64,000 nucleotides of DNA from Shimia gijangensis (GTDB taxonomy: Bacteria; Pseudomonadota; Alphaproteobacteria; Rhodobacterales; Rhodobacteraceae): positions 124,001 through 188,000 of the forward strand of contig NZ_FQZQ01000004.1 in the NCBI RefSeq assembly GCF_900142085.1. The letters are read 5' to 3'. Every line of letters begins with the position of its first letter. Positions within the stretch are counted from its first letter, which is position 1. A model generated the notes under the pieces. It was not told the origin of the DNA, ran no database searches, and saw only the letters and a list, made by a program, of their open reading frames with translations. Below, piece after piece: positions 1 to 64,000 of the stretch. The translations under genes were made by a program, and so were the position numbers.

Positions 1-174
1 ATTGCCAAAGAATACACCGCTCACACCTTTGACCGCAAAAATGCGCGCCGCCAGAGGAGAGGCGTCTGAGCCTGTCGCGGTCGGGAAGTCTGCAGTGCCC
101 ATTTCCAAAACGGTCTGCCCGGGCAGAAATTTCAGCGTTGCTGGGTTCGGAGTCGATTCAGTTTGGATGAACAT
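1..174 (-). CDS. NifU-family (Nfu) iron-sulfur scaffold protein, N-terminal part
   Basis: The gene runs off the left edge, so only the first 58 residues are visible. They begin [16 protein letters not shown] and continue through a [14 protein letters not shown] stretch and GVSGVFFGN. This is the conserved N-terminal domain of Nfu proteins, which carry iron-sulfur clusters to apo-proteins. The cluster-binding C-terminal NifU domain with its CxxC motif would lie outside the window. An AAAGG ribosome-binding site stands about 7 bases before the ATG, and a promoter-like pair of hexamers lies further upstream. Identification rests on the N-terminal domain alone. Confidence 0.88.
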
Positions 175-199
175 TGGCAGACCTTTCTTGTCAGGAATG

Positions 200-228
200 G
201 ATATGCGCTTCTTGCTGCGCGGTGTCAA
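200..228 (-). promoter_or_regulatory. Possible sigma-70 promoter for nfu
   Basis: On the minus strand TTGACA (223-228) is followed after 17 bases by CATATC (200-205), about 26 bases before the nfu start codon. The -35 hexamer is perfect but the -10 is weak. The placement between the upstream stop codon (253) and the nfu start supports it; there is no experimental basis. Confidence 0.4.
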
Positions 229-252
229 GGTTTGGAACAGTTCTAAACTGCC

Positions 253-1317
253 TTAGCCAATACAATAACGAAATGCAGCGGCGAGCATTTGCCTGTCCAT
301 ATCGGATAGGATCAAATTCACCGAATATTCCCCACCAGCGTAATTGGCAAAGCCAAAAGCTGTGAACAACTCTTGCCCTTCAAGCATGGCGTTTGCCATT
401 GCATCATCAATCGTGGCCGAGATGAAGGCTGCTTCATCTGAAACGATCAGTTTGACTGAGGATGCGGGGTATTCGAACTCTTGCTCATCGACCATGGCCC
501 AAAGGCTGGCTTTTTCGTCACCTGTTAGTCCGTGTTCCTTGGAACGCACCAAAAGACCCGGCGTGCCGCCCTTGCAGAACGCAGAAATCTGATCCGCAAG
601 ATCATACATTCTGATTGAATCGGTGCGTTCCGAGGACGCAATAATCCCGTCCCGGTAAGGCTTGAGGATAAAAGGCGCGTAGCCCGGAGGTGTCACAAGA
701 TCATATTCGCGGGCTTGTTCTGCATCGACGTGATACATGCTTTGGCTATTCTCTGCGCTGGCCACCACAAATACTCGTGCGTCTACGCCCATCTCGAGAA
801 TATAGGAAATCAACTGTCCCGAAATGGCTTGGGCCGATTCTCCGTCAATAGTTTGCCCCGCGGCCTTGAAGCGGTGAAACCCAATCAGGCTATCAGAATG
901 CATGACCCGGTTTACACCGCCCATAAACACATAAGCACAAGCACTTTCACAGCGCCCGCCTGGAGGGTAGTCTTCCAAACCGTGCAAGTCCAAGGAACCA
1001 TCGGAATTGCGGAACATACCTTCGCTACTGCCGACGCGTGTGTTCCATTCCCAGTCTCGTAACAACCGGCCAAATTTCAGAGCTTCGGCCAGATTCCCGC
1101 CGGGGCTATTGATGATCAGGCGGTTACCCTCGACACCTTCGTCTTCGACAAATTTTTCAAACCGTTCCGTGAGACCCTTGTCGATGGTGCCTTCCAGCAA
1201 AACAAAACAGGTTTCGGAATTGCCCCGTATACAGGTGAAATCCAAGTAGGCTTCGGCTTTTGCTGCGGTCGACAAGCCAATCGCGCAAAGTGCACTTAGA
1301 ATGGTTTGGCGAAGCAT
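253..1317 (-). CDS. Exported ClpP-fold (COG3904-like) protein of unknown function
   Basis: The product is 354 residues. The chosen ATG at 1317 opens a signal peptide (hydrophobic stretch ending in STAAKA) and lies one base after the stop codon of the preceding stress-protein gene, so the two are probably co-transcribed. A longer non-ATG start at 1365 would add 16 residues and spoil the signal. The N-terminal half shows the ClpP/crotonase fold: INSPGGNL, then CESACAYVFMGG with a candidate nucleophilic serine, then IGFHRF with a candidate histidine. Such periplasmic proteins are widespread in alphaproteobacteria but their role is not known. The C-terminal half (after about residue 200) is not recognised. 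A second family member lies at 45049-45864. Confidence 0.78.
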   Translation of the reverse strand: MLRQTILSALCAIGLSTAAKAEAYLDFTCIRGNSETCFVLLEGTIDKGLTERFEKFVEDEGVEGNRLIINSPGGNLAEALKFGRLLRDWEWNTRVGSSEGMFRNSDGSLDLHGLEDYPPGGRCESACAYVFMGGVNRVMHSDSLIGFHRFKAAGQTIDGESAQAISGQLISYILEMGVDARVFVVASAENSQSMYHVDAEQAREYDLVTPPGYAPFILKPYRDGIIASSERTDSIRMYDLADQISAFCKGGTPGLLVRSKEHGLTGDEKASLWAMVDEQEFEYPASSVKLIVSDEAAFISATIDDAMANAMLEGQELFTAFGFANYAGGEYSVNLILSDMDRQMLAAAFRYCIG

Positions 1318-1318
1318 G

Positions 1319-1774
1319 TCAGGTAATTGCTTCCAGCCGTTCTTTTGACAAATCGCCAGGAACAATGGTCACTGGAATCGGCAGGTTGCCTGAATTGCGC
1401 GACATTTGCGTAACCAGCGGACCCGGCCCCTTTTTGTCGTCCCCAGCGCCCAGAACCAGCACTCCGACGTCTTTGTCTTCGCTGATCTGATCAAGGATTT
1501 CCCGAACGACTTCGCCCTCCCGGATCACAAGCTCGGGGTCGACCCCTTGTTTGTCACGCATCCATTTGGCGAATACTTCGAAATGCGCGTTGATCCGTTC
1601 GCGGGCTTCTTCCCGCATGATGTCACCGACGCCAATCCAATGGTTGAATTCATCTGGAGGAATGACCGATAAAATCTGCACACCGCCTTGAGTATGCGCC
1701 GCGCGCATTGCGGCAAAACGCATCGCATTCAGGCATTCACGGCTGTCATCCAGTACGACAAGAAACTTACGCAT
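1319..1774 (-). CDS. Universal stress protein (UspA family)
   Basis: The 151-residue product is a single Usp domain. It starts MRKFLVVLDDS, has an ILSVIPP strand, and ends in LVLGAGDD...PIPVTIVPG, the nucleotide-binding loop region of the fold. An SD-like GGAG lies just ahead of the ATG. Usp proteins are cytoplasmic and act in general stress survival. The gene is followed after one base by the exported ClpP-fold gene and then by nfu. Confidence 0.9.
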   Translation of the reverse strand: MRKFLVVLDDSRECLNAMRFAAMRAAHTQGGVQILSVIPPDEFNHWIGVGDIMREEARERINAHFEVFAKWMRDKQGVDPELVIREGEVVREILDQISEDKDVGVLVLGAGDDKKGPGPLVTQMSRNSGNLPIPVTIVPGDLSKERLEAIT

Positions 1775-1846
1775 ATCAGATCTCCATTCAGGTTAGAGCA
1801 TGGCCGTAAGAGAGCATCAGGGCAATAGATGAATCTTTGCCTATGA

Positions 1847-2713
1847 TTAATTCGATGATGCCCAGTCCCAGTACATTTCACGCACGTGACGGGTGACAGG
1901 ACCAACCTGATATTGACGGTCGTCAAAGGATGTCACCGGTGTCACCTTTGCCATGTTGCCTGACAGGAATACCTCGTCGGCGCCCGCAAAGTCTTCGAAT
2001 GACAGAACCTTTTCATGCACCAACAAACCGTCGCTCCGCATGTTGGTCAGGTGGCGTGAACGGGTGATGCCAGCCAGAAAGGTGCCGTTTGGAATGGGCG
2101 TGAACACCTCTCCGTCCTTGACCATAAAGACATTGGCTGTGGCGGTTTCTGCCACATTGCCCATCGCGTCAGCGACCAAAGCGTTGGCAAACCCCTTTGA
2201 TCGAGCCTCGACCAGCATGCGCGCGTTGTTGGGATAAAGACAGCCCGCCTTGGCATTCACAACTGCATCCTCAAGGACAGGGCGGCGAAAGCGTGTTCGG
2301 GTCAGGCTGGTGGTGGCGTCCGGTTTAGCCATTGGAATTGCCTCAAGGCAAATGGCAAAACCTGTTTTATCCTTGGTGGGGGCAATGGCGCTGTAATCCA
2401 TGTTCGAATCGATGCCCCAGTACATTGGGCGGATATAAACCGCCTCATCCGGCTGAAACCGTTTCAGGCCTTCGCGCGTAATCTCGAGCATGTCTTCGAC
2501 AGACACTGTCGGGTTCAGCATCAGCGCTGCCGCCGACCGATTGACACGGGCCAGATGTGCCTCAAGATCAGGGGTCATTCCATCGAAGTATCGCGCACCG
2601 TCGAACACTGTGGTGCCCAGCCAGCTGCCGTGATCCGCAGCCCCCATAACCGGAACATCGCTGTCATGCCACGCGCCATCAAAATAGGTTTTCACATTCT
2701 TGCTGACGGCCAT
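1847..2713 (-). CDS. ilvE: Branched-chain amino acid aminotransferase (class IV)
   Basis: The 288-residue protein belongs to fold-type IV PLP aminotransferases. It has the YFDGAW and GTTVFDGARYFDG substrate-loop region, a lysine in VNAKAGCLYPNNA that would bind PLP, and the conserved TATANVF segment after a glutamate that contacts the cofactor nitrogen. The length matches bacterial IlvE. It would carry out the last step of Leu/Ile/Val synthesis and the first of their breakdown. D-amino acid transaminase and aminodeoxychorismate lyase share the fold, but the sequence fits the IlvE branch best. leuA at 43219-44793 belongs to the same pathway but is not linked. Confidence 0.88.
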   Translation of the reverse strand: MAVSKNVKTYFDGAWHDSDVPVMGAADHGSWLGTTVFDGARYFDGMTPDLEAHLARVNRSAAALMLNPTVSVEDMLEITREGLKRFQPDEAVYIRPMYWGIDSNMDYSAIAPTKDKTGFAICLEAIPMAKPDATTSLTRTRFRRPVLEDAVVNAKAGCLYPNNARMLVEARSKGFANALVADAMGNVAETATANVFMVKDGEVFTPIPNGTFLAGITRSRHLTNMRSDGLLVHEKVLSFEDFAGADEVFLSGNMAKVTPVTSFDDRQYQVGPVTRHVREMYWDWASSN

Positions 2714-2776
2714 GGTCTCTTCCCCTCATCCTCGCTTTGGGCGGATGCTAGTCTCGCCCTGCGCCAACGTCCATCC

Positions 2777-2811
2777 AAAAAGAAAACCCCCGGTCATGTG
2801 GGTGACCGGGG
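2777..2811 (-). terminator. Rho-independent terminator of phoX
   Basis: A 9-bp perfect stem (CCCCGGTCA at 2788-2796 with TGACCGGGG at 2803-2811) has a 6-base loop. Read on the minus strand it is followed at once by TTTTCTTTTT (2786-2777). It lies 45 bases past the phoX stop codon and separates phoX from ilvE. Confidence 0.9.
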
Positions 2812-2856
2812 TGCGAAAATTGGGTCTGAAATGCGTCGGTTTGAGCTTCTTGGATG

Positions 2857-4740
2857 CTAGCCGATCAAGCCACCATCGGTGCGAGAGATGGCGAATACAC
2901 CCGACCGCGGTACTGAGGTTCCACCCCTGGGGAAATGAGAGTTGCCTTTTTCACCGGGGTGTTGGATTCCAACGAACATAGTGCGGCGATCTGGTGACCA
3001 ACATGCACCGGTCACTTCGCACTCTTTCGGGCCCACCATAAAACGACGAATTTCTCCAGTGGCAGTGTCCCCGCAAAGCATCTGGTTGTTGCCCATCCCG
3101 GCAAAGTCACCTTCGTTGGTGTATTTTCCATCGGTTTGAATCCACAACAGGCCGGTTTCATCAAACGCCATGCCATCGGGCGAGTTGAACATATTGCCCG
3201 AATTGATGTTTGGCGATCCGGCATAGGCATCATCATGCACGTCAGGATTGCCCGCCAATGCGAACAGGTTCCAGTCAAACTCGGCGGAGGCGTGATCTTC
3301 ATTGTCCGGGATCCAACGCAGGATTTGACCGTATTTATTCCTGTCACGCGGGTTGGGCCCATTGACCGAAGTGTCATCCCCGCCTGCATTTGGCTTTTTG
3401 CCGCGATTCTTGTTGTTGGTTAGTGCCACATAGGATTCAACCTTGGTTGGGTTCACAGCGACCCATTCCGGGCGATCCATTGTGGTTGCGCCCACATGTG
3501 ATGCTGCTTGACGGGAGTGAATTCGGATTTCAGCCTCCGACATGCCAGTTTTCTCTGGTGTCAGCGCCAACCATTCGCCCCGCAAATCGTCATGAAACTT
3601 AGCCACGAACAGATCGCCGGCTTCCAGTAGGTCAGTGTTATCACCTGTCGCCGAGTAGGTGCCTGCCGAGACAAATTTGTACAGAAACTCCCCACGTTCA
3701 TCATCTCCCAGATAAACAACAGCCTTGCCGTTGGCCGCAATTACTACGGCCGCATTTTCATGTTTGAACCGCCCCAAAGCCGTGCGTTTCTTCGGAGTCG
3801 ACGTTGGATCAAACGGATCAATCTCAACCACATAGCCCGCGCGGTTCGGCTCGTTGGGATGCTTGGCTACGTCAAAGCGGTCATCCACCCTGGCCCAGCC
3901 ATACCCCCAGTCTTTGGAAGACACGCCGTAACGCTTCAGCTCGGCGCTGACTTCATGGGCTTCATCTTCGGTTGAAAAGTAACCGTTAAAGTTTTCTTCG
4001 CAGGTGAGGTACGTGCCCCAGGGTGTTTCGCCATTGCCGCAATTGTTCCAGGTGCCAAGGGTCTTGGTACCGGTCGGTTCGGCCGCAGTTTTCAACATAT
4101 CGTGGCCCGCTGCCGGCCCGGTCAGGTCCATTTCTGTGCGCGGGGTGATACGGCGATTGAGATCGCTGTCTTTCACCACCTGCCATTGGCCCGCGTCATC
4201 CCGTGCAACTTCAAACACAGACACACCATGCGCCATCATACTTTTTTCAATGTCATCAGAGTCGACCGGCTCGCCTTCAGGTCGGTTGCCCCACAGGATC
4301 TTGCGGTTGGTGTATTCGTTGTTGATCGCCATGACAGTGCGTTCGTCTTTGGTAAAGATCGCCATGCCGTCATTGTTGTCGCCAAAGGCACGCGCCTGAC
4401 TGGCGGCTGTGCCTCGGGTGGCATCGTCAAATTCGGGTACATCCGACCACAGCGGATCGCCCCATTGCACAACCGTCTGCCATTCAAAGCCATCCGGTAG
4501 GGTGATAGTGTCTTCGGTGTTGGCGGCAACTTGTTCGAATCCGAACCGATCACCGGCCTGCGCCTCGCGGGTCAAGGCGGTTGTGCCAACCAAAAACGAT
4601 CCAAGGCCAAAGCTCATGACCCCGCCCAGAAATCCACGGCGCGAAAGGGCGGTTTCCACGATCCGATCAAAGTCCGTTTCTTGGCTCGTCGGATTGATCA
4701 GCTCGTCATATTCGTCAAAAGTCAGCTCGTCTCGGTCCAT
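2857..4740 (-). CDS. phoX: PhoX-family alkaline phosphatase, Tat-exported
   Basis: The 627-residue product carries the twin-arginine motif SRRGFLGG at about residues 33-40 after a long acidic N-region, as is usual for PhoX. The DUF839 phosphatase domain follows. Recognisable family blocks are NCGNGETPWGTYLTCEEN, GYVVEIDPFDP, RFKHENAAVV, YLGDDERGEFLYKFVS and MDRPEWVAVNP. PhoX enzymes release phosphate from organic esters in the periplasm using calcium and iron. I chose the ATG at 4740 because AGGGAG stands 7 bases ahead of it. Direct repeats resembling a Pho box lie 76 bases upstream of the start, and a strong terminator follows. The gene is monocistronic. Confidence 0.93.
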   Translation of the reverse strand: MDRDELTFDEYDELINPTSQETDFDRIVETALSRRGFLGGVMSFGLGSFLVGTTALTREAQAGDRFGFEQVAANTEDTITLPDGFEWQTVVQWGDPLWSDVPEFDDATRGTAASQARAFGDNNDGMAIFTKDERTVMAINNEYTNRKILWGNRPEGEPVDSDDIEKSMMAHGVSVFEVARDDAGQWQVVKDSDLNRRITPRTEMDLTGPAAGHDMLKTAAEPTGTKTLGTWNNCGNGETPWGTYLTCEENFNGYFSTEDEAHEVSAELKRYGVSSKDWGYGWARVDDRFDVAKHPNEPNRAGYVVEIDPFDPTSTPKKRTALGRFKHENAAVVIAANGKAVVYLGDDERGEFLYKFVSAGTYSATGDNTDLLEAGDLFVAKFHDDLRGEWLALTPEKTGMSEAEIRIHSRQAASHVGATTMDRPEWVAVNPTKVESYVALTNNKNRGKKPNAGGDDTSVNGPNPRDRNKYGQILRWIPDNEDHASAEFDWNLFALAGNPDVHDDAYAGSPNINSGNMFNSPDGMAFDETGLLWIQTDGKYTNEGDFAGMGNNQMLCGDTATGEIRRFMVGPKECEVTGACWSPDRRTMFVGIQHPGEKGNSHFPRGGTSVPRSGVFAISRTDGGLIG

Positions 4741-4815
4741 CTCTGGCTCCCTGAATTGCAGCACTTAGCCTAATGCGTTTCGCCACAGAGGCTAGTGCAG
4801 ACAAGATTCAGATTC

Positions 4816-4833
4816 GTGACGGTCTTGTGACGG
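4816..4833 (-). promoter_or_regulatory. Pho-box-like direct repeat upstream of phoX
   Basis: On the minus strand the 7-bp unit CCGTCAC occurs twice with 4 bases between (CCGTCAC-AAGA-CCGTCAC), giving an 11-bp period. This is the geometry of PhoB operators (two CTGTCAT-type units separated by four AT-rich bases). It points toward phoX and lies 76 bases before its start codon. The unit differs from the consensus mainly at the second position. Confidence 0.72.
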
Positions 4834-4869
4834 CTATGTAACGCGCCAACAAATTGCTCAAACTTCAAA

Positions 4870-4922
4870 TTTCAAAAAATACTCCAGGGTGAATGCGCTT
4901 TGCGCAGGTGGGCAGCCCCCCA
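4870..4922 (-). repeat. Three-part intergenic repeat, copy 1
   Basis: Read on the minus strand this holds a GC palindrome (GGGGGGCTGCCC), then GCGCAAAGCGC (4895-4905), then GGAGTATTTTTTGAAA (4870-4885). The same order of modules appears at 58970-59041, and the last two module types recur at 50475-50511. It sits downstream of trpS. Confidence 0.5.
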
Positions 4923-4928
4923 GACCGC

Positions 4929-4967
4929 GCCTAACGGAGCCCCACGAAATCTGGGGCTCCGTTAGGC
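4929..4967 (-). terminator. Strong hairpin after trpS, no U-tract
   Basis: A perfect 15-bp stem (4929-4943 with 4953-4967, GGGGCTCCGTTAGGC arm) and a 9-base loop begin 1 base past the trpS stop codon. No T-run follows on the minus strand, so it may stabilise the mRNA 3' end or act with Rho rather than as a classical terminator. Confidence 0.6.
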
Positions 4968-4968
4968 A

Positions 4969-6003
4969 TCAGGCGCCGACCATGCCGACAATTTCATAGG
5001 TCTTCTTGAGGATCGGAGCTGCCACTTCGCGGGCCCGTTCCGCGCCGCGATCAAGTATTTTGTCAATCTCGCCGGCATCTTGTGTCAGCCGCGCCATTTC
5101 GGTCGAAATGGGGGCCAGTTTTGCGACGGCTAATTCTGACAATATCGGCTTAAACTCAGAAAACTGCTTGCCGCCCGCGTCTTTCAATACCGCCTCCACC
5201 GACATGTCAGCAAGCGCCGCATAAATGTTGACCAGGTTGCGGGCCTCCGGGCGGTTTTCCAGGCCTTTGGCTTCAGAAGGTAAAGCGTCGGGGTCAGTCT
5301 TGGCTTTGCGAATCTTCTTAGCAATTGTGTCGGCATCATCTGTCATGTTGATGCGGCTGGCATCCGAGGGATCAGACTTGGACATCTTTTTCGATCCGTC
5401 CCTCAAGCTCATCACGCGCGTTGCAGCGCCTTCAATCACGGGTTCCGTGATGGGAAAGAAATCCACACCATAATCATGGTTGAACTTGGTCGCGATATCG
5501 CGGGTCAGCTCAAGATGCTGTTTCTGGTCTTCACCCACTGGCACGTGTGTGGCGTGATAGATCAGAATGTCGGCGGCCATCAGAGCGGGGTATGCAAACA
5601 GGCCAAGGGAGGCGTTTTGTGCATTCTTGCCTGCTTTGTCCTTGAACTGAGTCATGCGCTGCATCCAACCCATGCGGGCAACACAGTTGAATATCCACGC
5701 CAATTGTGCGTGTTCCGGAACGGCCGACTGGTTGAAAAGGATCGACTGTTCTGGATCAATGCCAGCGGCGATGAAACCAGCGCAAAGCTCGCGGGTAGCA
5801 TGACGGAGCTTCGCAGGGTCTTGCCAGACAGTGATCGCATGCAAATCGACCATGCAATAAATCGTCTCATAGTCCTGGCCTTGCATGTCCACAAAGCGCT
5901 TCATCGCGCCGAGATAATTGCCAAGGGTCAGGCCGCCCGAGGGTTGGATCCCCGAAAAGACGCGTTGGGTGAACTGAGAGGACGTTTGGACCGCCTCGAT
6001 CAT
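4969..6003 (-). CDS. trpS: Tryptophanyl-tRNA synthetase
   Basis: The 344-residue protein is a full-length class I synthetase that charges tRNA-Trp. The N-terminal [17 protein letters not shown] carries the HIGH-equivalent site (about residues 16-32). The KMSKS loop appears as [13 protein letters not shown] near residue 205. Length and domain order match bacterial TrpRS. GGAG is well placed before the ATG at 6003. It diverges from the rhomboid-like gene at 6077, with about 70 bases between them for two promoters. Confidence 0.97.
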
Positions 6004-6076
6004 GATATTTCTCCGTCTGGATTTATAGGTCTCGTTGCCTTACCCATGACCCAAATCGCCGTCAAGGAGCGCAGGC

Positions 6077-6763
6077 ATGGATCATCCACCCAATCAAAGC
6101 CCGATCAACCCGTTACCTCCCGTGGTCGTGGCCTTGTTTTTGGTCATTGTTGGGATCGAAGCCATGTTCGCGCTGGGCGCCCGTGGCATGATCGGCGGTC
6201 CCGAAGCGATTGGTTGGCGGATCATGGCGCTGCAAAAGTACGCCTTTTCAGGAGATATTTTTGACTGGATGCTGGTCAACAACATGTGGCCGTTGGAACA
6301 TGTGATCCGATTTGTCACTTACATGTTTGTCCACGGAAATTTCACCCATGCGGCTTTTGCGGGAGTGATGCTCATCGCGCTTGGCAAAATGGTTGGCGAG
6401 GTGTTTTCCGCTGTCTCCACATTGGCTGTGTTCCTTGTGTCGGGCATTACGGGCGCTGTGGTTTTTGGTCTGGTGCTGAACAACCCTGCGCCTTTGTTCG
6501 GTGCCTTTCCCGGTGTCTATGGCTTGATAGGGGCGTTTACCTTTCTTTTGTGGACGCGTCTGGGGCAGATGGGCGCCAATCAGGCCCGCGCTTTTTCGAT
6601 GATCGGATTTCTGATCGGCATCCAGCTGCTTTTTGGTCTGCTGTTTGGCGGCAATCAGGACTGGATCGCAGATGTTGCCGGTTTCGCGACAGGGTTTGCA
6701 TTGTCGTTCTTTCTGGTACCCGGCGGGTGGCGGCGCATTGTCGAACGCTTGCGTCGGGACTGA
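6077..6763 (+). CDS. Rhomboid-fold membrane protein, apparently catalytically inactive
   Basis: The 228-residue protein has about six membrane spans and the rhomboid layout, including an MFVHGNFTHAAFA segment (residues 84-95) that matches the H-x4-H loop of the family. The expected catalytic GxSG is replaced by GAFPGVYGL (142-150). The histidine in the last-helix AHxxGF motif is aspartate (ADVAGF, 198-203), and the usual asparagine after the HxxxxH motif is absent. Both members of the Ser-His dyad are therefore missing, and the protein is probably a pseudoprotease that binds membrane substrates without cutting. AAGGAG precedes the ATG. A bidirectional terminator follows. Confidence 0.82.
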   Translation: MDHPPNQSPINPLPPVVVALFLVIVGIEAMFALGARGMIGGPEAIGWRIMALQKYAFSGDIFDWMLVNNMWPLEHVIRFVTYMFVHGNFTHAAFAGVMLIALGKMVGEVFSAVSTLAVFLVSGITGAVVFGLVLNNPAPLFGAFPGVYGLIGAFTFLLWTRLGQMGANQARAFSMIGFLIGIQLLFGLLFGGNQDWIADVAGFATGFALSFFLVPGGWRRIVERLRRD

Positions 6764-6780
6764 GACTTCGGTTCGAACGT

Positions 6781-6816
6781 AAAAAAGGGCGCATCAGAAT
6801 GGACGCGCCCATTTTT
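6781..6816. terminator. Bidirectional terminator
   Basis: The stem GGGCGC (6787-6792) / GCGCCC (6805-6810) is preceded by six A and followed by ATTTTT. It therefore serves both the rhomboid-like gene (+) and the HdeD-like gene (-), whose stop codons flank it. Confidence 0.82.
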
Positions 6817-6834
6817 ATTAGGATGAGTAGTTTT

Positions 6835-7362
6835 TTATGCGTCTGTCATGGCACCATCTTTGCGGGCCAAGGCCAATGCGATCATGCTGACCCCATTTGA
6901 CAAAAGCTCAACGGCAAGCAAAACGCCAAGCATTGTTGCGGCCGACTGGGGCAAGTTACTTAAGACCATGAACCCCAAAAAGGCGGAAATAATACCAGAA
7001 AACATAACTGCCCATTTCAGTTGAGGATTCTCTATCCGCAAGCCAATGATGAGTTTGAACAAGCCAGACGCCAGGAACATGATTCCAACCAAGGTGGTTA
7101 AAACCAACATGCCCTTAAGCGGTTCGCCCAAAAGGTTTACACCCAGAAACACTGCGATGACCCCCATAAGGATCGACCACATCTTTCCGCTCCAGCCTTG
7201 CGCACGCAGCCCTTCAAAGATTTGAAGAATACCGAGGATCAAAAAGGACCACCCGGCAATCGCGGTAACGACCAGTGACGCCCCAAACGGATTGAACAAA
7301 GCCATTAGCCCGGCAATGATACCCAGAATGCCAATGCCGAACAAAATTACCCAATTGCTCAT
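6835..7362 (-). CDS. HdeD-family (DUF308) membrane protein
   Basis: The 175-residue protein consists almost entirely of six hydrophobic segments in three repeated two-helix units, each with a small-residue turn such as GIIAGLMALFNPF and GVIAVFLGVNLL. This is the DUF308/HdeD fold, linked in enterobacteria to acid resistance. The function here is unproven. GAGGGAAGT precedes the ATG. It lies alone between murJ and the convergent rhomboid-like gene. Confidence 0.82.
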   Translation of the reverse strand: MSNWVILFGIGILGIIAGLMALFNPFGASLVVTAIAGWSFLILGILQIFEGLRAQGWSGKMWSILMGVIAVFLGVNLLGEPLKGMLVLTTLVGIMFLASGLFKLIIGLRIENPQLKWAVMFSGIISAFLGFMVLSNLPQSAATMLGVLLAVELLSNGVSMIALALARKDGAMTDA

Positions 7363-7457
7363 GTCTTACTTCCCTCATTATCCGTGACTGATTTTAGCAA
7401 ACGGTAATCTAGGGCGACTTGGCAACTGTTCCACTAAATTTGATTGGATTTCTAAGG

Positions 7458-9002
7458 CTACAAATCGCGTCTGGCGGCGCCTTTGAAATCCGACAGTCGA
7501 AAAGCGCCAATCAAATGACCGGTTCCAAAGTAAGTCAGGCAGCCTGAGCCAACAAGGACGGCAAGCGCAAGATACCGCCAACCTTCGGTGCCCAGTGACG
7601 GACCCAATACCAGAGCAGTCATCCACAATTGCCCCCCCATCAAGGCGGAAGCGACAACGATGCGGGGCAGTCGGGTTCGAAGGCGTGCATCGAAGCGCGC
7701 GACATATCCCATCGGCTTGGTGCCTTTTGCCAGCAATCCCACCATGACCCATGCCGCCAAAGTGGTCGCGATGGCAGGGGCTACCCAACCGATCAAAGGC
7801 GACAACCCAACCGCGACGACAACGTTCACACCCATGGCCCATACTGCAAAACGGAACGGGCTTTTGGTGTCCTCGCGTGCAAAAAACAAAGGCTGCAACA
7901 GCTTTTGCAGAACAAAGGCAGGCAATCCAAGCCCATAGATCGAGACAGCTACGGCGATAGCGGCACTGTCGTCCGATGTCGCAGCGCCCCTTTCAAACAG
8001 AACGGATACCAACGGAAAGGGTATGACCATCAACGCCACTGCACATGGAATGGTCAGGGCCAGAGAAATCTCCCCGGCGCGGGAAAATGCCGTACGTGCG
8101 CCGGCATCATCATGGGCTTTTAGTCGGCGTGACAAGTCCGGGAGCAATACAATTCCGATGGCAATACCAACCACGCCCAAGGGCAATTGGTACAATCGGT
8201 CTGCAGTATAGAGCCAGCCAACGGCGCGATCAAAATATGAAGCGACCTGTTGACCCACCAAAAGGTTGACCTGAACCACCCCGCCTGCAAGGGCTGCCGG
8301 CAAGGCAATCGTGACGAGGCGTTTCATTTCAGGCGACCAGCGTGGACGTTGCAGGCGCATGGGAAATCCTGCTTTGGCCGCAGCAATCCAGACCAACGCA
8401 AGCTGGGCCACCCCGGCGACGGGGATCAGCCAGATCAAGGTACGCGCCACGTCAGCGCCTTGCCAGGCGGCGATGGATATCCCGCTCACCAGCAGCACGT
8501 TTAGCAGAACAGGCGCGGCGGCTGCGGCTGCAAAACGACCGGTGGCATTCAACACACCTGATAAAAGTGCTGCGAGGGAAATGAACAGGACATAGGGAAA
8601 AGCAATCCGCCCAAACTCAACAGACAGATCAAACTGCTCCTGCCCTCTGAACCCGGATGCCAGCCCCCACATCAACCAGGGCATGGCCATCTGCGCGACC
8701 AGCGTCAAAACAATCAGAACCGACGCCAACCCCGCAAAGGCTTCGCGGGCAAAGCTAAGCGCGTTTTCTTCCCCTTCAAGCTTCTTGGAGAACTTAGGCA
8801 CAAAGGCCATGTTGAATGCACCCTCGGCAAAGAACCGACGAAACATGTTGGGCAGGCGAAAGGCCACAACAAAAGCTTCGTACAAAGGGCCAACACCCAA
8901 AAGTGCAAGGATCAGCGCATCGCGCACAAAGCCCAGCACCCGGCTGGCCATAGTCCAGCCACCAACCGTCAAAAATCCTCGCATCAGGCGGATGGGTTTC
9001 AC
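7458..9002 (-). CDS. murJ: Lipid II flippase MurJ
   Basis: The 514-residue polytopic protein of the MOP (MviN) superfamily has about 14 membrane spans. The N-terminus (GGWTMASRVLGFVRD...FRLPNMFRRFFAEGAFNMAFVP) is the diagnostic MurJ signature. It flips lipid-linked peptidoglycan precursor across the inner membrane. Its ATG overlaps the glnD stop codon by 4 bases, so it is translationally coupled to glnD. The lpoA-like/glnD/murJ order puts two cell-wall functions around the nitrogen sensor. Confidence 0.96.
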   Translation of the reverse strand: MKPIRLMRGFLTVGGWTMASRVLGFVRDALILALLGVGPLYEAFVVAFRLPNMFRRFFAEGAFNMAFVPKFSKKLEGEENALSFAREAFAGLASVLIVLTLVAQMAMPWLMWGLASGFRGQEQFDLSVEFGRIAFPYVLFISLAALLSGVLNATGRFAAAAAAPVLLNVLLVSGISIAAWQGADVARTLIWLIPVAGVAQLALVWIAAAKAGFPMRLQRPRWSPEMKRLVTIALPAALAGGVVQVNLLVGQQVASYFDRAVGWLYTADRLYQLPLGVVGIAIGIVLLPDLSRRLKAHDDAGARTAFSRAGEISLALTIPCAVALMVIPFPLVSVLFERGAATSDDSAAIAVAVSIYGLGLPAFVLQKLLQPLFFAREDTKSPFRFAVWAMGVNVVVAVGLSPLIGWVAPAIATTLAAWVMVGLLAKGTKPMGYVARFDARLRTRLPRIVVASALMGGQLWMTALVLGPSLGTEGWRYLALAVLVGSGCLTYFGTGHLIGAFRLSDFKGAARRDL

Positions 9003-11758
9003 GTAGTTGCCCTTTCAGCACCCTTGGAAATTGCCTCACGCAATTTCTTTTCCAGAGCGTTCTGTTTGGATTTTGAATGGAACTTCAACCCGAACATGTC
9101 TTTTACATAAAAGGCATCAACCACTTGTTCACCGTAAGTCGCGATGACAGCACTTGCGATATAGATATTGGTATTGGCCAGAGTCCGGGTCAGATCGAAC
9201 AACAGGCCCGGGCGGTCACGCGTATCGACTTCGATGATTGTGTAAATCTCGGACCCATCATTGTCGAATGTGATCGTGGTCGGCACTTTGAAGGCACGTT
9301 CGCGTTTCTTGATGACGTCGCGCGACTTGATGGCCTCGGTCGTGACCACTTCGCCGTTCAGAGTTTTTTCGATCATCTGACGCAAGCGCTTCAACCGACT
9401 TACCTCATATGGGCTGCCGTCACCGTCCTGAATCCAGAACGCGGCTGTGGCATAGCCATCTTTCGATGTGAATGTGCGCGCATCCACAATGTTGGCCCCC
9501 ATCAGGGCCAAAGCACCGCACATCCGGCTAAAAATGCCGGGGTGGTCGGCCATGGCAAAGCAAGCTCGGGTGGCGTCCCGATCCTCGTCCGGATGCAGAT
9601 CAATTCGGATTTCGTTGTCTTCAATATCGCGCAGCAACTCGGCAAAGATTTTGTGGGCGGTGATATGCAGCCCTTGCCAGTAAGGGTCATAGTGCCGTCC
9701 AGTTTCTTTTTTGAGCAACTTGGCTGGCCAATCGGATAATTCGGCACGCAGTTTTTTCTTGGCTTCTGTCCCGCGGTTTTCGCGGGTGATTGCTTCCATG
9801 CCGTCTTCCAGCGCGACACGGGTCTGGCGATAGAGCGCCCGTATAAGCACGGCCTTCCAATTGTTCCAGGTGTCCGGCCCAACGCCGCGAATGTCACAGA
9901 CCGTCAACACCGTCAGCAGGTTCAGGCGATCAACTGTCGACACCAATTTGGCAAAATCCCGGATTGTGCGCGGGTCAGCAATATCCCGTTTTTGCGCGGT
10001 GTCTGACATCAAAAGGTGATAGCGCACCAGCCATTCCACGGTTTCACTTTCAGCTTTGGTCAGGCCCAGATTGGGAGCAACTTTGCGCGAGATTTGCGCA
10101 CCCAGAATGGCGTGGTCGATATCACGCCCTTTGCCGATGTCATGCAGCAACATGGCCACCATCAGCACTTTGCGGTTAATACCTCTTTCCAGAATTTCCG
10201 AGGACAAAGGCAGTTCTTCCTGCAACTCTTCGCGCTCAATCCCGGCGTAGTTCGAGATCACCTGAATGGTGTGTTCATCTACCGTATAGGAATGATACAT
10301 ATTGAATTGCATCATCGCCACAATGGGTTCGAATTCGGGGATAAACGCGGCAAGAACGCCCAGCTCATTCATTCGCCGCAAAGCGCGTTCCGGATTACCG
10401 TGCTTCAATAACAAGTCCAGAAAAATCCGCCGGGCTTCTTTGTTCTGACGCAGATCGTCATCGATCAAATCCAGATTGGCTGTAACCAGTCGCATGGCGT
10501 CCGGGTGAATAAGCAATCCGGTGCGCAAGCCTTCTTCGAACAGGCGCAGAATGTTGACCTTGTCTTCCAAGAACGAATCGTCATCGGCGACTGCCAGTCG
10601 GTTGTGAATGACTTTGTAGTCTTTCTTAATGCGACGGCGACGGCGAAACAGGCGCTCCATAAGCGGGCCTGCTTTGGCATGATCCGCTTCCAGCTTGGTC
10701 AACAGGATGCGGGTCAGATCACCGACACTTGTGGCATGGCGAAAGTACTCTTGCATAAAGTGTTCGACAGCACGCCGCCCACCTTTGTCGCAATACCCCA
10801 TGCGCTCAGCCACCTCGACTTGAATGTCAAAGCTCAGCTGTTCGACCGGTCGGCGGGAAATCAAATGGATGTGGGCGCGCACAGCCCACAGAAAATTCTC
10901 GGCCTTTGCAAAACGTTCATGTTCGTCCTCGCGAAACAGATCGCGATCCAGCAAGTCGCGCGCGGATTGAACGTGGTAGACGTATTTGGCAATCCAGAAC
11001 ATCGACTGAAGGTCGCGCAAACCGCCTTTGCCTTCTTTGACATTCGGCTCGACCATATACCGCTGGCCCTGTTTTTCGTGACGGGCATCACGTTCGGCCA
11101 GCTTGGCTTCGATAAACTCGCGCTCGCTGCCGAGAAAAAGATCATTTTGTAAGCGCTCGTTCAGCAGCTCTGCCAAAGGCGCATGTCCGCGTAGAAAGCG
11201 ATTTTCCAACAGAGAGGTGCGAATGGTGAAATCTTCGCTACCCAGTCGAATGCAGTCATCAACGGTTCGCGACGCATGTCCGACCTTCAGGCGCAAATCC
11301 CAAAGAATATATAGCATCGATTCAATGACGCTTTCAGCCCAGGCAGTAATTTTGTAAGGCGTCAGAAACAACAAATCGACGTCGGATTGTGGTGCCATCT
11401 CACCACGTCCGTAACCGCCTACCGCCAGCAAGGCGATCCGTTCGCCTTCGGTCGGGGTGGCCAGTGGGTGCAAAATGGTTGTCGCAACAAAATGCGCAGA
11501 CCCCACAAGACAATCCGTAAGCCACGTATAAGCGCGAGTCATTGGGCGGGCATCGAACGGTTGCGCTAGAAATGCGGCCTCGATTGCTGCGCGCCCGGTT
11601 TTTTGCGCACCCATCAGGATTTGTACGACTTCACCGCGCAACGCACGGTCGTCTGTTCGCTTTTCGGCTGCGCTTGTGATTTTGTCCGCGATTGCGCTGC
11701 GGTCAAATATCTCATCCACCGCGCAGATAAGCGCGGTGGATGGGTCAGGAATGTTCAT
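8999..11758 (-). CDS. glnD: Protein-PII uridylyltransferase / uridylyl-removing enzyme
   Basis: About 919 residues. GlnD modifies and demodifies PII proteins in response to glutamine. Visible domains in order are a nucleotidyltransferase site (GGYGRGEMAPQSDVDLLF), a helical linker, an HD domain (LLHDIGKGRDIDHA) for deuridylylation, and two C-terminal ACT domains (DHPGIFSRMCGAL and RDRPGLLFDLTRTLA) that sense glutamine. I chose the ATG at 11758, just past the upstream stop codon. A TTG at 11809 would extend the protein by 17 residues and overlap the upstream gene by 41 bases. Neither start has a strong ribosome-binding site. Confidence 0.95.
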   Translation of the reverse strand: MNIPDPSTALICAVDEIFDRSAIADKITSAAEKRTDDRALRGEVVQILMGAQKTGRAAIEAAFLAQPFDARPMTRAYTWLTDCLVGSAHFVATTILHPLATPTEGERIALLAVGGYGRGEMAPQSDVDLLFLTPYKITAWAESVIESMLYILWDLRLKVGHASRTVDDCIRLGSEDFTIRTSLLENRFLRGHAPLAELLNERLQNDLFLGSEREFIEAKLAERDARHEKQGQRYMVEPNVKEGKGGLRDLQSMFWIAKYVYHVQSARDLLDRDLFREDEHERFAKAENFLWAVRAHIHLISRRPVEQLSFDIQVEVAERMGYCDKGGRRAVEHFMQEYFRHATSVGDLTRILLTKLEADHAKAGPLMERLFRRRRRIKKDYKVIHNRLAVADDDSFLEDKVNILRLFEEGLRTGLLIHPDAMRLVTANLDLIDDDLRQNKEARRIFLDLLLKHGNPERALRRMNELGVLAAFIPEFEPIVAMMQFNMYHSYTVDEHTIQVISNYAGIEREELQEELPLSSEILERGINRKVLMVAMLLHDIGKGRDIDHAILGAQISRKVAPNLGLTKAESETVEWLVRYHLLMSDTAQKRDIADPRTIRDFAKLVSTVDRLNLLTVLTVCDIRGVGPDTWNNWKAVLIRALYRQTRVALEDGMEAITRENRGTEAKKKLRAELSDWPAKLLKKETGRHYDPYWQGLHITAHKIFAELLRDIEDNEIRIDLHPDEDRDATRACFAMADHPGIFSRMCGALALMGANIVDARTFTSKDGYATAAFWIQDGDGSPYEVSRLKRLRQMIEKTLNGEVVTTEAIKSRDVIKKRERAFKVPTTITFDNDGSEIYTIIEVDTRDRPGLLFDLTRTLANTNIYIASAVIATYGEQVVDAFYVKDMFGLKFHSKSKQNALEKKLREAISKGAERATT

Positions 11759-11768
11759 TGGTTTCGGT

Positions 11769-12929
11769 TCAGAAACCGCCGCCGCTGAAGCTTTTTGGGG
11801 CTGGGTCAATTGTCACCACCTGTTTGTCGCGGATTGTGACAACGGCCAGTCCGCGCTCGTTCGATCCGTCAGCTCGCAGGCGGAAAATTCCGTTCACCCC
11901 TTGAAAGCCAGCACCCTGTGTCAGCGCGCTGGTGGTCAATGCATTGCTTTTACCAGCTTTGACCAGTGCGCCGATCGCCGCAACACCATCATAGGCCAAT
12001 CCGCCCAACGCGTGAGGCAGCCCGCCGTATGCTTGGGCATAGCGTGTTTGGAACTGTTGCGTCAGCGCAGAGTCAGGCCGTGCGAACCAGCCTCCCTGCA
12101 CGCCCGGCAAGGCAAGCGTTTGCGACGGGATATCCCAGCGAGTCAGGCCGATGTATTGCACCTTGTCCGCAGTCAGACCAGACTCGGGCAAAAGCTGTGA
12201 AATCAAAGGCAATGCACCGGATGTGGAGGATGTCAAAAAGATCGAATCCGCCTGGTTTTGTTCTGCGGTTGCCTTGATGGCACTGACCGCATTCACCACA
12301 CCTTGCTGCGAAAATTCGTAAGATACGGTGCCTGCATTGCTGGCCGATGTGCCTGCGATTGCGTTGTTGATTGCTGCACTGCCTGCTTGCCCCGAAACGT
12401 TACTGGCGTGAGCTACCAAAATTCTCTGTTTTCCCTGAGAGACAGCAAATCTGACAAGGCGATTGGCAGTGTTGTCAAAGGTGGCCCCCAGAACGAACAC
12501 GTTGCCACCCGCAATGCCGGTATTGTTTGAGAAAGACAAAACGTTGATACCACGACCTGCCACGGCTTTGCCCGCTGCATTCGCCGCTTCACCGTGCAAC
12601 GGCCCCAGAATGATCTTGGCACCTTCGTCAACTGCTTTGACGGCTGCGGCCTGCGCCGTGGCTGCGTTGCCGGCGGTCGAATACACCCGTAGATCAATTT
12701 TCACACCCTCAAGATCAGCTATGGCCAGCCGGGCGGCATTCTCAAGGCTTTGCGCAATCACCGCGTCACCAGAATCACTTGAACCTGAGGGCACCAGCAA
12801 AGCGACGGGAACCGGATCTGATGTGGAAATGGTTGGCCCGGTCTCGACGCAAGACACGAGGCCTAGCATTGCAAGGGCCGTCACGGCCCCTTTCAGAAAC
12901 AGACGGGCAGGGTTATTACGGGTTAACAT
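11769..12929 (-). CDS. Penicillin-binding protein activator (LpoA-like lipoprotein)
   Basis: The 386-residue protein has a lipoprotein signal (LAMLGLVSC at about residues 17-25) and a type-1 periplasmic binding fold: VALLVPSGSSDSGDAVIAQSLENAARLAI, then GAKIILGPLHGEAANAAG. This is the family that includes the C-terminal domain of LpoA, an outer-membrane activator of PBP1a. The ATG at 12929 has GAGG about 6 bases upstream and is preferred to a GTG at 12941. It is divergent from rsmI; an lpoA-rsmI-yraN neighbourhood is common in proteobacteria. A plain amino-acid-binding protein is less likely given this context. Confidence 0.84.
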   Translation of the reverse strand: MLTRNNPARLFLKGAVTALAMLGLVSCVETGPTISTSDPVPVALLVPSGSSDSGDAVIAQSLENAARLAIADLEGVKIDLRVYSTAGNAATAQAAAVKAVDEGAKIILGPLHGEAANAAGKAVAGRGINVLSFSNNTGIAGGNVFVLGATFDNTANRLVRFAVSQGKQRILVAHASNVSGQAGSAAINNAIAGTSASNAGTVSYEFSQQGVVNAVSAIKATAEQNQADSIFLTSSTSGALPLISQLLPESGLTADKVQYIGLTRWDIPSQTLALPGVQGGWFARPDSALTQQFQTRYAQAYGGLPHALGGLAYDGVAAIGALVKAGKSNALTTSALTQGAGFQGVNGIFRLRADGSNERGLAVVTIRDKQVVTIDPAPKSFSGGGF

Positions 12930-13026
12930 TAGAATCCTCACTCCCTATGGCGGGTCTGAAATTGACTGGCAAAAAGGCCGCCCACTCAGACGAGGATCAT
13001 AAACGACACAAGCACTGGGTCCAGCT

Positions 13027-13887
13027 TTGAATCATCTAATCCAGAGATTGCCGGCAGGGTTGTACTTTGTCGCCACACCGATCGGCAGTGCCCGAGATAT
13101 CACTTTGCGCGCACTGGATGTGTTGGCGTCGGCGGACGTGATTGCGGCAGAAGACACACGATCAATGCGGCGCTTACTGGAAATCCATGGGGTTGCGCTT
13201 GGGGACCGCCCATTGCTGTCTTATCACGATCATTCCGGCGCACGTACCCGCGAGAAATTGTTGGGATTTCTGAGCGCGGGCAAGGCTGTGGCGTATGCTT
13301 CCGAGGCCGGTACACCGCTGATAGCGGACCCAGGATATCACCTGTCAAAAGAAGCTGCCGAGGCGGGACATTTGGTGACCTCAGCGCCCGGTCCATCGGC
13401 CATCATAACCGCTTTGACTTTGGCAGGCCTTCCTACGGATGCCTTCTTTTTCGGCGGGTTTTTGCCAAATGCCAAGGGCGCACGCAGAACATCTCTTGAG
13501 GCATTGCGCGACGTGCCGGGCACTTTGGTATTCTACGAATCCCCTCGTCGGGTGGCTGAAATGCTGAAAGACGCGGCGCGTGTGATGGGGGATGATCGAC
13601 AAGCGGCAGTCTGCCGCGAGCTGACCAAAAAGTTTGAAGAAGTGCGTCGCGGCACTTTAAGCGACCTCGCGAGCGAATTGGATGGGGTCAATGTCAAAGG
13701 TGAGATTGTTGTGCTGATTGATCGGGCTGCACCGCGTGAGATCAGCGACGAGGATCTGACCGAAGCATTGACCGAGGCTTTGAAATCCATGTCGGTGCGG
13801 GATGCGGCTGATGGTGTGGCCAAGGCCTTTGGCGCGCATAAACGAAAAGTTTACCAAATGGCTCTTAAGATCGCTGGGAACAGTTGA
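13027..13887 (+). CDS. rsmI: 16S rRNA (cytidine-1402 2'-O) methyltransferase
   Basis: The 286-residue product is a SAM-dependent tetrapyrrole-methylase-fold enzyme. It shows YFVATPIGSARDITLRAL, AEDTRS, SEAGTPLIADPGY and SAPGPSAIITAL, which are the RsmI signature blocks. With RsmH it makes m4Cm1402 in the decoding centre. The start is a TTG; upstream in frame a stop codon occurs at 13000-13002 and no ATG is available. It is followed 19 bases later by yraN, then gshB. Confidence 0.95.
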   Translation: MNHLIQRLPAGLYFVATPIGSARDITLRALDVLASADVIAAEDTRSMRRLLEIHGVALGDRPLLSYHDHSGARTREKLLGFLSAGKAVAYASEAGTPLIADPGYHLSKEAAEAGHLVTSAPGPSAIITALTLAGLPTDAFFFGGFLPNAKGARRTSLEALRDVPGTLVFYESPRRVAEMLKDAARVMGDDRQAAVCRELTKKFEEVRRGTLSDLASELDGVNVKGEIVVLIDRAAPREISDEDLTEALTEALKSMSVRDAADGVAKAFGAHKRKVYQMALKIAGNS

Positions 13888-13906
13888 TTTTTTAGGGGAC
13901 GGGCAA

Positions 13907-14311
13907 TTGGATCAGGCCGCAGGTTTAATGTTTTCGCCGGGCACTGACATCGAAGACAGGGGCAGACGCGCCTACTTGTCAGGCAAAGCGGCCGAAGACG
14001 CCGTTGAACGGCACTACCGTCATCTGGGCTGCAGTGTGGTCGCCCGCCGCTGGCGCAAGGGTGCTGGAGAACTGGATTTGGTGCTTCGACAAAGAGGGGT
14101 CCTGCTCTTTGTTGAGGTCAAGAAGTCGCGCGATTTTTCCCGAGCAGCAGAAAGTCTGTCTCATCGCCAGATCAATCGCCTGTTGGCTGGTGCGGCATCC
14201 TTTATGGCTCATGAACCCAACGGTGAACTCACGGACTGTCGCTTTGATGTGGCTTTGGTCAATCGCTATGGAGAAATTCACATTCTTGAGAATGCACTGG
14301 CCGGGTACTGA
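13907..14311 (+). CDS. yraN: YraN/UPF0102 family protein, predicted nuclease fold
   Basis: The product is 134 residues from the TTG at 13907, which has AGGGGA 7 bases upstream. An ATG at 13928 is the alternative and would give 127 residues. The core shows GKAAEDAVERHYRHLGCSVV, then GELDLVLRQRGVLLFVEVKKS, the E-x-D...VEVK pattern of the restriction-endonuclease-like fold, and SHRQINRL. The biological role of YraN is still unclear. Its place between rsmI and gshB is a familiar arrangement. Confidence 0.9.
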   Translation: MDQAAGLMFSPGTDIEDRGRRAYLSGKAAEDAVERHYRHLGCSVVARRWRKGAGELDLVLRQRGVLLFVEVKKSRDFSRAAESLSHRQINRLLAGAASFMAHEPNGELTDCRFDVALVNRYGEIHILENALAGY

Positions 14312-14374
14312 GAAGGCATTGCAAGGCGCGCCATGGTACGCCATGTAAGGGGCAAGCCAATTTCGAGGATGCCC

Positions 14375-15310
14375 ATGAAAATCGCCTTCCAAATGGACCC
14401 GATCCAGTCGGTAGATATCAACGCCGACAGTTCCTTCCGTCTTGCCGAAGAAGCTCAGGCCCGCGGACATGAGTTGTTCTACTACTCCCCAGACCATCTG
14501 GCATTTGATGAGGGGCGTGTGACTGCCAAGGGCTATTTTTTTACCGTGCGGCGCGAGCAAGGTAACCATGCCGACCTAAGCGAATTGACCCATGTCGACC
14601 TTGCCGACTTTGACGTGGTCTGGCTTCGGCAAGACCCGCCGTTCGACATGCACTATATCACCTCAACCCATATTCTGGATCGCTTGATGCCGGAAACGCT
14701 TGTGGTGAACGATCCGTTTTGGGTGCGCAATTACCCTGAAAAACTGTTGGTTCTGGATTTTCCTGACCTCACGCCACCCACGACGATTGCGCGCGATCTG
14801 GACGCCATCAAAGCCTTCAAGGGAAAGCATGGCGATGTGATCCTCAAGCCGCTTTACGGCAATGGTGGTGCCGGGGTGTTTCGCTTGGACCGCAACGACC
14901 GCAACCTGACGTCTTTGCATGAATTATTCACCAGCTTCAGCCGAGAGCCCTTGATTGTACAGAAGTTCCTGCCTGACGTCAGCAATGGCGATAAACGGAT
15001 CATTTTGGTTGATGGAGAACCTGTGGGCGCGATCAATCGCGTCCCTGCAAAAGGCGAAACTCGTAGCAATATGCACGTTGGTGGGCGACCTGAGAAAATC
15101 GGTCTCAGCGAGCGTGATTTGGAGATCTGTGCCGCCATTGGTCCATTGCTCAAGGAAAAGGGGCAGGTGTTTGTTGGGATTGATGTGATTGGTGACTACC
15201 TGACCGAAATCAATGTGACCTCGCCTACGGGCATTCAAGAGCTCGAACGATTTGACGGTGTGAACATCGCTGAAAAAATCTGGCAGGCGATTGAGGCTAA
15301 GCGAACCTGA
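14375..15310 (+). CDS. gshB: Glutathione synthetase
   Basis: The 311-residue protein has the ATP-grasp fold and joins gamma-glutamylcysteine to glycine. Family blocks are [21 protein letters not shown] at the N-terminus, [32 protein letters not shown] (ATP-binding lysine and glycine loop) and [20 protein letters not shown] near the end. The ATG at 14375 is preferred because GAGG lies about 7 bases ahead; a second in-frame ATG two codons earlier overlaps that site. The gene ends 3 bases before the stop of the opposing ComM-like gene, with no room for a terminator. Confidence 0.96.
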
Positions 15311-15313
15311 ACT

Positions 15314-16822
15314 CTACTTGGCATCTGCTAGTCGAAAACTGACGGCTTCGGCGATATGAGGCCTGCGTACCTGCGAGCTGGCCTCAAGGTCAGCAATGGT
15401 GCGGGCGACCCGTAAAACCCGATGATACCCCCTCGCGGACAAACCAAACCGTTCCGCAACGGTCTGCAAGAATTCACGTCCCTCGGTATCAGGTGTCGCG
15501 ATTTCTTCCAATATGCCGCCTGCGGCGTCCGCATTCACACGCATACTGGTCTGTCCTTCAAATCGCGCGGATTGAAGGTCGCGCGCGGCGGCGACCCTTG
15601 CAGCGATGGCCAGTGAACTATCCCCGTCTGATGGCAAATCCAGATCGCGAAAATCGACAGGTGGCACTTCAATCCTGAGGTCAATCCGGTCCATCAGGGG
15701 GCCCGATATTCGACCCATGTAATCTTCGCCACAGACTGGAGCGCGGGAACAGGCCTTGGCGGGATTGAACATTTCTCCGCATCGGCACGGATTGGCCGCC
15801 GCCACCAGCATAAATCGACAGGGATACGTCACATGCGCATTGGCGCGCGCAACCATGACTTCACCGGATTCAATCGGTTGGCGCAGGGTTTCCAGAACCG
15901 CGCGTGAGAATTCGGGCAATTCGTCCAGAAACAAAACACCGTTATGAGCAAGGCTGATCTCGCCCGGGCTGGCCCGCCGGCCACCGCCCACAATAGCCGC
16001 CATTGACGCGGTGTGATGTGGTTCTCGAAACGGGCGCTCACGCGAAATGCCGCCCTGATCCAACAATCCGGCAACGGAATGGATCATTGACGTTTCCAAA
16101 GCTTCCTGAGCGGAAAGTGGTGGAAGAACAGAAGGCAGGCGGGATGCCAGCATGGATTTTCCCGAGCCGGGACTTCCTGTCATCAGGAAATGATGACGCC
16201 CGGCAGCGGCAATTTCCAGCGCGCGTTTGGCGCGTTCCTGGCCTTTGATATCACGCATGTTTTTGTCCGTTTGCGGACGCACCACTTCGCCAGGTTTGGA
16301 CGGTGCCAAAGGGGACTGGCCAGTATAGTGTCTCACGACATCTGCTAGGGTTAGGGCTGCAATCACTTGTGTGTTCCCGACCCAGGCCGCTTCGCTTCCC
16401 GAAGCTGCCGGGCAAAGTAATATACGGTTGGACTCAGCTGCCGACATCGCAGCGGGCAGTGCCCCGGTGACGGGAACAAGCGTGCCATCCAAAGACAGCT
16501 CACCCAACGACACACAGTTTTCCGCGGCATCTTCCGGGATAATGTTCAATGCCGCCAATAGCGCTATGGCGACCGGGAGATCAAAGTGACTGCCTTCCTT
16601 TGGCAGATCAGCCGGGGACAGATTGATGGTGATACGCTTAGATGGCAGTGCGATCGCCATGGCGTTCAGGGCGGCGCGCACGCGTTCACGCGCTTCAGAG
16701 ACGGCTTTGTCGGGCAGCCCCACGATGGAGAATGCGGGCAATCCGGGCGACACGGCACATTGGACCTCGACTGTGAGCGCTTCGACACCCTCGAACGCAA
16801 CTGTATAGGCGCGCGCAACCAT
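15314..16822 (-). CDS. YifB/ComM-family Mg-chelatase-like AAA+ ATPase
   Basis: 502 residues with three parts: an N-terminal Lon-protease-like fold without an obvious active site (GLPAFSIVGLPDKAVSEARERV), a central AAA+ module (Walker A GSPGSGKSMLASRLP, Walker B GVLFLDELPEF) and a Mg-chelatase C-terminal domain with zinc-type cysteines (NPCRCGEMF...CSRAPVCG). ComM is a helicase promoting branch migration in natural transformation; YifB homologues are also common in species without known competence. The ATG at 16822 follows a modest GGAG. It faces gshB tail to tail. Confidence 0.93.
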   Translation of the reverse strand: MVARAYTVAFEGVEALTVEVQCAVSPGLPAFSIVGLPDKAVSEARERVRAALNAMAIALPSKRITINLSPADLPKEGSHFDLPVAIALLAALNIIPEDAAENCVSLGELSLDGTLVPVTGALPAAMSAAESNRILLCPAASGSEAAWVGNTQVIAALTLADVVRHYTGQSPLAPSKPGEVVRPQTDKNMRDIKGQERAKRALEIAAAGRHHFLMTGSPGSGKSMLASRLPSVLPPLSAQEALETSMIHSVAGLLDQGGISRERPFREPHHTASMAAIVGGGRRASPGEISLAHNGVLFLDELPEFSRAVLETLRQPIESGEVMVARANAHVTYPCRFMLVAAANPCRCGEMFNPAKACSRAPVCGEDYMGRISGPLMDRIDLRIEVPPVDFRDLDLPSDGDSSLAIAARVAAARDLQSARFEGQTSMRVNADAAGGILEEIATPDTEGREFLQTVAERFGLSARGYHRVLRVARTIADLEASSQVRRPHIAEAVSFRLADAK

Positions 16823-16950
16823 GGCGATCTCCTCCGCAAGTCCTGCAAAAGTGTTAACGCGCCATGGTTAGCGAAAGGTAAACTTTGGTCCGGGAACGGT
16901 AAAGAACTTCGAATGCGGGTCTAAAGGCATAAATCATGGGCGGGAGCGCT

Positions 16951-17823
16951 CTAGCTTGACAAAAGCGCCATGAAGTCTGGCCAGGCTTCTGGGTCAGCAA
17001 CTGTTTTGTCCCGGCAAAATGGATTGCAAAATCCAAACCGTCTACCATCGAGTTCCATGACGTCGGTGACAGGACGGCCTGAGTAAGGACAAGCGTCGTT
17101 TTCGGCGGCGAATCCAGAAACTGCGATTGCAACCAAAGGCTTAGGGCCGGGCCAGTCAATGTTTTCGAACTCTTTGGCGTACCACGGCAAGGTATCACCA
17201 TGCACCAGACCCATAGCCCGCCAGCGGCGAAAGGCTGGATCGGCAAGGTGTTGGGTGACATATGAGCGGGCCCGTTTACCAATCGGCAGCCCGTATCCCG
17301 CAATCCGTGCCGCAACCGGCGCAAAAAATGCATCAGCTGCAGAATATGTGCCACCAAGCCATGGGCCTTGCACATTGAATTTGTCAAAGGCATCCTCCCA
17401 GATCGTCTCAATTCTTGCGAGATCGGCCAGAACGGCCTTGGACGGGGAGGTGTCGCGATAGGCCTTTCGCAGGTTCATAGGGTAATCTGATCGCAGCGCA
17501 ACAAACCCTGAGTGCATTTCAGCCGCGAGGCTGCGGGTGGTTGCGCGGGTCAGCGGATCGCAAGACCACAGCCCGGCGTCCGGGTGGCGTGTTGCAAGTT
17601 CTTCAGCAATCGCAAGTGAATCCGACACGACCGCTCCTTCTGGCATGACAACGGTGGGCACAGTTCGAGCTGGGGGGAAATTGGCCAGCTGTTCCTCAAC
17701 ATCCTGACCTGAAAAGTTCAACATGTGTTGCGACCGGGCAATCCCGAATTTTTCAAACAACAACCAGCCGCGTAGCGACCACGAGGAATAGGCGTAATCG
17801 CCCAGAAGTAAGGTGTAAGTCAT
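16951..17823 (-). CDS. Glutathione S-transferase-like protein with C-terminal TRASH-like metal site
   Basis: 290 residues. Residues 1-80 form a thioredoxin-fold GST domain (GDYAYSSWSLRGWLLFEKFG, then RTVPTVVMPEGAVVSDSLAIAEEL), followed by the all-helical GST domain to about residue 210. The last 50 residues carry Cys245, Cys266 and Cys270 in a C-x20-C-x3-C pattern (CPYSGRPV...FGFCNPFC), which matches TRASH/YHS-type metal-binding modules. The combination suggests a thiol-transfer enzyme with a metal-sensing or metal-stabilised tail. It lies downstream of the cobU/phosphatase pair, separated by a hairpin. Confidence 0.8.
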   Translation of the reverse strand: MTYTLLLGDYAYSSWSLRGWLLFEKFGIARSQHMLNFSGQDVEEQLANFPPARTVPTVVMPEGAVVSDSLAIAEELATRHPDAGLWSCDPLTRATTRSLAAEMHSGFVALRSDYPMNLRKAYRDTSPSKAVLADLARIETIWEDAFDKFNVQGPWLGGTYSAADAFFAPVAARIAGYGLPIGKRARSYVTQHLADPAFRRWRAMGLVHGDTLPWYAKEFENIDWPGPKPLVAIAVSGFAAENDACPYSGRPVTDVMELDGRRFGFCNPFCRDKTVADPEAWPDFMALLSS

Positions 17824-17852
17824 TCATCGAGACTAGCTCAGTCAGAATTCAC

Positions 17853-17873
17853 CGCAAAACGAAAGATTTTGCG
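17853..17873 (-). terminator. Hairpin after the phosphatase gene
   Basis: The stem CGCAAAA (17853-17859) / TTTTGCG (17867-17873) has a 7-base loop and lies 8 bases after the stop codon at 17882. There is no following T-run, so termination is uncertain. Confidence 0.4.
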
Positions 17874-17881
17874 CAACATCA

Positions 17882-18457
17882 TCAAGGATTGTGATTGATG
17901 GCCTCCACAAACCAACTGCCAGCTGTGTGGATCGTGGTCACGGACAAGTTGTCAATTTTGTGAGAAAAGGCTTCTTCTCCGCTTAGTCCTTCAGCCCGGG
18001 CGATCTGTGTCAGAACGACACCGAAATGAGCAACCAATATCAAATCGCGACCTAGATTGTTGGTAATCAGTCGATCAACAGCGATGTCTACCCTGTTGCA
18101 AACTTGGTTCCAGCTTTCACCGTTGGGCGGAGCAATATCACCGGGGGTTTCCCAAAAAGCGCGGATGTGGTCCGGAGATTGGGCCTCTATCTCGTTAAAT
18201 CGTTTAAGCTCCCAGTCCCCAAAGTGCATCTCTCTGAGATTGGGATCATGGGGGAGGCGGGACCGGGTGTCTTGAATCGCATCCGCCGTGTGAACCGCAC
18301 GGATTAAATCAGAACTGACGATCATCCCATCTTCAGGTAAATGGGCGGAAAGGCGGGACAAAGCCGCCGTATCAGAGAGATCGGCTGGCAAATCTGACCA
18401 GCCGACCATGGACTTTGCATGGGTCGGCCCATGGCGGACCAAATACAGGCGGCTCAT
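17882..18457 (-). CDS. Histidine phosphatase family protein (CobC-like by context)
   Basis: The 191-residue protein has the RHG motif at residues 8-10 (LVRHGPTHAKS), a second active-site region VSSDLIRAVHTADAI, and the later histidine in LVAHFGVVLTQIA. This is the phosphoglycerate-mutase/acid-phosphatase branch. Its ATG overlaps the stop of cobU by 4 bases. That coupling makes alpha-ribazole-phosphate phosphatase (CobC), which acts in the same cobalamin assembly steps, the best guess, but the sequence alone does not show substrate specificity. Confidence 0.85.
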   Translation of the reverse strand: MSRLYLVRHGPTHAKSMVGWSDLPADLSDTAALSRLSAHLPEDGMIVSSDLIRAVHTADAIQDTRSRLPHDPNLREMHFGDWELKRFNEIEAQSPDHIRAFWETPGDIAPPNGESWNQVCNRVDIAVDRLITNNLGRDLILVAHFGVVLTQIARAEGLSGEEAFSHKIDNLSVTTIHTAGSWFVEAINHNP

Positions 18458-18975
18458 GGCAATGTTCCTTTCAGAACCAATGGCAGACCGGCCACAACAA
18501 AGACAGAAAGGTCTGCTGCATCTGCAAGTTTCTGGTTCAGTTTGCCTTGGGCATCTCGAAATTGGCGGGCCAATGCATTCTCAGGGACGATTCCCATACC
18601 GACTTCGTTTGAAACAGTCACCACGCGGCCCTTGCAAGCGGCCATAGCCGCGAGAAGGTTTTCTGTTTCCTGGGCGATATCATTGTTTGCAAACATCTGA
18701 TTATTTAACCACATCGTCGCACAATCGAGCAAAACGACTTCGCCTTCCGCAACGTCACTAAGAGCTTCCGAAACGCCCAATGGGCATTCTATCGTACGCC
18801 AACCCTTGCCTCGGGACTTGCGATGAGACGCAATTTTTGCCTGCATTTCCTTGTCATATGCCTGTGATGTGGCAATGTATACTCTGGGGGCGTTGGTGGC
18901 TTTCACCATGGCTTCGGCAAATGCTGATTTGCCTGAAGAAGCGCCTCCGAGTATAAAAGTGCTTTTTAGAATCAT
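18454..18975 (-). CDS. cobU: Adenosylcobinamide kinase / guanylyltransferase
   Basis: The 173-residue protein starts with a P-loop (LGGASSGKSAFAEA, residues 9-22) and contains YIATSQAYDKEMQ and the HRKSRGKGWRTIE loop, where a histidine is guanylylated in CobU/CobP. VVLLDCATMWLNN and VSNEVGMGIVPEN complete the family pattern. It phosphorylates adenosylcobinamide and activates it with GTP in vitamin B12 assembly. It diverges from rpoH2. Confidence 0.95.
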   Translation of the reverse strand: MILKSTFILGGASSGKSAFAEAMVKATNAPRVYIATSQAYDKEMQAKIASHRKSRGKGWRTIECPLGVSEALSDVAEGEVVLLDCATMWLNNQMFANNDIAQETENLLAAMAACKGRVVTVSNEVGMGIVPENALARQFRDAQGKLNQKLADAADLSVFVVAGLPLVLKGTLP

Positions 18976-19007
18976 CTATTTTGTTCCAAACTAATTCTGC
19001 TCTGGAA

Positions 19008-19037
19008 TGATCCAACCTGACATACGTTGCGTAATTC
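19008..19037 (+). promoter_or_regulatory. RpoE (ECF)-type promoter for rpoH2
   Basis: TGATCC (19008-19013), an 18-base spacer and TAATTC (19032-19037) lie upstream of the sigma-factor gene, giving a predicted start of transcription about 25 bases before its ATG. In Rhodobacter sphaeroides the RpoE/ChrR photo-oxidative stress promoters use TGATCC with an 18-base spacer and a TAA-beginning -10, and rpoHII is one of their targets. The -35 and spacing fit exactly, the -10 only partly. Confidence 0.68.
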
Positions 19038-19069
19038 CATTGAAGAGAGCAAGACACAAGGAGATCACC

Positions 19070-19948
19070 ATGGCTGTGTATTCCCCTTTTACGAGTGACT
19101 TAACCCGGCGGTCTATGCGGGCTGAAATGCTGGATGCTGAAACCGAAACAGATCTCGCTCGTCGATGGCGGGATGATCGCGACGCACAAGCTTTGCACAG
19201 GCTGATACAGGCCTATATGCGCCTGGCTATTTCCATGGCCGGAAAATTCCGGCGAACAGGTCTGTCTTACAGTGATCTGATTCAGGAGGCCTCGCTGGGA
19301 CTTATGAAAGCCGCCGATCGATTTGATCCTGACCGCGGCGTGAGGTTTTCAACTTACGCTGTTTGGTGGATCAGAGCCGGACTTCAGGACCATGTCATGC
19401 GTAACTGGTCTCTTGTGCGCACCGGGTCGACCACATCTCAGAAATCTTTGTTCTTCAATCTTCGACGTGTTCAGGCCCGACTTGAGCGTGAGGCATTGGC
19501 GCGGGGTGAAACATTGGACTCCCATCAGGTATGCGAAAGAATCTCGACTGAAATTGGCGTTTCTCTTGCGGATACGGAAATGATGATGGGGCGCATGTCA
19601 GGTTCAGACATGTCGTTGAATGCAACTCAAAGCACCGAAGACAGCGGTCGTGAGTGGGTTGATTTGCTGGAAGATGAAGCCGCACTAGGGGCTGAATCAG
19701 TTGTCAAAAGGCATGACCACGAAGTCCTGCAAAACCGCATTGATGCAGCGCTTGGTGTTCTTAATCCTCGTGAACAGTTCATTGTACGGCAGCGACGACT
19801 ACAAGACGAAACTCGCACTCTGGCGGATCTTGGGCAAGAAATGGGGCTGTCAAAAGAACGTGTACGCCAGTTGGAAGCAGCCGCCATGATCAAAATGCGT
19901 ACTGTACTTGAACGTGACGGTTTGGAGGTGCATGACTTGGTGTCATGA
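19070..19948 (+). CDS. rpoH2: RNA polymerase sigma-32-type factor, RpoHII-like
   Basis: The 292-residue protein is a group 3 sigma factor. Region 2 is DLIQEASLGLMKAADRFDPDRGVRFSTYAVWWIRA. The RpoH box is seen as SLFFNLRR, and region 4 as ERVRQLEAAAMIKMR with a helix-turn-helix. The ATG at 19070 follows AAGGAGATCACC. The length and the RpoE-type promoter point to the RpoHII paralogue, which in Rhodobacter carries part of the singlet-oxygen response, rather than the classical heat-shock RpoH. The stop codon overlaps the start of the next gene (ATGA). Confidence 0.9.
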   Translation: MAVYSPFTSDLTRRSMRAEMLDAETETDLARRWRDDRDAQALHRLIQAYMRLAISMAGKFRRTGLSYSDLIQEASLGLMKAADRFDPDRGVRFSTYAVWWIRAGLQDHVMRNWSLVRTGSTTSQKSLFFNLRRVQARLEREALARGETLDSHQVCERISTEIGVSLADTEMMMGRMSGSDMSLNATQSTEDSGREWVDLLEDEAALGAESVVKRHDHEVLQNRIDAALGVLNPREQFIVRQRRLQDETRTLADLGQEMGLSKERVRQLEAAAMIKMRTVLERDGLEVHDLVS

Positions 19949-20745
19949 GACACCTGATTCCGGTTCTGGCCTTAGTGGCCTCTCCTTTGTTTGCTGACCA
20001 GATTGACCCTTCCGATGTGAGCGCATTGCCATCGGTCGATGTGCTGTTTCTCGGCGAACTGCACGACAACCCATGGCACCATGAAAACCAAACAAAGATT
20101 GTTGCGGCGGTTTCTCCGAAGGCGGTCGTTTATGAGATGCTGACCCCGGAACAAGCGGATCGCGTGTCTCCTGACTTGGTTCAGGATCAAGAAAGGCTTC
20201 AGGATGTTTTGGCTTGGAATGCCAGTGGCTGGCCGAACTTTTCTTTGTATTATCCGATATTTAGGGCTGCACCATTGGTCTCAGTTTATGGAGCTCAGGT
20301 GCCACGGGCGGATGTGAGGGATGCGATAATGGGGCAAGATTTGGCGATAGGTTTTGGCCCAAATGCGGCCCAATATGGTCTGACAACCCCTTTGAGTGAG
20401 CAGGAGCAAGCCCAACGGGAAGCCAAACAGTTCGAAGCACATTGCAACGCATTGCCCGAAGAAATGCTGCCAGGAATGGTTTTGGGCCAACGATTGCGAG
20501 ATGCCACCTTGGCACGTGAAATTGAACGTGCGCTGGCCGAAACAGGCGGTCCAGTGGTTGTGATCACCGGCAATGGCCATGCGCGAAAAGATTGGGGCGC
20601 ACCTGCTCTGCTGACCTCCGACATTTCACAGCGTAGTGTCGCACAGTTTGAACTTGCACCAAAGGGTGACCAGCCATTCGACTATTGGGTTATTACGGCT
20701 GAAGCAGCGCGCGAAGACCCCTGTCTGGCTTTTCGCAAAGACTAG
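19945..20745 (+). CDS. ChaN-family (DUF399) exported protein
   Basis: The 266-residue protein opens with a signal peptide (MRHLIPVLALVASPLFA) and has the ChaN blocks FLGELHDNPWHHENQ, YEMLTPEQ and VVVITGNGHARKDWGAP. ChaN proteins are described as haem-binding and iron-linked. No cysteine occurs in or near the signal peptide, so unlike ChaN lipoproteins it should be a soluble periplasmic protein. Its ATG overlaps the rpoH2 stop codon, so it is translationally coupled to a stress sigma factor and presumably shares its RpoE-type promoter. Confidence 0.83.
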   Translation: MRHLIPVLALVASPLFADQIDPSDVSALPSVDVLFLGELHDNPWHHENQTKIVAAVSPKAVVYEMLTPEQADRVSPDLVQDQERLQDVLAWNASGWPNFSLYYPIFRAAPLVSVYGAQVPRADVRDAIMGQDLAIGFGPNAAQYGLTTPLSEQEQAQREAKQFEAHCNALPEEMLPGMVLGQRLRDATLAREIERALAETGGPVVVITGNGHARKDWGAPALLTSDISQRSVAQFELAPKGDQPFDYWVITAEAAREDPCLAFRKD

Positions 20746-20810
20746 GGTTGGCTTGAGTCCTCGCGCGTCTGGGCCTAGTGTCGGTGCGAAACCTCTGAAC
20801 AGGTGTCAAG

Positions 20811-22004
20811 ATGCTGACAGACAAACGTATTCTTCTGATTATTGGCGGCGGTATTGCTGCATTCAAATCGCTGGACCTGATCCGGCGCCTGCGCGAGCGG
20901 GGTGCCTGGGTGACGCCGGTGCTGACCAACTCTGGGGCCGAATTTGTGACGCCCTTGTCTGTGTCAGCATTGACCGGAGAAAAAACCTTTCGCGATTTGT
21001 TTGATCTGACAGATGAGGCCGAGATGGGCCATATTCAGCTGTCCCGTTCCGCAGATTTGGTGGTGATTGCACCGGGAACGGCGGATTTGATGGCCAAGAT
21101 GGCGAACGGACTTGCCAATGATCTCGCCTCAACCCTTCTTTTGGCAACAGATACCCCTGTTCTGGTGGCGCCAGCAATGAATGTGCGGATGTGGGAACAC
21201 CCTGCAACCCGGCGGAACGTGTCGACATTGCGGGGCGATGGCGTGATGTTTGTCGGCCCGAACGAGGGCGACATGGCTTGCGGCGAATATGGTCCGGGCC
21301 GCATGTCAGAGCCGCTTGAGATTGTCTCGGCAATTGAAACGGCTTTGGCTGAAGGGCCTCTCACAGGACGGCGTATTCTGGTGACATCCGGCCCCACACA
21401 CGAGCCGATTGACCCGGTGCGCTATATTGCGAACCGGTCCTCCGGGGCGCAGGGCACGGCGATTGCACGGGCTTTGACTGCGATGGGGGCCGACGTGGTG
21501 TTTGTTACCGGGCCGGCTGATGTGGCCAGACCCGAAGGTGCGCATGTGGTTGAGGTCGAGACAGCCGCGCAAATGCTTGACGCCGTGCAAGCGGTGCTTC
21601 CGGTTGATGCCGCCGTCTTTGCCGCGGCTGTGGCCGACTGGCGGGTGGCCAGCGCATCAGACAGCAAGATCAAGAAACAAAAAGGCGCCATTCCCGCGAT
21701 GGAGTTCGCCGAAAACCCCGATATTCTGGCCACAGTTAGCCAAATGGCCTCGGGGCGTCCGCCCTTGGTTGTGGGGTTTGCGGCTGAAACTGATGATGTG
21801 ATCGACAACGCCACTGCCAAACGCCTGCGCAAGGGATGCGATTGGATTGTGGCCAATGATGTAAGCCCGGAAACAGGCATCATGGGGGGGAGTGAGAACG
21901 CTGTGACGCTGGTTTCCGATGACGGTGCCGAACATTGGCCACGAATGGGTAAGGATGAAGTGGCCCATCAATTGGCCGAACGGATTGCCGCAGCACTGGG
22001 TTAG
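20811..22004 (+). CDS. coaBC: Bifunctional phosphopantothenoylcysteine decarboxylase / synthetase
   Basis: The 397-residue protein joins the flavoprotein CoaC half (IIGGGIAAFKSLDLIRRL, PAMNVRMWEHPAT, GEYGPGRM) to the CoaB half (RILVTSGPTHEPIDPVRYI, AAVADW, and KKQKGAI). It makes 4'-phosphopantetheine for coenzyme A. Length and order match bacterial CoaBC. It is followed 53 bases later by dut, an arrangement known from many proteobacteria. Confidence 0.97.
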   Translation: MLTDKRILLIIGGGIAAFKSLDLIRRLRERGAWVTPVLTNSGAEFVTPLSVSALTGEKTFRDLFDLTDEAEMGHIQLSRSADLVVIAPGTADLMAKMANGLANDLASTLLLATDTPVLVAPAMNVRMWEHPATRRNVSTLRGDGVMFVGPNEGDMACGEYGPGRMSEPLEIVSAIETALAEGPLTGRRILVTSGPTHEPIDPVRYIANRSSGAQGTAIARALTAMGADVVFVTGPADVARPEGAHVVEVETAAQMLDAVQAVLPVDAAVFAAAVADWRVASASDSKIKKQKGAIPAMEFAENPDILATVSQMASGRPPLVVGFAAETDDVIDNATAKRLRKGCDWIVANDVSPETGIMGGSENAVTLVSDDGAEHWPRMGKDEVAHQLAERIAAALG

Positions 22005-22057
22005 GGGATCGCTCGGAACATCTGTGTATTTGAACAAGAAAAAAAAGGAGCAGTCCC

Positions 22058-22519
22058 TTGGTGCAAATCAGGTTGATCTGGCTTGACGGGGCGGACCAGA
22101 GCGTGGCTTTGCCCTCTTACGAAACTGCAGGGGCAGCTGGTGCGGATGTGCGCGCAAATTTCTCTGAAGAGGCACGCGATGGCGTTGTTTTACAACCCGG
22201 TGAGCGGGCATTGATCCCAACGGGCCTCAGCCTTGAAATCCCCGAAGGGTTCGAAGTGCAGGTGCGACCGCGGTCCGGTCTGGCTCTGAAGAAAGGGATC
22301 ACCATTCCCAACAGTCCAGGAACAATCGACAGTGATTATCGCGGACCGTTGGGGGTAATTGCTCTGAACACAGGGCAACAACCATTTCACATCGAACACG
22401 GTGCTCGGATTGCTCAGTTGGTGGTGGCTCCGGTGGTGCAAGCGGGATTTGAGATGACAAGCAGTCTAAGTGACACTGCACGCGGGGCCGGTGGATTTGG
22501 GTCAACCGGAGCGAGCTGA
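22058..22519 (+). CDS. dut: dUTP diphosphatase
   Basis: The 153-residue trimeric dUTPase has the five motifs: AGADVRA (1), PRSGLALKKGI (2), GTIDSDYRGPLGV (3), GARIAQLVVAP (4) and the C-terminal RGAGGFGSTG (5). It hydrolyses dUTP to dUMP. AAGGAG lies 7 bases before the TTG at 22058; the next codon is GTG, so either could be the start. The stop codon overlaps the start of the following gene. Confidence 0.96.
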   Translation: MVQIRLIWLDGADQSVALPSYETAGAAGADVRANFSEEARDGVVLQPGERALIPTGLSLEIPEGFEVQVRPRSGLALKKGITIPNSPGTIDSDYRGPLGVIALNTGQQPFHIEHGARIAQLVVAPVVQAGFEMTSSLSDTARGAGGFGSTGAS

Positions 22520-23559
22520 TGCTAAACGTTTTGTTTCTGGCCGCTGTCCTTTACGGGATCGGCGCGGTGATGGGCGCACCCAAGCGTGCCCGTTGGACCA
22601 TGATCGTTATTCTGTATCTTGCGGTCCTACTGGCCCATCTGGTTTTGCCCTCAGACAACCCGGTGCGATTGGCCACAGGTGAAAGCCCTGTGTTGTGGTT
22701 GCTGATAGGTGGGTTTGCGGTAATTGTGCTGGTCTATCGTGCTGGGCTGAATTGGCTACGCGCGCGTGCCTATGAACCAGAGGACACCATGACCGACGCC
22801 CCGTTCACCGATACCGAACTCAACCGCTATGCCCGCCACATTGTTTTGCGTGAAATCGGAGGCCTTGGGCAGAAAAAACTGAAAGACGCCAAGGTATTGG
22901 TGATCGGGGCTGGAGGGCTTGGATCACCCGCGTTGTTGTATCTGGCCGCAGCAGGTGTGGGCACCATCGGTATCGTTGATGACGACGAGGTTGACAATTC
23001 AAACCTTCAGCGTCAAGTGATTCATCAGGACCGCTCGATCGGCTCCGCCAAAGTTTTCTCGGCGATGGAGGCGATGAAGGCCCAGAATCCCTTTGTTGAA
23101 GTGAAGCCCTATCACCGCCGCCTGACCGAAGATGACGCTGCAGCGCTGATTGGTGATTATGACCTAGTGTTGGATGGCACAGATAACTTCAGCACACGAT
23201 ATCTGGTCAACAGGATCTGTGCAGCGCTGGGCAAGCCTTTGATTTCCGGTGCGCTTTCTCAGTGGGAAGGCCAGTTGAGCGTGTTTGATCCGGCCAGCGA
23301 TGCGCCGTGTTATCAATGTGTGTTTCCCGAAGCACCGGCGGACGGTTTGGCCCCAAGTTGTTCCGAGGCGGGTGTTATTGGCCCCTTGCCGGGGGTGATC
23401 GGGTCAATGATGGCGGTTGAGGCGGTTAAGGTGATCGCAGGTGCCGGCGCACCCTTGCGTGGGGAGATGATGATCTATGACGCGCTTTACGGAGAAAGCC
23501 GCAAGATCACACTCAAAAAGCGGGATGATTGCCCTGTCTGTGGTGAAACTTCAGGGTAA
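22519..23559 (+). CDS. moeB: MoeB/ThiF-family adenylyltransferase with N-terminal membrane segments
   Basis: 346 residues. Residues 1-80 hold three hydrophobic helices (for example WTMIVILYLAVLLAHLVL). From about residue 95 the sequence is a complete E1-like MoeB: RYARHIVLREIGGLGQKKL, VLVIGAGGLGSPALLYLA (nucleotide loop), two zinc CxxC pairs (CYQC and CPVC) and SCSEAGV with the usual cysteine. MoeB adenylates the MoaD C-terminus for molybdopterin. An in-frame ATG at 22789 has AGAGG just upstream and would make a soluble 256-residue MoeB, so two products are possible. No rhodanese domain is present. Confidence 0.9.
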   Translation: MLNVLFLAAVLYGIGAVMGAPKRARWTMIVILYLAVLLAHLVLPSDNPVRLATGESPVLWLLIGGFAVIVLVYRAGLNWLRARAYEPEDTMTDAPFTDTELNRYARHIVLREIGGLGQKKLKDAKVLVIGAGGLGSPALLYLAAAGVGTIGIVDDDEVDNSNLQRQVIHQDRSIGSAKVFSAMEAMKAQNPFVEVKPYHRRLTEDDAAALIGDYDLVLDGTDNFSTRYLVNRICAALGKPLISGALSQWEGQLSVFDPASDAPCYQCVFPEAPADGLAPSCSEAGVIGPLPGVIGSMMAVEAVKVIAGAGAPLRGEMMIYDALYGESRKITLKKRDDCPVCGETSG

Positions 23560-23565
23560 TCCCGT

Positions 23566-23843
23566 CTACAAAACCCCTGCCAAATCAGCGGTCAAATCCT
23601 CAGGATCTTCCAGCTCGATTGACAGGCGGATCACCCCGCCACCTGCATCATGCGCCAGTTTGCTGACGGCGGCCAAATCGGTGAGGCGAGCAATCGGGTT
23701 CACTGGGCTTTCTGAAGGCACCATTGGGTTTTGGGCTTCAGCACCGATGCAACAGCGGTGCAGACGCGCCTGTGGGCGGATCGGGAAATTTTCCGGCATG
23801 GATGGCGATGGTGGGCGCGTTTTTGGCTGTTGCGAAAGGGCAT
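23566..23843 (-). pseudogene. Remnant of a PLP-dependent trans-sulfuration enzyme
   Basis: About 93 codons remain of a gene normally near 400 codons. A good ribosome-binding site (GAGGGAG) and an ATG at 23843 open MPFRNSQ. The frame then shifts at a run of five A (plus-strand T, 23820-23824). The next frame reads TIAIHAGKFPDPPTGASAP, the N-terminal signature of Cys/Met-metabolism PLP enzymes, and meets a TGA. The third block, back in another frame, reads SPVNPIARLTDLAAVSKLAH (mid-protein) and then directly VIRLSIELEDPEDLTADL (C-terminus), with everything between deleted. O-acetyl- or O-succinylhomoserine sulfhydrylase or a cystathionine enzyme is the likely ancestor. Together with its flanks it accounts for the 430-base gap between moeB and the M3 peptidase. 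Confidence 0.82.
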
Positions 23844-23988
23844 GTCAGGCTCCCTCGTGGTCTGGTTCAACCTGAGGGCATGAGTTTTGCGATCAAGTCT
23901 GAAAGCGACATGGAAAATGAAGCGCTTTGGGTCAATCTGGTTGCGCTTTTGCCAAGCGCGCCTAGGTTGATCTTTAAAGGAGACACCG

Positions 23989-25998
23989 ATGACCAATCCG
24001 CTTTTGTCCAACTGGAACACACCCTTTGCGTTGGCCCCATTTAATACGATTTCAGACGAGGACTTTGCATCGGCGTTTGAGGAGGCTTTGGCCGCCCATG
24101 CTGCGGAAATCGCTGGTATTGCCAATAATCCCGAACCCGCCAGTTTTGCCAATACGGTTGAAGCTATGGAGGCGGCAGGCGAGGCGCTGGACAAAGTTTT
24201 GTCCGTGTTTTTCACCGTGGCCGGGGCAGACAGCAATCCGGATCGTGAAGCATTGCAACGCGATTTTTCTCCAAGATTGGCGGCGCACTCATCAGCGATA
24301 TCATCTAACAAGGCCTTGTTCGCACGGGTTGCCCAAGTCTGGGCCGACCGCGGAAACTTGAACTTGAGTGAGGAGCAACAGAGAGTTCTGTTGCTGTCGC
24401 ATCGCGGGTTTGTCCGTGCTGGAGCCGCTCTGGAAGGCGTGGCAGATGACCGGATGAAGGAGATCATGGGCCGGTTGGCTGAATTGGGCACTTCGTTTGT
24501 TCAGAACCTGCTGGCGGATGAGCGGGACTGGTTTATGGAATTGTCCGAAGATGACCTGGAAGGTTTGCCGCAATTTGTTGTGGATGCCACACGGGCTGCC
24601 GGCGAAGAAAAGCAGGCAAGCGGACCGGTCGTGACACTGTCGCGATCGTTGATCGTGCCTTTCCTGCAGTTTTCGCCCCGTCGCGATTTGCGCGAATTCG
24701 CCTTTAACGCATGGGCGGCACGTGGTGCCAACGGGGGCGAGAAAGACAATCGTGGCATTGCTGCTGAAACACTGGCGTTGCGAGAAGAGCGCGCGCAGTT
24801 GTTGGGGTACGATAGCTTTGCGGCCTTCAAATTGGAAACCGAAATGGCGCGCACACCCGAGGTTGTGCGCACGTTGTTGATGGACGTCTGGCAGCCTGCC
24901 AAGGCACGTGCTGAAGCGGATGCGGCTGTTTTGACTGAGATGATGCATGCCGATGGGATAAACGGAGATCTGGAGCCGTGGGACTGGCGCTATTACGCAG
25001 AACAAAGACGCAAGGCAGAGCATGATCTGGATGAGGCGACTCTCAAACCATACCTTCAGCTTGAACGTATGATTGAGGCATCTTTTTCCTGCGCAAACCG
25101 GCTGTTTGACCTGGAATTTCGCGCACTGGACGTGCCGCTGTACCATGAAGACTGCCGCGCCTGGGAGGTGACCCGTAACGATGTGCATGTCGCCGTGTTC
25201 ATTGGGGATTATTTTGCACGTGGCTCAAAGCGATCAGGTGCTTGGTGTTCAGCAATGCGTTCGCAAGCGAAGTTCCCAAAGGTGCAGGCGCCGGTTGTGA
25301 TCAACGTGTGCAACTTTGCCAAAGGCGATCCGGCACTGCTGAGTTATGATGACGCCCGAACGCTGTTCCACGAGTTTGGTCATGCGCTGCATCAGATGCT
25401 GTCGAACGTGACCTATGAACGGGTTTCGGGCACGTCAGTGGCCCGTGATTTTGTTGAGCTTCCATCCCAGTTGTACGAGCACTGGTTGGAAGTGCCTGAA
25501 GTTCTGGCTGAATTTGCAACGCACGCTGAAACCGGTGAAGCCATGCCACAAGAAATGTTGACCAAAGTGCTGGGTGCCGCCAATTTTGATATGGGGTTCC
25601 AAACGGTGGAATACGTGGCCTCTGCACTGGTGGATTTGGCTTTTCATGATGGCAATGCGCCAACGGACCCTATGGTTAAACAAGCTGAGGTATTGGACGC
25701 AATCGGTATGCCCGGCGCAATCACAATGCGCCACGCCACGCCGCAGTTTGCCCATGTCTTTGCCGGAGACGGGTATTCTTCTGGTTATTACAGCTACATG
25801 TGGTCCGAAGTGATGGACGCCGATGCATTTGCCGCTTTTGAAGAGGTCGGAGATGCTTTTGACACCAAGACCGCAAAATCCTTAGAGGCCAACATTCTAT
25901 CGACCGGCGGGTCGGTCGAGGCAGAAGATCTTTACAAAAAGTTCAGAGGCCGTCTGCCGGGTGTCGAAGCCCTGTTGAAAGGACGCGGCCTGGCCTGA
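23989..25998 (+). CDS. M3-family oligopeptidase (OpdA/Dcp-like)
   Basis: The 669-residue zinc metallopeptidase has the HEFGHALHQM motif near residue 461, with the third ligand glutamate expected in the following helix (RDFVELPSQLYEHW). These cytoplasmic enzymes degrade short peptides, including cleaved signal peptides. AAAGGAG lies before the ATG at 23989. The length fits both oligopeptidase A and dipeptidyl carboxypeptidase; I cannot separate them. It converges with the phosphohexomutase gene. Confidence 0.94.
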   Translation: MTNPLLSNWNTPFALAPFNTISDEDFASAFEEALAAHAAEIAGIANNPEPASFANTVEAMEAAGEALDKVLSVFFTVAGADSNPDREALQRDFSPRLAAHSSAISSNKALFARVAQVWADRGNLNLSEEQQRVLLLSHRGFVRAGAALEGVADDRMKEIMGRLAELGTSFVQNLLADERDWFMELSEDDLEGLPQFVVDATRAAGEEKQASGPVVTLSRSLIVPFLQFSPRRDLREFAFNAWAARGANGGEKDNRGIAAETLALREERAQLLGYDSFAAFKLETEMARTPEVVRTLLMDVWQPAKARAEADAAVLTEMMHADGINGDLEPWDWRYYAEQRRKAEHDLDEATLKPYLQLERMIEASFSCANRLFDLEFRALDVPLYHEDCRAWEVTRNDVHVAVFIGDYFARGSKRSGAWCSAMRSQAKFPKVQAPVVINVCNFAKGDPALLSYDDARTLFHEFGHALHQMLSNVTYERVSGTSVARDFVELPSQLYEHWLEVPEVLAEFATHAETGEAMPQEMLTKVLGAANFDMGFQTVEYVASALVDLAFHDGNAPTDPMVKQAEVLDAIGMPGAITMRHATPQFAHVFAGDGYSSGYYSYMWSEVMDADAFAAFEEVGDAFDTKTAKSLEANILSTGGSVEAEDLYKKFRGRLPGVEALLKGRGLA

Positions 25999-26077
25999 TG
26001 GCCCAACCTCGTCAATACCCCAACCTTGATAGGGGGGGTACTTCGAGGGCGGGAGTGTCAGGTTTGCGGAACGCACG

Positions 26078-27574
26078 TCAGATGGATTGGTCGTAGTCAC
26101 CCACAAGGGGTTCAGTGCGGATCACGGCATCAATGTCCGCAAAGATCGCCCGCATTTCCGCTTCACTTTGTGAGCTTTCACAAACCACCACGAGGTTGGG
26201 TGTATTAGACGAAGCCCGCACCAGTCCCCAGCTGCCATTGTCAAGAATGACACGCGCACCATTGACGGTCACAACCTCTTTGATTGGGCGGCCAGCGAGC
26301 GTTTCGCCAGCTTCGGACTTGGCGACCAGTTTTTGCACCAACCGCTCTAGCACCTGATATTTCTCGGTGTCGGCGCACCACGGTGACATAGTGGGTGTCG
26401 CCCATGTTCTGGGCAAGGCTTTGCGCAAATCTGACATGGACATTTTGGGGTTGCGATCCATCAGTTTGCAAATTTCAACAGCCACCCGCATGCCGCAGTC
26501 ATATCCCCGTCCAATGGGTTCGGCGAGGAAGTAGTGACCGGATTTCTCAAAGCCAGCCAGCGCACCAATTTCTTTGACACGCCGTTTCATGTGGCTGTGC
26601 CCGGTTTTCCAATAGTCGGCGGTCACACCTTGCTTTTGTAGTTCCGGATCGCTGGCGAACAGACCGGTTGATTTCACATCCGCAACAAAAGTGCTTCCGG
26701 GGTAAATCTTTGACAGATCGCGGGCCATTATTACCCCCACTTTGTCGGCAAAAATCTCTTCTCCCTCGTCATCCACAACACCGCAGCGATCTCCGTCCCC
26801 ATCGAACCCAAGAGCCATATCCGCACCCGACGCTTTGACCGAGTCGGACATGTCATGCAGCATTTCCATGGCTTCCGGGTTTGGGTTGTAGTGGGGGAAC
26901 GTATAGTCCAGCTTGGTGTGCGAGGGCACAACTTCAACGCCCATACGCTCGAACACTTCTGGTGCAAAAGCCGCGGCCGTGCCGTTGCCTGTCGCACACA
27001 CGACTTTGAGCGGACGGCTCATGCGGAAATCGCCAACCAGATCGTCAATGTAGGCCTCTTTCACGCCTTCAACGAATTCGTAGTGCCCACCCGCGTGTGG
27101 TTCGCCGTCGCCGTTCAGGACGATATCACGCAGTTCGGACATTTCGTCGGGGCCATGTGTCAGCGGGCGTTCAAACCCCATTTTGACACCGGTCCAGCCG
27201 TTTGGATTGTGCGAAGCCGTCACCATCGCTACTGCCGGCACGTCGAGATGAAACTGGGAAAAATAGGCCATTGGCGACACCGCTGGACCGATGTCTTTCA
27301 CCTGGATACCTGCCTGCATCAGACCCAGAATGAGCGCGTTCTTGATCGACAGAGAATAGTCCCGATAGTCGTTGGCAACAGCGATCACTGGAGGGATGCC
27401 CCGGCGACGCATCTGGGTACCAAGGCCTAGGCCTAGAGCCGTGATACCCGGAAGGTTTATCTCTTCAGGAAACTTCCAGCGAGCATCATATTCGCGAAAC
27501 CCGGTTGGCTGGATCATTGGATCCCGTAGAAACTCCCATGTATTTGGGGTCACGTCTGAAATTGGGCGTGTCAT
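26078..27574 (-). CDS. Phosphomannomutase / phosphoglucomutase
   Basis: The 498-residue alpha-D-phosphohexomutase has the phosphoserine loop TASHNPNG (about 119-126), the metal-binding loop DGDGDR (about 258-263), the sugar loop FEKSGHYF and the phosphate loop RASSNTPNL. It would interconvert hexose 1- and 6-phosphates for polysaccharide precursors. The ATG at 27574 is chosen over a TTG at 27589; neither has a clear ribosome-binding site, which fits coupling to kdsA, whose stop is 25 bases upstream. It is the last gene of the kpsT-kpsE-kdsA operon. Confidence 0.93.
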   Translation of the reverse strand: MTRPISDVTPNTWEFLRDPMIQPTGFREYDARWKFPEEINLPGITALGLGLGTQMRRRGIPPVIAVANDYRDYSLSIKNALILGLMQAGIQVKDIGPAVSPMAYFSQFHLDVPAVAMVTASHNPNGWTGVKMGFERPLTHGPDEMSELRDIVLNGDGEPHAGGHYEFVEGVKEAYIDDLVGDFRMSRPLKVVCATGNGTAAAFAPEVFERMGVEVVPSHTKLDYTFPHYNPNPEAMEMLHDMSDSVKASGADMALGFDGDGDRCGVVDDEGEEIFADKVGVIMARDLSKIYPGSTFVADVKSTGLFASDPELQKQGVTADYWKTGHSHMKRRVKEIGALAGFEKSGHYFLAEPIGRGYDCGMRVAVEICKLMDRNPKMSMSDLRKALPRTWATPTMSPWCADTEKYQVLERLVQKLVAKSEAGETLAGRPIKEVVTVNGARVILDNGSWGLVRASSNTPNLVVVCESSQSEAEMRAIFADIDAVIRTEPLVGDYDQSI

Positions 27575-27599
27575 GGCGTTTGCTTTCAAATGTATTTTG

Positions 27600-28433
27600 T
27601 TAAATCGAAATCGGGTTTGCCTTTGCCAGATTATCGAACGCCATAAGCGTGTCGATCAACTTTGGCATGTCGCGAAGGTAAATCATATTTGGCCCATCAC
27701 AGGGTGCGTTGTCCGGGTCTTGGTGGGTTTCGGTGAAGACTGCTCCGATACCCGTGGCCACGGCCGCCCGGGCAAGAACAGGAGCAAATTCACGTTGGCC
27801 ACCCGAAGCACCACCCAGACCACCGGGTTGTGCAACCGCATGGGTCGCGTCCATGACCACCGGATAGCCCGTCCTGGCCATTTCCGGCAGCGACTGCATA
27901 TCTACGACAAGACGGTTGTACCCAAACGAAGCCCCGCGTTCCGTCAGCAAGATACGCTTGTTGCCTGTGCTTTCAATTTTCGTGACAACGTTCGGCATGT
28001 CCCAAGGAGCCAAAAACTGACCTTTTTTAACGTTGATTGCAGCGCCTGTTTTTCCTGCAGCAACAAGCAGCGCAGTTTGGCGGCATAAAAAGGCAGGGAT
28101 CTGTAGAATATCAACAACCTCTGCCACGGGCGCACATTGGCTGGGGTCGTGGATGTCTGTCAAAACAGGGACGCCAAACGTGTCCTTGACGGATTGGAGC
28201 ACCTTCAAACCGGCGTCTATACCAAGCCCCGGTGCCGCATTGAGCGAAGTCCGATTGGCTTTGTCGAAAGAGCCTTTGAACACATATTGTGCTCCGGCTT
28301 TGTCGCAGGCCTCTTTCAGGGTGCCAGCAATCATCTGCGCGTGATCTGCGCTTTCCAATTGGCAAGGTCCTGCAATCAGGGTGAGGGCGGTGTCATTTGC
28401 AATGGTCAAATTGCCGACAGAGATTTGTTTCAT
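27600..28433 (-). CDS. kdsA: 3-deoxy-D-manno-octulosonate 8-phosphate synthase
   Basis: The 277-residue TIM-barrel enzyme condenses phosphoenolpyruvate with arabinose 5-phosphate to Kdo 8-phosphate. Diagnostic blocks are [52 protein letters not shown]-like strand (here CRQTALLV), and [11 protein letters not shown]. It starts 3 bases after the kpsE stop. Kdo is needed for lipid A and for the linker of ABC-exported capsules, which fits its neighbours. Confidence 0.96.
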   Translation of the reverse strand: [277 protein letters not shown]

Positions 28434-28436
28434 GGG

Positions 28437-30101
28437 CTATGAGGATACCTGTTCGCGAAGGATTGAGGCCGTCAGTGAGATCATCAGATAGATACCCGAG
28501 AAGATCAAAAAAGCCAGAATAGTGTTCTCAAAAGATCTTGGATAGCTGGGGTCTTCTGATGCCACTGGTTCTACGCTGGTTGTCAGGTAGCGTACTTGGC
28601 GGCTTGCTTCAAGTTCGGTCTGTTTCAATGTCTGTAAAGCAGACTGCATCAACAGGTCCGCGGTGGCAAGATCGGCCTGAGCCATCCGAATTTGCGCGGT
28701 TTTTTGCGCCAACGAAGATTCACCCTCCGCCGCCTGATGCATTTTGGATTCCAAAGTGGCCAGAAGGTTGGACAGACGGCGAATATCGCCTTTGACGCCC
28801 TCAACCCGCGCTTTGTTGGGGCGAAGATTGTCCTCAAGTGCGGCCAGCTGTAATTCTTTTTCCTGCAGTTGGATTTGCACGTTGGAAACCTGCGTTCTCA
28901 AACTGGCGATCAGGCCTTCAGGGTCGATCACTGTTCCTTCCTGTAAGAGAACCAGTGCTTCTTGAGCTTCACGCCGTTCGTTCTTGGCCTGCCCAAGGCT
29001 GTCGCGGGCGTCACGCAGATGGTCTTCACGCTTTCGCTGGGACAAATCATCCGCCCGTTCCTCTGCATAGGAGATCAAAGCGCGGGAGAAATTTGTGGCG
29101 ACTTCAGGATTTGCCGCAATCACTTCCATGCGGATCGAACCTTCTGTCGGATCGTAGCTGATTTTGACGTATTTCTTGTAGAGTTTATACGCTTTTTCAT
29201 GTGAGGGGTTCGGGTCAAGTCGCTGGATCGGGTCAATTGTTGGATTCGAAAAATGTGATTTGAAACCTACGTCCCGATCCAGACGCAGCATTGCGTCCTT
29301 TGAGGTCAGATAGTCCTGCACAGCGATTGCGTCGCCATTCACGTTGAGCTGTGATGGCAGAAGCGAGCCAAGACCCGACCCCGATCCACCTTCTGCCTGT
29401 TGCACAAGAAAGGCCGACTTCGTGGAATACATAGGAGTGGCGACAGAGTAGAAATACCACCCAGCCAGAAGGGTCGGCAAAAACACAAAAACGGCCAGAC
29501 GCGCAAATAGCAAGGCCAGGCGACGACGGCGTCGTTGCGCGATTTCTTTTTGTATCTGTGTGATCTCTTTGGCACGGCGTTCTGCCGGTGAGTCTTGGGC
29601 CAGTTCGGTAGAAGGAAGTGAGCCTTTGCTGAGCGCCGTTGTTTGCGGCAGCTGAATTCGGCCCTGTTGACTGGCACCAGAAGTGCCGCTGTCCTGTGTT
29701 ACAAGATCCAGCATATTTGTCCGCTGGAATGGATCAATCCCATTGGCCCGCAACAAGCGTACCGCGTCAAAATCAGACGTGGCAGCCAAACCGTTTTTTT
29801 GCGCCACGCGTCTGGCCATACGCAATTGGCGACCCGTTAAACCTTCGCGTTTGATGCCGTCAATTTCAAGCTCGGCACCCGTCGTCTGTTCCGTATCTTG
29901 CGATGCGGGCAACGAGCTTGGTGTCGGCGCTACGCGTGGTGTTTTGGACGGTTTGGCAATGTGGTTCACCGCCCTTTGGCCAGGGTCGGAAGCCGGTATT
30001 GGACGCTGTGGCGCCGCACTTGGCTGCGCGACGCCAGAAACTTCTGGCCCAACACTGCTGCGCCGAATTCGAAACTTTTTAGCCTTGGGTTTGGTAGTCA
30101 T
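28437..30101 (-). CDS. kpsE: Capsule polysaccharide export inner-membrane protein (KpsE-like)
   Basis: 554 residues. A proline- and alanine-rich, probably disordered cytoplasmic N-terminus (to about 190) precedes a membrane helix (LAVFVFLPTLLAGWYFY), a periplasmic Wzz-like domain with long coiled coils, and a C-terminal membrane helix (TILAFLIFSGIYLMISL). This is the polysaccharide co-polymerase layout of KpsE/BexC/CtrB. The ATG at 30101 overlaps the end of kpsT by 23 bases; a TTG at 30131 is possible but weaker. The long N-terminal extension is common in alphaproteobacterial versions. Confidence 0.88.
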   Translation of the reverse strand: MTTKPKAKKFRIRRSSVGPEVSGVAQPSAAPQRPIPASDPGQRAVNHIAKPSKTPRVAPTPSSLPASQDTEQTTGAELEIDGIKREGLTGRQLRMARRVAQKNGLAATSDFDAVRLLRANGIDPFQRTNMLDLVTQDSGTSGASQQGRIQLPQTTALSKGSLPSTELAQDSPAERRAKEITQIQKEIAQRRRRRLALLFARLAVFVFLPTLLAGWYFYSVATPMYSTKSAFLVQQAEGGSGSGLGSLLPSQLNVNGDAIAVQDYLTSKDAMLRLDRDVGFKSHFSNPTIDPIQRLDPNPSHEKAYKLYKKYVKISYDPTEGSIRMEVIAANPEVATNFSRALISYAEERADDLSQRKREDHLRDARDSLGQAKNERREAQEALVLLQEGTVIDPEGLIASLRTQVSNVQIQLQEKELQLAALEDNLRPNKARVEGVKGDIRRLSNLLATLESKMHQAAEGESSLAQKTAQIRMAQADLATADLLMQSALQTLKQTELEASRQVRYLTTSVEPVASEDPSYPRSFENTILAFLIFSGIYLMISLTASILREQVSS

Positions 30102-30738
30102 AGAGCTGCTTTGCCTCTTCCAAGGTGTCAAACATATACAATTGCCCGTTCATCAGAACCCCCGCTGAGCGGGCAAATTTTTCAAGAGTTTGAGCCTGAT
30201 GTGAAACGATGATGATAGTAGTGGTACGCAAGCGTTCTTTCAGAACTTCGCCGGCTTTTCGGTTGAACTCAACATCTGTCGACGATGGCATGCCTTCATC
30301 GATCAGATATATGTCAAAATCAAGCGCAAGCATCAGAGCAAAAGTGAACCGTGAACGCATCCCCGAAGAATAGGTTCCCAAGGGCTGTTCAAAGTACTCC
30401 CCTAGCCCACAGAGCCAACGGCAAAAGGCTTCGACATAATCGGGGTCCAGTCCGTAGAGCCGTGCGATGTACCGGCTGTTTTCAACGGCCGAGTGTTTGT
30501 TCACCACGCCACCCATGAACCCGAGCGGAAATGAAATACGGCAACTGCGTCGGATCTCTCCTTCGTCCGGCTTTTCCAGGCCAGCCATCATGTTGATGAG
30601 GGTGGTTTTCCCAGTGCCGTTGGGAGCAAGAATTCCCAGCGAGTGACCAAGTTCCACACGGAAAGAAACACGATCAAGGATGACCTTGCGCTGACTTCCT
30701 GTCCAGAAGGACTTACTCACATTTTCAAATTCGAGCAT
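30079..30738 (-). CDS. kpsT: Capsule polysaccharide ABC exporter ATPase (KpsT-like)
   Basis: The 219-residue ABC ATPase has Walker A APNGTGKTT, signature YSSGMRSRFTFAL, and Walker B IYLIDEGMPSS followed by the switch histidine in IIIVSHQAQTL. The short length and the YSSGM signature mark the polysaccharide exporter (KpsT/BexA) class. A matching permease (KpsM) is expected but is not in this window; the gene heads an operon with kpsE, kdsA and a phosphohexomutase. Confidence 0.92.
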   Translation of the reverse strand: MLEFENVSKSFWTGSQRKVILDRVSFRVELGHSLGILAPNGTGKTTLINMMAGLEKPDEGEIRRSCRISFPLGFMGGVVNKHSAVENSRYIARLYGLDPDYVEAFCRWLCGLGEYFEQPLGTYSSGMRSRFTFALMLALDFDIYLIDEGMPSSTDVEFNRKAGEVLKERLRTTTIIIVSHQAQTLEKFARSAGVLMNGQLYMFDTLEEAKQLYDYQTQG

Positions 30739-30877
30739 CTATCGCTCCGGCTCTGCTCTGGCCACCCCACTTTACGGGGCTTTCATTAACGCTCTGTTTG
30801 GCGTCTTACATTTTAATATGTCGGATTTCAGGGGGAATAAGCAACTCAAAGCCGCAGTAAATAGGCCCTAAAATACC

Positions 30878-30901
30878 AAAAAACCGGCGCTTTCGCACCA
30901 G
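30878..30901 (-). terminator. Rho-independent terminator of nhaA
   Basis: On the minus strand CTGGTGC-GAAA-GCGCCGG forms a 7-bp stem with two G-U pairs and a GNRA tetraloop, followed directly by six T (30883-30878). It lies 28 bases past the nhaA stop codon. Confidence 0.85.
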
Positions 30902-30928
30902 TTTCTTGTTGAATTAGTGAAAACTCTC

Positions 30929-32176
30929 TTAAAGGTTGCGCTTTTCAACGCGAAAGAGCTTGCCTGCAATGATCGAAATTGCAGCCGCACCGAACGAGAA
31001 CAACGCGCCCATTTTGGCGGCATCCTGAACTGGGCCGGCGTCAAATGCGACGGATGCTACAAACAAAGACACCGTAAAGCCGATCGCTGCTACACAGCCA
31101 ATGACGACAAGGTCGATAATGCGCATGCCTTCCGGGATGCCCAATCGAAGTGGTACTGCGGCGAGCCAGCCAAACAGCAAAATTCCAATAGGCTTGCCCA
31201 AAAGCAACCCTGCCAAAACCAACCAAGTGGCGTCACCCATAGCGGACAGCTGAACTCCTGCATTCAGAAGTCCAAAGAAGAAAAGGACAATTTCAACGGG
31301 GTATTTCAGCGAATGTTCCATCACGTTCAAAAGGTCATGCAGATGCTCTTCGGCAGCCGAAAATATACCAAATGCCCGGTCGGCGTGTGGAATGGTTGGT
31401 ACGATTGGCAGCAAACCCAATGCCGGGTGCAGGCCCGAGCGCATAAAGGCGTACCAGCTGACTGCACCAGCCAAAGCATAAGGCACAAAATGCAGTTTTG
31501 TGCGCACAAAAGTCGACATCGGGCGATTTTGATTACCCCGGTCCATGCGACGTGGCAGCCAGTTGAAAACGACAAATACGATGATTGCCGCTGCGAGCGA
31601 TACCCAAAGCCAATTTGGTGCCAATTCCCCTGATGGGTAGAATATGGCTAGAATAATCAGCCCTGCAGCATCATCAGCGATGGCTAGCAACAACAAAAAC
31701 CGCACTGCCGGATGGCCCGCGCCGAAAACCATACGCCCAACCAGATATGAAAAAGCAATGTCAGTGGCGGTTGGGATCGCCCAACCATTGGCGACTGCGT
31801 TGTACGTGTCCGACCCCATGAACATGGCAAGGCCAAGATATACTGCGATTGGGCCAAACATCCCGCCGGCGGTTGCGAACAGTGGCGTCGCCGCCTTTTT
31901 TCCGCGCAGCGAGCCGTTCTTGAGGATCACAGCCTCCCAGACCTCTTTTGCGGCAATCGCAAAAAACAGGGCCATCAGAAGGTCATTCACGAGATAATGC
32001 AGCGTCAGAGTACGATGGCCATGGTGTAAATGACCGATAGGAGCATCTTCCCAAATCACAAACTCAACGAAGTGGTGATAACTTAGGTAATCCACATTTG
32101 CCCAAAGAAGCGCTGTCAAAGCACCAAAAACCAACAACAATGAATTGTCGGTTAAAAAACTCCAGACGCGATACAT
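30929..32176 (-). CDS. nhaA: Na+/H+ antiporter NhaA
   Basis: The 415-residue membrane protein has about 12 spans. It carries LVNDLLMALFFAIAAKEV, the PTATDIAFS segment and LLLAIADDAAGL, whose paired aspartates correspond to Asp163/164 of the E. coli antiporter. It exports sodium in exchange for protons at the inner membrane. A histidine-rich loop near residue 50 (IGHLHHGHRTLTLHYLVND) is notable. It is transcribed alone, ended by a clear terminator. Confidence 0.94.
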   Translation of the reverse strand: MYRVWSFLTDNSLLLVFGALTALLWANVDYLSYHHFVEFVIWEDAPIGHLHHGHRTLTLHYLVNDLLMALFFAIAAKEVWEAVILKNGSLRGKKAATPLFATAGGMFGPIAVYLGLAMFMGSDTYNAVANGWAIPTATDIAFSYLVGRMVFGAGHPAVRFLLLLAIADDAAGLIILAIFYPSGELAPNWLWVSLAAAIIVFVVFNWLPRRMDRGNQNRPMSTFVRTKLHFVPYALAGAVSWYAFMRSGLHPALGLLPIVPTIPHADRAFGIFSAAEEHLHDLLNVMEHSLKYPVEIVLFFFGLLNAGVQLSAMGDATWLVLAGLLLGKPIGILLFGWLAAVPLRLGIPEGMRIIDLVVIGCVAAIGFTVSLFVASVAFDAGPVQDAAKMGALFSFGAAAISIIAGKLFRVEKRNL

Positions 32177-32244
32177 CTATTCTCCACCCTCCAAGTTTTG
32201 TTTGAAATGACTTAGCGGAAAGCAATCTAGGGGGCAACGAGATC

Positions 32245-32284
32245 AAGGGAGGCAATCCGTTACGCGAAACGGATTGCCTCCCTT
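32245..32284 (-). terminator. Long perfect hairpin after the permease gene
   Basis: A 17-bp perfect stem (32245-32261 with 32268-32284; AACGGATTGCCTCCCTT arm) has a 6-base loop and lies 19 bases after the permease stop codon. No T-run follows, so it may be Rho-assisted or a 3' stabiliser, like the hairpin after trpS. Confidence 0.55.
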
Positions 32285-32303
32285 CGGTTTACTTAAGCCT
32301 GAT

Positions 32304-33338
32304 TTAGGCAAATGCCTGCCAAGCGACACCAGCAATAAATGCACCGACCATCGCAAAGCCAATATAGGCCGCAAACACACGTGGTTTGACCAGCGCCCAG
32401 ACTGCGATTGCGGCCGGAATGCAGCTGACACCTCCGGCAATCACAAAGCTCATCGCCGCTCCATTTGACATGCCCTGCTGCAACAGCGCGTCCACCAATG
32501 GCACAGCGCCGTAACCGTTCAGATAGGCCGGAGCGCCGACCAATGCGCCTAGAATGATCGGCTTGATGCCTGAGCCACCCAGAACGCCAGCGATCATTTC
32601 GGCGGGCACATAGGTCAGCATGAGAGCTTCGATCACATAAGCCAGGGCTAGCCATTTCAGTAAGAACAGGCCATTGGTAAGGACAGCACCACGGAATGTT
32701 TCGCGGCGCTCAGCTTCCTTCCAGAACGTCCATACAGGTTTGGCGGAAAAGGGCTTTTCGACACCGCAGCACCCACCAACCTGTGGCTGTTCCCTCAAAG
32801 GATCGGTAAAGACCGCGGTTTTTGCAAAGGTCATCGTCAGAAAGCCTCCCATGAGGCCAAGACCCACTGCAGCAAAGGTTTTTGCCACAGCGAAATCCAA
32901 ACCCAATGTGCCCGCAGTCACCGCGAACATTGCCGGGTCCATCAAAGGAGAAGCCAGCCAAAACGCCATGACAGCTGACAAAGGTGCGCCGACCGCCAGC
33001 AAAGCGGCAATAAAGGGGATCACCTCGCACGAGCAGAACGGAGACAGTCCGCCCAAAAGGGCCGCAAACAAGATCATGCGCGTCTCGCGGCCTTCAAAGG
33101 CTTTAGCCAGCAGGTTTTCCGCTCCGGATGCTTTGAGATATCCGATGGCAAGGATGGCAAACAAAATGAACGGGGCAGTGTGGCCGAGCGCGCCAATCGC
33201 AAAAGTAACCGTCGGAACAAGTTGCGGCAGGTCCAGAACGGCAACGGCGATCAGGATTAAAACCAGCACCAGCCAGGCTTTGTCGATCTGAGCCAGTTTT
33301 GAACCGATGAGGGAAGGTGTGTGAGTGGTATCAGCCAT
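32304..33338 (-). CDS. UPF0718/YraQ-family permease (ArsP-like)
   Basis: The 344-residue protein has about eight spans. It shows GGLSPFCSCEVIPFIAALL with a Cys-x-Cys pair, a cytoplasmic GGCCGVEKP motif and GAPAYLNGYGAVPLVDALLQQG, all typical of the YraQ/ArsP permeases. Some family members export organoarsenicals. The ATG at 33338 follows AAGGA; the longer reading frame (33419) would overlap arsR extensively. It overlaps the upstream ArsR-type regulator gene by 8 bases, so it is the likely target of that regulator. Confidence 0.87.
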   Translation of the reverse strand: MADTTHTPSLIGSKLAQIDKAWLVLVLILIAVAVLDLPQLVPTVTFAIGALGHTAPFILFAILAIGYLKASGAENLLAKAFEGRETRMILFAALLGGLSPFCSCEVIPFIAALLAVGAPLSAVMAFWLASPLMDPAMFAVTAGTLGLDFAVAKTFAAVGLGLMGGFLTMTFAKTAVFTDPLREQPQVGGCCGVEKPFSAKPVWTFWKEAERRETFRGAVLTNGLFLLKWLALAYVIEALMLTYVPAEMIAGVLGGSGIKPIILGALVGAPAYLNGYGAVPLVDALLQQGMSNGAAMSFVIAGGVSCIPAAIAVWALVKPRVFAAYIGFAMVGAFIAGVAWQAFA

Positions 33339-33675
33339 GGTCGTGATCCTTGTTTGGCTCTGAGCTGTCTGCACAGCATTCTTGCAGCAAAAACTGAGAT
33401 AGGATTCGTATCTCGTCATATGCCACAGCGGCGCAAATGATCGAGCGCCCTTGTTTTTCCTGCGTGACGAGGCCGGATTGCGCTAGAATTTTCATGTGAT
33501 GGGTGAGGGTCGAACCGGTCACGCCACTGCGCTGACCCAGTTCGCCGATGCTCAGACCTTCGGGGCCTGCGCGCACAAGGCATCGCAGCACCGAAAGGCG
33601 TTGTTCCGATCCAAGCGCTGCAAAGGTCGATGCTGCGATGGTCAGAGAAATGTCATCTGTTGATTCATGTTTCAT
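33331..33675 (-). CDS. ArsR-family transcriptional regulator
   Basis: The 114-residue winged-helix repressor has the recognition region SGVTGSTLTHHMKILAQSGLV. The tail has a vicinal Cys-Cys (LQECCADS) and ends DHDHG, a plausible metalloid or metal site. It is coupled to the permease and so probably acts as its metal- or arsenite-responsive repressor. There is no ribosome-binding site before the ATG; instead a perfect 16-bp palindrome overlaps the start codon, suggesting autoregulation and possibly a leaderless transcript. Confidence 0.92.
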   Translation of the reverse strand: MKHESTDDISLTIAASTFAALGSEQRLSVLRCLVRAGPEGLSIGELGQRSGVTGSTLTHHMKILAQSGLVTQEKQGRSIICAAVAYDEIRILSQFLLQECCADSSEPNKDHDHG

Positions 33676-33689
33676 ATTTCTAGAAATAT
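33674..33689. promoter_or_regulatory. ArsR operator 1 (palindrome over the arsR start)
   Basis: ATATTTC-TA-GAAATAT is a perfect palindrome whose left edge covers two bases of the arsR start codon (33673-33675). It is followed by CGAAATA, which also follows the second copy exactly 40 bp away. Confidence 0.75.
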
Positions 33690-33713
33690 CGAAATATAAT
33701 TATTGCGCAAGAA

Positions 33714-33729
33714 ATATTTCGGGAAATAT
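33714..33729. promoter_or_regulatory. ArsR operator 2
   Basis: ATATTTC-GG-GAAATAT repeats operator 1 with a different 2-base centre. The 40-bp centre-to-centre spacing is close to four helical turns, so two dimers would bind the same DNA face between arsR and the divergent glycosylase gene. Confidence 0.75.
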
Positions 33730-33771
33730 CGAAATAAATGCGACTTCCTGTTTGATGCGCTCTGTCGCAAG

Positions 33772-34362
33772 ATGCATGAGATGACTTTACCCGAAGAGAT
33801 ACGCGCATGCCGTTTGTGCAAAACCCGGTTCGCTGCAACGGCATCGGCGCATATACCGCGCCCCGTGCCATGGTTTCGACCTTCTGCACGGGTGTTGATC
33901 GCGGGGCAGGCGCCCGGAGCAAGGGTTCACGACAGTGGGCGTCCCTTTACGGATCCGTCTGGCGATCGCCTGCGTGAATGGATGGGGGTGGGTGATGAAA
34001 CTTTTTATGACCAAGCGCAAATCGCCATTCTTCCCATGGCGTTTTGCTTTCCGGGCTACGATGCCAAGGGCAGCGATCTGCCTCCGCCGCCAATCTGTGC
34101 CCAAACGTGGCGCGACAAGGCGCTTGGTAGCTTGCCAAATGTGCAACTGACTGTGCTTGTCGGCGGGTACGCGCAAAAGTGGCACCTCAAGTCTCGGGGA
34201 GGGGTGACTGCAACCGTGACAGGGTGGCGCGACCATGCGCCCGCGCGCTTTCCCTTGCCACATCCTTCGTGGCGCAATACGGCATGGATCAGGAAAAACC
34301 CGTGGTTCGAGACAGATCTGCTACCCGAGCTGCGCGCAAGGATCAAAGAGGTTCTGCAATGA
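33772..34362 (+). CDS. Uracil-DNA glycosylase family protein with iron-sulfur cysteines
   Basis: 196 residues from the ATG at 33772 (another ATG follows at 33781). The glycosylase motif is GQAPGARVHDSGRPFTDPSG and the DNA-binding loop is LPHPSWRN. Four cysteines (CRLC, then CFPG, then CAQTW) form C-x2-C-xn-C-x16-C, the 4Fe-4S ligand pattern of family 4/5 glycosylases. It would excise uracil or related bases from DNA. No strong ribosome-binding site is visible. It shares an operator-bearing intergenic region with arsR and overlaps sseB by 4 bases. Confidence 0.87.
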   Translation: MHEMTLPEEIRACRLCKTRFAATASAHIPRPVPWFRPSARVLIAGQAPGARVHDSGRPFTDPSGDRLREWMGVGDETFYDQAQIAILPMAFCFPGYDAKGSDLPPPPICAQTWRDKALGSLPNVQLTVLVGGYAQKWHLKSRGGVTATVTGWRDHAPARFPLPHPSWRNTAWIRKNPWFETDLLPELRARIKEVLQ

Positions 34363-35150
34363 GCGATTTGACACCGTTGGATCAGGCCCATGCCCTGATG
34401 GATGTAAATACCGAGGATGACACCACACGTCTGCGATTTTACGAACGTTTGGCCGATGTCGAGCTGTTCGTCCTTCTGTCCAAGGAGGCCGAGGGAGAAA
34501 GCATTTCACCGGAACTATTTGAATTGCCTGAACATGCGGTTGTTCTGGTTTTCGACACCGAAGAACGACTTGCATCTTTTGTCGGCAAGCCAGCACCTTA
34601 TGCCGCCTTGTCTGGTCGCGTCATTGCGGCAATGCTGGCGGGTCAGAACATTGGATTGGGTGTGAACCTTGAAGTTGCGCCGTCGTCAGTGATGGTTCCG
34701 CCCGAGGCTTTATCCTGGCTGGCACAAACCCTGACCCATGCACCGGATGAAGTCGAAGCGCGCGCCCAAGAGTTCAGCACACCAGCCGGCTTGCCCGAAG
34801 CGCTGATTACGGCGCTGGATCAAAAGCTGTCGACCGCCGTGGGGCTTGCGAAATGCGCCTATCTTGTGGGGGTGACTTATGATGATGGCGCCAAAAGCCA
34901 TCTTCTGGGCTTTGTCGATGCGATCCCCGACGCCCAAAGCGCATTAGCCAAGGCGGTCTCCGAAGCGCTGACATTTTCCGGAATCGAGGTAGGCGCGCTG
35001 GATGTTGGTTTTTTTGACGCGGCCAACCCGGTCTCGGCCCAATTGGCCCGTGCGGGTTTGCGATTTGACCTGCCGGAACCACCAACAGCCGCAGAATACA
35101 CCCCGACTGTGCCGGGAAGCGATCCAGATAACCCGCCTAAATTACGCTGA
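34359..35150 (+). CDS. SseB-family protein
   Basis: The 263-residue protein has an N-terminal SseB domain (TPLDQAHALM...RLRFYERLADVELFVLL, then VVLVFDTEERLASF) and a second domain resembling the SseB C-terminal region (LVGVTYDDGAKSHLLGFVDAIP). The biochemical role of the family is not settled. The start overlaps the glycosylase stop (ATGA). Its stop lies 1 base from the stop of the convergent dehydrogenase gene. Confidence 0.85.
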   Translation: MSDLTPLDQAHALMDVNTEDDTTRLRFYERLADVELFVLLSKEAEGESISPELFELPEHAVVLVFDTEERLASFVGKPAPYAALSGRVIAAMLAGQNIGLGVNLEVAPSSVMVPPEALSWLAQTLTHAPDEVEARAQEFSTPAGLPEALITALDQKLSTAVGLAKCAYLVGVTYDDGAKSHLLGFVDAIPDAQSALAKAVSEALTFSGIEVGALDVGFFDAANPVSAQLARAGLRFDLPEPPTAAEYTPTVPGSDPDNPPKLR

Positions 35151-35151
35151 T

Positions 35152-36081
35152 CTAGTAACCTGCGCTGCGATCCGCCAAAAATCTCAAGGGCTCGCCGTTT
35201 TCACTGCGCCTCACATTTTCTGCAACAATCTGGCTGGCACTTGAGGGTCGTGTTTCGCTGGCTATATGCGGCGTCACAGTCACGTTGGGGTGCGCCCAAA
35301 ACGGATGGTCCACAGGCAGTGGTTCTACGCGGAAAACATCCAGTGTCGCGTGGGCAATTTGTCCTGTGTCCAACGCGGCCAGCAATGCTTCATCATCAAT
35401 CAATGGACCCCGCCCAGGATTAATTAGGAAAGCCCCTTTGGGCATTGCGGCCAAAGCGTCTGCATCAATGAGGTTTTCTGTGGCCGCTGTATTAGGAAGC
35501 AACAGCACAAGAATGTCTGCCGTCGACAGAGCTTTGCCAAGCCCCTCTTCGCCGCAAAGGCAGGTGATGCCTTCTGCTTCTTTTTGCGTACGGCTCCAGC
35601 CGGTGACAGGAAAGCCCAGCCCATGCAGTGCCTTGGCACAGGCCATGCCCAATTCGCCAAGACCCAATACGGTCACTCGGCGATCATCAGCCAGCGGTGG
35701 CACGTAATCGCGCCATTCGCCGTCCTGACCTTTGATATGCAGGTCCATACCCAGATGGTGACGTAAGGCATGGCCTGTCACCCATTCCCTCATGCCCTGA
35801 GACAACCCGTGGTCCACCATCCGCGCAAGAGGTTGGGTCAGGGTTGGATTGCTAATGATGTTCTCAACCCCGGCCCATAGGTTCAGCACGGCCTTGCAGC
35901 GCGTATAGGGTGTGAAATCCTGCAGCGGGCTGTTGGGAGCATAGACGATGTAATCAACCTCGTGTGGGGCGAAATCAATCCGCAAATCCACGTCAAGTCC
36001 AAGGTCGTTGAAAGCCTTGGTCAGCGGGGCCTCATATGTCACCCAACGTTCTGGCAAGGCGGCAAAAAGCACGTTGATCAT
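35152..36081 (-). CDS. D-2-hydroxyacid dehydrogenase (GhrA-like glyoxylate/hydroxypyruvate reductase)
   Basis: 309 residues from the ATG at 36081. It has the Rossmann motif VTVLGLGELGMACAKAL, the arginine in NPGRGPLIDDEAL, DVFRVEPLP with the catalytic glutamate, and the histidine in TVTPHIAS. It would reduce glyoxylate or hydroxypyruvate with NAD(P)H. A longer frame to 36522 exists but runs into rodA and is not supported. It may be transcribed with the cell-shape genes, which end 59 bases upstream. Confidence 0.9.
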   Translation of the reverse strand: MINVLFAALPERWVTYEAPLTKAFNDLGLDVDLRIDFAPHEVDYIVYAPNSPLQDFTPYTRCKAVLNLWAGVENIISNPTLTQPLARMVDHGLSQGMREWVTGHALRHHLGMDLHIKGQDGEWRDYVPPLADDRRVTVLGLGELGMACAKALHGLGFPVTGWSRTQKEAEGITCLCGEEGLGKALSTADILVLLLPNTAATENLIDADALAAMPKGAFLINPGRGPLIDDEALLAALDTGQIAHATLDVFRVEPLPVDHPFWAHPNVTVTPHIASETRPSSASQIVAENVRRSENGEPLRFLADRSAGY

Positions 36082-36140
36082 GGGCAAGGTCTCCGACGGG
36101 TGGGGCATTTTGGCTGTGGCACGGTCCGCTTTTGCCAGGA

Positions 36141-37280
36141 TCATCGCGGCCGGTGGATATGTGCGCTTTGTATCAGTCCAAAGGCAACCATCAAGACCAA
36201 CATTGCCGAACCACCGTAAGACACTAGCGGCAAGGGCACACCCACGACAGGTGCAAGCCCCATGACCATGGACATATTCACCGCAAAAAACAAAAAGAAT
36301 GTCGACGCGATGCCGAGGATCATCAAAGACGAAAACCGGTCCCGATTGGCCAATGCAGCCAGCACACAGAAAACGATAATGAGCGCATATAATCCAAGCA
36401 GAGAAATCCCACCCACAAAGCCAAACTCTTCGGCCAGAGTTGTAAAGATAAAATCTGTGTGCTTTTCGGGCAGAAAATTCAGCCGTGATTGCGTGCCTTG
36501 CATAAATCCGCGGCCGGTCCAACCGCCAGATCCAAGTGCGATCTTGGACTGGGTAATGTGATACCCTGCGCCCAGTGGATCACTGGCGGGATCCAGAAAG
36601 GTGTCGATTCGGCGAAACTGATAGTCTTTCAGCAATTGCCAACTTGTATCGCGCGATTGAAAAACCGCCACAACCAGCCCAACAAAAAGCGTGGTGACCG
36701 CAGCAAAATACCCCCAGTGCACCCCCGCTATGAACATCACCATTGCACCCCCGGTGATCAGCAAAATCGACGTGCCAAGGTCAGGTTGGCGCAGCACCAT
36801 CGCCGTTGGCAGCAAGATCGCCAGCACCGGCAGCAGGACCCAAAATGGGCGGGACAACTTTTTGGGTGGCAACCAGTCATAGTAGGCGGCAAGTGACATC
36901 ACCAGTGTGACTTTCATCAACTCTGAGGGCTGCAGGCGCATGAATCCAAGATCGATCCAGCGTTGGGCCCCCATACCGACACTCCCCATAAATTCGACAA
37001 GGATCAGCAGAACAATGGTTGCAAGATACGCAGCTACAGACATGTTCCGCCAAAACCAGATTGGCACCATGGCCACAGTCACCATGACAGCCAGGCCCAG
37101 GGTAAATCGTTTGATCTGAGGTTCGGCCCATGGGCTGAACGACCCTCCCGCGACCGAATACAGCATCATAAAGCCAACGCCCGCGACCGATGTCAGCAGG
37201 ACAATCAGCGGCCAGTTCAGGAACAACACTTTGCGCAACCCTGTCGGGACCGTTTTGACAGAATACTCAAGATAACTCAT
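36141..37280 (-). CDS. rodA: Rod-shape peptidoglycan glycosyltransferase RodA
   Basis: The 379-residue SEDS-family membrane protein has about ten spans. It shows LRQPDLGTSILLITGGAMVMFIAG, QSKIALGSGGWTGRGFMQGTQSRLNFLPEKHTDFIF and a C-terminal PLVSYGGSAML. RodA polymerises glycan strands for elongation together with PBP2. The start overlaps the mrdA stop by 4 bases. It is the last gene of mreB-mreC-mreD-mrdA-rodA. Confidence 0.96.
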   Translation of the reverse strand: MSYLEYSVKTVPTGLRKVLFLNWPLIVLLTSVAGVGFMMLYSVAGGSFSPWAEPQIKRFTLGLAVMVTVAMVPIWFWRNMSVAAYLATIVLLILVEFMGSVGMGAQRWIDLGFMRLQPSELMKVTLVMSLAAYYDWLPPKKLSRPFWVLLPVLAILLPTAMVLRQPDLGTSILLITGGAMVMFIAGVHWGYFAAVTTLFVGLVVAVFQSRDTSWQLLKDYQFRRIDTFLDPASDPLGAGYHITQSKIALGSGGWTGRGFMQGTQSRLNFLPEKHTDFIFTTLAEEFGFVGGISLLGLYALIIVFCVLAALANRDRFSSLMILGIASTFFLFFAVNMSMVMGLAPVVGVPLPLVSYGGSAMLVLMVAFGLIQSAHIHRPR

Positions 37281-39223
37281 GTGCGCGTGCCCCCCCGAAC
37301 GTCTTGAGGGTCAGGCATCAAAGCCCGAAGACGTTCTTGTTGGGCTTTGATCTTGCGGCGATCTCTTGATGGGTAAGCTTCCAGAGGTGGGTCGCCCTTG
37401 TAAAGTGCCTGCAATGTGATGTCGCGCGCGATTGGGGCCGCTGCAGTGGATCCTCCTCCTCCGTGTTCGACGACGACCGCGACTGCGATTTCTGGCGTGT
37501 CGAAGGGTGCGAAGTTCACGAACAACGCGTGGTCTCGCCTTTCCCAAGGCAGGTCTTTGTTGCGGGTCACACCTGCGGCACGTTCTGCAGCGGTGATATT
37601 GCGCACCTGACTAGTGCCGGTCTTGCCTGCAAGTTTGAATTCTTCCGGAACAATGCGACTGCCATAGGCTGTGCCGCGCCGGTTGTTTGAAACTGCAAAC
37701 ATCGCTTTACGAATCTGACGCAGATGGTTTTCGTTAAGCCCTAATGGCGCGGGTTCGGGTACAGGTTCTTCCACGCCGTTAGAAGATTTTACCATACGCG
37801 GATTGATCTGCAGGCCTGAGGCTAATCGCGCCGTCATAACCGCCAATTGCAAGGGGGATGCCAATACAAACCCCTGACCAATCGAAGCATTTACAGTGTC
37901 ACCCGGTACCCAGTTTTGTCCTCGTACCTGCTCTTTCCAGGTGCGTGTTGGATTCAATCCACGCGCCACGCCAGAAAGAGGTATGTCATGGCGAACACCC
38001 AACCCTAAACGCGCCGCCATTGTCGAAATCTTGTCGATTCCAATTTCGAGGGCGACTTCGTAAAAATAGACATCGCAACTCTCGCGCAAGGCTTTCTGCA
38101 AATCCATATGACCGTGACCTGCCCGTTTCCAGCAGTGGAACCTGCGGTCAGATACTTCCAGATGGCCCGGACACCAAACGGTATCCTCGGAACTGAAAAC
38201 CCCTTCTTCCAAAGCGGCCAGCGCCGTGATCATTTTGAAGGTTGAGCCCGGTGGATACGTGCCTTGTACGGATTTTGCCGCCAGCGGGCGAAATTTGTTG
38301 TCGGTCAGCGCCTTGTAGTCCGCCACGGAAATACCGGTCACAAACAGGTTCGGATCAAACGTAGGGGCTGAATTGATTGCCAGAAGATCGCCGTTGCGGC
38401 AATCCATCACAATAGCAGCAGCGCTTTCGCCCTCAAGCCGTGCTTGCACGTAAGATTGCAGGTTTTGGTCCAGTGTCAGTTGCAAGTCCTGACCTTGGTC
38501 GCCCTCTTGGCGATCCAGTTCGCGCATAATGCGCCCAACCGAGTTAACTTCAACCCGCTTGGTGCCGGCTGATCCTCGCAGTCCACCTTCTCGTTTGGCT
38601 TCAACTCCGACTTTGCCGATCTGAAATCGCGGGATGCGCAAAAGCGGGTCGGGGTTGGCAATTTTAGACAGATCATAGTCACTGACCGGACCGACATAGC
38701 CAACCACATGGGCAAAATCGCCTTGCAGAGGGTATTGCCGCGACAGACCGACTTCGGGCGTGACACCGGGCAGGGCCGGGGCATTCACGGAAACCCGGCT
38801 CATTTCCTCCCACGAGACATGATCAGCCACCGTCACTGGAAGGAAAGGGGCTGAGCGTTTCATCTCGGCCATAGCGCGATTGAGCGAGTCTTCGTCCAGT
38901 TCGACCAACGTAGACAGGCGTTCAATTACCTTGTCGACATCCCCTGCATCCTCTTGGACGATAGTGATCCGGTAAGAAGGTTCGTTTCGCGCCAATGCCA
39001 CGCCGTTTCGGTCAAAAATTTCTCCGCGCGCTGGAGGCAACAGGCGAATATTGACGCGGTTTTCCTCGGCCAGCAGGCGGAACTGATCAGATTGTTCGAC
39101 CTGGAGATACCGCATTCGCAGCGCGAGCATTCCCATAAATCCAAGCTGCACACCGCCGAGCAGCATTGCACGTCGACTGAGAAGCCTTTGCGACTCGGAG
39201 CTATCGGCGTTGGGGCGCCTCAT
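37277..39223 (-). CDS. mrdA: Penicillin-binding protein 2
   Basis: The 648-residue class B transpeptidase has an N-terminal membrane anchor (MLLGGVQLGFMGMLALRM), a dimerisation domain (PARGEIFDRNGVALARN) and a transpeptidase domain with STFK (GTYPPGSTFKMITAL) and KTGTSQ. It cross-links peptidoglycan made by RodA in the elongasome. The ATG overlaps the mreD stop by 4 bases. Confidence 0.96.
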   Translation of the reverse strand: MRRPNADSSESQRLLSRRAMLLGGVQLGFMGMLALRMRYLQVEQSDQFRLLAEENRVNIRLLPPARGEIFDRNGVALARNEPSYRITIVQEDAGDVDKVIERLSTLVELDEDSLNRAMAEMKRSAPFLPVTVADHVSWEEMSRVSVNAPALPGVTPEVGLSRQYPLQGDFAHVVGYVGPVSDYDLSKIANPDPLLRIPRFQIGKVGVEAKREGGLRGSAGTKRVEVNSVGRIMRELDRQEGDQGQDLQLTLDQNLQSYVQARLEGESAAAIVMDCRNGDLLAINSAPTFDPNLFVTGISVADYKALTDNKFRPLAAKSVQGTYPPGSTFKMITALAALEEGVFSSEDTVWCPGHLEVSDRRFHCWKRAGHGHMDLQKALRESCDVYFYEVALEIGIDKISTMAARLGLGVRHDIPLSGVARGLNPTRTWKEQVRGQNWVPGDTVNASIGQGFVLASPLQLAVMTARLASGLQINPRMVKSSNGVEEPVPEPAPLGLNENHLRQIRKAMFAVSNNRRGTAYGSRIVPEEFKLAGKTGTSQVRNITAAERAAGVTRNKDLPWERRDHALFVNFAPFDTPEIAVAVVVEHGGGGSTAAAPIARDITLQALYKGDPPLEAYPSRDRRKIKAQQERLRALMPDPQDVRGGTRT

Positions 39224-39762
39224 GTGACACCCGCCATTGCATCTGTTTCACCCGGCCCGATCTTACGAACGCCCAACACAAAACGCGATGCCAGAGCCAC
39301 CAGCGGGAAGAAGATCACATTCATGGCTAATTGCATCAAGCTCAGCCCCAAAGAGGTTTGATCGACCAAAAAAACCGCAAGGATGATCCGGTTGGTAAGC
39401 AAGATTCCAGCCAACACAACTGACACGGTCACCCATTCAACCATGAATGTGGAATCGCGCAAACCGGGTTCCTGACGCTTGAGGATATGACGCGCCCCGA
39501 CCATGACCGCTGCCATGACGCCCGGTGGTCGCAGCAAAATAAAGTCCGCCACCAGCGTGATGAACGCCACCGAAAGTGCTGGCGTGAATTCCGGACGCCG
39601 CACCGCCCAGGCAACAGTCAGAAGAACGACGAAATCTGGCCCAGCCCAACCACGCGGCATGGTTTGTAGGGGCAAAAGTTGCACATAGAGAATGGCCATC
39701 ACCAGTCCCATATAGACGAATGTCATCCGCCACTTGCGCGCGCGTCCCTGCACTTCAGCCAT
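39220..39762 (-). CDS. mreD: Rod-shape determining protein MreD
   Basis: 180 residues with five or six spans, beginning MAEVQGRARKWRMTFVYMG. I chose the ATG at 39762 because GAGG lies 6 bases ahead and it overlaps the mreC stop by only 8 bases; the longer frame to 39987 would lie inside mreC. MreD links MreC to the membrane part of the elongasome. Low sequence conservation is normal for the family, and position in the operon carries the assignment. Confidence 0.9.
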   Translation of the reverse strand: MAEVQGRARKWRMTFVYMGLVMAILYVQLLPLQTMPRGWAGPDFVVLLTVAWAVRRPEFTPALSVAFITLVADFILLRPPGVMAAVMVGARHILKRQEPGLRDSTFMVEWVTVSVVLAGILLTNRIILAVFLVDQTSLGLSLMQLAMNVIFFPLVALASRFVLGVRKIGPGETDAMAGVT

Positions 39763-40675
39763 TTCCGGCCTCATCTGCGGTGTCAGTGGCGCCGGAAGTT
39801 TCGGGCTCGGGGGAGGGGTGCGGAAGTATGACAGTTCCAGGCGTGTCGATGCTTTCTTGCCCATGATCTCGCAGGACTCGTAAAAACTCAAGTCGCTCAT
39901 AATCAGCGGACAGGCGCACGCGCAGTCGCCCGCCTGGATCGGCGGCAACCTGACCAACCAAAAGTCCGCTTGGGAACACGCCACCATCGCCCGAAGAAAT
40001 CACCCGGTCCCCAGGGCGAACCTGTTCGGGGCTTGCAAGAAAATCGATGTAGGGTGCTATCGAGTTGTCACCGGCAACAATCGCGGTCTGTCCAGAGGGT
40101 TGGATCAAAACCGGGATGCGGCTTGAACTGTCACTTAACAAAATCACCCGGCTTGAGGAATTACCAACGCCAGAAATGCGGCCGACAAGGCCGATACCGT
40201 CCATTGCGGCCCAGCCATCGACAACACCATCGCGCGCACCGATGTTCAGCAAAACCGATTGGCGAAACGGAGACCCACTGTCGGCCAGCACGACGCCTGT
40301 CACAAATGTCAGACGCGGATCCAGTCGTACGTTGTTCAAATCAAGAAGCCGCGCGTTTTCCTGTTCCAGCTGGAGAGCGGCCTCTTTCCATGCTTTCATT
40401 TGCTGAAGCTCACGACGCAGCTCTTTGTTCTGTTCGACGATACGCTGATAGCTTTGGAAGTCGCGGGTAAGATTGACTGCTCCGGTCACTGGCGCCATGG
40501 CCCAATCCATAGAAGGAACAACCTTGTCCACAACCTGCGCCCGGAACCTTTCTACGCGAGGACTATCGATGCGCCAGACAAAGAAAATGGCCAGCAAACA
40601 CAGGATCAACACCGCCAGCAACAGTCGCCTGAACGGTGCGATAAAGTCTTCGCTTTGTTTTCTGTCTTTTGCCAC
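39755..40675 (-). CDS. mreC: Rod-shape determining protein MreC
   Basis: The 306-residue protein has a short cytoplasmic head, one membrane helix (LLLAVLILCLLAIFFVW), a coiled coil (LKRELQQMKAWKEAALQLEQE-type, about 80-110) and the beta-rich MreC core with GDRVISSGDGGVFPSGLLVGQV. The last about 30 residues are rich in Pro, Glu and Thr. It scaffolds PBP2 in the periplasm. Confidence 0.95.
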   Translation of the reverse strand: MAKDRKQSEDFIAPFRRLLLAVLILCLLAIFFVWRIDSPRVERFRAQVVDKVVPSMDWAMAPVTGAVNLTRDFQSYQRIVEQNKELRRELQQMKAWKEAALQLEQENARLLDLNNVRLDPRLTFVTGVVLADSGSPFRQSVLLNIGARDGVVDGWAAMDGIGLVGRISGVGNSSSRVILLSDSSSRIPVLIQPSGQTAIVAGDNSIAPYIDFLASPEQVRPGDRVISSGDGGVFPSGLLVGQVAADPGGRLRVRLSADYERLEFLRVLRDHGQESIDTPGTVILPHPSPEPETSGATDTADEAGNG

Positions 40676-40740
40676 GTCGCCCTCGGTTCAGGTGGATCGC
40701 CCGAGACTGGCACGCGGGCGCGCCGCGCGTCAATTCTGGC

Positions 40741-41847
<1,107 letters not shown>

Positions 41848-41955
41848 TTATATGGGGGGGATGCCATTTGTGAAAGCCCCTCAAATGGTTAAATCAGCGC
41901 GTTTCCGCCGTGGAACGAGGCTATTCAAGGCGGGTTTGGCAAGGTAGGGAGGAGT

Positions 41956-42738
41956 ATGCTGTCGTATCAACATATCTACCACGCCGGGAATCTCGCGGAC
42001 GTTCAGAAACACGCTTTGTTAAGTGTGGCGCTGGACTACATGACTCGTAAAGACAAACCCTTGAGTTATCTGGAAACACACGCCGGGCGGGGATTGTATC
42101 AGCTGGATGCCGAAGAAGCCGTCAAAACTGGCGAAGCCGAGGCCGGGATCAGTGCCGTCGGGGATTGGTTTGACGCAGAGCACCCCTATCGCAAATCGCT
42201 GGACGCAGTGCGCACAAACTATGGCGAAGCGGCATACCCGGGTTCACCGATGGTGGCCGAAGCGTTGCTGCGGCGCGGTGACAAGATGCATTTGGCTGAA
42301 CTGCACCCGCAAGAAAGCGAAGCCCTTAGCGGCGCGATGATGGGCAGTGGCGCGAAGGTTTATGAAAAGGACGGGTTTCAGATGGCGCAATCCATCTGCC
42401 CGCCTGATCCACGCCGCGGACTCATGCTGATTGACCCCAGCTACGAAATCAAATCAGACTATGAAACATTGCCCAAGTTTATCGGCCAGTTGCACCGAAA
42501 ATGGAACGTTGGGGTGATTGCTTTGTGGTATCCGATCCTGACCAGTGGTGCGCATAAACCGATGCTGGCGGCACTTGAGGCGCAAAACCTGCCAAAGGTC
42601 CTGCGCCACGAAGTGCGGTTCCCACCTATGCGCGAGGGACATCGCATGGTGGGATCTGGCATGTTCATTGTGAACGCGCCATATGGACTGGAAGACGAGG
42701 CCAAAAGATTGAGTGGATTGTTCTCAAGCGTTTTCTAA
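41956..42738 (+). CDS. rlmJ: 23S rRNA (adenine-2030 N6) methyltransferase
   Basis: The 260-residue protein begins MLSYQHIYHAGNLADVQKHALL, the typical RlmJ opening, and has LSYLETHAGRGLYQLD (SAM site) and LMLIDPSYE, the D/N-P-P-Y-like catalytic motif. It methylates A2030 of 23S rRNA. GGAGG precedes the ATG closely. It converges with a small secreted-protein gene. Confidence 0.94.
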   Translation: MLSYQHIYHAGNLADVQKHALLSVALDYMTRKDKPLSYLETHAGRGLYQLDAEEAVKTGEAEAGISAVGDWFDAEHPYRKSLDAVRTNYGEAAYPGSPMVAEALLRRGDKMHLAELHPQESEALSGAMMGSGAKVYEKDGFQMAQSICPPDPRRGLMLIDPSYEIKSDYETLPKFIGQLHRKWNVGVIALWYPILTSGAHKPMLAALEAQNLPKVLRHEVRFPPMREGHRMVGSGMFIVNAPYGLEDEAKRLSGLFSSVF

Positions 42739-42755
42739 GGCTTCAGGGCTGATGA

Positions 42756-43007
42756 TTAGCTTCCCTGACGGCCATCTTGCTTGCAATCGCGTTTGTCTTT
42801 GCCAACTGCACCTTCTGATTGCCGGCAATCCTGACGGGTGTCACGACGATCACCACGGCGGTTCATACCATTTGTGCCTGCAACTTCGTAGCTTTCGACT
42901 TGCGGGGTCGAGGGTGTCGATTGGGCTTCATAGGTCGGTGCCGCTGCAAAAGCGAGGCTGGCACTGAGGACCAAAGCGGTGGCGGCGGTCAAAGATTTTG
43001 CAAACAT
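42756..43007 (-). CDS. Small secreted protein, unknown function
   Basis: 83 residues from the ATG at 43007 (GGA about 6 bases ahead). A clear signal peptide (SLTAATALVLSASLAFA) leaves a mature part of about 60 residues. Its second half is very rich in Arg, Asp, Lys and Gly and holds two cysteines in similar settings (RQDCRQ and KRDCKQ), an imperfect internal repeat that could form a disulfide. I do not recognise a family. The gene stands alone between rlmJ and leuA. Confidence 0.7.
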   Translation of the reverse strand: MFAKSLTAATALVLSASLAFAAAPTYEAQSTPSTPQVESYEVAGTNGMNRRGDRRDTRQDCRQSEGAVGKDKRDCKQDGRQGS

Positions 43008-43173
43008 TTCGTATCCGATCAACTAAAGGGTTTTGAGACATCTGGGCGTCTCTGTTGATTGACATATTTGAACGAAGTGCCCGAATTACTTTTGAATTCT
43101 TGCCATTGCTTTGGCCTTTTGCGCCAGATGCAATCTGGTGAAACGCGGTTTGATAACTGGAAAGAGCAAACAG

Positions 43174-43201
43174 AAAAGGCCGCCATTTTTGACGGCCTTT
43201 T
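43174..43201. terminator. Terminator of leuA
   Basis: AAAAGGCCG (43174-43182) pairs with CGGCCTTTT (43193-43201) around a 10-base loop, 17 bases after the leuA stop. The A and T runs at both arms allow it to work in either direction. Confidence 0.82.
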
Positions 43202-43218
43202 CAAATCTATTGAAAGAC

Positions 43219-44793
43219 TTAGGTCACATCTTTCCAGTTGATTTCCCGGTTGTCCGCGCCTTCGCCCATTTTGCCGCGACGTACCATCAGGCGGTTCAGC
43301 GCATGAATGTAGGCTTTGGCCGAGGCCACGACCGTATCAGTATCAGCGGACTGACCTGTCGCGATGTTGCCGTCTTCTTCCAGACGTACCGAAACGGTGG
43401 CCTGTGCATCTGTGCCTTCGGTGACTGCGTGAACTTGGTAAAGCTGCAGATGGGCTTTGTTTGGGTGCACTTCGCGCACGGCGTTAAAAGCCGCATCAAC
43501 CGGACCATCACCCTGACAAATGGCGGTTTTGTTCTCGCCGTCGACAGACATTACCATCGTTGCCTCAGCTGGGCCGCCGGTGCCACAGGCCACGCGCAAG
43601 GTCACCAGTTTCAACCGATCGTTTTCAGCGTCTTCGCCGGTGCGCATCAAGGCAATGATGTCATCATCAAACACTTCTTTCTTGCGATCGGCCAGGTCCT
43701 TGAAGCGTACAAACACGTCTTTCAACTGGTTGTCGCCAACGTCAAAGCCAAGGTGCTCCAGCTTATCCCGCAATGCGGCCCGGCCCGAATGCTTACCCAA
43801 GGGCAAAGACGTGCCCGACAGGCCCACATCTTCGGGCAACATAATCTCAAAGTTTTCGCGATTCTTCAGCATACCGTCCTGGTGGATGCCACTTTCATGG
43901 GCAAAGGCGTTTTTGCCGACGATGGCTTTGTTAAACTGAACCGGAAAGCCCGAAACGGTAGCTACACGGCGTGAAATGGCCATGATTTTGGTGGTGTCGA
44001 TGCCAGTGTGCCAGGGCATGATATCATTGCGCGTTTTCAATGCCATGACAACTTCTTCGAGTGCCGTGTTGCCTGCACGTTCGCCCAAGCCATTGATTGT
44101 GCATTCGATTTGGCGTGCCCCGCCAGCAACCGCGGCCAGTGAGTTCGCCGTCGCCATACCCAGATCGTTGTGACAGTGCGTGGCAAAGACCACCTCATCT
44201 GCGCCAGGAACCGTTGTGATCAGGTTGCGGATCAGGTCGGCGCTTTCGTCTGGTGCAGTATAGCCCACGGTGTCGGGAATGTTGATGGTGGTGGCGCCTG
44301 CCTTGATGGCAATCTCGACCACACGGCACAGGTAATCCCACTCGGTCCGTGTGGCATCCATAGGTGACCACTGCACATTTTCGCACAGATTGCGGGCGTG
44401 GCTGACCGTTTCGTGAATTTTGTCGGCCATTTCATCCATGGTGAGGTTCGGAATGGCGCGGTGCAGTTCGGATGTACCGATAAAGGTGTGAATGCGGCTT
44501 TGCTCGGCGTGTTTGATCGCCTCCCAACAACGATCAATATCCGTGAAATTTGCTCGGGCCAATCCGCAGATGCGACTATTCTTCGATCGCTCGGCGATTT
44601 CGGATACGGCCTTAAAGTCGCCTTCTGAAGCGATTGGGAAACCTGCCTCGATGATGTCCACGCCCATATCATCGAGCATCTCGGCGATCTCGATCTTTTC
44701 ATCATGAGTCATGGTCGCACCGGGGCTTTGTTCGCCATCACGCAGTGTCGTGTCGAAGATCAAGACGCGATCTTGTTTTGTCGTATTAGTCAT
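43219..44793 (-). CDS. leuA: 2-isopropylmalate synthase
   Basis: The 524-residue protein has the catalytic TIM barrel (FDTTLRDGEQSPG at 13-25, metal ligands in THCHNDLG) and the C-terminal regulatory LeuA domain that binds leucine. It commits 2-ketoisovalerate to leucine synthesis. The ATG at 44793 has AGAGAG about 9 bases upstream. The gene is preceded by a leucine-rich leader peptide and competing RNA structures, and followed by a terminator, so it is a single-gene unit under attenuation-type control. Confidence 0.97.
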   Translation of the reverse strand: MTNTTKQDRVLIFDTTLRDGEQSPGATMTHDEKIEIAEMLDDMGVDIIEAGFPIASEGDFKAVSEIAERSKNSRICGLARANFTDIDRCWEAIKHAEQSRIHTFIGTSELHRAIPNLTMDEMADKIHETVSHARNLCENVQWSPMDATRTEWDYLCRVVEIAIKAGATTINIPDTVGYTAPDESADLIRNLITTVPGADEVVFATHCHNDLGMATANSLAAVAGGARQIECTINGLGERAGNTALEEVVMALKTRNDIMPWHTGIDTTKIMAISRRVATVSGFPVQFNKAIVGKNAFAHESGIHQDGMLKNRENFEIMLPEDVGLSGTSLPLGKHSGRAALRDKLEHLGFDVGDNQLKDVFVRFKDLADRKKEVFDDDIIALMRTGEDAENDRLKLVTLRVACGTGGPAEATMVMSVDGENKTAICQGDGPVDAAFNAVREVHPNKAHLQLYQVHAVTEGTDAQATVSVRLEEDGNIATGQSADTDTVVASAKAYIHALNRLMVRRGKMGEGADNREINWKDVT

Positions 44794-44801
44794 TTTTGGA
44801 T

Positions 44802-44892
44802 CTCTCTTTTTTCTACTAAAGCCTAGGCGCGAAGCGGCATCCTCTGAGCGGTCGCGCCAGACAACGGCACGCTCAGAGGCGGGCTAGTAGAA
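44802..44892 (-). promoter_or_regulatory. leuA leader RNA with alternative hairpins
   Basis: On the minus strand three pairings compete. Stem A is CCTCTGAGCG (44879-44870) with CGCTCAGAGG (44850-44841), overlapping the leader stop codon. Stem B is GGCGCGA with TCGCGCC just downstream. Stem C pairs TTCTACTAGCC (44892-44882), which contains Leu codons, with GGCTTTAGTAGAA (44823-44811) next to the leuA ribosome-binding site (44807-44802). There is no U-tract, so control may act on translation rather than termination. Confidence 0.7.
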
Positions 44893-44959
44893 GAAGGTCG
44901 GCCGGAATCGCAGCGCGAATGCACTGTGCGGGGGCTGCGATATGGACCATGGTCATCAT
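44873..44959 (-). CDS. leuL: leuA leader peptide
   Basis: A 28-residue open frame starts at either of two adjacent ATGs (44959 or 44956) and contains four consecutive leucine codons, CTT CTT CTA CTA, at positions 22-25, plus Leu28 just before TGA. CTA is a rarely used codon in GC-rich roseobacters, so charged tRNA shortage would stall ribosomes here. No ribosome-binding site precedes the ATG, but a TATAAA box lies 8 bases upstream, which suggests a leaderless message. It is positioned like leuA leaders known in other proteobacteria. Confidence 0.8.
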   Translation of the reverse strand: MMTMVHIAAPAQCIRAAIPADLLLLARL

Positions 44960-44967
44960 GCGGGGAA

Positions 44968-44995
44968 TTTATACATGGCGATGAAGAAATGGAAA
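44968..44995 (-). promoter_or_regulatory. Likely leuA operon promoter
   Basis: On the minus strand TTTCCA (44995-44990) and TATAAA (44973-44968) are 16 bases apart. The -10 is strong, the -35 has four matches of six. Transcription would begin at or within two or three bases of the leader-peptide ATG. Confidence 0.5.
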
Positions 44996-45048
44996 GCCCC
45001 ATTTGTCATGGATTTTGAGGAAGTCGGGCAAATCCATCACCCTTCATA

Positions 45049-45864
45049 CTATCTCTCAATAAATGGGAGGGTGACGACGCCCGCGTCTGAAAGTTCTTGT
45101 TGGGACGGAAACCAGATGTCGCTTGGCGGTGTCAGAAAGGCTTTGTCCACGAAACTGTCGGCGATACCCATCATGGTAAATGAGGCGCGGTCTGTGGCTT
45201 CTTCCTCGGCGATGTCGACCAACTGAACCTGGCTGACATTGGAATATCCATGAAAACCCAACCTGCCGGTGGCACCAAGGCTTCGAGAGGGGCTGGCCAC
45301 AAAAATCAGCGTGCAGGCAGAAGCACAAGTACCGTCCACATGCGTCTGCAGTGAATTTTCGCGAACCAGACGGGCAATTGCCCGGGCCGCAAACACCCGC
45401 CCCCCATCGCTAGCGAGGTGGATCGCCTTGGTGTTCGAATGTTGTTCGATAGCAGCTTTCAAGGCGTCAAACATCCCGAAATTAATTGGGCCTGACAAGA
45501 GAATGTAATTTGGTTCGACACGCACACCTGTTGGCGTATCGTCTTGCAAAGATGCCTGCGGTACTTGATTTGCCGTTACGCGATCAAGTTGTGGGGCCAG
45601 AAAAACCGGAATGCAAATCAGTATAGATCCATATCCAAAAACGGAAATCAGAAAATCCGGGGTGCTGCGTTGGTGGCGCGCCAGCGCGCGCCAGCTGCCC
45701 ACTATTTGCCAGACAAGGACTGTGATGTCCAAACTCAACAGCGGCAGCCCACCATTTGCGGCAATCACAAAGCGGAGCCCCAAAAGAGTCAGAGCCAAAT
45801 TTGGCAAAACTGAAACCTGACCCCGCCAATGGGCCATGGGAAAATGAATTACCCGTGCAAGCAT
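45049..45864 (-). CDS. Membrane-anchored ClpP-fold (COG3904-like) protein
   Basis: 271 residues from the ATG at 45864, which has AGG about 7 bases upstream; starts at 45879 or 45837 are also possible. The N-terminal part holds three hydrophobic helices with a HWRGQVSVLPNLALTLLGL pattern. A periplasmic ClpP-like domain follows: ILLSGPINFGMFDAL, ASDGGRVFAARAIA, GTCASACTLIFVA (candidate serine) and LGFHGY (candidate histidine). It resembles the protein at 253-1317 but is membrane-anchored. Function unknown. It diverges from the porin gene. Confidence 0.78.
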   Translation of the reverse strand: MLARVIHFPMAHWRGQVSVLPNLALTLLGLRFVIAANGGLPLLSLDITVLVWQIVGSWRALARHQRSTPDFLISVFGYGSILICIPVFLAPQLDRVTANQVPQASLQDDTPTGVRVEPNYILLSGPINFGMFDALKAAIEQHSNTKAIHLASDGGRVFAARAIARLVRENSLQTHVDGTCASACTLIFVASPSRSLGATGRLGFHGYSNVSQVQLVDIAEEEATDRASFTMMGIADSFVDKAFLTPPSDIWFPSQQELSDAGVVTLPFIER

Positions 45865-46108
45865 GCCCAAACCTAACATTGGTTTGTCGGGGCTTCCAAC
45901 TGATCTCCCTTGGAAGCGCGATATTGATGCAACATCGAAGGCGTAATTTGTTTCACGCGCTTGGCCCAAAGCAGCAAACGTGTTGGATTAGATATCAATA
46001 AGTTTGCCGCATTTTTACCGGTCAGTTTATCTGACCCGCTGTCCGTCTTTCGTATCAGCGGCAGATTTTTCCGAGATAACTGATGATTAGATTAGGCAGG
46101 TACAGTCG

Positions 46109-47176
46109 ATGAAACACCTATCCACAATATCCAGCGCTGCTTTGGCAATCGGCACGATGCTGGCCCCGTTTTCGGTGAGTGCAGAGGAAAGTAACCCGCT
46201 CCAGTTTGATTTCGGCAATGACGGCTCTTTGACGTTCTATGGTTACCTCAAGGCGACCTACATCAGCGATTTTGATTATGATTTAGGAGACACCACCAAG
46301 GGCCTCAAAAGTATTGGCCTGCCGGGTGGATCACCAGCGGGATCGCACGAGAGGTTGCACCTGAAAGAAAGCCGGATTGGTCTCAATTTTCGCTCAAGTG
46401 ACGTTCTGGTAAAGCTTGAAGGGGATTTCTTTGGAACCAAAAACGATCTTAATCTACGAACCCGTCTTGCTTATGTGACTTGGAATGGCGCTCTGATTGG
46501 CCAGGACTGGACCAACTTTATGTCGGTTGAAAACTTGGGCCGCAACGTTGATTTCCAAGGCCCCGCTGGCCTTCCCTTCGCGCGTCTTCCACAAATAAAG
46601 TATACGTTCGGCACACCGCAGAATTGGTCTGTATCGGCATCTATTGAGGAAGATGTCAGTAATGACAGCGACCATCACTATACGGTTGCGGCCCGTAAAG
46701 GTTTCGATGGTGGAATGTTTCGGGTTGCCGGGCTTTATCGCGACACCGTCCTTGGCGGAACGCCTGTGCAGGGTTGGGGCCTGAGTCTTGGCGGCACATT
46801 AAACGCCTGGGAGGGCGGAAAGGTAAGCGGCCTTCTCACAACCGGTGAGGGGATTTCGGATATTCTGGCCTTTGGGCTTTCTGGGAATGCCATCTCTGTA
46901 GGCGGCGACGAAGTTGGTGTGGTCGGTTTTTCGCTAGGGGTAAGTCAGAAGGTAAGTGAAAAAATCACACTTGCGGCCTTTACTGGGTATACGAACCTTG
47001 ATGTGGCCACCGGGACGGATACCAAACAGTTGAGAACCTTGCACATGTCCGCTTTTTACGATGTGGCCAAAAACGTCGAGCTTGGCCTTGAGTACTACAT
47101 AGGCCGCCGTAAACAAGGAGATGGCGTGTCATTTGAAGCCGACCGCCTGTTGATGTCCGCCAAGTTCACTTTTTAA
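46109..47176 (+). CDS. Outer-membrane porin, DcaP-like
   Basis: The 355-residue protein has a signal peptide ending SVSA and then beta-strand-rich sequence without further hydrophobic helices: LTFYGYLKATYISDFDY, ESRIGLNFRS, AYVTWNGALIGQDWTNFM. It ends in LLMSAKFTF with the terminal phenylalanine typical of barrel proteins. The GYLKA opening matches DcaP-type trimeric porins. The substrate cannot be told. The 244-base upstream region contains GGTCAG-TTTAT-CTGACC (46020-46036), a possible operator. A strong terminator follows. Confidence 0.85.
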   Translation: MKHLSTISSAALAIGTMLAPFSVSAEESNPLQFDFGNDGSLTFYGYLKATYISDFDYDLGDTTKGLKSIGLPGGSPAGSHERLHLKESRIGLNFRSSDVLVKLEGDFFGTKNDLNLRTRLAYVTWNGALIGQDWTNFMSVENLGRNVDFQGPAGLPFARLPQIKYTFGTPQNWSVSASIEEDVSNDSDHHYTVAARKGFDGGMFRVAGLYRDTVLGGTPVQGWGLSLGGTLNAWEGGKVSGLLTTGEGISDILAFGLSGNAISVGGDEVGVVGFSLGVSQKVSEKITLAAFTGYTNLDVATGTDTKQLRTLHMSAFYDVAKNVELGLEYYIGRRKQGDGVSFEADRLLMSAKFTF

Positions 47177-47198
47177 GTAACCAGACTTCACTGCGCCA

Positions 47199-47228
47199 AA
47201 AAAGCCCTGGCACCGGCCGGGGCTTTTT
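47199..47228. terminator. Bidirectional terminator between porin and MORN genes
   Basis: AAAAAGCCCTGG (47199-47210) pairs with CCGGGGCTTTTT (47217-47228) around a 6-base loop, with one G-T pair. A and T runs on both arms let it serve the converging porin and MORN-repeat genes. Confidence 0.9.
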
Positions 47229-47249
47229 AGTTTTTAACGAAAGGGTCTG

Positions 47250-48653
47250 TCAGCCGTCCGTGTTCAAAACACCGTTTTCCCACTGGCCCGTGTCTTCGCT
47301 GCCATTGGCATAACGCATGGTGCCTTCCCCCTGACGTTTGCCGGATTTGAACATGCCCTCGTAGATATCGCCGTTGGCATAAGTCGCGACGCCGTTGCCG
47401 CTGATTTTGCCCGTTTTCCACTCTCCGGCGTACTTAAAGCCGTCCGGCATCATAATTTCACCGACGCCATTACGCTGACCATTGGCGAACTGACCTTCAT
47501 ATATTGTGCCATCCGGGTAGGTGGCTTTGCCAACCCCGTGACGCTGGCCATTCATCCATTCACCGTCATAGCGATAGCCGTCCGCATAGGTCATGACGCC
47601 CCGGCCGTGGTTCTTGGCGTTGAGGAATTCGCCTTCATAGATCAGTCCATTGGCGTAGGTTGCTTTGCCGGTGCCTTCGATAACGCCGGCTTTCCAGTCG
47701 CCCGCATAGGTGGATCCGTCGGGATAGGTGATTTCACCAACCCCATCTGCGAGATCGCCGCGAAACTGCCCGACATAAACTGAGCCATCCGGGTAGGTAA
47801 CGGTGCCGTCGCCCTCAATATGTCCCGCGATCCAGCTGCCGACATATTCATAGCCGTCAGCACCCTTGAAGTTACCCTGCCCGTGGCGTTTATCCGCCTC
47901 AAATGCGCCTTCATAAATATCGCCATTGGCATAGGCCACGCGACCGGCTCCCTGACGTTGGCCGCCGGCCAATTCGCCTTCGTAGATATCCCCGTTGGGT
48001 TGCGTCAACTTACCAGAGCCTTCGATCTGACCCGCGTGCCAAAGACCTTCGTAGATCAGACCGTCCTGCATCACCAGCTTGCCTTCACCGTCGCGCTCGC
48101 CTGCCATAATCTGTCCGACATAGGTTGCACCATCCGGATAAGTGATCTCACCCATGCCTTCTTTGACGCCATTCAACCAATCACCGCTATAGACATAACC
48201 GCCCGGGCTGGTCATCACGCCTTTTCCGTGGTGCATCGCATTTTGAAAGCCACCTTCATAGCGCACTCCGTTGGCATAGATCGCAACACCGCTGCCGCTG
48301 ATCTTGCCGTTGAGCCATTCACCCTCAAACGTGCCTCCGTCGGTAAAGGTAATCTTGCCCATACCTTCGGGTTTGCCTTTGACGAATTCACCTTCGTAGA
48401 TGGATCCGTTTGGAAAACGCGCCTGACCTTTGCCTTTGATCTCGCCGTCAGTCCATTCACCGGTATATTCATACCCATTTGGCAGCCGATAAGAGCCTTG
48501 CCCGTGTTGCAGGCCGCCCTTGAAGGTGCCTTCATACACGCCACCATCGTCATACTGCTTGGTCAGGATTTCGCCACTCTGCGCGAAAACCGGCGCGACG
48601 AAACTGCCCGCGGCCAAGAAACATGCCAAAGTGATTGCCTGAGTTCTGCTCAT
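47250..48653 (-). CDS. Periplasmic MORN-repeat protein
   Basis: 467 residues with a signal peptide (MSRTQAITLACFLAAG...FAQ), then 18 complete MORN repeats of 23 residues (pattern G-x-x-Y-E-G-x-W-x-x-G-x-x-x-G-x-G-x-x-x-Y-P-D/N) and a partial nineteenth, covering residues 37-467 with no other domain. MORN arrays form long beta-meanders used in protein or lipid contacts. Repeats 1-9 resemble 10-18 in order, so the array is two nine-repeat halves. No partner is evident. It diverges from nadE and faces the porin across a shared terminator. Confidence 0.92.
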   Translation of the reverse strand: MSRTQAITLACFLAAGSFVAPVFAQSGEILTKQYDDGGVYEGTFKGGLQHGQGSYRLPNGYEYTGEWTDGEIKGKGQARFPNGSIYEGEFVKGKPEGMGKITFTDGGTFEGEWLNGKISGSGVAIYANGVRYEGGFQNAMHHGKGVMTSPGGYVYSGDWLNGVKEGMGEITYPDGATYVGQIMAGERDGEGKLVMQDGLIYEGLWHAGQIEGSGKLTQPNGDIYEGELAGGQRQGAGRVAYANGDIYEGAFEADKRHGQGNFKGADGYEYVGSWIAGHIEGDGTVTYPDGSVYVGQFRGDLADGVGEITYPDGSTYAGDWKAGVIEGTGKATYANGLIYEGEFLNAKNHGRGVMTYADGYRYDGEWMNGQRHGVGKATYPDGTIYEGQFANGQRNGVGEIMMPDGFKYAGEWKTGKISGNGVATYANGDIYEGMFKSGKRQGEGTMRYANGSEDTGQWENGVLNTDG

Positions 48654-48809
48654 TTTATTCTATCCCCACGGGTCGTGCCCATCCGATGCAACGGCTTTGC
48701 CAAAATCCTAAAGCAGGGGCGGTCTCGGGGCAATGTCTTTTGGCGTTTGGTCTTTCCCTCTGGCGTGCTTCTGTTAAATCTTCGCATAAAGCTGCGACAG
48801 GAGGCTGCG

Positions 48810-50474
48810 ATGCCCGAGCGATTCAGAGTGACCATGGCCCAGGCGAACCCGACAATGGGCGACCTGAAGGGCAATGCCTCCAAGGCCAAAGCCGCCTGGG
48901 ATGAAGGCAAAGCCGCGGGGGCGGATCTTGTGGCATTGCCGGAAATGTTCATCACTGGATACAACGCTCAGGACTTGATCCTGAAACCGGCCTTTCATCT
49001 GGCTGCGATGGCTGAGATTGAAGCGCTTGCCGCAGATTGCGCGGACGGACCTGCACTGGCTATTGGCGGGCCATTGGCCGAGGACGGGGCGCTTTACAAC
49101 GCCTACTTCGTCTGTCGCGGTGGTAAAGTGGTGCATCGCCAGCGCAAGCACCATCTTCCAAACTATACCGTTTTTGATGAAGAACGCCTGTTTGATCATG
49201 GTGCGCTGGGCGGCCCCTATGATGTAGGTGGCGTGCGGGTTGGCTCTCCAATATGCGAAGATGCCTGGTTCGAGGACGTCTCAGAGACACTTGAGGAATC
49301 CGGCGCGGAAATTCTCGTGGTGCCAAATGGATCGCCGTATTATCGCGACAAATTTGATCGCCGCATGAACCATATGGTGGCGCGTGTTGTCGAAACTGGT
49401 TTGCCGTTGGTCTATCTTAACATGGTTGGCGGACAGGACGATCAGGTTTTTGATGGTGGGTCTTTTGTGCTGAACCCCGGTGGTGAGCTTGCGGTACAAC
49501 TACCGGTTTTTGACGAAATGACCGTGCATGTGGATTTCGAGCGTACCCCTGATGGGTGGCGCGCGAAACATGGTGAAAAAGCTGTGCTGCCAGCGGGAGA
49601 AGAGCAAGACTACCGCGTATGCGTCGAAGCCTTGCGTGATTACATGGGCAAAACCGGCTTTAAGAAGGTGCTTCTGGGACTGTCCGGTGGAATCGACTCG
49701 GCGCTTGTGGCCACGATCGCGGTTGACGCACTAGGAGCGGAAAATGTCCGCTGTGTGATGCTGCCGTCTGAATACACCTCACAAGGTTCGCTGGATGACG
49801 CCAAGGACATCGCCGAACGTCTGGGCGTGCGATATGATTTTGTGCCGATAGCCGAAGGACGCGCCGCGATCACCAACACGCTCGCCCCTTTGTTTGAAGA
49901 CACTGAGCCGGGGCTGACCGAAGAGAATATCCAATCGCGCCTACGTGGTCTGTTGCTCATGGCGATGTCGAATAAGTTTGGTGAAATGGTTCTGACGACC
50001 GGCAATAAATCCGAGGTCGCAGTGGGCTATGCCACGATTTATGGCGATATGGCGGGTGGCTATAACCCGATCAAAGATATGTATAAAATTCGCGTGTTTG
50101 AGACGTCGCGTTGGCGCAACGCGGTGCATCGCGATTGGATGATGGGCGCGCCGGGCGAGGTCATTCCAGTGTCAATCATCGACAAGCCACCGTCGGCTGA
50201 GTTGCGACCCGACCAGAAAGACGAAGACAGCTTGCCGCCTTATGAAATTCTGGATGCGATTTTGTACATGCTGGTCGACGAAGAGAAATCCGTGGCCGAT
50301 TGTGTGGCAGCCGGATTTGACAGGGACACGGTCAAACGGGTTGAGCATCTGATCTATATTTCAGAATACAAACGATTTCAGTCTGCCCCTGGTGCGCGAT
50401 TGTCCAAGAAGGCCTTTTGGCTGGATCGGCGCTACCCCATCGTGAACCGGTTTCGTGACGACAGCGTTGGCTGA
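48810..50474 (+). CDS. nadE: Glutamine-dependent NAD+ synthetase
   Basis: 554 residues. The N-terminal nitrilase-type amidase has the triad Glu45 (LPEMF), Lys113 (QRKHHLPNY) and Cys149 (SPICEDAW), which frees ammonia from glutamine. The C-terminal synthetase has the P-loop SGGIDS (292-297) and the TTGNKSEVAVGYATIYGD segment. It makes NAD from its deamido precursor. CAGGAGG lies 6 bases before the ATG. A longer open frame reaching back to 47820 is only the antisense of the MORN gene. Confidence 0.97.
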   Translation: MPERFRVTMAQANPTMGDLKGNASKAKAAWDEGKAAGADLVALPEMFITGYNAQDLILKPAFHLAAMAEIEALAADCADGPALAIGGPLAEDGALYNAYFVCRGGKVVHRQRKHHLPNYTVFDEERLFDHGALGGPYDVGGVRVGSPICEDAWFEDVSETLEESGAEILVVPNGSPYYRDKFDRRMNHMVARVVETGLPLVYLNMVGGQDDQVFDGGSFVLNPGGELAVQLPVFDEMTVHVDFERTPDGWRAKHGEKAVLPAGEEQDYRVCVEALRDYMGKTGFKKVLLGLSGGIDSALVATIAVDALGAENVRCVMLPSEYTSQGSLDDAKDIAERLGVRYDFVPIAEGRAAITNTLAPLFEDTEPGLTEENIQSRLRGLLLMAMSNKFGEMVLTTGNKSEVAVGYATIYGDMAGGYNPIKDMYKIRVFETSRWRNAVHRDWMMGAPGEVIPVSIIDKPPSAELRPDQKDEDSLPPYEILDAILYMLVDEEKSVADCVAAGFDRDTVKRVEHLIYISEYKRFQSAPGARLSKKAFWLDRRYPIVNRFRDDSVG

Positions 50475-50781
50475 TTTCGCGAAAGCTGCGAGAGTATTTT
50501 CGGAAAAGATGGCGCAAACTATTAGCTAGTGAACTGATCAGTTGAAGACCGGTGACTTCGCAACTGGTCACGGAAAAGTTTTCAATGCCTCGGTGCCATG
50601 GCTCTTCGGGGGTCTTATATCGAAATTAGTTTTTGGCTGCTTTTGTCGTGCGGTGAAGGGCGCAGTGCCCTTGAGCCATGAATGCATGATACAATGACGA
50701 GAATAATATGGGTGCTGTGCGGTGAAGCGTATTTGCCTGAGACCGCGCAGGTTGCAAAGAGTTTGGGAGACAGGTCTTAGG
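50475..50781 (+). repeat. Non-coding gap with three-part repeat, copy 3 (partial)
   Basis: No convincing gene lies in these 307 bases. The first 37 hold TTTCGCGAAA (50475-50484) and GAGAGTATTTTCGGAAAAGATGG (50490-50512), which match the last two modules of the repeat at 4870-4922 and 58970-59041. A small hairpin (AAGGGC-GCAGT-GCCCTT) occurs near 50656. The rest is AT-richer and may carry the promoter of the next gene. Confidence 0.45.
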
Positions 50782-51843
50782 GTGGACTTTACAGGGCTCA
50801 GTAAACGAATTTTTAGTTGGCTCGGGCGACCTTTGCGCTCGGACCACTCCAAAGCCCGTGGGCGCGGTCCGCAAATCCATGTGATTATTCTGGATGGCAC
50901 CATGTCCTCGCTGGCACCGGGTGAGGAAACCAACGCCGGTTTGACCTATCGCCTTTTGCAGGAAATGAACGGCTCGTTGACGCTTTTTTATGAGGCTGGT
51001 GTGCAATGGCAAAATTGGCGATCAACACTTGATGTGATGATGGGGCGTGGACTCAATCGTCAGATCAGACGGGCCTATGGTTTCTTGGCGTCGCGTTATC
51101 GCCCCGGAGACAAAATTTTCCTGATGGGCTATTCGCGTGGTGCTTTTGCGGTGCGGTCGCTGGCGGGGGTAATTGATCGGGTCGGATTATTGCGAGCGTC
51201 CTGTGCGACCGAGCGCAATGTGCGGCAAGTGTACCGGCTGTACGAAGCCAACCCGGATGGGGATGCCGCGCGGGCTTTTGCAGAGGCGCATTGCCACTCT
51301 GAGATCGAAATCGAAATGATCGGCGTTTGGGACACGGTCAAGGCATTGGGACTGCGATTGCCAATTTTGTGGCGTTTGACCGAAGAGAGACATGCGTTTC
51401 ACAACCACCATTTGGGACAACATATCAAGCACGGGTTCCATGCGCTGGCGTTGGATGAAACGCGCGAAGTCTATCAACCGGTTTTGTGGGAATGCCCAGA
51501 TGAATGGGGCGGACGTGCTGAACAAGTGTGGTTTCGTGGGGCTCATGGCGACATTGGAGGTCAATTGGGGGGATTTGAGGCCGCAAGACCGCTTGCCAAT
51601 GTTCCTCTGGTTTGGATGCTGGAGAAGGCCGAGAGTTGTGGATTGCCTTTGCCGGAGGGTTGGCATGATAGGTTTGACCAAGATGCTGACGCACCAGCAA
51701 CGGGGACTTGGCAAGGCTGGGGTAAAATGTTTCTGTTTCGCCAGAAACGCATTGTTGGGCAGGATCGTTCTGAAAGAATTCACGAAACTGCACAACAGCA
51801 TGTGGCTACTGGTGCACTGAAAGCTGCGCATTTTGAAAACTAA
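50782..51843 (+). CDS. DUF2235 alpha/beta-hydrolase-fold protein
   Basis: 353 residues from the GTG at 50782, with AGG 7 bases upstream; another GTG at 50722 would add 20 residues. The DUF2235 pattern is clear: IHVIILDGTMSSLAPGEETN, FYEAGVQWQNW, the nucleophile elbow LMGYSRGAFAVRSLAGVI, IEMIGVWDTVKALGL and WFRGAHGDIGGQL (Asp and His). Some DUF2235 proteins are phospholipase effectors of type VI secretion, but no secretion genes, immunity gene or signal peptide are present here, so a housekeeping lipase or esterase role is equally possible. Confidence 0.85.
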   Translation: MDFTGLSKRIFSWLGRPLRSDHSKARGRGPQIHVIILDGTMSSLAPGEETNAGLTYRLLQEMNGSLTLFYEAGVQWQNWRSTLDVMMGRGLNRQIRRAYGFLASRYRPGDKIFLMGYSRGAFAVRSLAGVIDRVGLLRASCATERNVRQVYRLYEANPDGDAARAFAEAHCHSEIEIEMIGVWDTVKALGLRLPILWRLTEERHAFHNHHLGQHIKHGFHALALDETREVYQPVLWECPDEWGGRAEQVWFRGAHGDIGGQLGGFEAARPLANVPLVWMLEKAESCGLPLPEGWHDRFDQDADAPATGTWQGWGKMFLFRQKRIVGQDRSERIHETAQQHVATGALKAAHFEN

Positions 51844-51891
51844 GAACCAGAGTTACTATTTTCCAAACGGAGTTAGCCTGCGTGCAATCGA

Positions 51892-52566
51892 TCACTCATC
51901 GTGCCATGCTACCATCTCATCAAGTGTGGCGCGTTCGGTGCGGAAATTATTGGCCGCGTGGTCATGATCTGCATAGCCAAAGGAAATCGCTGCCAGCACA
52001 AGTTGATCGTCAGGAACAGACATGTGTTGCCGTACCGCGTCCGCATAATAAGCGATCGAGGCCTGTGGGACTGTGGCGACGCCTTGGGCCTGAGCGCTGA
52101 GGCAGAATGACGTGATAAAGCCGCCGCAATCAAGGGCCCCATAGGGTCCAAGCTCTTTATGGCTGGTGATGACGGCGATATGTGGCGCGCCAAAGAACGA
52201 AAAATTCTTGCGCATCTGGTCTTTACGGCCTTCGCGGTCATGCCGTTCGATCCCCAGCGCATTGTAAAGCTGATAACCGCAAGTCTGCGCGCGCTTCTTG
52301 CGCACATCAGTATATGTCGTCGGATAAAAGTAATCTGCCTCGGGTTCGGTTGTGTCAAAAGCTTTTAACATGGCGTTGCGAAAGGCTTCAGTGCCTTCTC
52401 CGGAGGTCACATGCACTTGCCAGGGCTGAAAATTGCACCAGGACGGTGCGCGGCCTGCATCCAAGAGGATGGTTTCAATCACCTTGCGCGATACAGAGAC
52501 GGGTTTGTAGCTACGGCAGGAATATCGGTCGTTGAGCAGCGTTTGCAGAGCGGTATGTGTCGACAT
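51892..52566 (-). CDS. Nitroreductase-family flavoprotein
   Basis: The 224-residue FMN-dependent protein has the typical RYSCRSYKPVSVSRKVIETIL opening, DAGRAPSWCNFQPWQVHV and a C-terminal AISFGYADHDHAANNFRTER with the conserved phosphate-binding arginine. It would reduce nitro or quinone compounds with NAD(P)H. It starts 4 bases after the stop of the zinc-ribbon gene and so appears to be the last gene of the 58881-51892 unit. Confidence 0.9.
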   Translation of the reverse strand: MSTHTALQTLLNDRYSCRSYKPVSVSRKVIETILLDAGRAPSWCNFQPWQVHVTSGEGTEAFRNAMLKAFDTTEPEADYFYPTTYTDVRKKRAQTCGYQLYNALGIERHDREGRKDQMRKNFSFFGAPHIAVITSHKELGPYGALDCGGFITSFCLSAQAQGVATVPQASIAYYADAVRQHMSVPDDQLVLAAISFGYADHDHAANNFRTERATLDEMVAWHDE

Positions 52567-52570
52567 GGGC

Positions 52571-53680
52571 CTATTGGTTTTGTGCTATCAGGAAGCCAAT
52601 GATGCCTGCAGCAATGGCGGCGAGCAAGACCGCAAATACAATTTTCCAGGTTGAATAGGGGCGTTCGCCCTGAACCTTGCCGGATTGCCCGTTCACCACG
52701 AAGCGATAGGTCTTGCCACGGTATTTATAGGCGGCCATCCAGACCGGCAACAGAATATGCTTGAAGGTGACATCGCTGACGGTGGTGTTCATCTGACCGA
52801 TCCTTTGGCGATCGCCGCCAATATCAAAGCGCACATCCCTCTCAATGATCCGGTCCATATGAGCGCGGGCTTCGTCATAGCCTTCGCCCAGCTGGATCGT
52901 ATAGCCTTCGGCGGCAAATCCCGCGAGGAATTCCGGACTATAGGGGCGCAAGTCGCCAAGGTCCCAGGGTTGCAAAGCATCGGTATAGCGTTTGGGCAAT
53001 GCCCGCGAAGCGAGCACCAAAACATCGTCAAAGAACCGCGCCACCCGGCCCGAAACAGGCGTCCACCTGATTTTCTGGACTTGCCGCTGTTGCCGTTTGC
53101 CGTCCACCATGACGGTTTCAGTCACATAATAGATCGTGCCGCGTTGCCCGGAATAGCGGGTCTTGGTGTCCGCATCATAGGTCCAATATGGCACATAGAT
53201 GCCGTTCAGCTTGCGTCCTTTGCGAGCGTATTCCTTGAGGCCATTTGGTGCAAACCACAAGCGCCCTAACCAGTGGGTCATGGCATTGCGGGCCTGCCGT
53301 TCCTCGATTGCAAAGGGCAAAACTGCGCGTGGTTTGATATGGCGGTGCGTGCCGGTGTCGGCCACTACGGGTGTTGCGCAAAAGGGGCATTCCGTGGCGT
53401 GGCCGGCAGAGTCAAAGGCCACCTCGGCGGCACAATTCGGGCAGGCCGTCACGCGGGTTTCTTCGATTTCCTGCGTGGGCAACTGGTTGTTCAGCGCCTG
53501 GCGGAAGTCCAGCTCGCGAATTGTTGGTGTGTCCTGCTCCTCTAACAAATCCGTATGGCCGCAGTGGTCGCACGTCAGTGTTCCCTGAGAGGGATCAAAC
53601 CGATAATCGGCTCCACATTGCACACAAGGAAATCGATGCGTTTCCTCAGGCGCAGGAGGAGGGGACGTGGGCTCGGACAT
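52571..53680 (-). CDS. Zinc-ribbon membrane protein (YdjG-like)
   Basis: 369 residues with two zinc ribbons (CVQC...CDHC at about 19-40 and CPNC...CPFC at about 79-101), a middle domain of about 220 residues (LNGIYVPYWTYDADTKTRYSG and FKHILLPVWMAAYKYRG) and one C-terminal membrane helix (IVFAVLLAAIAAGIIGFLIA). Databases often mislabel the ribbon part as primosomal protein N'. The layout resembles Bacillus YdjG, a membrane anchor for the SPFH protein YdjI, and here the SPFH gene lies 6 bases upstream. The start is an ATG at 53680. Confidence 0.82.
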   Translation of the reverse strand: MSEPTSPPPAPEETHRFPCVQCGADYRFDPSQGTLTCDHCGHTDLLEEQDTPTIRELDFRQALNNQLPTQEIEETRVTACPNCAAEVAFDSAGHATECPFCATPVVADTGTHRHIKPRAVLPFAIEERQARNAMTHWLGRLWFAPNGLKEYARKGRKLNGIYVPYWTYDADTKTRYSGQRGTIYYVTETVMVDGKRQQRQVQKIRWTPVSGRVARFFDDVLVLASRALPKRYTDALQPWDLGDLRPYSPEFLAGFAAEGYTIQLGEGYDEARAHMDRIIERDVRFDIGGDRQRIGQMNTTVSDVTFKHILLPVWMAAYKYRGKTYRFVVNGQSGKVQGERPYSTWKIVFAVLLAAIAAGIIGFLIAQNQ

Positions 53681-53686
53681 TAATAT

Positions 53687-54808
53687 TCAGGCTCCGGGAG
53701 GTGGCGGTGGAAGAATTGTGAAAAGCTGCGCCAGCTCGGTCACATCTTCGGCACGCTTCCAGCCGTCCTGTCCAGCAGTCCAGACATAGGTTTCGCGCGT
53801 GAGTTCCCCTGCGGTGGCCATACGGCCCATCGCGGCCTTGGAAAATGGGCCCTTGGTGGTTCCGTTTTCGGCCACATGCCAGACATGTTCGACCGGAGGT
53901 GCGGGCGGAGGAGCCGCGGCAGCCTGTGGGGCCGGTGTTGCTGCGGTGCGTGCGCCCCATGGGCCGGCCATTTGCTGGGCCATCGCGATTCCCATGCCTG
54001 CACCCATACCGGCAGCCATACCGCCGCCAGATGGGTTTTGCGCGGCGGCAGTCATGGCTTCTGCGGCAGAAAATTGGGTGTATTTACCCAGATCGCCAAC
54101 AATCCCGATCGACGTGCGCTTGTCCATCGCCTCTTCGACTGCAGGCGGCAGAGAGATGTTCTCGATGTAAAGTTCAGGCATAGAAAGGCCATATTCGGCA
54201 ATTGTACCCGAGATTTCGGCGGCAACCAGTTTGCCCAGATCGGCCGTGTTCGCCGCCATGTCCAGCACTGGAATACCTGATGATGCAATCACCCGGCTGA
54301 ATTCTTGCACCAAGATATTGCGAATTTGAAAGCTGATCTCATCCATAGTGAATTCGCCATCGGTGCCGACAATCTCAGTCAGGAAGCGGGCAGGATCTGT
54401 TATACGGATCGAATAGGTGCCAAAGGCGCGCAAACGCACCGGACCAAATTCAGGGTCACGGCAAATGATCGGGTTCTTGGTGCCCCATTTCAGATCATTA
54501 AAGCGCGTGGTGTTGACGTAATAGATTTCGGACTTGAACGGTGATTTGAAGCCGTGATCCCAATGGTTCAGCGTGGTCAGGATCGGCATGTTGTTGGTCT
54601 CAAGCATGTAAAGACCGGGAGTGAACACATCTGCCAGCTGGCCTTCGTGCACAAACACCGCAGATTGACCTTCGCGCACCGTCAGCTTGGCGCCATATTT
54701 AATCTCGTGGCCTTCGCGTTCAAAACGCCAGACCATCGTGTCACGAGTGTCATCCACCCAATGGATCACATCAATGAATTCACCAGTTAGAAAATCGAAA
54801 ATACCCAT
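53687..54808 (-). CDS. SPFH-domain protein with C-terminal GYF_2 domain (YdjI-like)
   Basis: 373 residues. Residues 20-235 form an SPFH domain of the virion-core-like/YdjI subgroup (KLTVREGQSAVFVHEGQLADVFTPG, then GTYSIRITDPARFL and GLSMPELYIENISLP). A Gly/Met-rich and Pro/Ala-rich linker follows. Residues 308-360 are a GYF_2 domain (HVWHVAENGTTKGPFS, then TYVWTAGQDGW), which binds proline-rich partners. There is no membrane helix, so it needs an anchor; the next gene supplies one. AAAGGAG precedes the ATG. Confidence 0.88.
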   Translation of the reverse strand: MGIFDFLTGEFIDVIHWVDDTRDTMVWRFEREGHEIKYGAKLTVREGQSAVFVHEGQLADVFTPGLYMLETNNMPILTTLNHWDHGFKSPFKSEIYYVNTTRFNDLKWGTKNPIICRDPEFGPVRLRAFGTYSIRITDPARFLTEIVGTDGEFTMDEISFQIRNILVQEFSRVIASSGIPVLDMAANTADLGKLVAAEISGTIAEYGLSMPELYIENISLPPAVEEAMDKRTSIGIVGDLGKYTQFSAAEAMTAAAQNPSGGGMAAGMGAGMGIAMAQQMAGPWGARTAATPAPQAAAAPPPAPPVEHVWHVAENGTTKGPFSKAAMGRMATAGELTRETYVWTAGQDGWKRAEDVTELAQLFTILPPPPPGA

Positions 54809-54829
54809 GGGATCAGTCTCCTTTTGGGG

Positions 54830-55732
54830 TCAATACAAGCGTCCCGCTTTTTCGCGGGCCATGAGGTTAATGACAGGGCGGGCTGTGTCCAGCGTCATGC
54901 CGATCGACAGGCGTGGATCATAGAGCATGGACAGCAAGGCCTCGTCATGTGTCGTCAGCAATGCAAATTCGTCATCATCGTTGAATATTGACGGGCGTGC
55001 ATTGGGGCTGTCATTGGCGAGCCCCAAACCTTGGGCAATTTCCTCGTGATAACAGGATTTGCGCAAGAGGTCGGGGTGTTCTGCGCGCACCAAGGCCACC
55101 GCCGTGCGGTAGTCATTGTCGTCTTTTTCAGACGGGAAGGCTGCGACCAAACAGTGGATGCCGCGGGGTGGATCTGTGAACAGGCCAAGCGTGGAGGGGC
55201 TGACGCCCGGAATAATCTGGCGCAAGCGAGACAGAAGCTGACTGCGATCATCTTCGCCCATGACCAGCACATGAAAATTCGCGCGTCCGCCATTCATAGA
55301 GATGGGACGCCCGGTGATACCGGCAATCCGACGCACATAAGACGATACAGTTTTGTCGTCCTGATTGCGGGTCTCAACAGGCACTGACGCGCCGTACTCA
55401 ACGCCGATCCGGACCGGACCGGACCAGCGACGCAATTGTCCCGCACGGCCCGAAGATTTCCGTAACCCACGACCCGGTGCGTATTCGTCATAAAAAGCGA
55501 TCTGTTCGAAGTTTCGCGCCAGCATGTCTGAGGTATAGGGCGTATCCGGACCACCACCATCAGTGCGCAACAGGCCACGGGCAATCAGATCAGCTTCGAC
55601 TTTGACATAATAGGCGCGCAACGCTGCGCTGTTGGCTGATGGCGCCCTTGGGGCAGAAATTGCTGGTTTTGATGTTTCCGAACCCGGTGTCAGGCCCTGA
55701 CAGGCCGCAAGTGCGGCCAATGTCAGGGTCAT
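54830..55732 (-). CDS. DUF2927 lipoprotein-like protein
   Basis: 300 residues from the first ATG (55732). It has a lipobox-like LAALAAC at residues 6-12 and the DUF2927 core: LRRWSGPVRIGVEYGASVP, GRANFHVLVMGEDDR, then a metalloprotease-like SCYHEEIAQGLGLANDSP (HEE). The ATG gives a signal peptide with no positive charge. The frame continues upstream to FRITRIIL, which would supply charges but only with an ATT, ATA or CTG start, so the true start is unsettled. It lies between telA and the SPFH gene. Confidence 0.8.
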   Translation of the reverse strand: MTLTLAALAACQGLTPGSETSKPAISAPRAPSANSAALRAYYVKVEADLIARGLLRTDGGGPDTPYTSDMLARNFEQIAFYDEYAPGRGLRKSSGRAGQLRRWSGPVRIGVEYGASVPVETRNQDDKTVSSYVRRIAGITGRPISMNGGRANFHVLVMGEDDRSQLLSRLRQIIPGVSPSTLGLFTDPPRGIHCLVAAFPSEKDDNDYRTAVALVRAEHPDLLRKSCYHEEIAQGLGLANDSPNARPSIFNDDDEFALLTTHDEALLSMLYDPRLSIGMTLDTARPVINLMAREKAGRLY

Positions 55733-55762
55733 CAGGATTATCCGGGTTATGCGAAAAATGGC

Positions 55763-56962
55763 TTAGGCTCCAAGCACTGAAGTTGATGCGGTGTCTCCCA
55801 ATCCGGTGGCTTTGGCCTTGGCAGCAGCCAGAGTGTCCCGCAATTCCGACTCCATCTTTTTCAAATCCTCTTCGGCGCTTGCGCGTTTGGCTTTGCCTTC
55901 ATCTGCAATCTGCAGCGATTCTTCAATCGTACCAATCAGATCGGCGTTGGCCTTTTTCACCGCTTCGATGTCAAACACGCCGCGCTCCATCTCCTGACGG
56001 ATCACCTTGTTGGATTCTCGAAGGTTGGCCGCATTTGACGTCAATAATTCGTTGGTCAGATCATTGGCGTCCCTCACGGCTTCAGCCGCTTCGGCGCTGC
56101 GCTGTATGGTGACGGCCTGCGCCAGTTGGGTCTCCCAGAGCGGAACGGTATTGACCAAGGTCGAGTTGATCTTGGTGACCAGAGATTTGTCGTTTTCCTG
56201 CACCAGACGGATCGAAGGCAACGACTGCATCGTCACCTGACGCGTGAGTTTCAGGTCATGCACACGGCGTTCCAGATCATCGCGCGCGGCGCGCATATCC
56301 CGCAATTCCTGTGCCTGCATGACCTGGTTTTTTTCGTCCGCAGCTTTGACTTCGGCCTCTTTTGCCGGGATCACATCTGCATCAAGTTGCGCAATTTTGG
56401 CTTCGCCAGCAGCAATATACAGCGCCAGTTCGTCATAGAAATTCAGCGTCTTGTCATAGAGCATATCCAAAGACTTAATGTCTTTCAGCAGTGTGTGTTC
56501 GTGATCCAAAAGGTTGTCAGTGACCTTGTCGATTTGATCCTGCACCTCTTCGAAGCGGGCTGTGAACTTGGCAAATGGAGCCGCGCGACCCAGCAGTTTT
56601 TCCCAAAAAGACCGTTCACGTCGCACATCCAGCTCGGAAATCGAAAAGCCCCGGATTGTGGTCACGATGTTGCGAAGACTGTCCCCAGCGGGTCCCACGT
56701 CTTTATTTCGTACATCCTGCAACATGGCCTGGCTGATTTCCTGCAGTTCAGCCTGCGCAGCGGAGCCGAAATTCACAATTGACCCGGTGTCGCCCATGTC
56801 CAATTCACCCATCCGCTTGGTAATTTCGGCGCTCAATGGCGCATCGGCCTCGGCCAGCGGAACGATGGCTGTGGCCTCGGTGGGTTCAGGCAGAATCACG
56901 GCTGTGACTTCATCAACTTCGGCCAGTGCAGCCTCGGCTTTTTGACGGACAGTGTCGGACAT
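55763..56962 (-). CDS. telA: TelA/KlaA-family toxic-anion resistance protein
   Basis: 399 residues, largely alpha-helical and coiled-coil, with the TelA pattern: NFGSAAQAELQEISQAML, RERSFWEKLLGRAAPFAKFTARFEEVQDQIDKV, and LWETQLAQAVTIQRS. TelA was named for tellurite resistance and occurs with Ter-type stress proteins; its chemistry is unknown. The ATG at 56962 follows AGGGGAAG; a longer frame to 57025 overlaps xpaC. It starts 19 bases after the xpaC stop. Confidence 0.92.
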   Translation of the reverse strand: MSDTVRQKAEAALAEVDEVTAVILPEPTEATAIVPLAEADAPLSAEITKRMGELDMGDTGSIVNFGSAAQAELQEISQAMLQDVRNKDVGPAGDSLRNIVTTIRGFSISELDVRRERSFWEKLLGRAAPFAKFTARFEEVQDQIDKVTDNLLDHEHTLLKDIKSLDMLYDKTLNFYDELALYIAAGEAKIAQLDADVIPAKEAEVKAADEKNQVMQAQELRDMRAARDDLERRVHDLKLTRQVTMQSLPSIRLVQENDKSLVTKINSTLVNTVPLWETQLAQAVTIQRSAEAAEAVRDANDLTNELLTSNAANLRESNKVIRQEMERGVFDIEAVKKANADLIGTIEESLQIADEGKAKRASAEEDLKKMESELRDTLAAAKAKATGLGDTASTSVLGA

Positions 56963-56981
56963 GGAACTTCCCCTTTTTGGG

Positions 56982-57866
56982 TTACTTGGCGTCGTGACGG
57001 ACGCCCTCGCGCTGCAGTCTTTCACGCAGCACTTCGATTTCGATTGTCAGATCGCTCTTGTCATCGAGCAAGAGCCTTTCGGTGCGGGCGGCAAAGTTTT
57101 GCTCAAGATCGTTGAGCAGGGCCTCATAATCAGCGCGGGCCTGCGGGTCGCGGTTGCGCGCATATATATCGGCAAACTTCACCGTCGCGTCGCGTGCCCC
57201 CTTGAGGTAAACGCCCATGAATTTTCGCGCAGCGGTCAGGTCACGTGGATCGTTTTCAACTGTGCGAAACAAACGTCGGGCAGTGGTTTGAAACTTGGCA
57301 ACGCGCGCCTCAAGCCCGCGATCTCTGCAACGTTTGGCCGCGTCACTCATCGCGCCCAGAAGGTTTTCGGCCTCATCCACGGCGCGGGCGACCCGATCAG
57401 TTTGGTGCAAGTCGATACCTTCGATGCCTTTGTCAGACAAGGGATCAAGCCCAAAGGCCATGCCATGCAGGACCGTGCCAATAACGGCGTAGATGGCCGG
57501 AGCAAGAATGCCACCCGTCGCGGCCCATCCGGCAATGGCCAGACCAAGGCCTGTTAGCACAGACCCTGCCATCTTGCGTGGAAACGTCGGGCGCCGGGCG
57601 ATCGTGCGGGCCTCATAAGCTTCGTGTGCTAAAAGACCTTCGCGAGTCAACCAGGCTGCCAGCAACAAGCTGCTCAGCGCAATCAGGTTTAAAGCCAACT
57701 TTTCCGGGCCATTGCCAAAAGCCTGCCAAATCAAGGGCAGGGGCGCGAGAAACAGGATATTGGCCCGACCACCAGCTCGGCTGCGAGCAGCACCTTGAAA
57801 GGCTCCGGTCTCTGGCGTTTGGTCATGGTCTTTCGGGCTGTGTTTTCCACCATACCGCTCAGCCAT
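56982..57866 (-). CDS. xpaC: XpaC-family (5-bromo-4-chloroindolyl phosphate hydrolysis) protein
   Basis: 294 residues. An N-terminal region with membrane helices (about 35-75 and 105-135) precedes a helical cytoplasmic domain rich in Arg and Glu (AVDEAENLLGAM, FQTTARRLFRTVENDPRDL, FMGVYLKGARDATVKFADIY), which is the XpaC pattern. XpaC is a regular neighbour of TelA. The ATG at 57866 is fixed by AGGAGG 6 bases upstream, which lies inside the last codons of the small gene before it; the two share TGATG. Confidence 0.9.
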   Translation of the reverse strand: MAERYGGKHSPKDHDQTPETGAFQGAARSRAGGRANILFLAPLPLIWQAFGNGPEKLALNLIALSSLLLAAWLTREGLLAHEAYEARTIARRPTFPRKMAGSVLTGLGLAIAGWAATGGILAPAIYAVIGTVLHGMAFGLDPLSDKGIEGIDLHQTDRVARAVDEAENLLGAMSDAAKRCRDRGLEARVAKFQTTARRLFRTVENDPRDLTAARKFMGVYLKGARDATVKFADIYARNRDPQARADYEALLNDLEQNFAARTERLLLDDKSDLTIEIEVLRERLQREGVRHDAK

Positions 57867-57958
57867 CACACACCTCCTGCGATGGACACGTAAAGGATCA
57901 GTATGACAAGCAAAACATAGGACAGCTTTTGCAATCCGCTACCGGACATCTTGTTCAT
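57866..57958 (-). CDS. 30-residue single-span membrane peptide
   Basis: This reading frame encodes MNKMSGSGLQK, then a hydrophobic stretch of about 14 residues (LSYVLLVILILYV) and SIAGGV. It begins just after GCGGGGAA (a start at the fourth codon, ATG at 57949, is spaced better from it). Its stop codon overlaps the xpaC start (TGATG), and its last codons contain the xpaC ribbon AGGAGG, so translation of the two is coupled. I know of no family. Size, composition and coupling support a real micro-protein acting with XpaC/TelA. Confidence 0.6.
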   Translation of the reverse strand: MNKMSGSGLQKLSYVLLVILILYVSIAGGV

Positions 57959-58062
57959 TTCCCCGCTAAGTCTGCCAGAAACTTAAGAAGTTTGGGATGA
58001 ACTTGCTAGGGGGAAGATCGCCCGGAGCGCGTCAGAGACGTATTCCGGGCAATTCTCGTGAC

Positions 58063-58881
58063 CTAGTGACGGCTGGCGGCCTGACGCTCAGCGTTCAGTT
58101 TGCGACTATAGCCCGATTGGATGAATTCGACGATGAAGAGCACCGCAACCGAGAAGTAGAAGGTGGTTTTGGACATAGGTTCCAACGCGTAGCCGAAGAA
58201 CTTTAAGCCTAGGCTGTCATCATGCATGGCATGCGCGGCTGCGGGGCCTGCCTCGCCCAAAAGAACCACTCCGACGATCAGCAGAATGAACAGGCCAAGA
58301 ACTTCGTACATCCGGTTCTTTTCCAGAAAGCGCGTCACCCCATCGGCCAGCAGAAGCATCGCCAGGCCGGACATCAGGATCGCAATAGCCAGGATCGGGA
58401 AAACATCGGTGATGGCGAGTGCGGAAAGCACCGAGTCGAATGAAAAGATCAAATTCATCGTGACGATCAACAACACCACCTGAACGGCCGATTTGCCGGA
58501 TTTGTGGCTCAAATCTGTGTGCAGGTCTTCGATCGACAACATATGGCCGATTTCTTTCACCGCCGTGTACATGATGAAAAAACCACCGACGATGAAGATG
58601 CAGGTGGCAAAATTCACTCCACCTTCGATGATGCCTGGGGTGTTGAACACGAAAAACGGTTCGGCCAGGGCGTCGATTAGCTGGATCATCGTGAACAGCA
58701 AAACGACCCGAAGCGCCACCGCGATGATGATCCCCCAAAACCGAACGGCTTTTTGTTGGGCGACGGGCGCACGTTGAGATTCGATGGAAATGTAGAGAAG
58801 ATTGTCAAACCCCAGAACCGCCTGAAGAAAGCATAGCATTATTAGGTCGGTCAGGTTCTCAAAGGTCAAAAGGTCGCTCAT
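58063..58881 (-). CDS. terC: TerC-family integral membrane protein
   Basis: The 272-residue protein has about eight spans. It carries the conserved acidic intramembrane motifs QAVLGFDNLLYIS (about 20-32) and IFSFDSVLSALAITD (about 145-160). TerC/Alx proteins are linked to tellurite resistance and to manganese export or metal loading at the membrane. It heads the run of genes to 51892, 104 bases upstream of the small membrane peptide, which may be enough for an extra promoter. Confidence 0.93.
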   Translation of the reverse strand: MSDLLTFENLTDLIMLCFLQAVLGFDNLLYISIESQRAPVAQQKAVRFWGIIIAVALRVVLLFTMIQLIDALAEPFFVFNTPGIIEGGVNFATCIFIVGGFFIMYTAVKEIGHMLSIEDLHTDLSHKSGKSAVQVVLLIVTMNLIFSFDSVLSALAITDVFPILAIAILMSGLAMLLLADGVTRFLEKNRMYEVLGLFILLIVGVVLLGEAGPAAAHAMHDDSLGLKFFGYALEPMSKTTFYFSVAVLFIVEFIQSGYSRKLNAERQAASRH

Positions 58882-58969
58882 GTTGGTCCCCGAAAATGAA
58901 TTTTCTCTCTGCTTACCGTAGCGGGCGTAAATGAGAAGGGGGAATTTTGGAAAACTGCGCGCGCAAGTC

Positions 58970-59041
58970 AGGGGCGCTGCCCCTCACGTCGCCTTTGCCG
59001 GGCAAAGACAACGCTTACCCGGGAGTACTTTTGAAAAAAGT
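58970..59041 (+). repeat. Three-part intergenic repeat, copy 2
   Basis: AGGGGC-GCT-GCCCCT (58970-58984) is followed by the palindrome CTTTGCCGGGCAAAG (58993-59007) and by GGGAGTACTTTTGAAAAAAG (59021-59040). The order of a GC hairpin, a CAAAG-type palindrome and a GGAGTAnTTTTnGAAA tail matches the minus strand of 4870-4922. It lies in the 175-base gap between terC and rluB. Confidence 0.5.
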
Positions 59042-59056
59042 GAGAGCCTGGAGAGC

Positions 59057-59851
59057 CTAGCGGCGGCGTTTGCGCTGGGGTGTTTTGCGTTTTTCTGGTG
59101 GCGTAACGCCCTCCAGCCCCAGTTGATCGCGCACCACACGGCGACGGATTTCTTCGACCTCGCCGGGTTTGAGCTGGCCCAGCTGGAAGGGGCCATAAGA
59201 CACACGGATCAAGCGGTTCACCGACAGGCCCACGGTTTCCATCGCGCGGCGAATTTCGCGGTTGCGTCCTTCGCGGATGCCGATGGTCAGCCAGGCGTTG
59301 GCGCCTTGCTGGCGATCCAACGTGACTTCCATGGGCTGAAAGCGTTCGCCTTCGATGCTGACCCCTTTGAGCAAAGGAGCCACGGTTTCTTCCGTTGGGC
59401 GACCATTCACGCGCACCCGGTATTTGCGCAACCAGCCGGTGGACGGCAGTTCAAGCTTTCGTTTTAAGGCACCGTCATTGGTCAGGATCAATAGGCCTTC
59501 GGAATTGAGGTCAAGGCGTCCTACAGACATCACCCGCGGCATGGTATCCGGCAGATGGTCAAAGATCGTATCGCGGCCCTTTTCATCTTTGTGCGTTGTC
59601 ACAAGTCCGGTGGGTTTGTGATACAGCCAGACGCGCTCGGGCTCGGGCTCGGCAATTGGCTTGCCGTCAAAGGTGATCCGGTCGCTGGCCGTGACATTCA
59701 AAGCGGGGCTGGTGATCTTTTTGCCATTAACAGTCACCATTCCGGCTTCGATCATGCGTTCGGCTTCGCGGCGGCTGGCGATGCCTGCGCGCGCCAAAAC
59801 TTTGGCAATGCGGTCGCCTTTCGGCGTTTCTTTGGGTGTATCTGTGCTCAT
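59057..59851 (-). CDS. rluB: Ribosomal large subunit pseudouridine synthase B
   Basis: The 264-residue protein has an S4 RNA-binding domain (RIAKVLARAGIASRREAERMI) and the RsuA/RluB catalytic core: VGRLDLNSEGLLILTNDG with the catalytic aspartate, RKYRVRVNGRP, and EGRNREIRRAMETVGL. It ends in a basic tail (KRKTPQRKRRR) that should bind rRNA. RluB makes pseudouridine 2605 of 23S rRNA; RluE/RluF are close relatives, but the S4 domain and length fit RluB. Confidence 0.92.
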   Translation of the reverse strand: MSTDTPKETPKGDRIAKVLARAGIASRREAERMIEAGMVTVNGKKITSPALNVTASDRITFDGKPIAEPEPERVWLYHKPTGLVTTHKDEKGRDTIFDHLPDTMPRVMSVGRLDLNSEGLLILTNDGALKRKLELPSTGWLRKYRVRVNGRPTEETVAPLLKGVSIEGERFQPMEVTLDRQQGANAWLTIGIREGRNREIRRAMETVGLSVNRLIRVSYGPFQLGQLKPGEVEEIRRRVVRDQLGLEGVTPPEKRKTPQRKRRR

Positions 59852-59913
59852 GTTCGGTTCCTATCGTGGTTTGGGGGATTGCGAAAGGGGGCTTGGCAAG
59901 GCAAACCAAAGCT

Positions 59914-60366
59914 ATGGTGTTCACAAGTTACATGGAACAAGCGCTGGAAGAGGCACATGCGGCTGCGAAGCGAGGCGAGGTCCCTGTGGGCGCAGTGATC
60001 GTTTCTCCCGAAGGGGAAGTCGTTGCGCGGGCAGGTAATCGAACCCGCGAGCTAAGTGACCCTACGGGGCACGCCGAGATACTGGCTATGCGTGACGCCT
60101 GCGCCGCGCTGGGCAGTGAACGCCTGCCGGGGCATGACCTTTATGTGACTCTTGAACCATGCCCAATGTGTGCCAGCGCGATTTCTCAAGTCCGGATTGC
60201 GCGAGTGTATTATGGCGCTGCGGACCCAAAATCCGGCGGAATTGCTCAGGGGCCGCGGGTGTTCAGCCATCCGCAAAGCCATCATGTCCCGGAAGTTTAT
60301 GATGGGATTTCCGGTGAGGAGTCTGAAGCAATGCTTCGGGCGTTTTTTGCCTCAAAGCGCAGCTAA
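59914..60366 (+). CDS. tadA: tRNA-specific adenosine deaminase
   Basis: 150 residues from the ATG at 59914. The zinc site is HAE (His53, Glu55) with PCPMC (Cys83, Cys86), and EVPVGAVIV and ARVYYGAADPKSG are typical. It converts A34 of tRNA-Arg(ACG) to inosine and is usually essential. It diverges from rluB and overlaps the stop of the cyclase gene by 4 bases tail to tail. Confidence 0.95.
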   Translation: MVFTSYMEQALEEAHAAAKRGEVPVGAVIVSPEGEVVARAGNRTRELSDPTGHAEILAMRDACAALGSERLPGHDLYVTLEPCPMCASAISQVRIARVYYGAADPKSGGIAQGPRVFSHPQSHHVPEVYDGISGEESEAMLRAFFASKRS

Positions 60367-61337
60367 GGCTCGCTCCAGTCCAGACGATACAACAGATGTT
60401 CTCCTTCAAGACCTTTGAGAGGCATTGTAACACCATGAGAAAAGGAGAAATCCTTGGTTGTGCCCACCATAACGCGCGTTGCGTCCGACACACGTATTTC
60501 GCCCGGCAAACAGACGGTAGCCACCCGAGCAGCTTTGTTGACAACCGTACCGAACAGGTCGCTGTCGTTCTCGATAAGATCGCCGGTATGGCACCCTATG
60601 CGAATTTGTAAGCGAGGTTCGTTTGTTTCCGAAGCGTTTGCGATCTGAATCGCTTGGGCCGCGATTAGGGCTGCTCTGGACGAATTGAAGCTCGACATGG
60701 TGCCATCCCCCAACGTCTTGATCAGCCGACCGCCGTTGGCATGAATGATGCCGGTCAACAATTCGGTGTGGTGCGCAACAGCGCGACTCCACCTTGCGTC
60801 GCCAATAGTTTCGGCAATTGTGGTGCTGTCAGCGATGTCGGTAAACATGATAGATGCGATACCGGTCTGGCCAATTTCTGACACGGTTGACATCGCTGCA
60901 TCCAGTAGATCCTCAAACCCCCGGGATTCATATCCCAGCGCATTCATGTTTGAGACCGGGTTTGAGTTATGCACATGCACGATACGCCAAACCCCCTGCT
61001 CAAGATGCAACACAAAGGTGGATCGAAAGGTGATATCCTTGCCGTTCTCCAATGACACACGCTCGCCAAACCATTCGACCCAGCCAAGTTCACCGCACTC
61101 AAAGCCTCGGAATTCGTCCCTTTCCCAGTTAAAGCTGGGGATGTCATCCATATAGTTGGGCATACCCTGACGCAATGTGTCGGCGCGCCAGATCTCATCA
61201 TGAGAGGAACCTATGTAACCCAATGCCGGGTCGGCGGAAAACAGGTTCACAACGGCCTGTTTGTCGCCCGAAGCATAGGATTTGAGCCACCGCCGGACGA
61301 TGGCCCCCAGTTCGGGCGAAGGGACAATGCCATTCAT
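60363..61337 (-). CDS. Class III adenylyl/guanylyl cyclase with N-terminal SnoaL-like domain
   Basis: 324 residues. Residues 1-130 form an NTF2/SnoaL-like cone (RRWLKSYASGDKQAVVNLFS, RSTFVLHLEQGVWRIVHVHNS), a possible small-ligand sensor. Residues 160-320 are a cyclase catalytic domain with both metal aspartates (IMFTDIADST and IKTLGDGTMSSF) and the Asn and Arg that hold the transition state (VVNKAARV). The Asp of DLFG favours ATP as substrate. It starts 4 bases after the UPF0173 hydrolase gene, and so forms a two-gene unit. Confidence 0.88.
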   Translation of the reverse strand: MNGIVPSPELGAIVRRWLKSYASGDKQAVVNLFSADPALGYIGSSHDEIWRADTLRQGMPNYMDDIPSFNWERDEFRGFECGELGWVEWFGERVSLENGKDITFRSTFVLHLEQGVWRIVHVHNSNPVSNMNALGYESRGFEDLLDAAMSTVSEIGQTGIASIMFTDIADSTTIAETIGDARWSRAVAHHTELLTGIIHANGGRLIKTLGDGTMSSFNSSRAALIAAQAIQIANASETNEPRLQIRIGCHTGDLIENDSDLFGTVVNKAARVATVCLPGEIRVSDATRVMVGTTKDFSFSHGVTMPLKGLEGEHLLYRLDWSEP

Positions 61338-61341
61338 CGCA

Positions 61342-62034
61342 TCAAAGCTCGATCGCCTGCATCACCTCAGGTTCAATCACGTCCACACCAGGCAGGCCTG
61401 CGGCCAGAACGTCGGCGGATTGTTCGAGGATTGGGAACGTCCGGTAATGGCAAGGGATCACTGTCTTGAAGTTGAAATACCGTTTGGCCGCATAGGCCGC
61501 GCCCGCCATATCCATGGTGAAATGTCCGCCTGCCGACAGGATGCCGATATCTGGTTTGTAGTAGTCCCCCATCCAATCCATGTCGGCCATAATATCCGTG
61601 TCGCCTGAGATATAGACTGTCTTGCCTTCGGCTCGCAGCATGAACCCGACTTCGGATCCTGCGGCCTTGGGGCCTTCATCGCTTCCAAACGTCGAACTGT
61701 GGGACGCAGGTACCATCGATAGTTTGACGCCGTTCAGACCAACGGTTCCGCCTTTGTTAAATCCGACGGTTTCAATGTGCTCGTGGTCTGCCCAATAGCC
61801 CATAAGGTCGTACTGACCCACAACCGGAACCCCCAGTTTGCGCGCCAGAGGCAGCATGTCGGCCACGTGATCAAAATGGGCGTGAGTCAGGATCAGATGG
61901 GTGGCGCCAGCAACAGCGGCCTCGTGTTGGTCTTCGGGCAGGACAGGATTGCCTGTCAGCCAAGGGTCGATCAGCAATACCTGACCTTCAGTTTCAATGC
62001 GAAACGAGCCATGTCCAAGCCAAATGATTTTCAT
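61342..62034 (-). CDS. UPF0173 metallo-beta-lactamase-fold hydrolase
   Basis: The 230-residue protein begins MKIIWLGHGSFRIE and has the metal-binding THAHFDHVADM (His51, His53, Asp55, His56), a later histidine in ASHSSTFG, SGDTDI and a final CHYRTFP. This is the UPF0173/YtkL-like branch. The substrate is unknown. It diverges from the ceramidase-family gene and precedes the cyclase gene by 4 bases. Confidence 0.92.
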   Translation of the reverse strand: MKIIWLGHGSFRIETEGQVLLIDPWLTGNPVLPEDQHEAAVAGATHLILTHAHFDHVADMLPLARKLGVPVVGQYDLMGYWADHEHIETVGFNKGGTVGLNGVKLSMVPASHSSTFGSDEGPKAAGSEVGFMLRAEGKTVYISGDTDIMADMDWMGDYYKPDIGILSAGGHFTMDMAGAAYAAKRYFNFKTVIPCHYRTFPILEQSADVLAAGLPGVDVIEPEVMQAIEL

Positions 62035-62095
62035 GTCAGTCTCCCTTTCTGTTAGAGGCAGGTTAGCACCTTTGCGACACTATGAAAGAGGCAGC

Positions 62096-62740
62096 ATGAA
62101 TTGGGCACAAGCCATCGACAGCTATTGCGAGCGCACGGGGCCGGAATTCTGGTCGGAACCGGTGAATGCCGTAACCAATCTGGCCTTTGTGATTGCAGCC
62201 CTTGTCATGGGCGCGCGGATCAAAGATCAAAACCTGCCGCTGGCCCGGCTTTTGGTTGCGATTTTGGCCGCCATCGGGCTGGGTAGTTTTCTGTTCCACA
62301 CTTTTGGACAGGTTTGGGCCGCCTTTGCGGACACTCTGCCAATCGTTCTGTTTGTCGTGGTTTACATCTTCGCCGCCAATCGCGACTATCTGGGGCTTGC
62401 ATATTGGCCGGCATTTGGGGTCACGATATTGTTCTTTCCGTTCGCAGCGGTGACGATCCCACTGTTTCAAATGGTACCTGGTCTTGGGAGTTCAGCAGGT
62501 TATGCGCCGGTCCCTCTGTTGATCTTCGCCTATGCGGTCTTGCTGCGACGCGGTTTGCCAAGGGTCGCGCGCGGATTAGCCGTCGGGGCATCAGTTCTAT
62601 GCGGCTCGATCTTCTTTCGAAGCTTTGATGCCTCTATCTGCCCTTCCTTTCCATTGGGAACCCATTTTCTGTGGCACATCCTGAATGCTGTGATGCTTGG
62701 CTGGATGATCGAAGTTTATCGCAGGCATATGTCATCCTAG
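62096..62740 (+). CDS. Ceramidase-family (CREST) membrane protein
   Basis: 214 residues from the ATG at 62096 with AGAGG upstream. It has about seven spans and the conserved residues of alkaline-ceramidase-type hydrolases: EPVNAVTNLAF, GLGSFLFHTFGQVWAAFADTLPI (Ser, His, Asp) and GTHFLWHILNAVML (His pair). Such proteins use zinc to cut amide bonds in lipids. Many alphaproteobacteria make no sphingolipid, so the substrate may be another amide-linked lipid. Confidence 0.85.
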   Translation: MNWAQAIDSYCERTGPEFWSEPVNAVTNLAFVIAALVMGARIKDQNLPLARLLVAILAAIGLGSFLFHTFGQVWAAFADTLPIVLFVVVYIFAANRDYLGLAYWPAFGVTILFFPFAAVTIPLFQMVPGLGSSAGYAPVPLLIFAYAVLLRRGLPRVARGLAVGASVLCGSIFFRSFDASICPSFPLGTHFLWHILNAVMLGWMIEVYRRHMSS

Positions 62741-62833
62741 CACTGGCAGGGCTCACTTCCTGCGCGCAGGTGCTTGCACCGCTTTGCCCGGAGCGCTAAA
62801 CGCTGTTTCCAAGTTGCAACCGGAGTTTTGCTC

Positions 62834-63121
62834 ATGTCGATCGACAAGGATACAGCCGCACGCGTCGCCAAACTGGCGCGCATCAAGGTGGAAGAAGATG
62901 CGCTGCCCGCGCTGGCGCAGGAATTCAATACAATCCTCGGCTTTATCGAACAGCTGAACGAGGTTGACGTCGAAGGCGTTGAGCCAATGACATCGGTCAC
63001 GCCGATGCGCCTGAAACGCCGCGAAGACGTGGTGACGGATGGCAGCCAACAAGACAAAGTTCTGGCCAATGCACCCGATGCCCGCGAGGGGTTTTTTGCA
63101 GTTCCCAAGGTGGTTGAATAA
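62834..63121 (+). CDS. gatC: Aspartyl/glutamyl-tRNA amidotransferase subunit C
   Basis: The 95-residue GatC has the typical [26 protein letters not shown] opening and [22 protein letters not shown]. It stabilises GatA and GatB in the complex that turns Glu-tRNA-Gln or Asp-tRNA-Asn into the amidated forms. The ATG at 62834 follows GGAG; the frame to 62774 is unsupported. Its TAA overlaps the gatA ATG (TAATG). Confidence 0.95.
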
Positions 63122-64000
63122 TGAGCGATCTGAACAAACTGGGCCTGGCCGAAGCACGTGATCTGCTGCGCAAAGGCGAAACCACCTCTGTTGAATTGAC
63201 CGAAAGCTGTCTCAAAGCCATTGATGCAGCGGATGCGCTGAACACTTTCGTTCATAAAACACCTGAAATCGCCATGGAACGCGCCAAGGCGGCTGACGCT
63301 CGTATTCAGGCGGGTGATGCTCCTTCGATGTGCGGGTTGCCAATTGGTATCAAAGACCTGTTCTGCACCAAAGGTGTGGCGTCGCAAGCTGCCTCAGGCA
63401 TCCTCGAAGGTTTTACGCCCGAGTATGAATCCACCGTATCGCAGCAACTGGCAGATGCCGGGTCGGTGATGCTGGGCAAGCTGAACATGGACGAGTTCGC
63501 GATGGGCTCATCCAACGAAACGTCTGTTTATGGCAACGCGGTCAGCCCTTGGCGTCGCGGCAATGATGACGCCGAACTGACACCGGGTGGCTCATCTGGT
63601 GGTTCTGCCTCTGCCGTGTCCGCAGACCTATGCTTGGCGGCAACCGGAACAGACACGGGCGGTTCTATTCGCCAACCCGCAGCATTTACTGGCATCGTGG
63701 GTATCAAACCCACCTATGGCCGTTGTTCGCGCTGGGGTGTTGTGGCCTTTGCGTCCTCGCTGGATCAGGCAGGCCCGATGACCAAGTCGGTACGCGACGC
63801 GGCGATCATGCTGGAAACCATGTGTGGTCACGACCCCAAAGATTCCACCAGTGTTGAACTGGCGGTGCCCAACTTTGAAGCTATGCTGACAGGTGACATC
63901 AAAGGCAAAAAGATCGGTATTCCTAAAGAATACCACATGGATGGCATGCCGGACGAAATTGAAGCATTGTGGGCCGAAGGCCGCGCTATGCTCAAAGCTG
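63121..64000 (+). CDS. gatA: Aspartyl/glutamyl-tRNA amidotransferase subunit A, N-terminal part
   Basis: The gene runs off the right edge; about 293 residues are visible. The amidase-signature triad is present: the lysine in LPIGIKDLF, the cis-serine in [11 protein letters not shown] and the nucleophilic serine in [28 protein letters not shown] and [13 protein letters not shown] are GatA-specific. It releases ammonia from glutamine for GatB. It is coupled to gatC by the TAATG overlap. Confidence 0.96.

Follow-up and report, generated by a model that had tools for sequence, protein, structure and literature searches.

The window analysed here is a 64,000-nucleotide stretch of Shimia gijangensis contig NZ_FQZQ01000004.1, in which ORF coordinates and a Pfam profile search place eight frames on the minus strand, from 58881 down to 51892 (Table 1). 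The frames are co-directional and, from xpaC downward, are separated by spacers of 4–30 bases as computed from the coordinates, as the sequence-only reading had described. A gap of 104 bases lies between TerC and the micropeptide gene, whose stop codon shares one base with the xpaC start codon (TGATG). For TelA, a start at ATG 56962 is likelier than the longer frame from GTG 57025. A previously overlooked micropeptide of about 30 residues heads the unit, and the micropeptide, XpaC, TelA, the DUF2927 protein, the SPFH-GYF protein and the zinc-ribbon anchor (ZnR) make up a well-supported conserved core.

Table 1. Features of the locus, listed from the upstream end (window coordinates)
Feature	Position	Strand	Remarks
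TerC-family membrane protein	58063..58881	-	Pfam TerC E 4e-36; accessory, lies 5' of the two-block element
Two-block promoter-like element TTCCCCCTAG-N19-YTAnnTT	57980..58015	-	about 30 bases 5' of the micropeptide start
Micropeptide, single hydrophobic segment	57866..57958	-	30 aa (start at ATG 57958) or 27 aa (start at ATG 57949)
XpaC-like protein, 294 aa	56982..57866	-	PF10112 E 2e-26; two hydrophobic, hairpin-like stretches close to the N-terminus
TelA, 399 aa	55763..56962	-	PF05816 E 2e-105; predicted all-helical
DUF2927 lipoprotein, predicted metzincin-like fold	54830..55732	-	DUF2927 E 3e-60; EExxQxxGxxND replaces HExxHxxGxxH
SPFH protein, C-terminal GYF_2	53687..54808	-	Band_7_1 E 3e-100; GYF_2 E 6e-21
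Zinc-ribbon protein (ZnR)	52571..53680	-	two CxxC..CxxC ribbons; C-terminal membrane segment 347-365
Nitroreductase-family protein, accessory neighbour	51892..52566	-	Pfam E 2e-26

Neighbourhood comparison over the genera of the Rhodobacteraceae bears out the earlier proposal that XpaC and TelA are linked to the SPFH and zinc-ribbon genes as a single unit. Of 61 sampled genera, 56 have TelA, the SPFH protein and ZnR together and the other five lack all three, and the scattered occurrence that was looked for as counter-evidence is not seen within the family. The PF10112 gene immediately precedes the PF05816 gene, and the five-gene order of the module is kept in 49 of the 56 family loci as well as in 72 of 80 named loci, the latter being the best 80 of 587 relatives, hence near ones, and including three genomes already represented by L059, L064 and L087. 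XpaC is missing from the locus in G019 and in Paracoccus ferrooxidans pFER4. All six chromid or plasmid records with a module-type TelA also carry an SPFH gene 1–2 kb off. The genes inserted between SPFH and ZnR, or between DUF2927 and SPFH, vary by genome.

XpaC–TelA and SPFH–ZnR could also be two separate units that co-travel by vertical descent, which we consider fairly unlikely. The two halves lie apart in G017 and G054, yet both are retained; in G004 they are on different contigs and perhaps also apart; and SPFH–ZnR pairs free of TelA occur at L136, L138, L139 and L148. Other neighbours also stay in place: a pseudouridine synthase gene with no obvious relation to the module is kept beside it in 42 of the 56 family loci, so gene order alone is weak evidence here. 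Against two separate units, both halves are lost together in all five genera that lack either, and the joint block is found in three other families, one of them outside the class. Such linkage is rare outside the family: three genomes (G106, G160 and G504, the last from outside the class) hold XpaC–TelA–SPFH–ZnR without DUF2927, and in a phylum draw that gave TelA matches in 53 genomes from outside the family, TelA and SPFH-GYF are adjacent in G504 only. The G106 block sits directly 3' of a PBP2 gene and a frame named by eye as RodA-like.

The micropeptide accompanies xpaC closely. A match to its profile, which was partly built from the loci in which matches were then counted, adjoins xpaC in 54 of 55 xpaC loci, and the micropeptide is present in 72 of 75 named loci drawn from the best 80 of 587 relatives. 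In 62 close pairs, pS was 0.57 and pN 0.19, in a codon test based on 44 cores of which a few were out of register. Furthermore, 10 of 11 xpaC paralogs come with a separate small ORF each (9 of 10 distinct cases, L087 and L224 being one genome), a count made with a filter fixed after the first cases had been seen and without a random control. Homology of the micropeptide beyond the family was considered and rejected: the small ORFs preceding xpaC in L133 and L135 scored 3.0 and 6.0 bits, compared with 5.8 bits for a made-up hydrophobic control, and they therefore share position only. For XpaC, a sequence search of solved structures returned nothing convincing up to E 1.

The sequence-only reading had regarded the DUF2927 protein as a possible envelope-side hydrolase with an HEE motif. 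The predicted model (pLDDT 91.0) does adopt a metzincin-like fold, with 1hv5 as the best Foldseek match (E 1.3e-3, probability 1.00) and a VIA-align Z of 11.2 to MMP-7 (8k4z; rmsd 3.1 over 151 residues), and this predicted fold is shared with matrixin and other metzincin peptidases such as MMP catalytic domains and karilysin. The HEE motif as proposed, however, is out of register. The H of HEE lies outside any zinc-ligand column, and, unlike metzincin peptidases, which carry zinc histidines, the module proteins have E, Q and N/D at these positions in 126 of 128 distinct sequences, and 128 of 130 module sequences read EExxQxxGxxND where the zinc site would be HExxHxxGxxH. By comparison, five other DUF2927 proteins retain HExxHxxG and a third His, one of them with canonical spacing. 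A sequence search of solved structures gave nothing convincing for DUF2927 up to E 1, and a literature search that covered few subscription papers found nothing relevant on it and nothing of use on metzincins.

TerC and the nitroreductase are accessories outside the core, and in this respect the proposed eight-gene composite has to be narrowed to the conserved core that links its XpaC/TelA and SPFH/zinc-ribbon parts. With counts that vary with the amount of flank retrieved, each accessory is found in 11 of the 56 family loci; among the best 80 of 587 relatives, TerC is found in 19 of 80 named loci and the nitroreductase in 45 of 80, lying no more than 150 bases from ZnR in 40 of 78. The proposed Ter-type grouping of TerC, TelA and XpaC is not borne out in that form: as in Ter-type systems (TerC/TerD), the window has a TerC-family gene next to the module, but this gene stands outside the core, and a scan of 20 ORFs around the locus revealed none of TerD type. 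No relevant literature linking XpaC, TelA and TerC was found, few subscription papers being covered.

An exact match to the two-block element occurs in 45 of 116 distinct upstream regions, and its spacer is 19 in all 45 although 17–20 was allowed. When 15 genomes were searched, 12 contained one match each, always at the module, and three had no exact match; a reversed control pattern matched once. As the pattern was seen nowhere except at the module in these genomes, it points to no co-regulated genes. Scanning for the sigma-70 consensus revealed no minus-strand promoter, and terminator-like sites were fewer than in shuffles. TerC probably lies outside the core transcript, because it is present in a minority of loci and the two-block element stands between TerC and the micropeptide. 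A TerC-centred role in metal homeostasis (manganese export and metalation of exported proteins, the metal-loaded client being DUF2927) would fit the TerC gene adjoining the core in the window and the invariant non-zinc site of DUF2927, whose hard ligands could suit another metal; given the scarcity of TerC and its separation from the core by the element, we regard this role as quite unlikely.

The SPFH protein has proline runs ahead of its GYF_2 domain and at its C-terminus, the latter in all 131 distinct SPFH sequences, and it is without a hydrophobic segment. GYF domains generally bind proline runs. Among solved structures, a sequence search matched a single chain, the GYF domain of a gliding protein X (7z3c, E 1.3e-7), and a literature search covering few subscription papers found nothing relevant on the GltJ GYF domain and proline. 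ZnR matched zinc ribbons only among solved structures, and its Pfam zinc-ribbon matches are all under the curated cut-offs. ZnR was rejected as a general GYF ligand, since only 49 of 131 sequences have a PP pair ahead of their first CxxC. Resemblance of the SPFH and zinc-ribbon pair to Bacillus YdjI and YdjG, as suggested from the sequence, agrees with the domain and membrane-segment features, the likeness being one to the published description: in the excerpted accounts of B. subtilis pspA-ydjGHI, too, an SPFH protein free of membrane segments is encoded with a membrane-anchored zinc-ribbon protein, and YdjI depends on YdjG/YdjH for recruiting PspA to the membrane (PMC8581546; PMC9239133). 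The module differs from this system in having neither PspA nor an identified YdjH counterpart, in an SPFH protein that ends in GYF and a proline run where YdjI, in the excerpts, has a zinc finger, and in the addition of TelA, XpaC, the micropeptide and DUF2927.

The lack of PspA noted earlier extends to the whole genome, in which no PF04012 match was found, nor was one found in 20 window ORFs scanned. PspA exceeds the cut-off in 10 of the 61 family genomes; these ten hold both PspA and the module, which is thus not a strict PspA replacement. A PspA/ESCRT-III-like fold for TelA was looked for without success: the weak model of the protein (pLDDT 63.8) has no fold match at E 0.001 or below, so the PspA analogy is without structural support. 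By sequence, no solved structure was found for TelA up to E 0.1.

Gram-positive xpaC–telA pairs (lmo1966-1967; llmg_1115-1116) share with the module an XpaC gene directly before the TelA gene and, in the excerpts of both reports, a link to envelope stress: disruption of Listeria lmo1967, which is TelA-like, increased sensitivity to nisin four-fold and to tellurite two-fold (PMC12791056), and membrane-protein overproduction in Lactococcus raised the xpaC-like gene 10.3-fold and telA1 3.4-fold (PMC3139573). The module differs from them in joining SPFH, ZnR and DUF2927 and in the micropeptide that precedes xpaC. Resistance to tellurite, with TelA and XpaC detoxifying the oxyanion or limiting its damage and the other genes helping, is suggested by the family name, by the tellurite sensitivity of the lmo1967 mutant and by the counting of Rhodobacter sphaeroides telA among chromosomal tellurite loci in the excerpted source (PMC6955997). 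The same mutant is hit harder by nisin, however, the core is without any known reductase or methyltransferase, and presence in 56 of 61 genera is wider than expected of a niche resistance; we therefore judge this role unlikely. No relevant literature joining TelA with XpaC and SPFH, or with SPFH and PspA, was found among papers that included few subscription ones, and those matching XpaC and TelA alone dealt mostly with a human gene.

By analogy with the Bacillus system, we propose, with about even credence, that the module forms an inner-membrane complex for envelope protection or repair, in which TelA and XpaC stand where PspA stands beside YdjI and YdjG. All core proteins would join in this one complex. 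ZnR would anchor the soluble SPFH protein at the membrane, a part that YdjG (with YdjH) plays for YdjI; the SPFH protein would oligomerise, its GYF domain gripping proline runs of adjacent subunits or partners, to give clusters on the membrane; and this scaffold would recruit TelA in the place held by PspA in Bacillus. XpaC and its obligate micropeptide would serve as TelA's own membrane-embedded pair, and the DUF2927 lipoprotein, outside the inner membrane, may report on or bind the periplasmic side without acting as a zinc peptidase. More tentatively, and with considerable doubt, we envisage a Psp-like repair complex in which TelA and XpaC replace PspA/ESCRT-III on a YdjI/YdjG-type scaffold, a dedicated single-pass micropeptide gates each XpaC, and a repurposed metzincin lipoprotein, its zinc site rewired to E/E/Q/N/D, is the periplasmic sensor.

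To our knowledge, no function has been settled for the widespread proteins TelA and XpaC, and none at all has been assigned to DUF2927. A compact unit with an SPFH scaffold, one putative operon with one element ahead, offers all three a concrete setting and gives XpaC a micropeptide as candidate partner and DUF2927 a predicted fold. If TelA acts where PspA acts elsewhere, an envelope-protection system would have gone unrecognised in most of a large marine family. A role in anti-phage defence or conflict is highly improbable: seven module proteins have no PADLOC match, and the module is near-universal in the family, not patchy. On its side stands a Vibrio plasmid, on which an SPFH gene and its neighbour lie near a TIR-domain gene.

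All eight minus-strand genes described by the sequence-only reading were recovered in the window by a frame check, and the closest named relatives of the window, among the best 80 of 587 relatives, are Shimia, with SPFH identity of up to 87%. In a family sample of one genome per genus (61 Rhodobacteraceae genera; counts ignore phylogeny), TelA, SPFH-GYF and the zinc-ribbon protein (ZnR) each occur in an identical set of 56 genera, and all three are absent from the same five genomes (G013, G024, G025, G038 and G052). The proposed linkage of the SPFH and ZnR genes to xpaC/telA is seen in 49 of these 56, the order XpaC–TelA–DUF2927–SPFH–ZnR being kept with gaps below 2 kb. The XpaC–TelA and SPFH–ZnR halves are separate in G017 and G054 and lie on different contigs in G004; G021 and G056 present fragments or contig ends, the G014 locus lacks DUF2927 and the G019 locus lacks XpaC. 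The five-gene order also appears in 72 of the 80 named loci (best 80 of 587 relatives), the other eight including several cut by contig ends and one without DUF2927; in locus L226, neither XpaC nor TelA was found within the fetched flank.

Among the neighbours, TerC is found in 11/56 family and 19/80 named loci, the nitroreductase in 11/56 and 45/80, and the pseudouridine synthase gene in 42/56 and 66/80 (named loci again the best 80 of 587). Since this last gene is also kept beside the module, gene order by itself does not establish function.

Features in and around the module
Feature	Position (strand)	Remark
S4/RluB-type pseudouridine synthase	window 59057-59851 (-)	upstream of module
Two-block element	window 57980-58015 (-)	between TerC and micropeptide
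Tle1-like phospholipase-domain protein	window 50722-51843 (+)	beside tRNA-Lys; converges on module's end
SnoaL + adenylate/guanylate cyclase protein	window 60363-61337 (-)	several tandem copies upstream in loci L037 and L056
MORN-repeat protein	window 47250-48653 (-)	14 repeat stretches
Second DUF2927 gene of the window's genome (L261)	G000:C33:42430-43029	EExxQxxGxxND; outside module
ZnR in two overlapping pieces (G012)	L044:9109-10178	perhaps frameshift or assembly error
HExxH DUF2927 protein with Peptidase_M23 match	L265:943-2169	

PspA, noted earlier as missing from the window, is missing from its whole genome as well; it exceeds the cut-off in 10 of the 61 family genomes, all of which carry the module. 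Parallels for the proposed mechanism are found in passages of PMC8581546, PMC9239133, PMC12791056, PMC3139573, PMC10936438 and PMC6955997.

Outside the family, SPFH-GYF profile matches occur in 6 and TelA in 9 of 104 genomes drawn from the class, with the two adjacent in G106, G160 and two genomes of the window's genus. In the phylum draw (377 genomes; 63 and 84 matches, respectively), only G504 among 53 non-family TelA genomes has them adjacent. The block in G106, G160 and G504 is XpaC–TelA–SPFH–ZnR without DUF2927, and in G106 it comes after a gene for PBP2 and a frame named RodA-like by eye. TelA-less SPFH–ZnR pairs occur in loci L136, L138, L139 and L148, and L145 holds an SPFH gene without GYF, grouped with genes for AdoMet decarboxylase, DUF350, DUF4178 and spermine synthase. 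In the plasmid collection, each of the six records with module-type TelA has an SPFH gene 1–2 kb away; Paracoccus ferrooxidans pFER4 carries TelA–DUF2927–SPFH–ZnR in a locus without xpaC and micropeptide. On a Vibrio coralliilyticus plasmid (L267), an SPFH gene and its neighbour are oriented away from a TIR-domain gene cluster.

With a length of 30 or 27 aa, the micropeptide has a sequence close to M(S/T)xxGLQKLAYVLLxxLIxYVxxGG, its stop overlaps the xpaC start (TGATG), and no Pfam or NCBIfam model matches it. Its profile matches beside xpaC in 54/55 loci but in 0/6 where xpaC is missing; among these six, L051 alone is a module truly lacking the gene, the rest being halves or fragments. The micropeptide is present in 72/75 named loci, themselves drawn from the best 80 of 587 relatives. 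Close pairs give pS 0.57 and pN 0.19 in frame, and all pairs 0.66 and 0.45, the other two frames giving 0.52/0.50 and 0.41/0.54. Some genomes carry a second xpaC copy upstream, and 10/11 of these copies are preceded by a small ORF of 42–56 aa with a hydrophobic tail. We infer that the micropeptide is a dedicated partner of XpaC. In L033, L053, L075, L087, L161, L179, L181, L188, L207 and L224, the second XpaC gene upstream of the module is diverged and is preceded by a small hydrophobic ORF of its own; in L050, no small ORF was detected before the second XpaC.

The two-block element, TTCCCCCTAG-N19-YTAnnTT, occurs in 47/119 upstream regions (45/116 distinct), mostly 28–31 bases upstream of the micropeptide, with a spacer of 19 in every match and zero matches in 200 shuffles. 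Across 15 genomes picked as carriers, 12 contain one exact match each, always at the module, and three contain none; the reversed control pattern matched once. We read the element as the module's putative core promoter.

The SPFH-GYF tail has at least three prolines in its last 14 residues in 134/134 sequences (131/131 distinct), and a proline run precedes the GYF domain in 130/134. Because GYF domains bind proline-rich peptides, these runs likely serve self-clustering.

A lipobox behind a hydrophobic stretch is found in 115/130 DUF2927 sequences by a strict pattern, and several of the 15 failing it are lipobox-like by eye. For the predicted model (pLDDT 91.0), Foldseek returned nothing at E <=0.001; its best 18 matches, from E 1.3e-3 and with probability mostly 1.00, are MMP chains. 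Matrixins fill the VIA-align list (MMP-7 8k4z: Z 11.2, rmsd 3.1, 151 residues). Aligned with those of the module, 17 further DUF2927 proteins divide into 10 that share EExxQ...G..ND, five that have HExxHxxG with a further histidine, all above Pfam's DUF2927 cut-off, and two with neither. The third-histidine spacing is canonical only in L254 and one residue later in L256, L259, L264 and L265. Given the MMP/matrixin fold matches and the HExxH members above the cut-off, the DUF2927 family is, as modelled, metzincin-like, the module's branch having an invariant non-histidine site. A weak Peptidase_M23 match in the L265 protein (29.4 bits; cut-off 28.7) hints at a cell-wall role.
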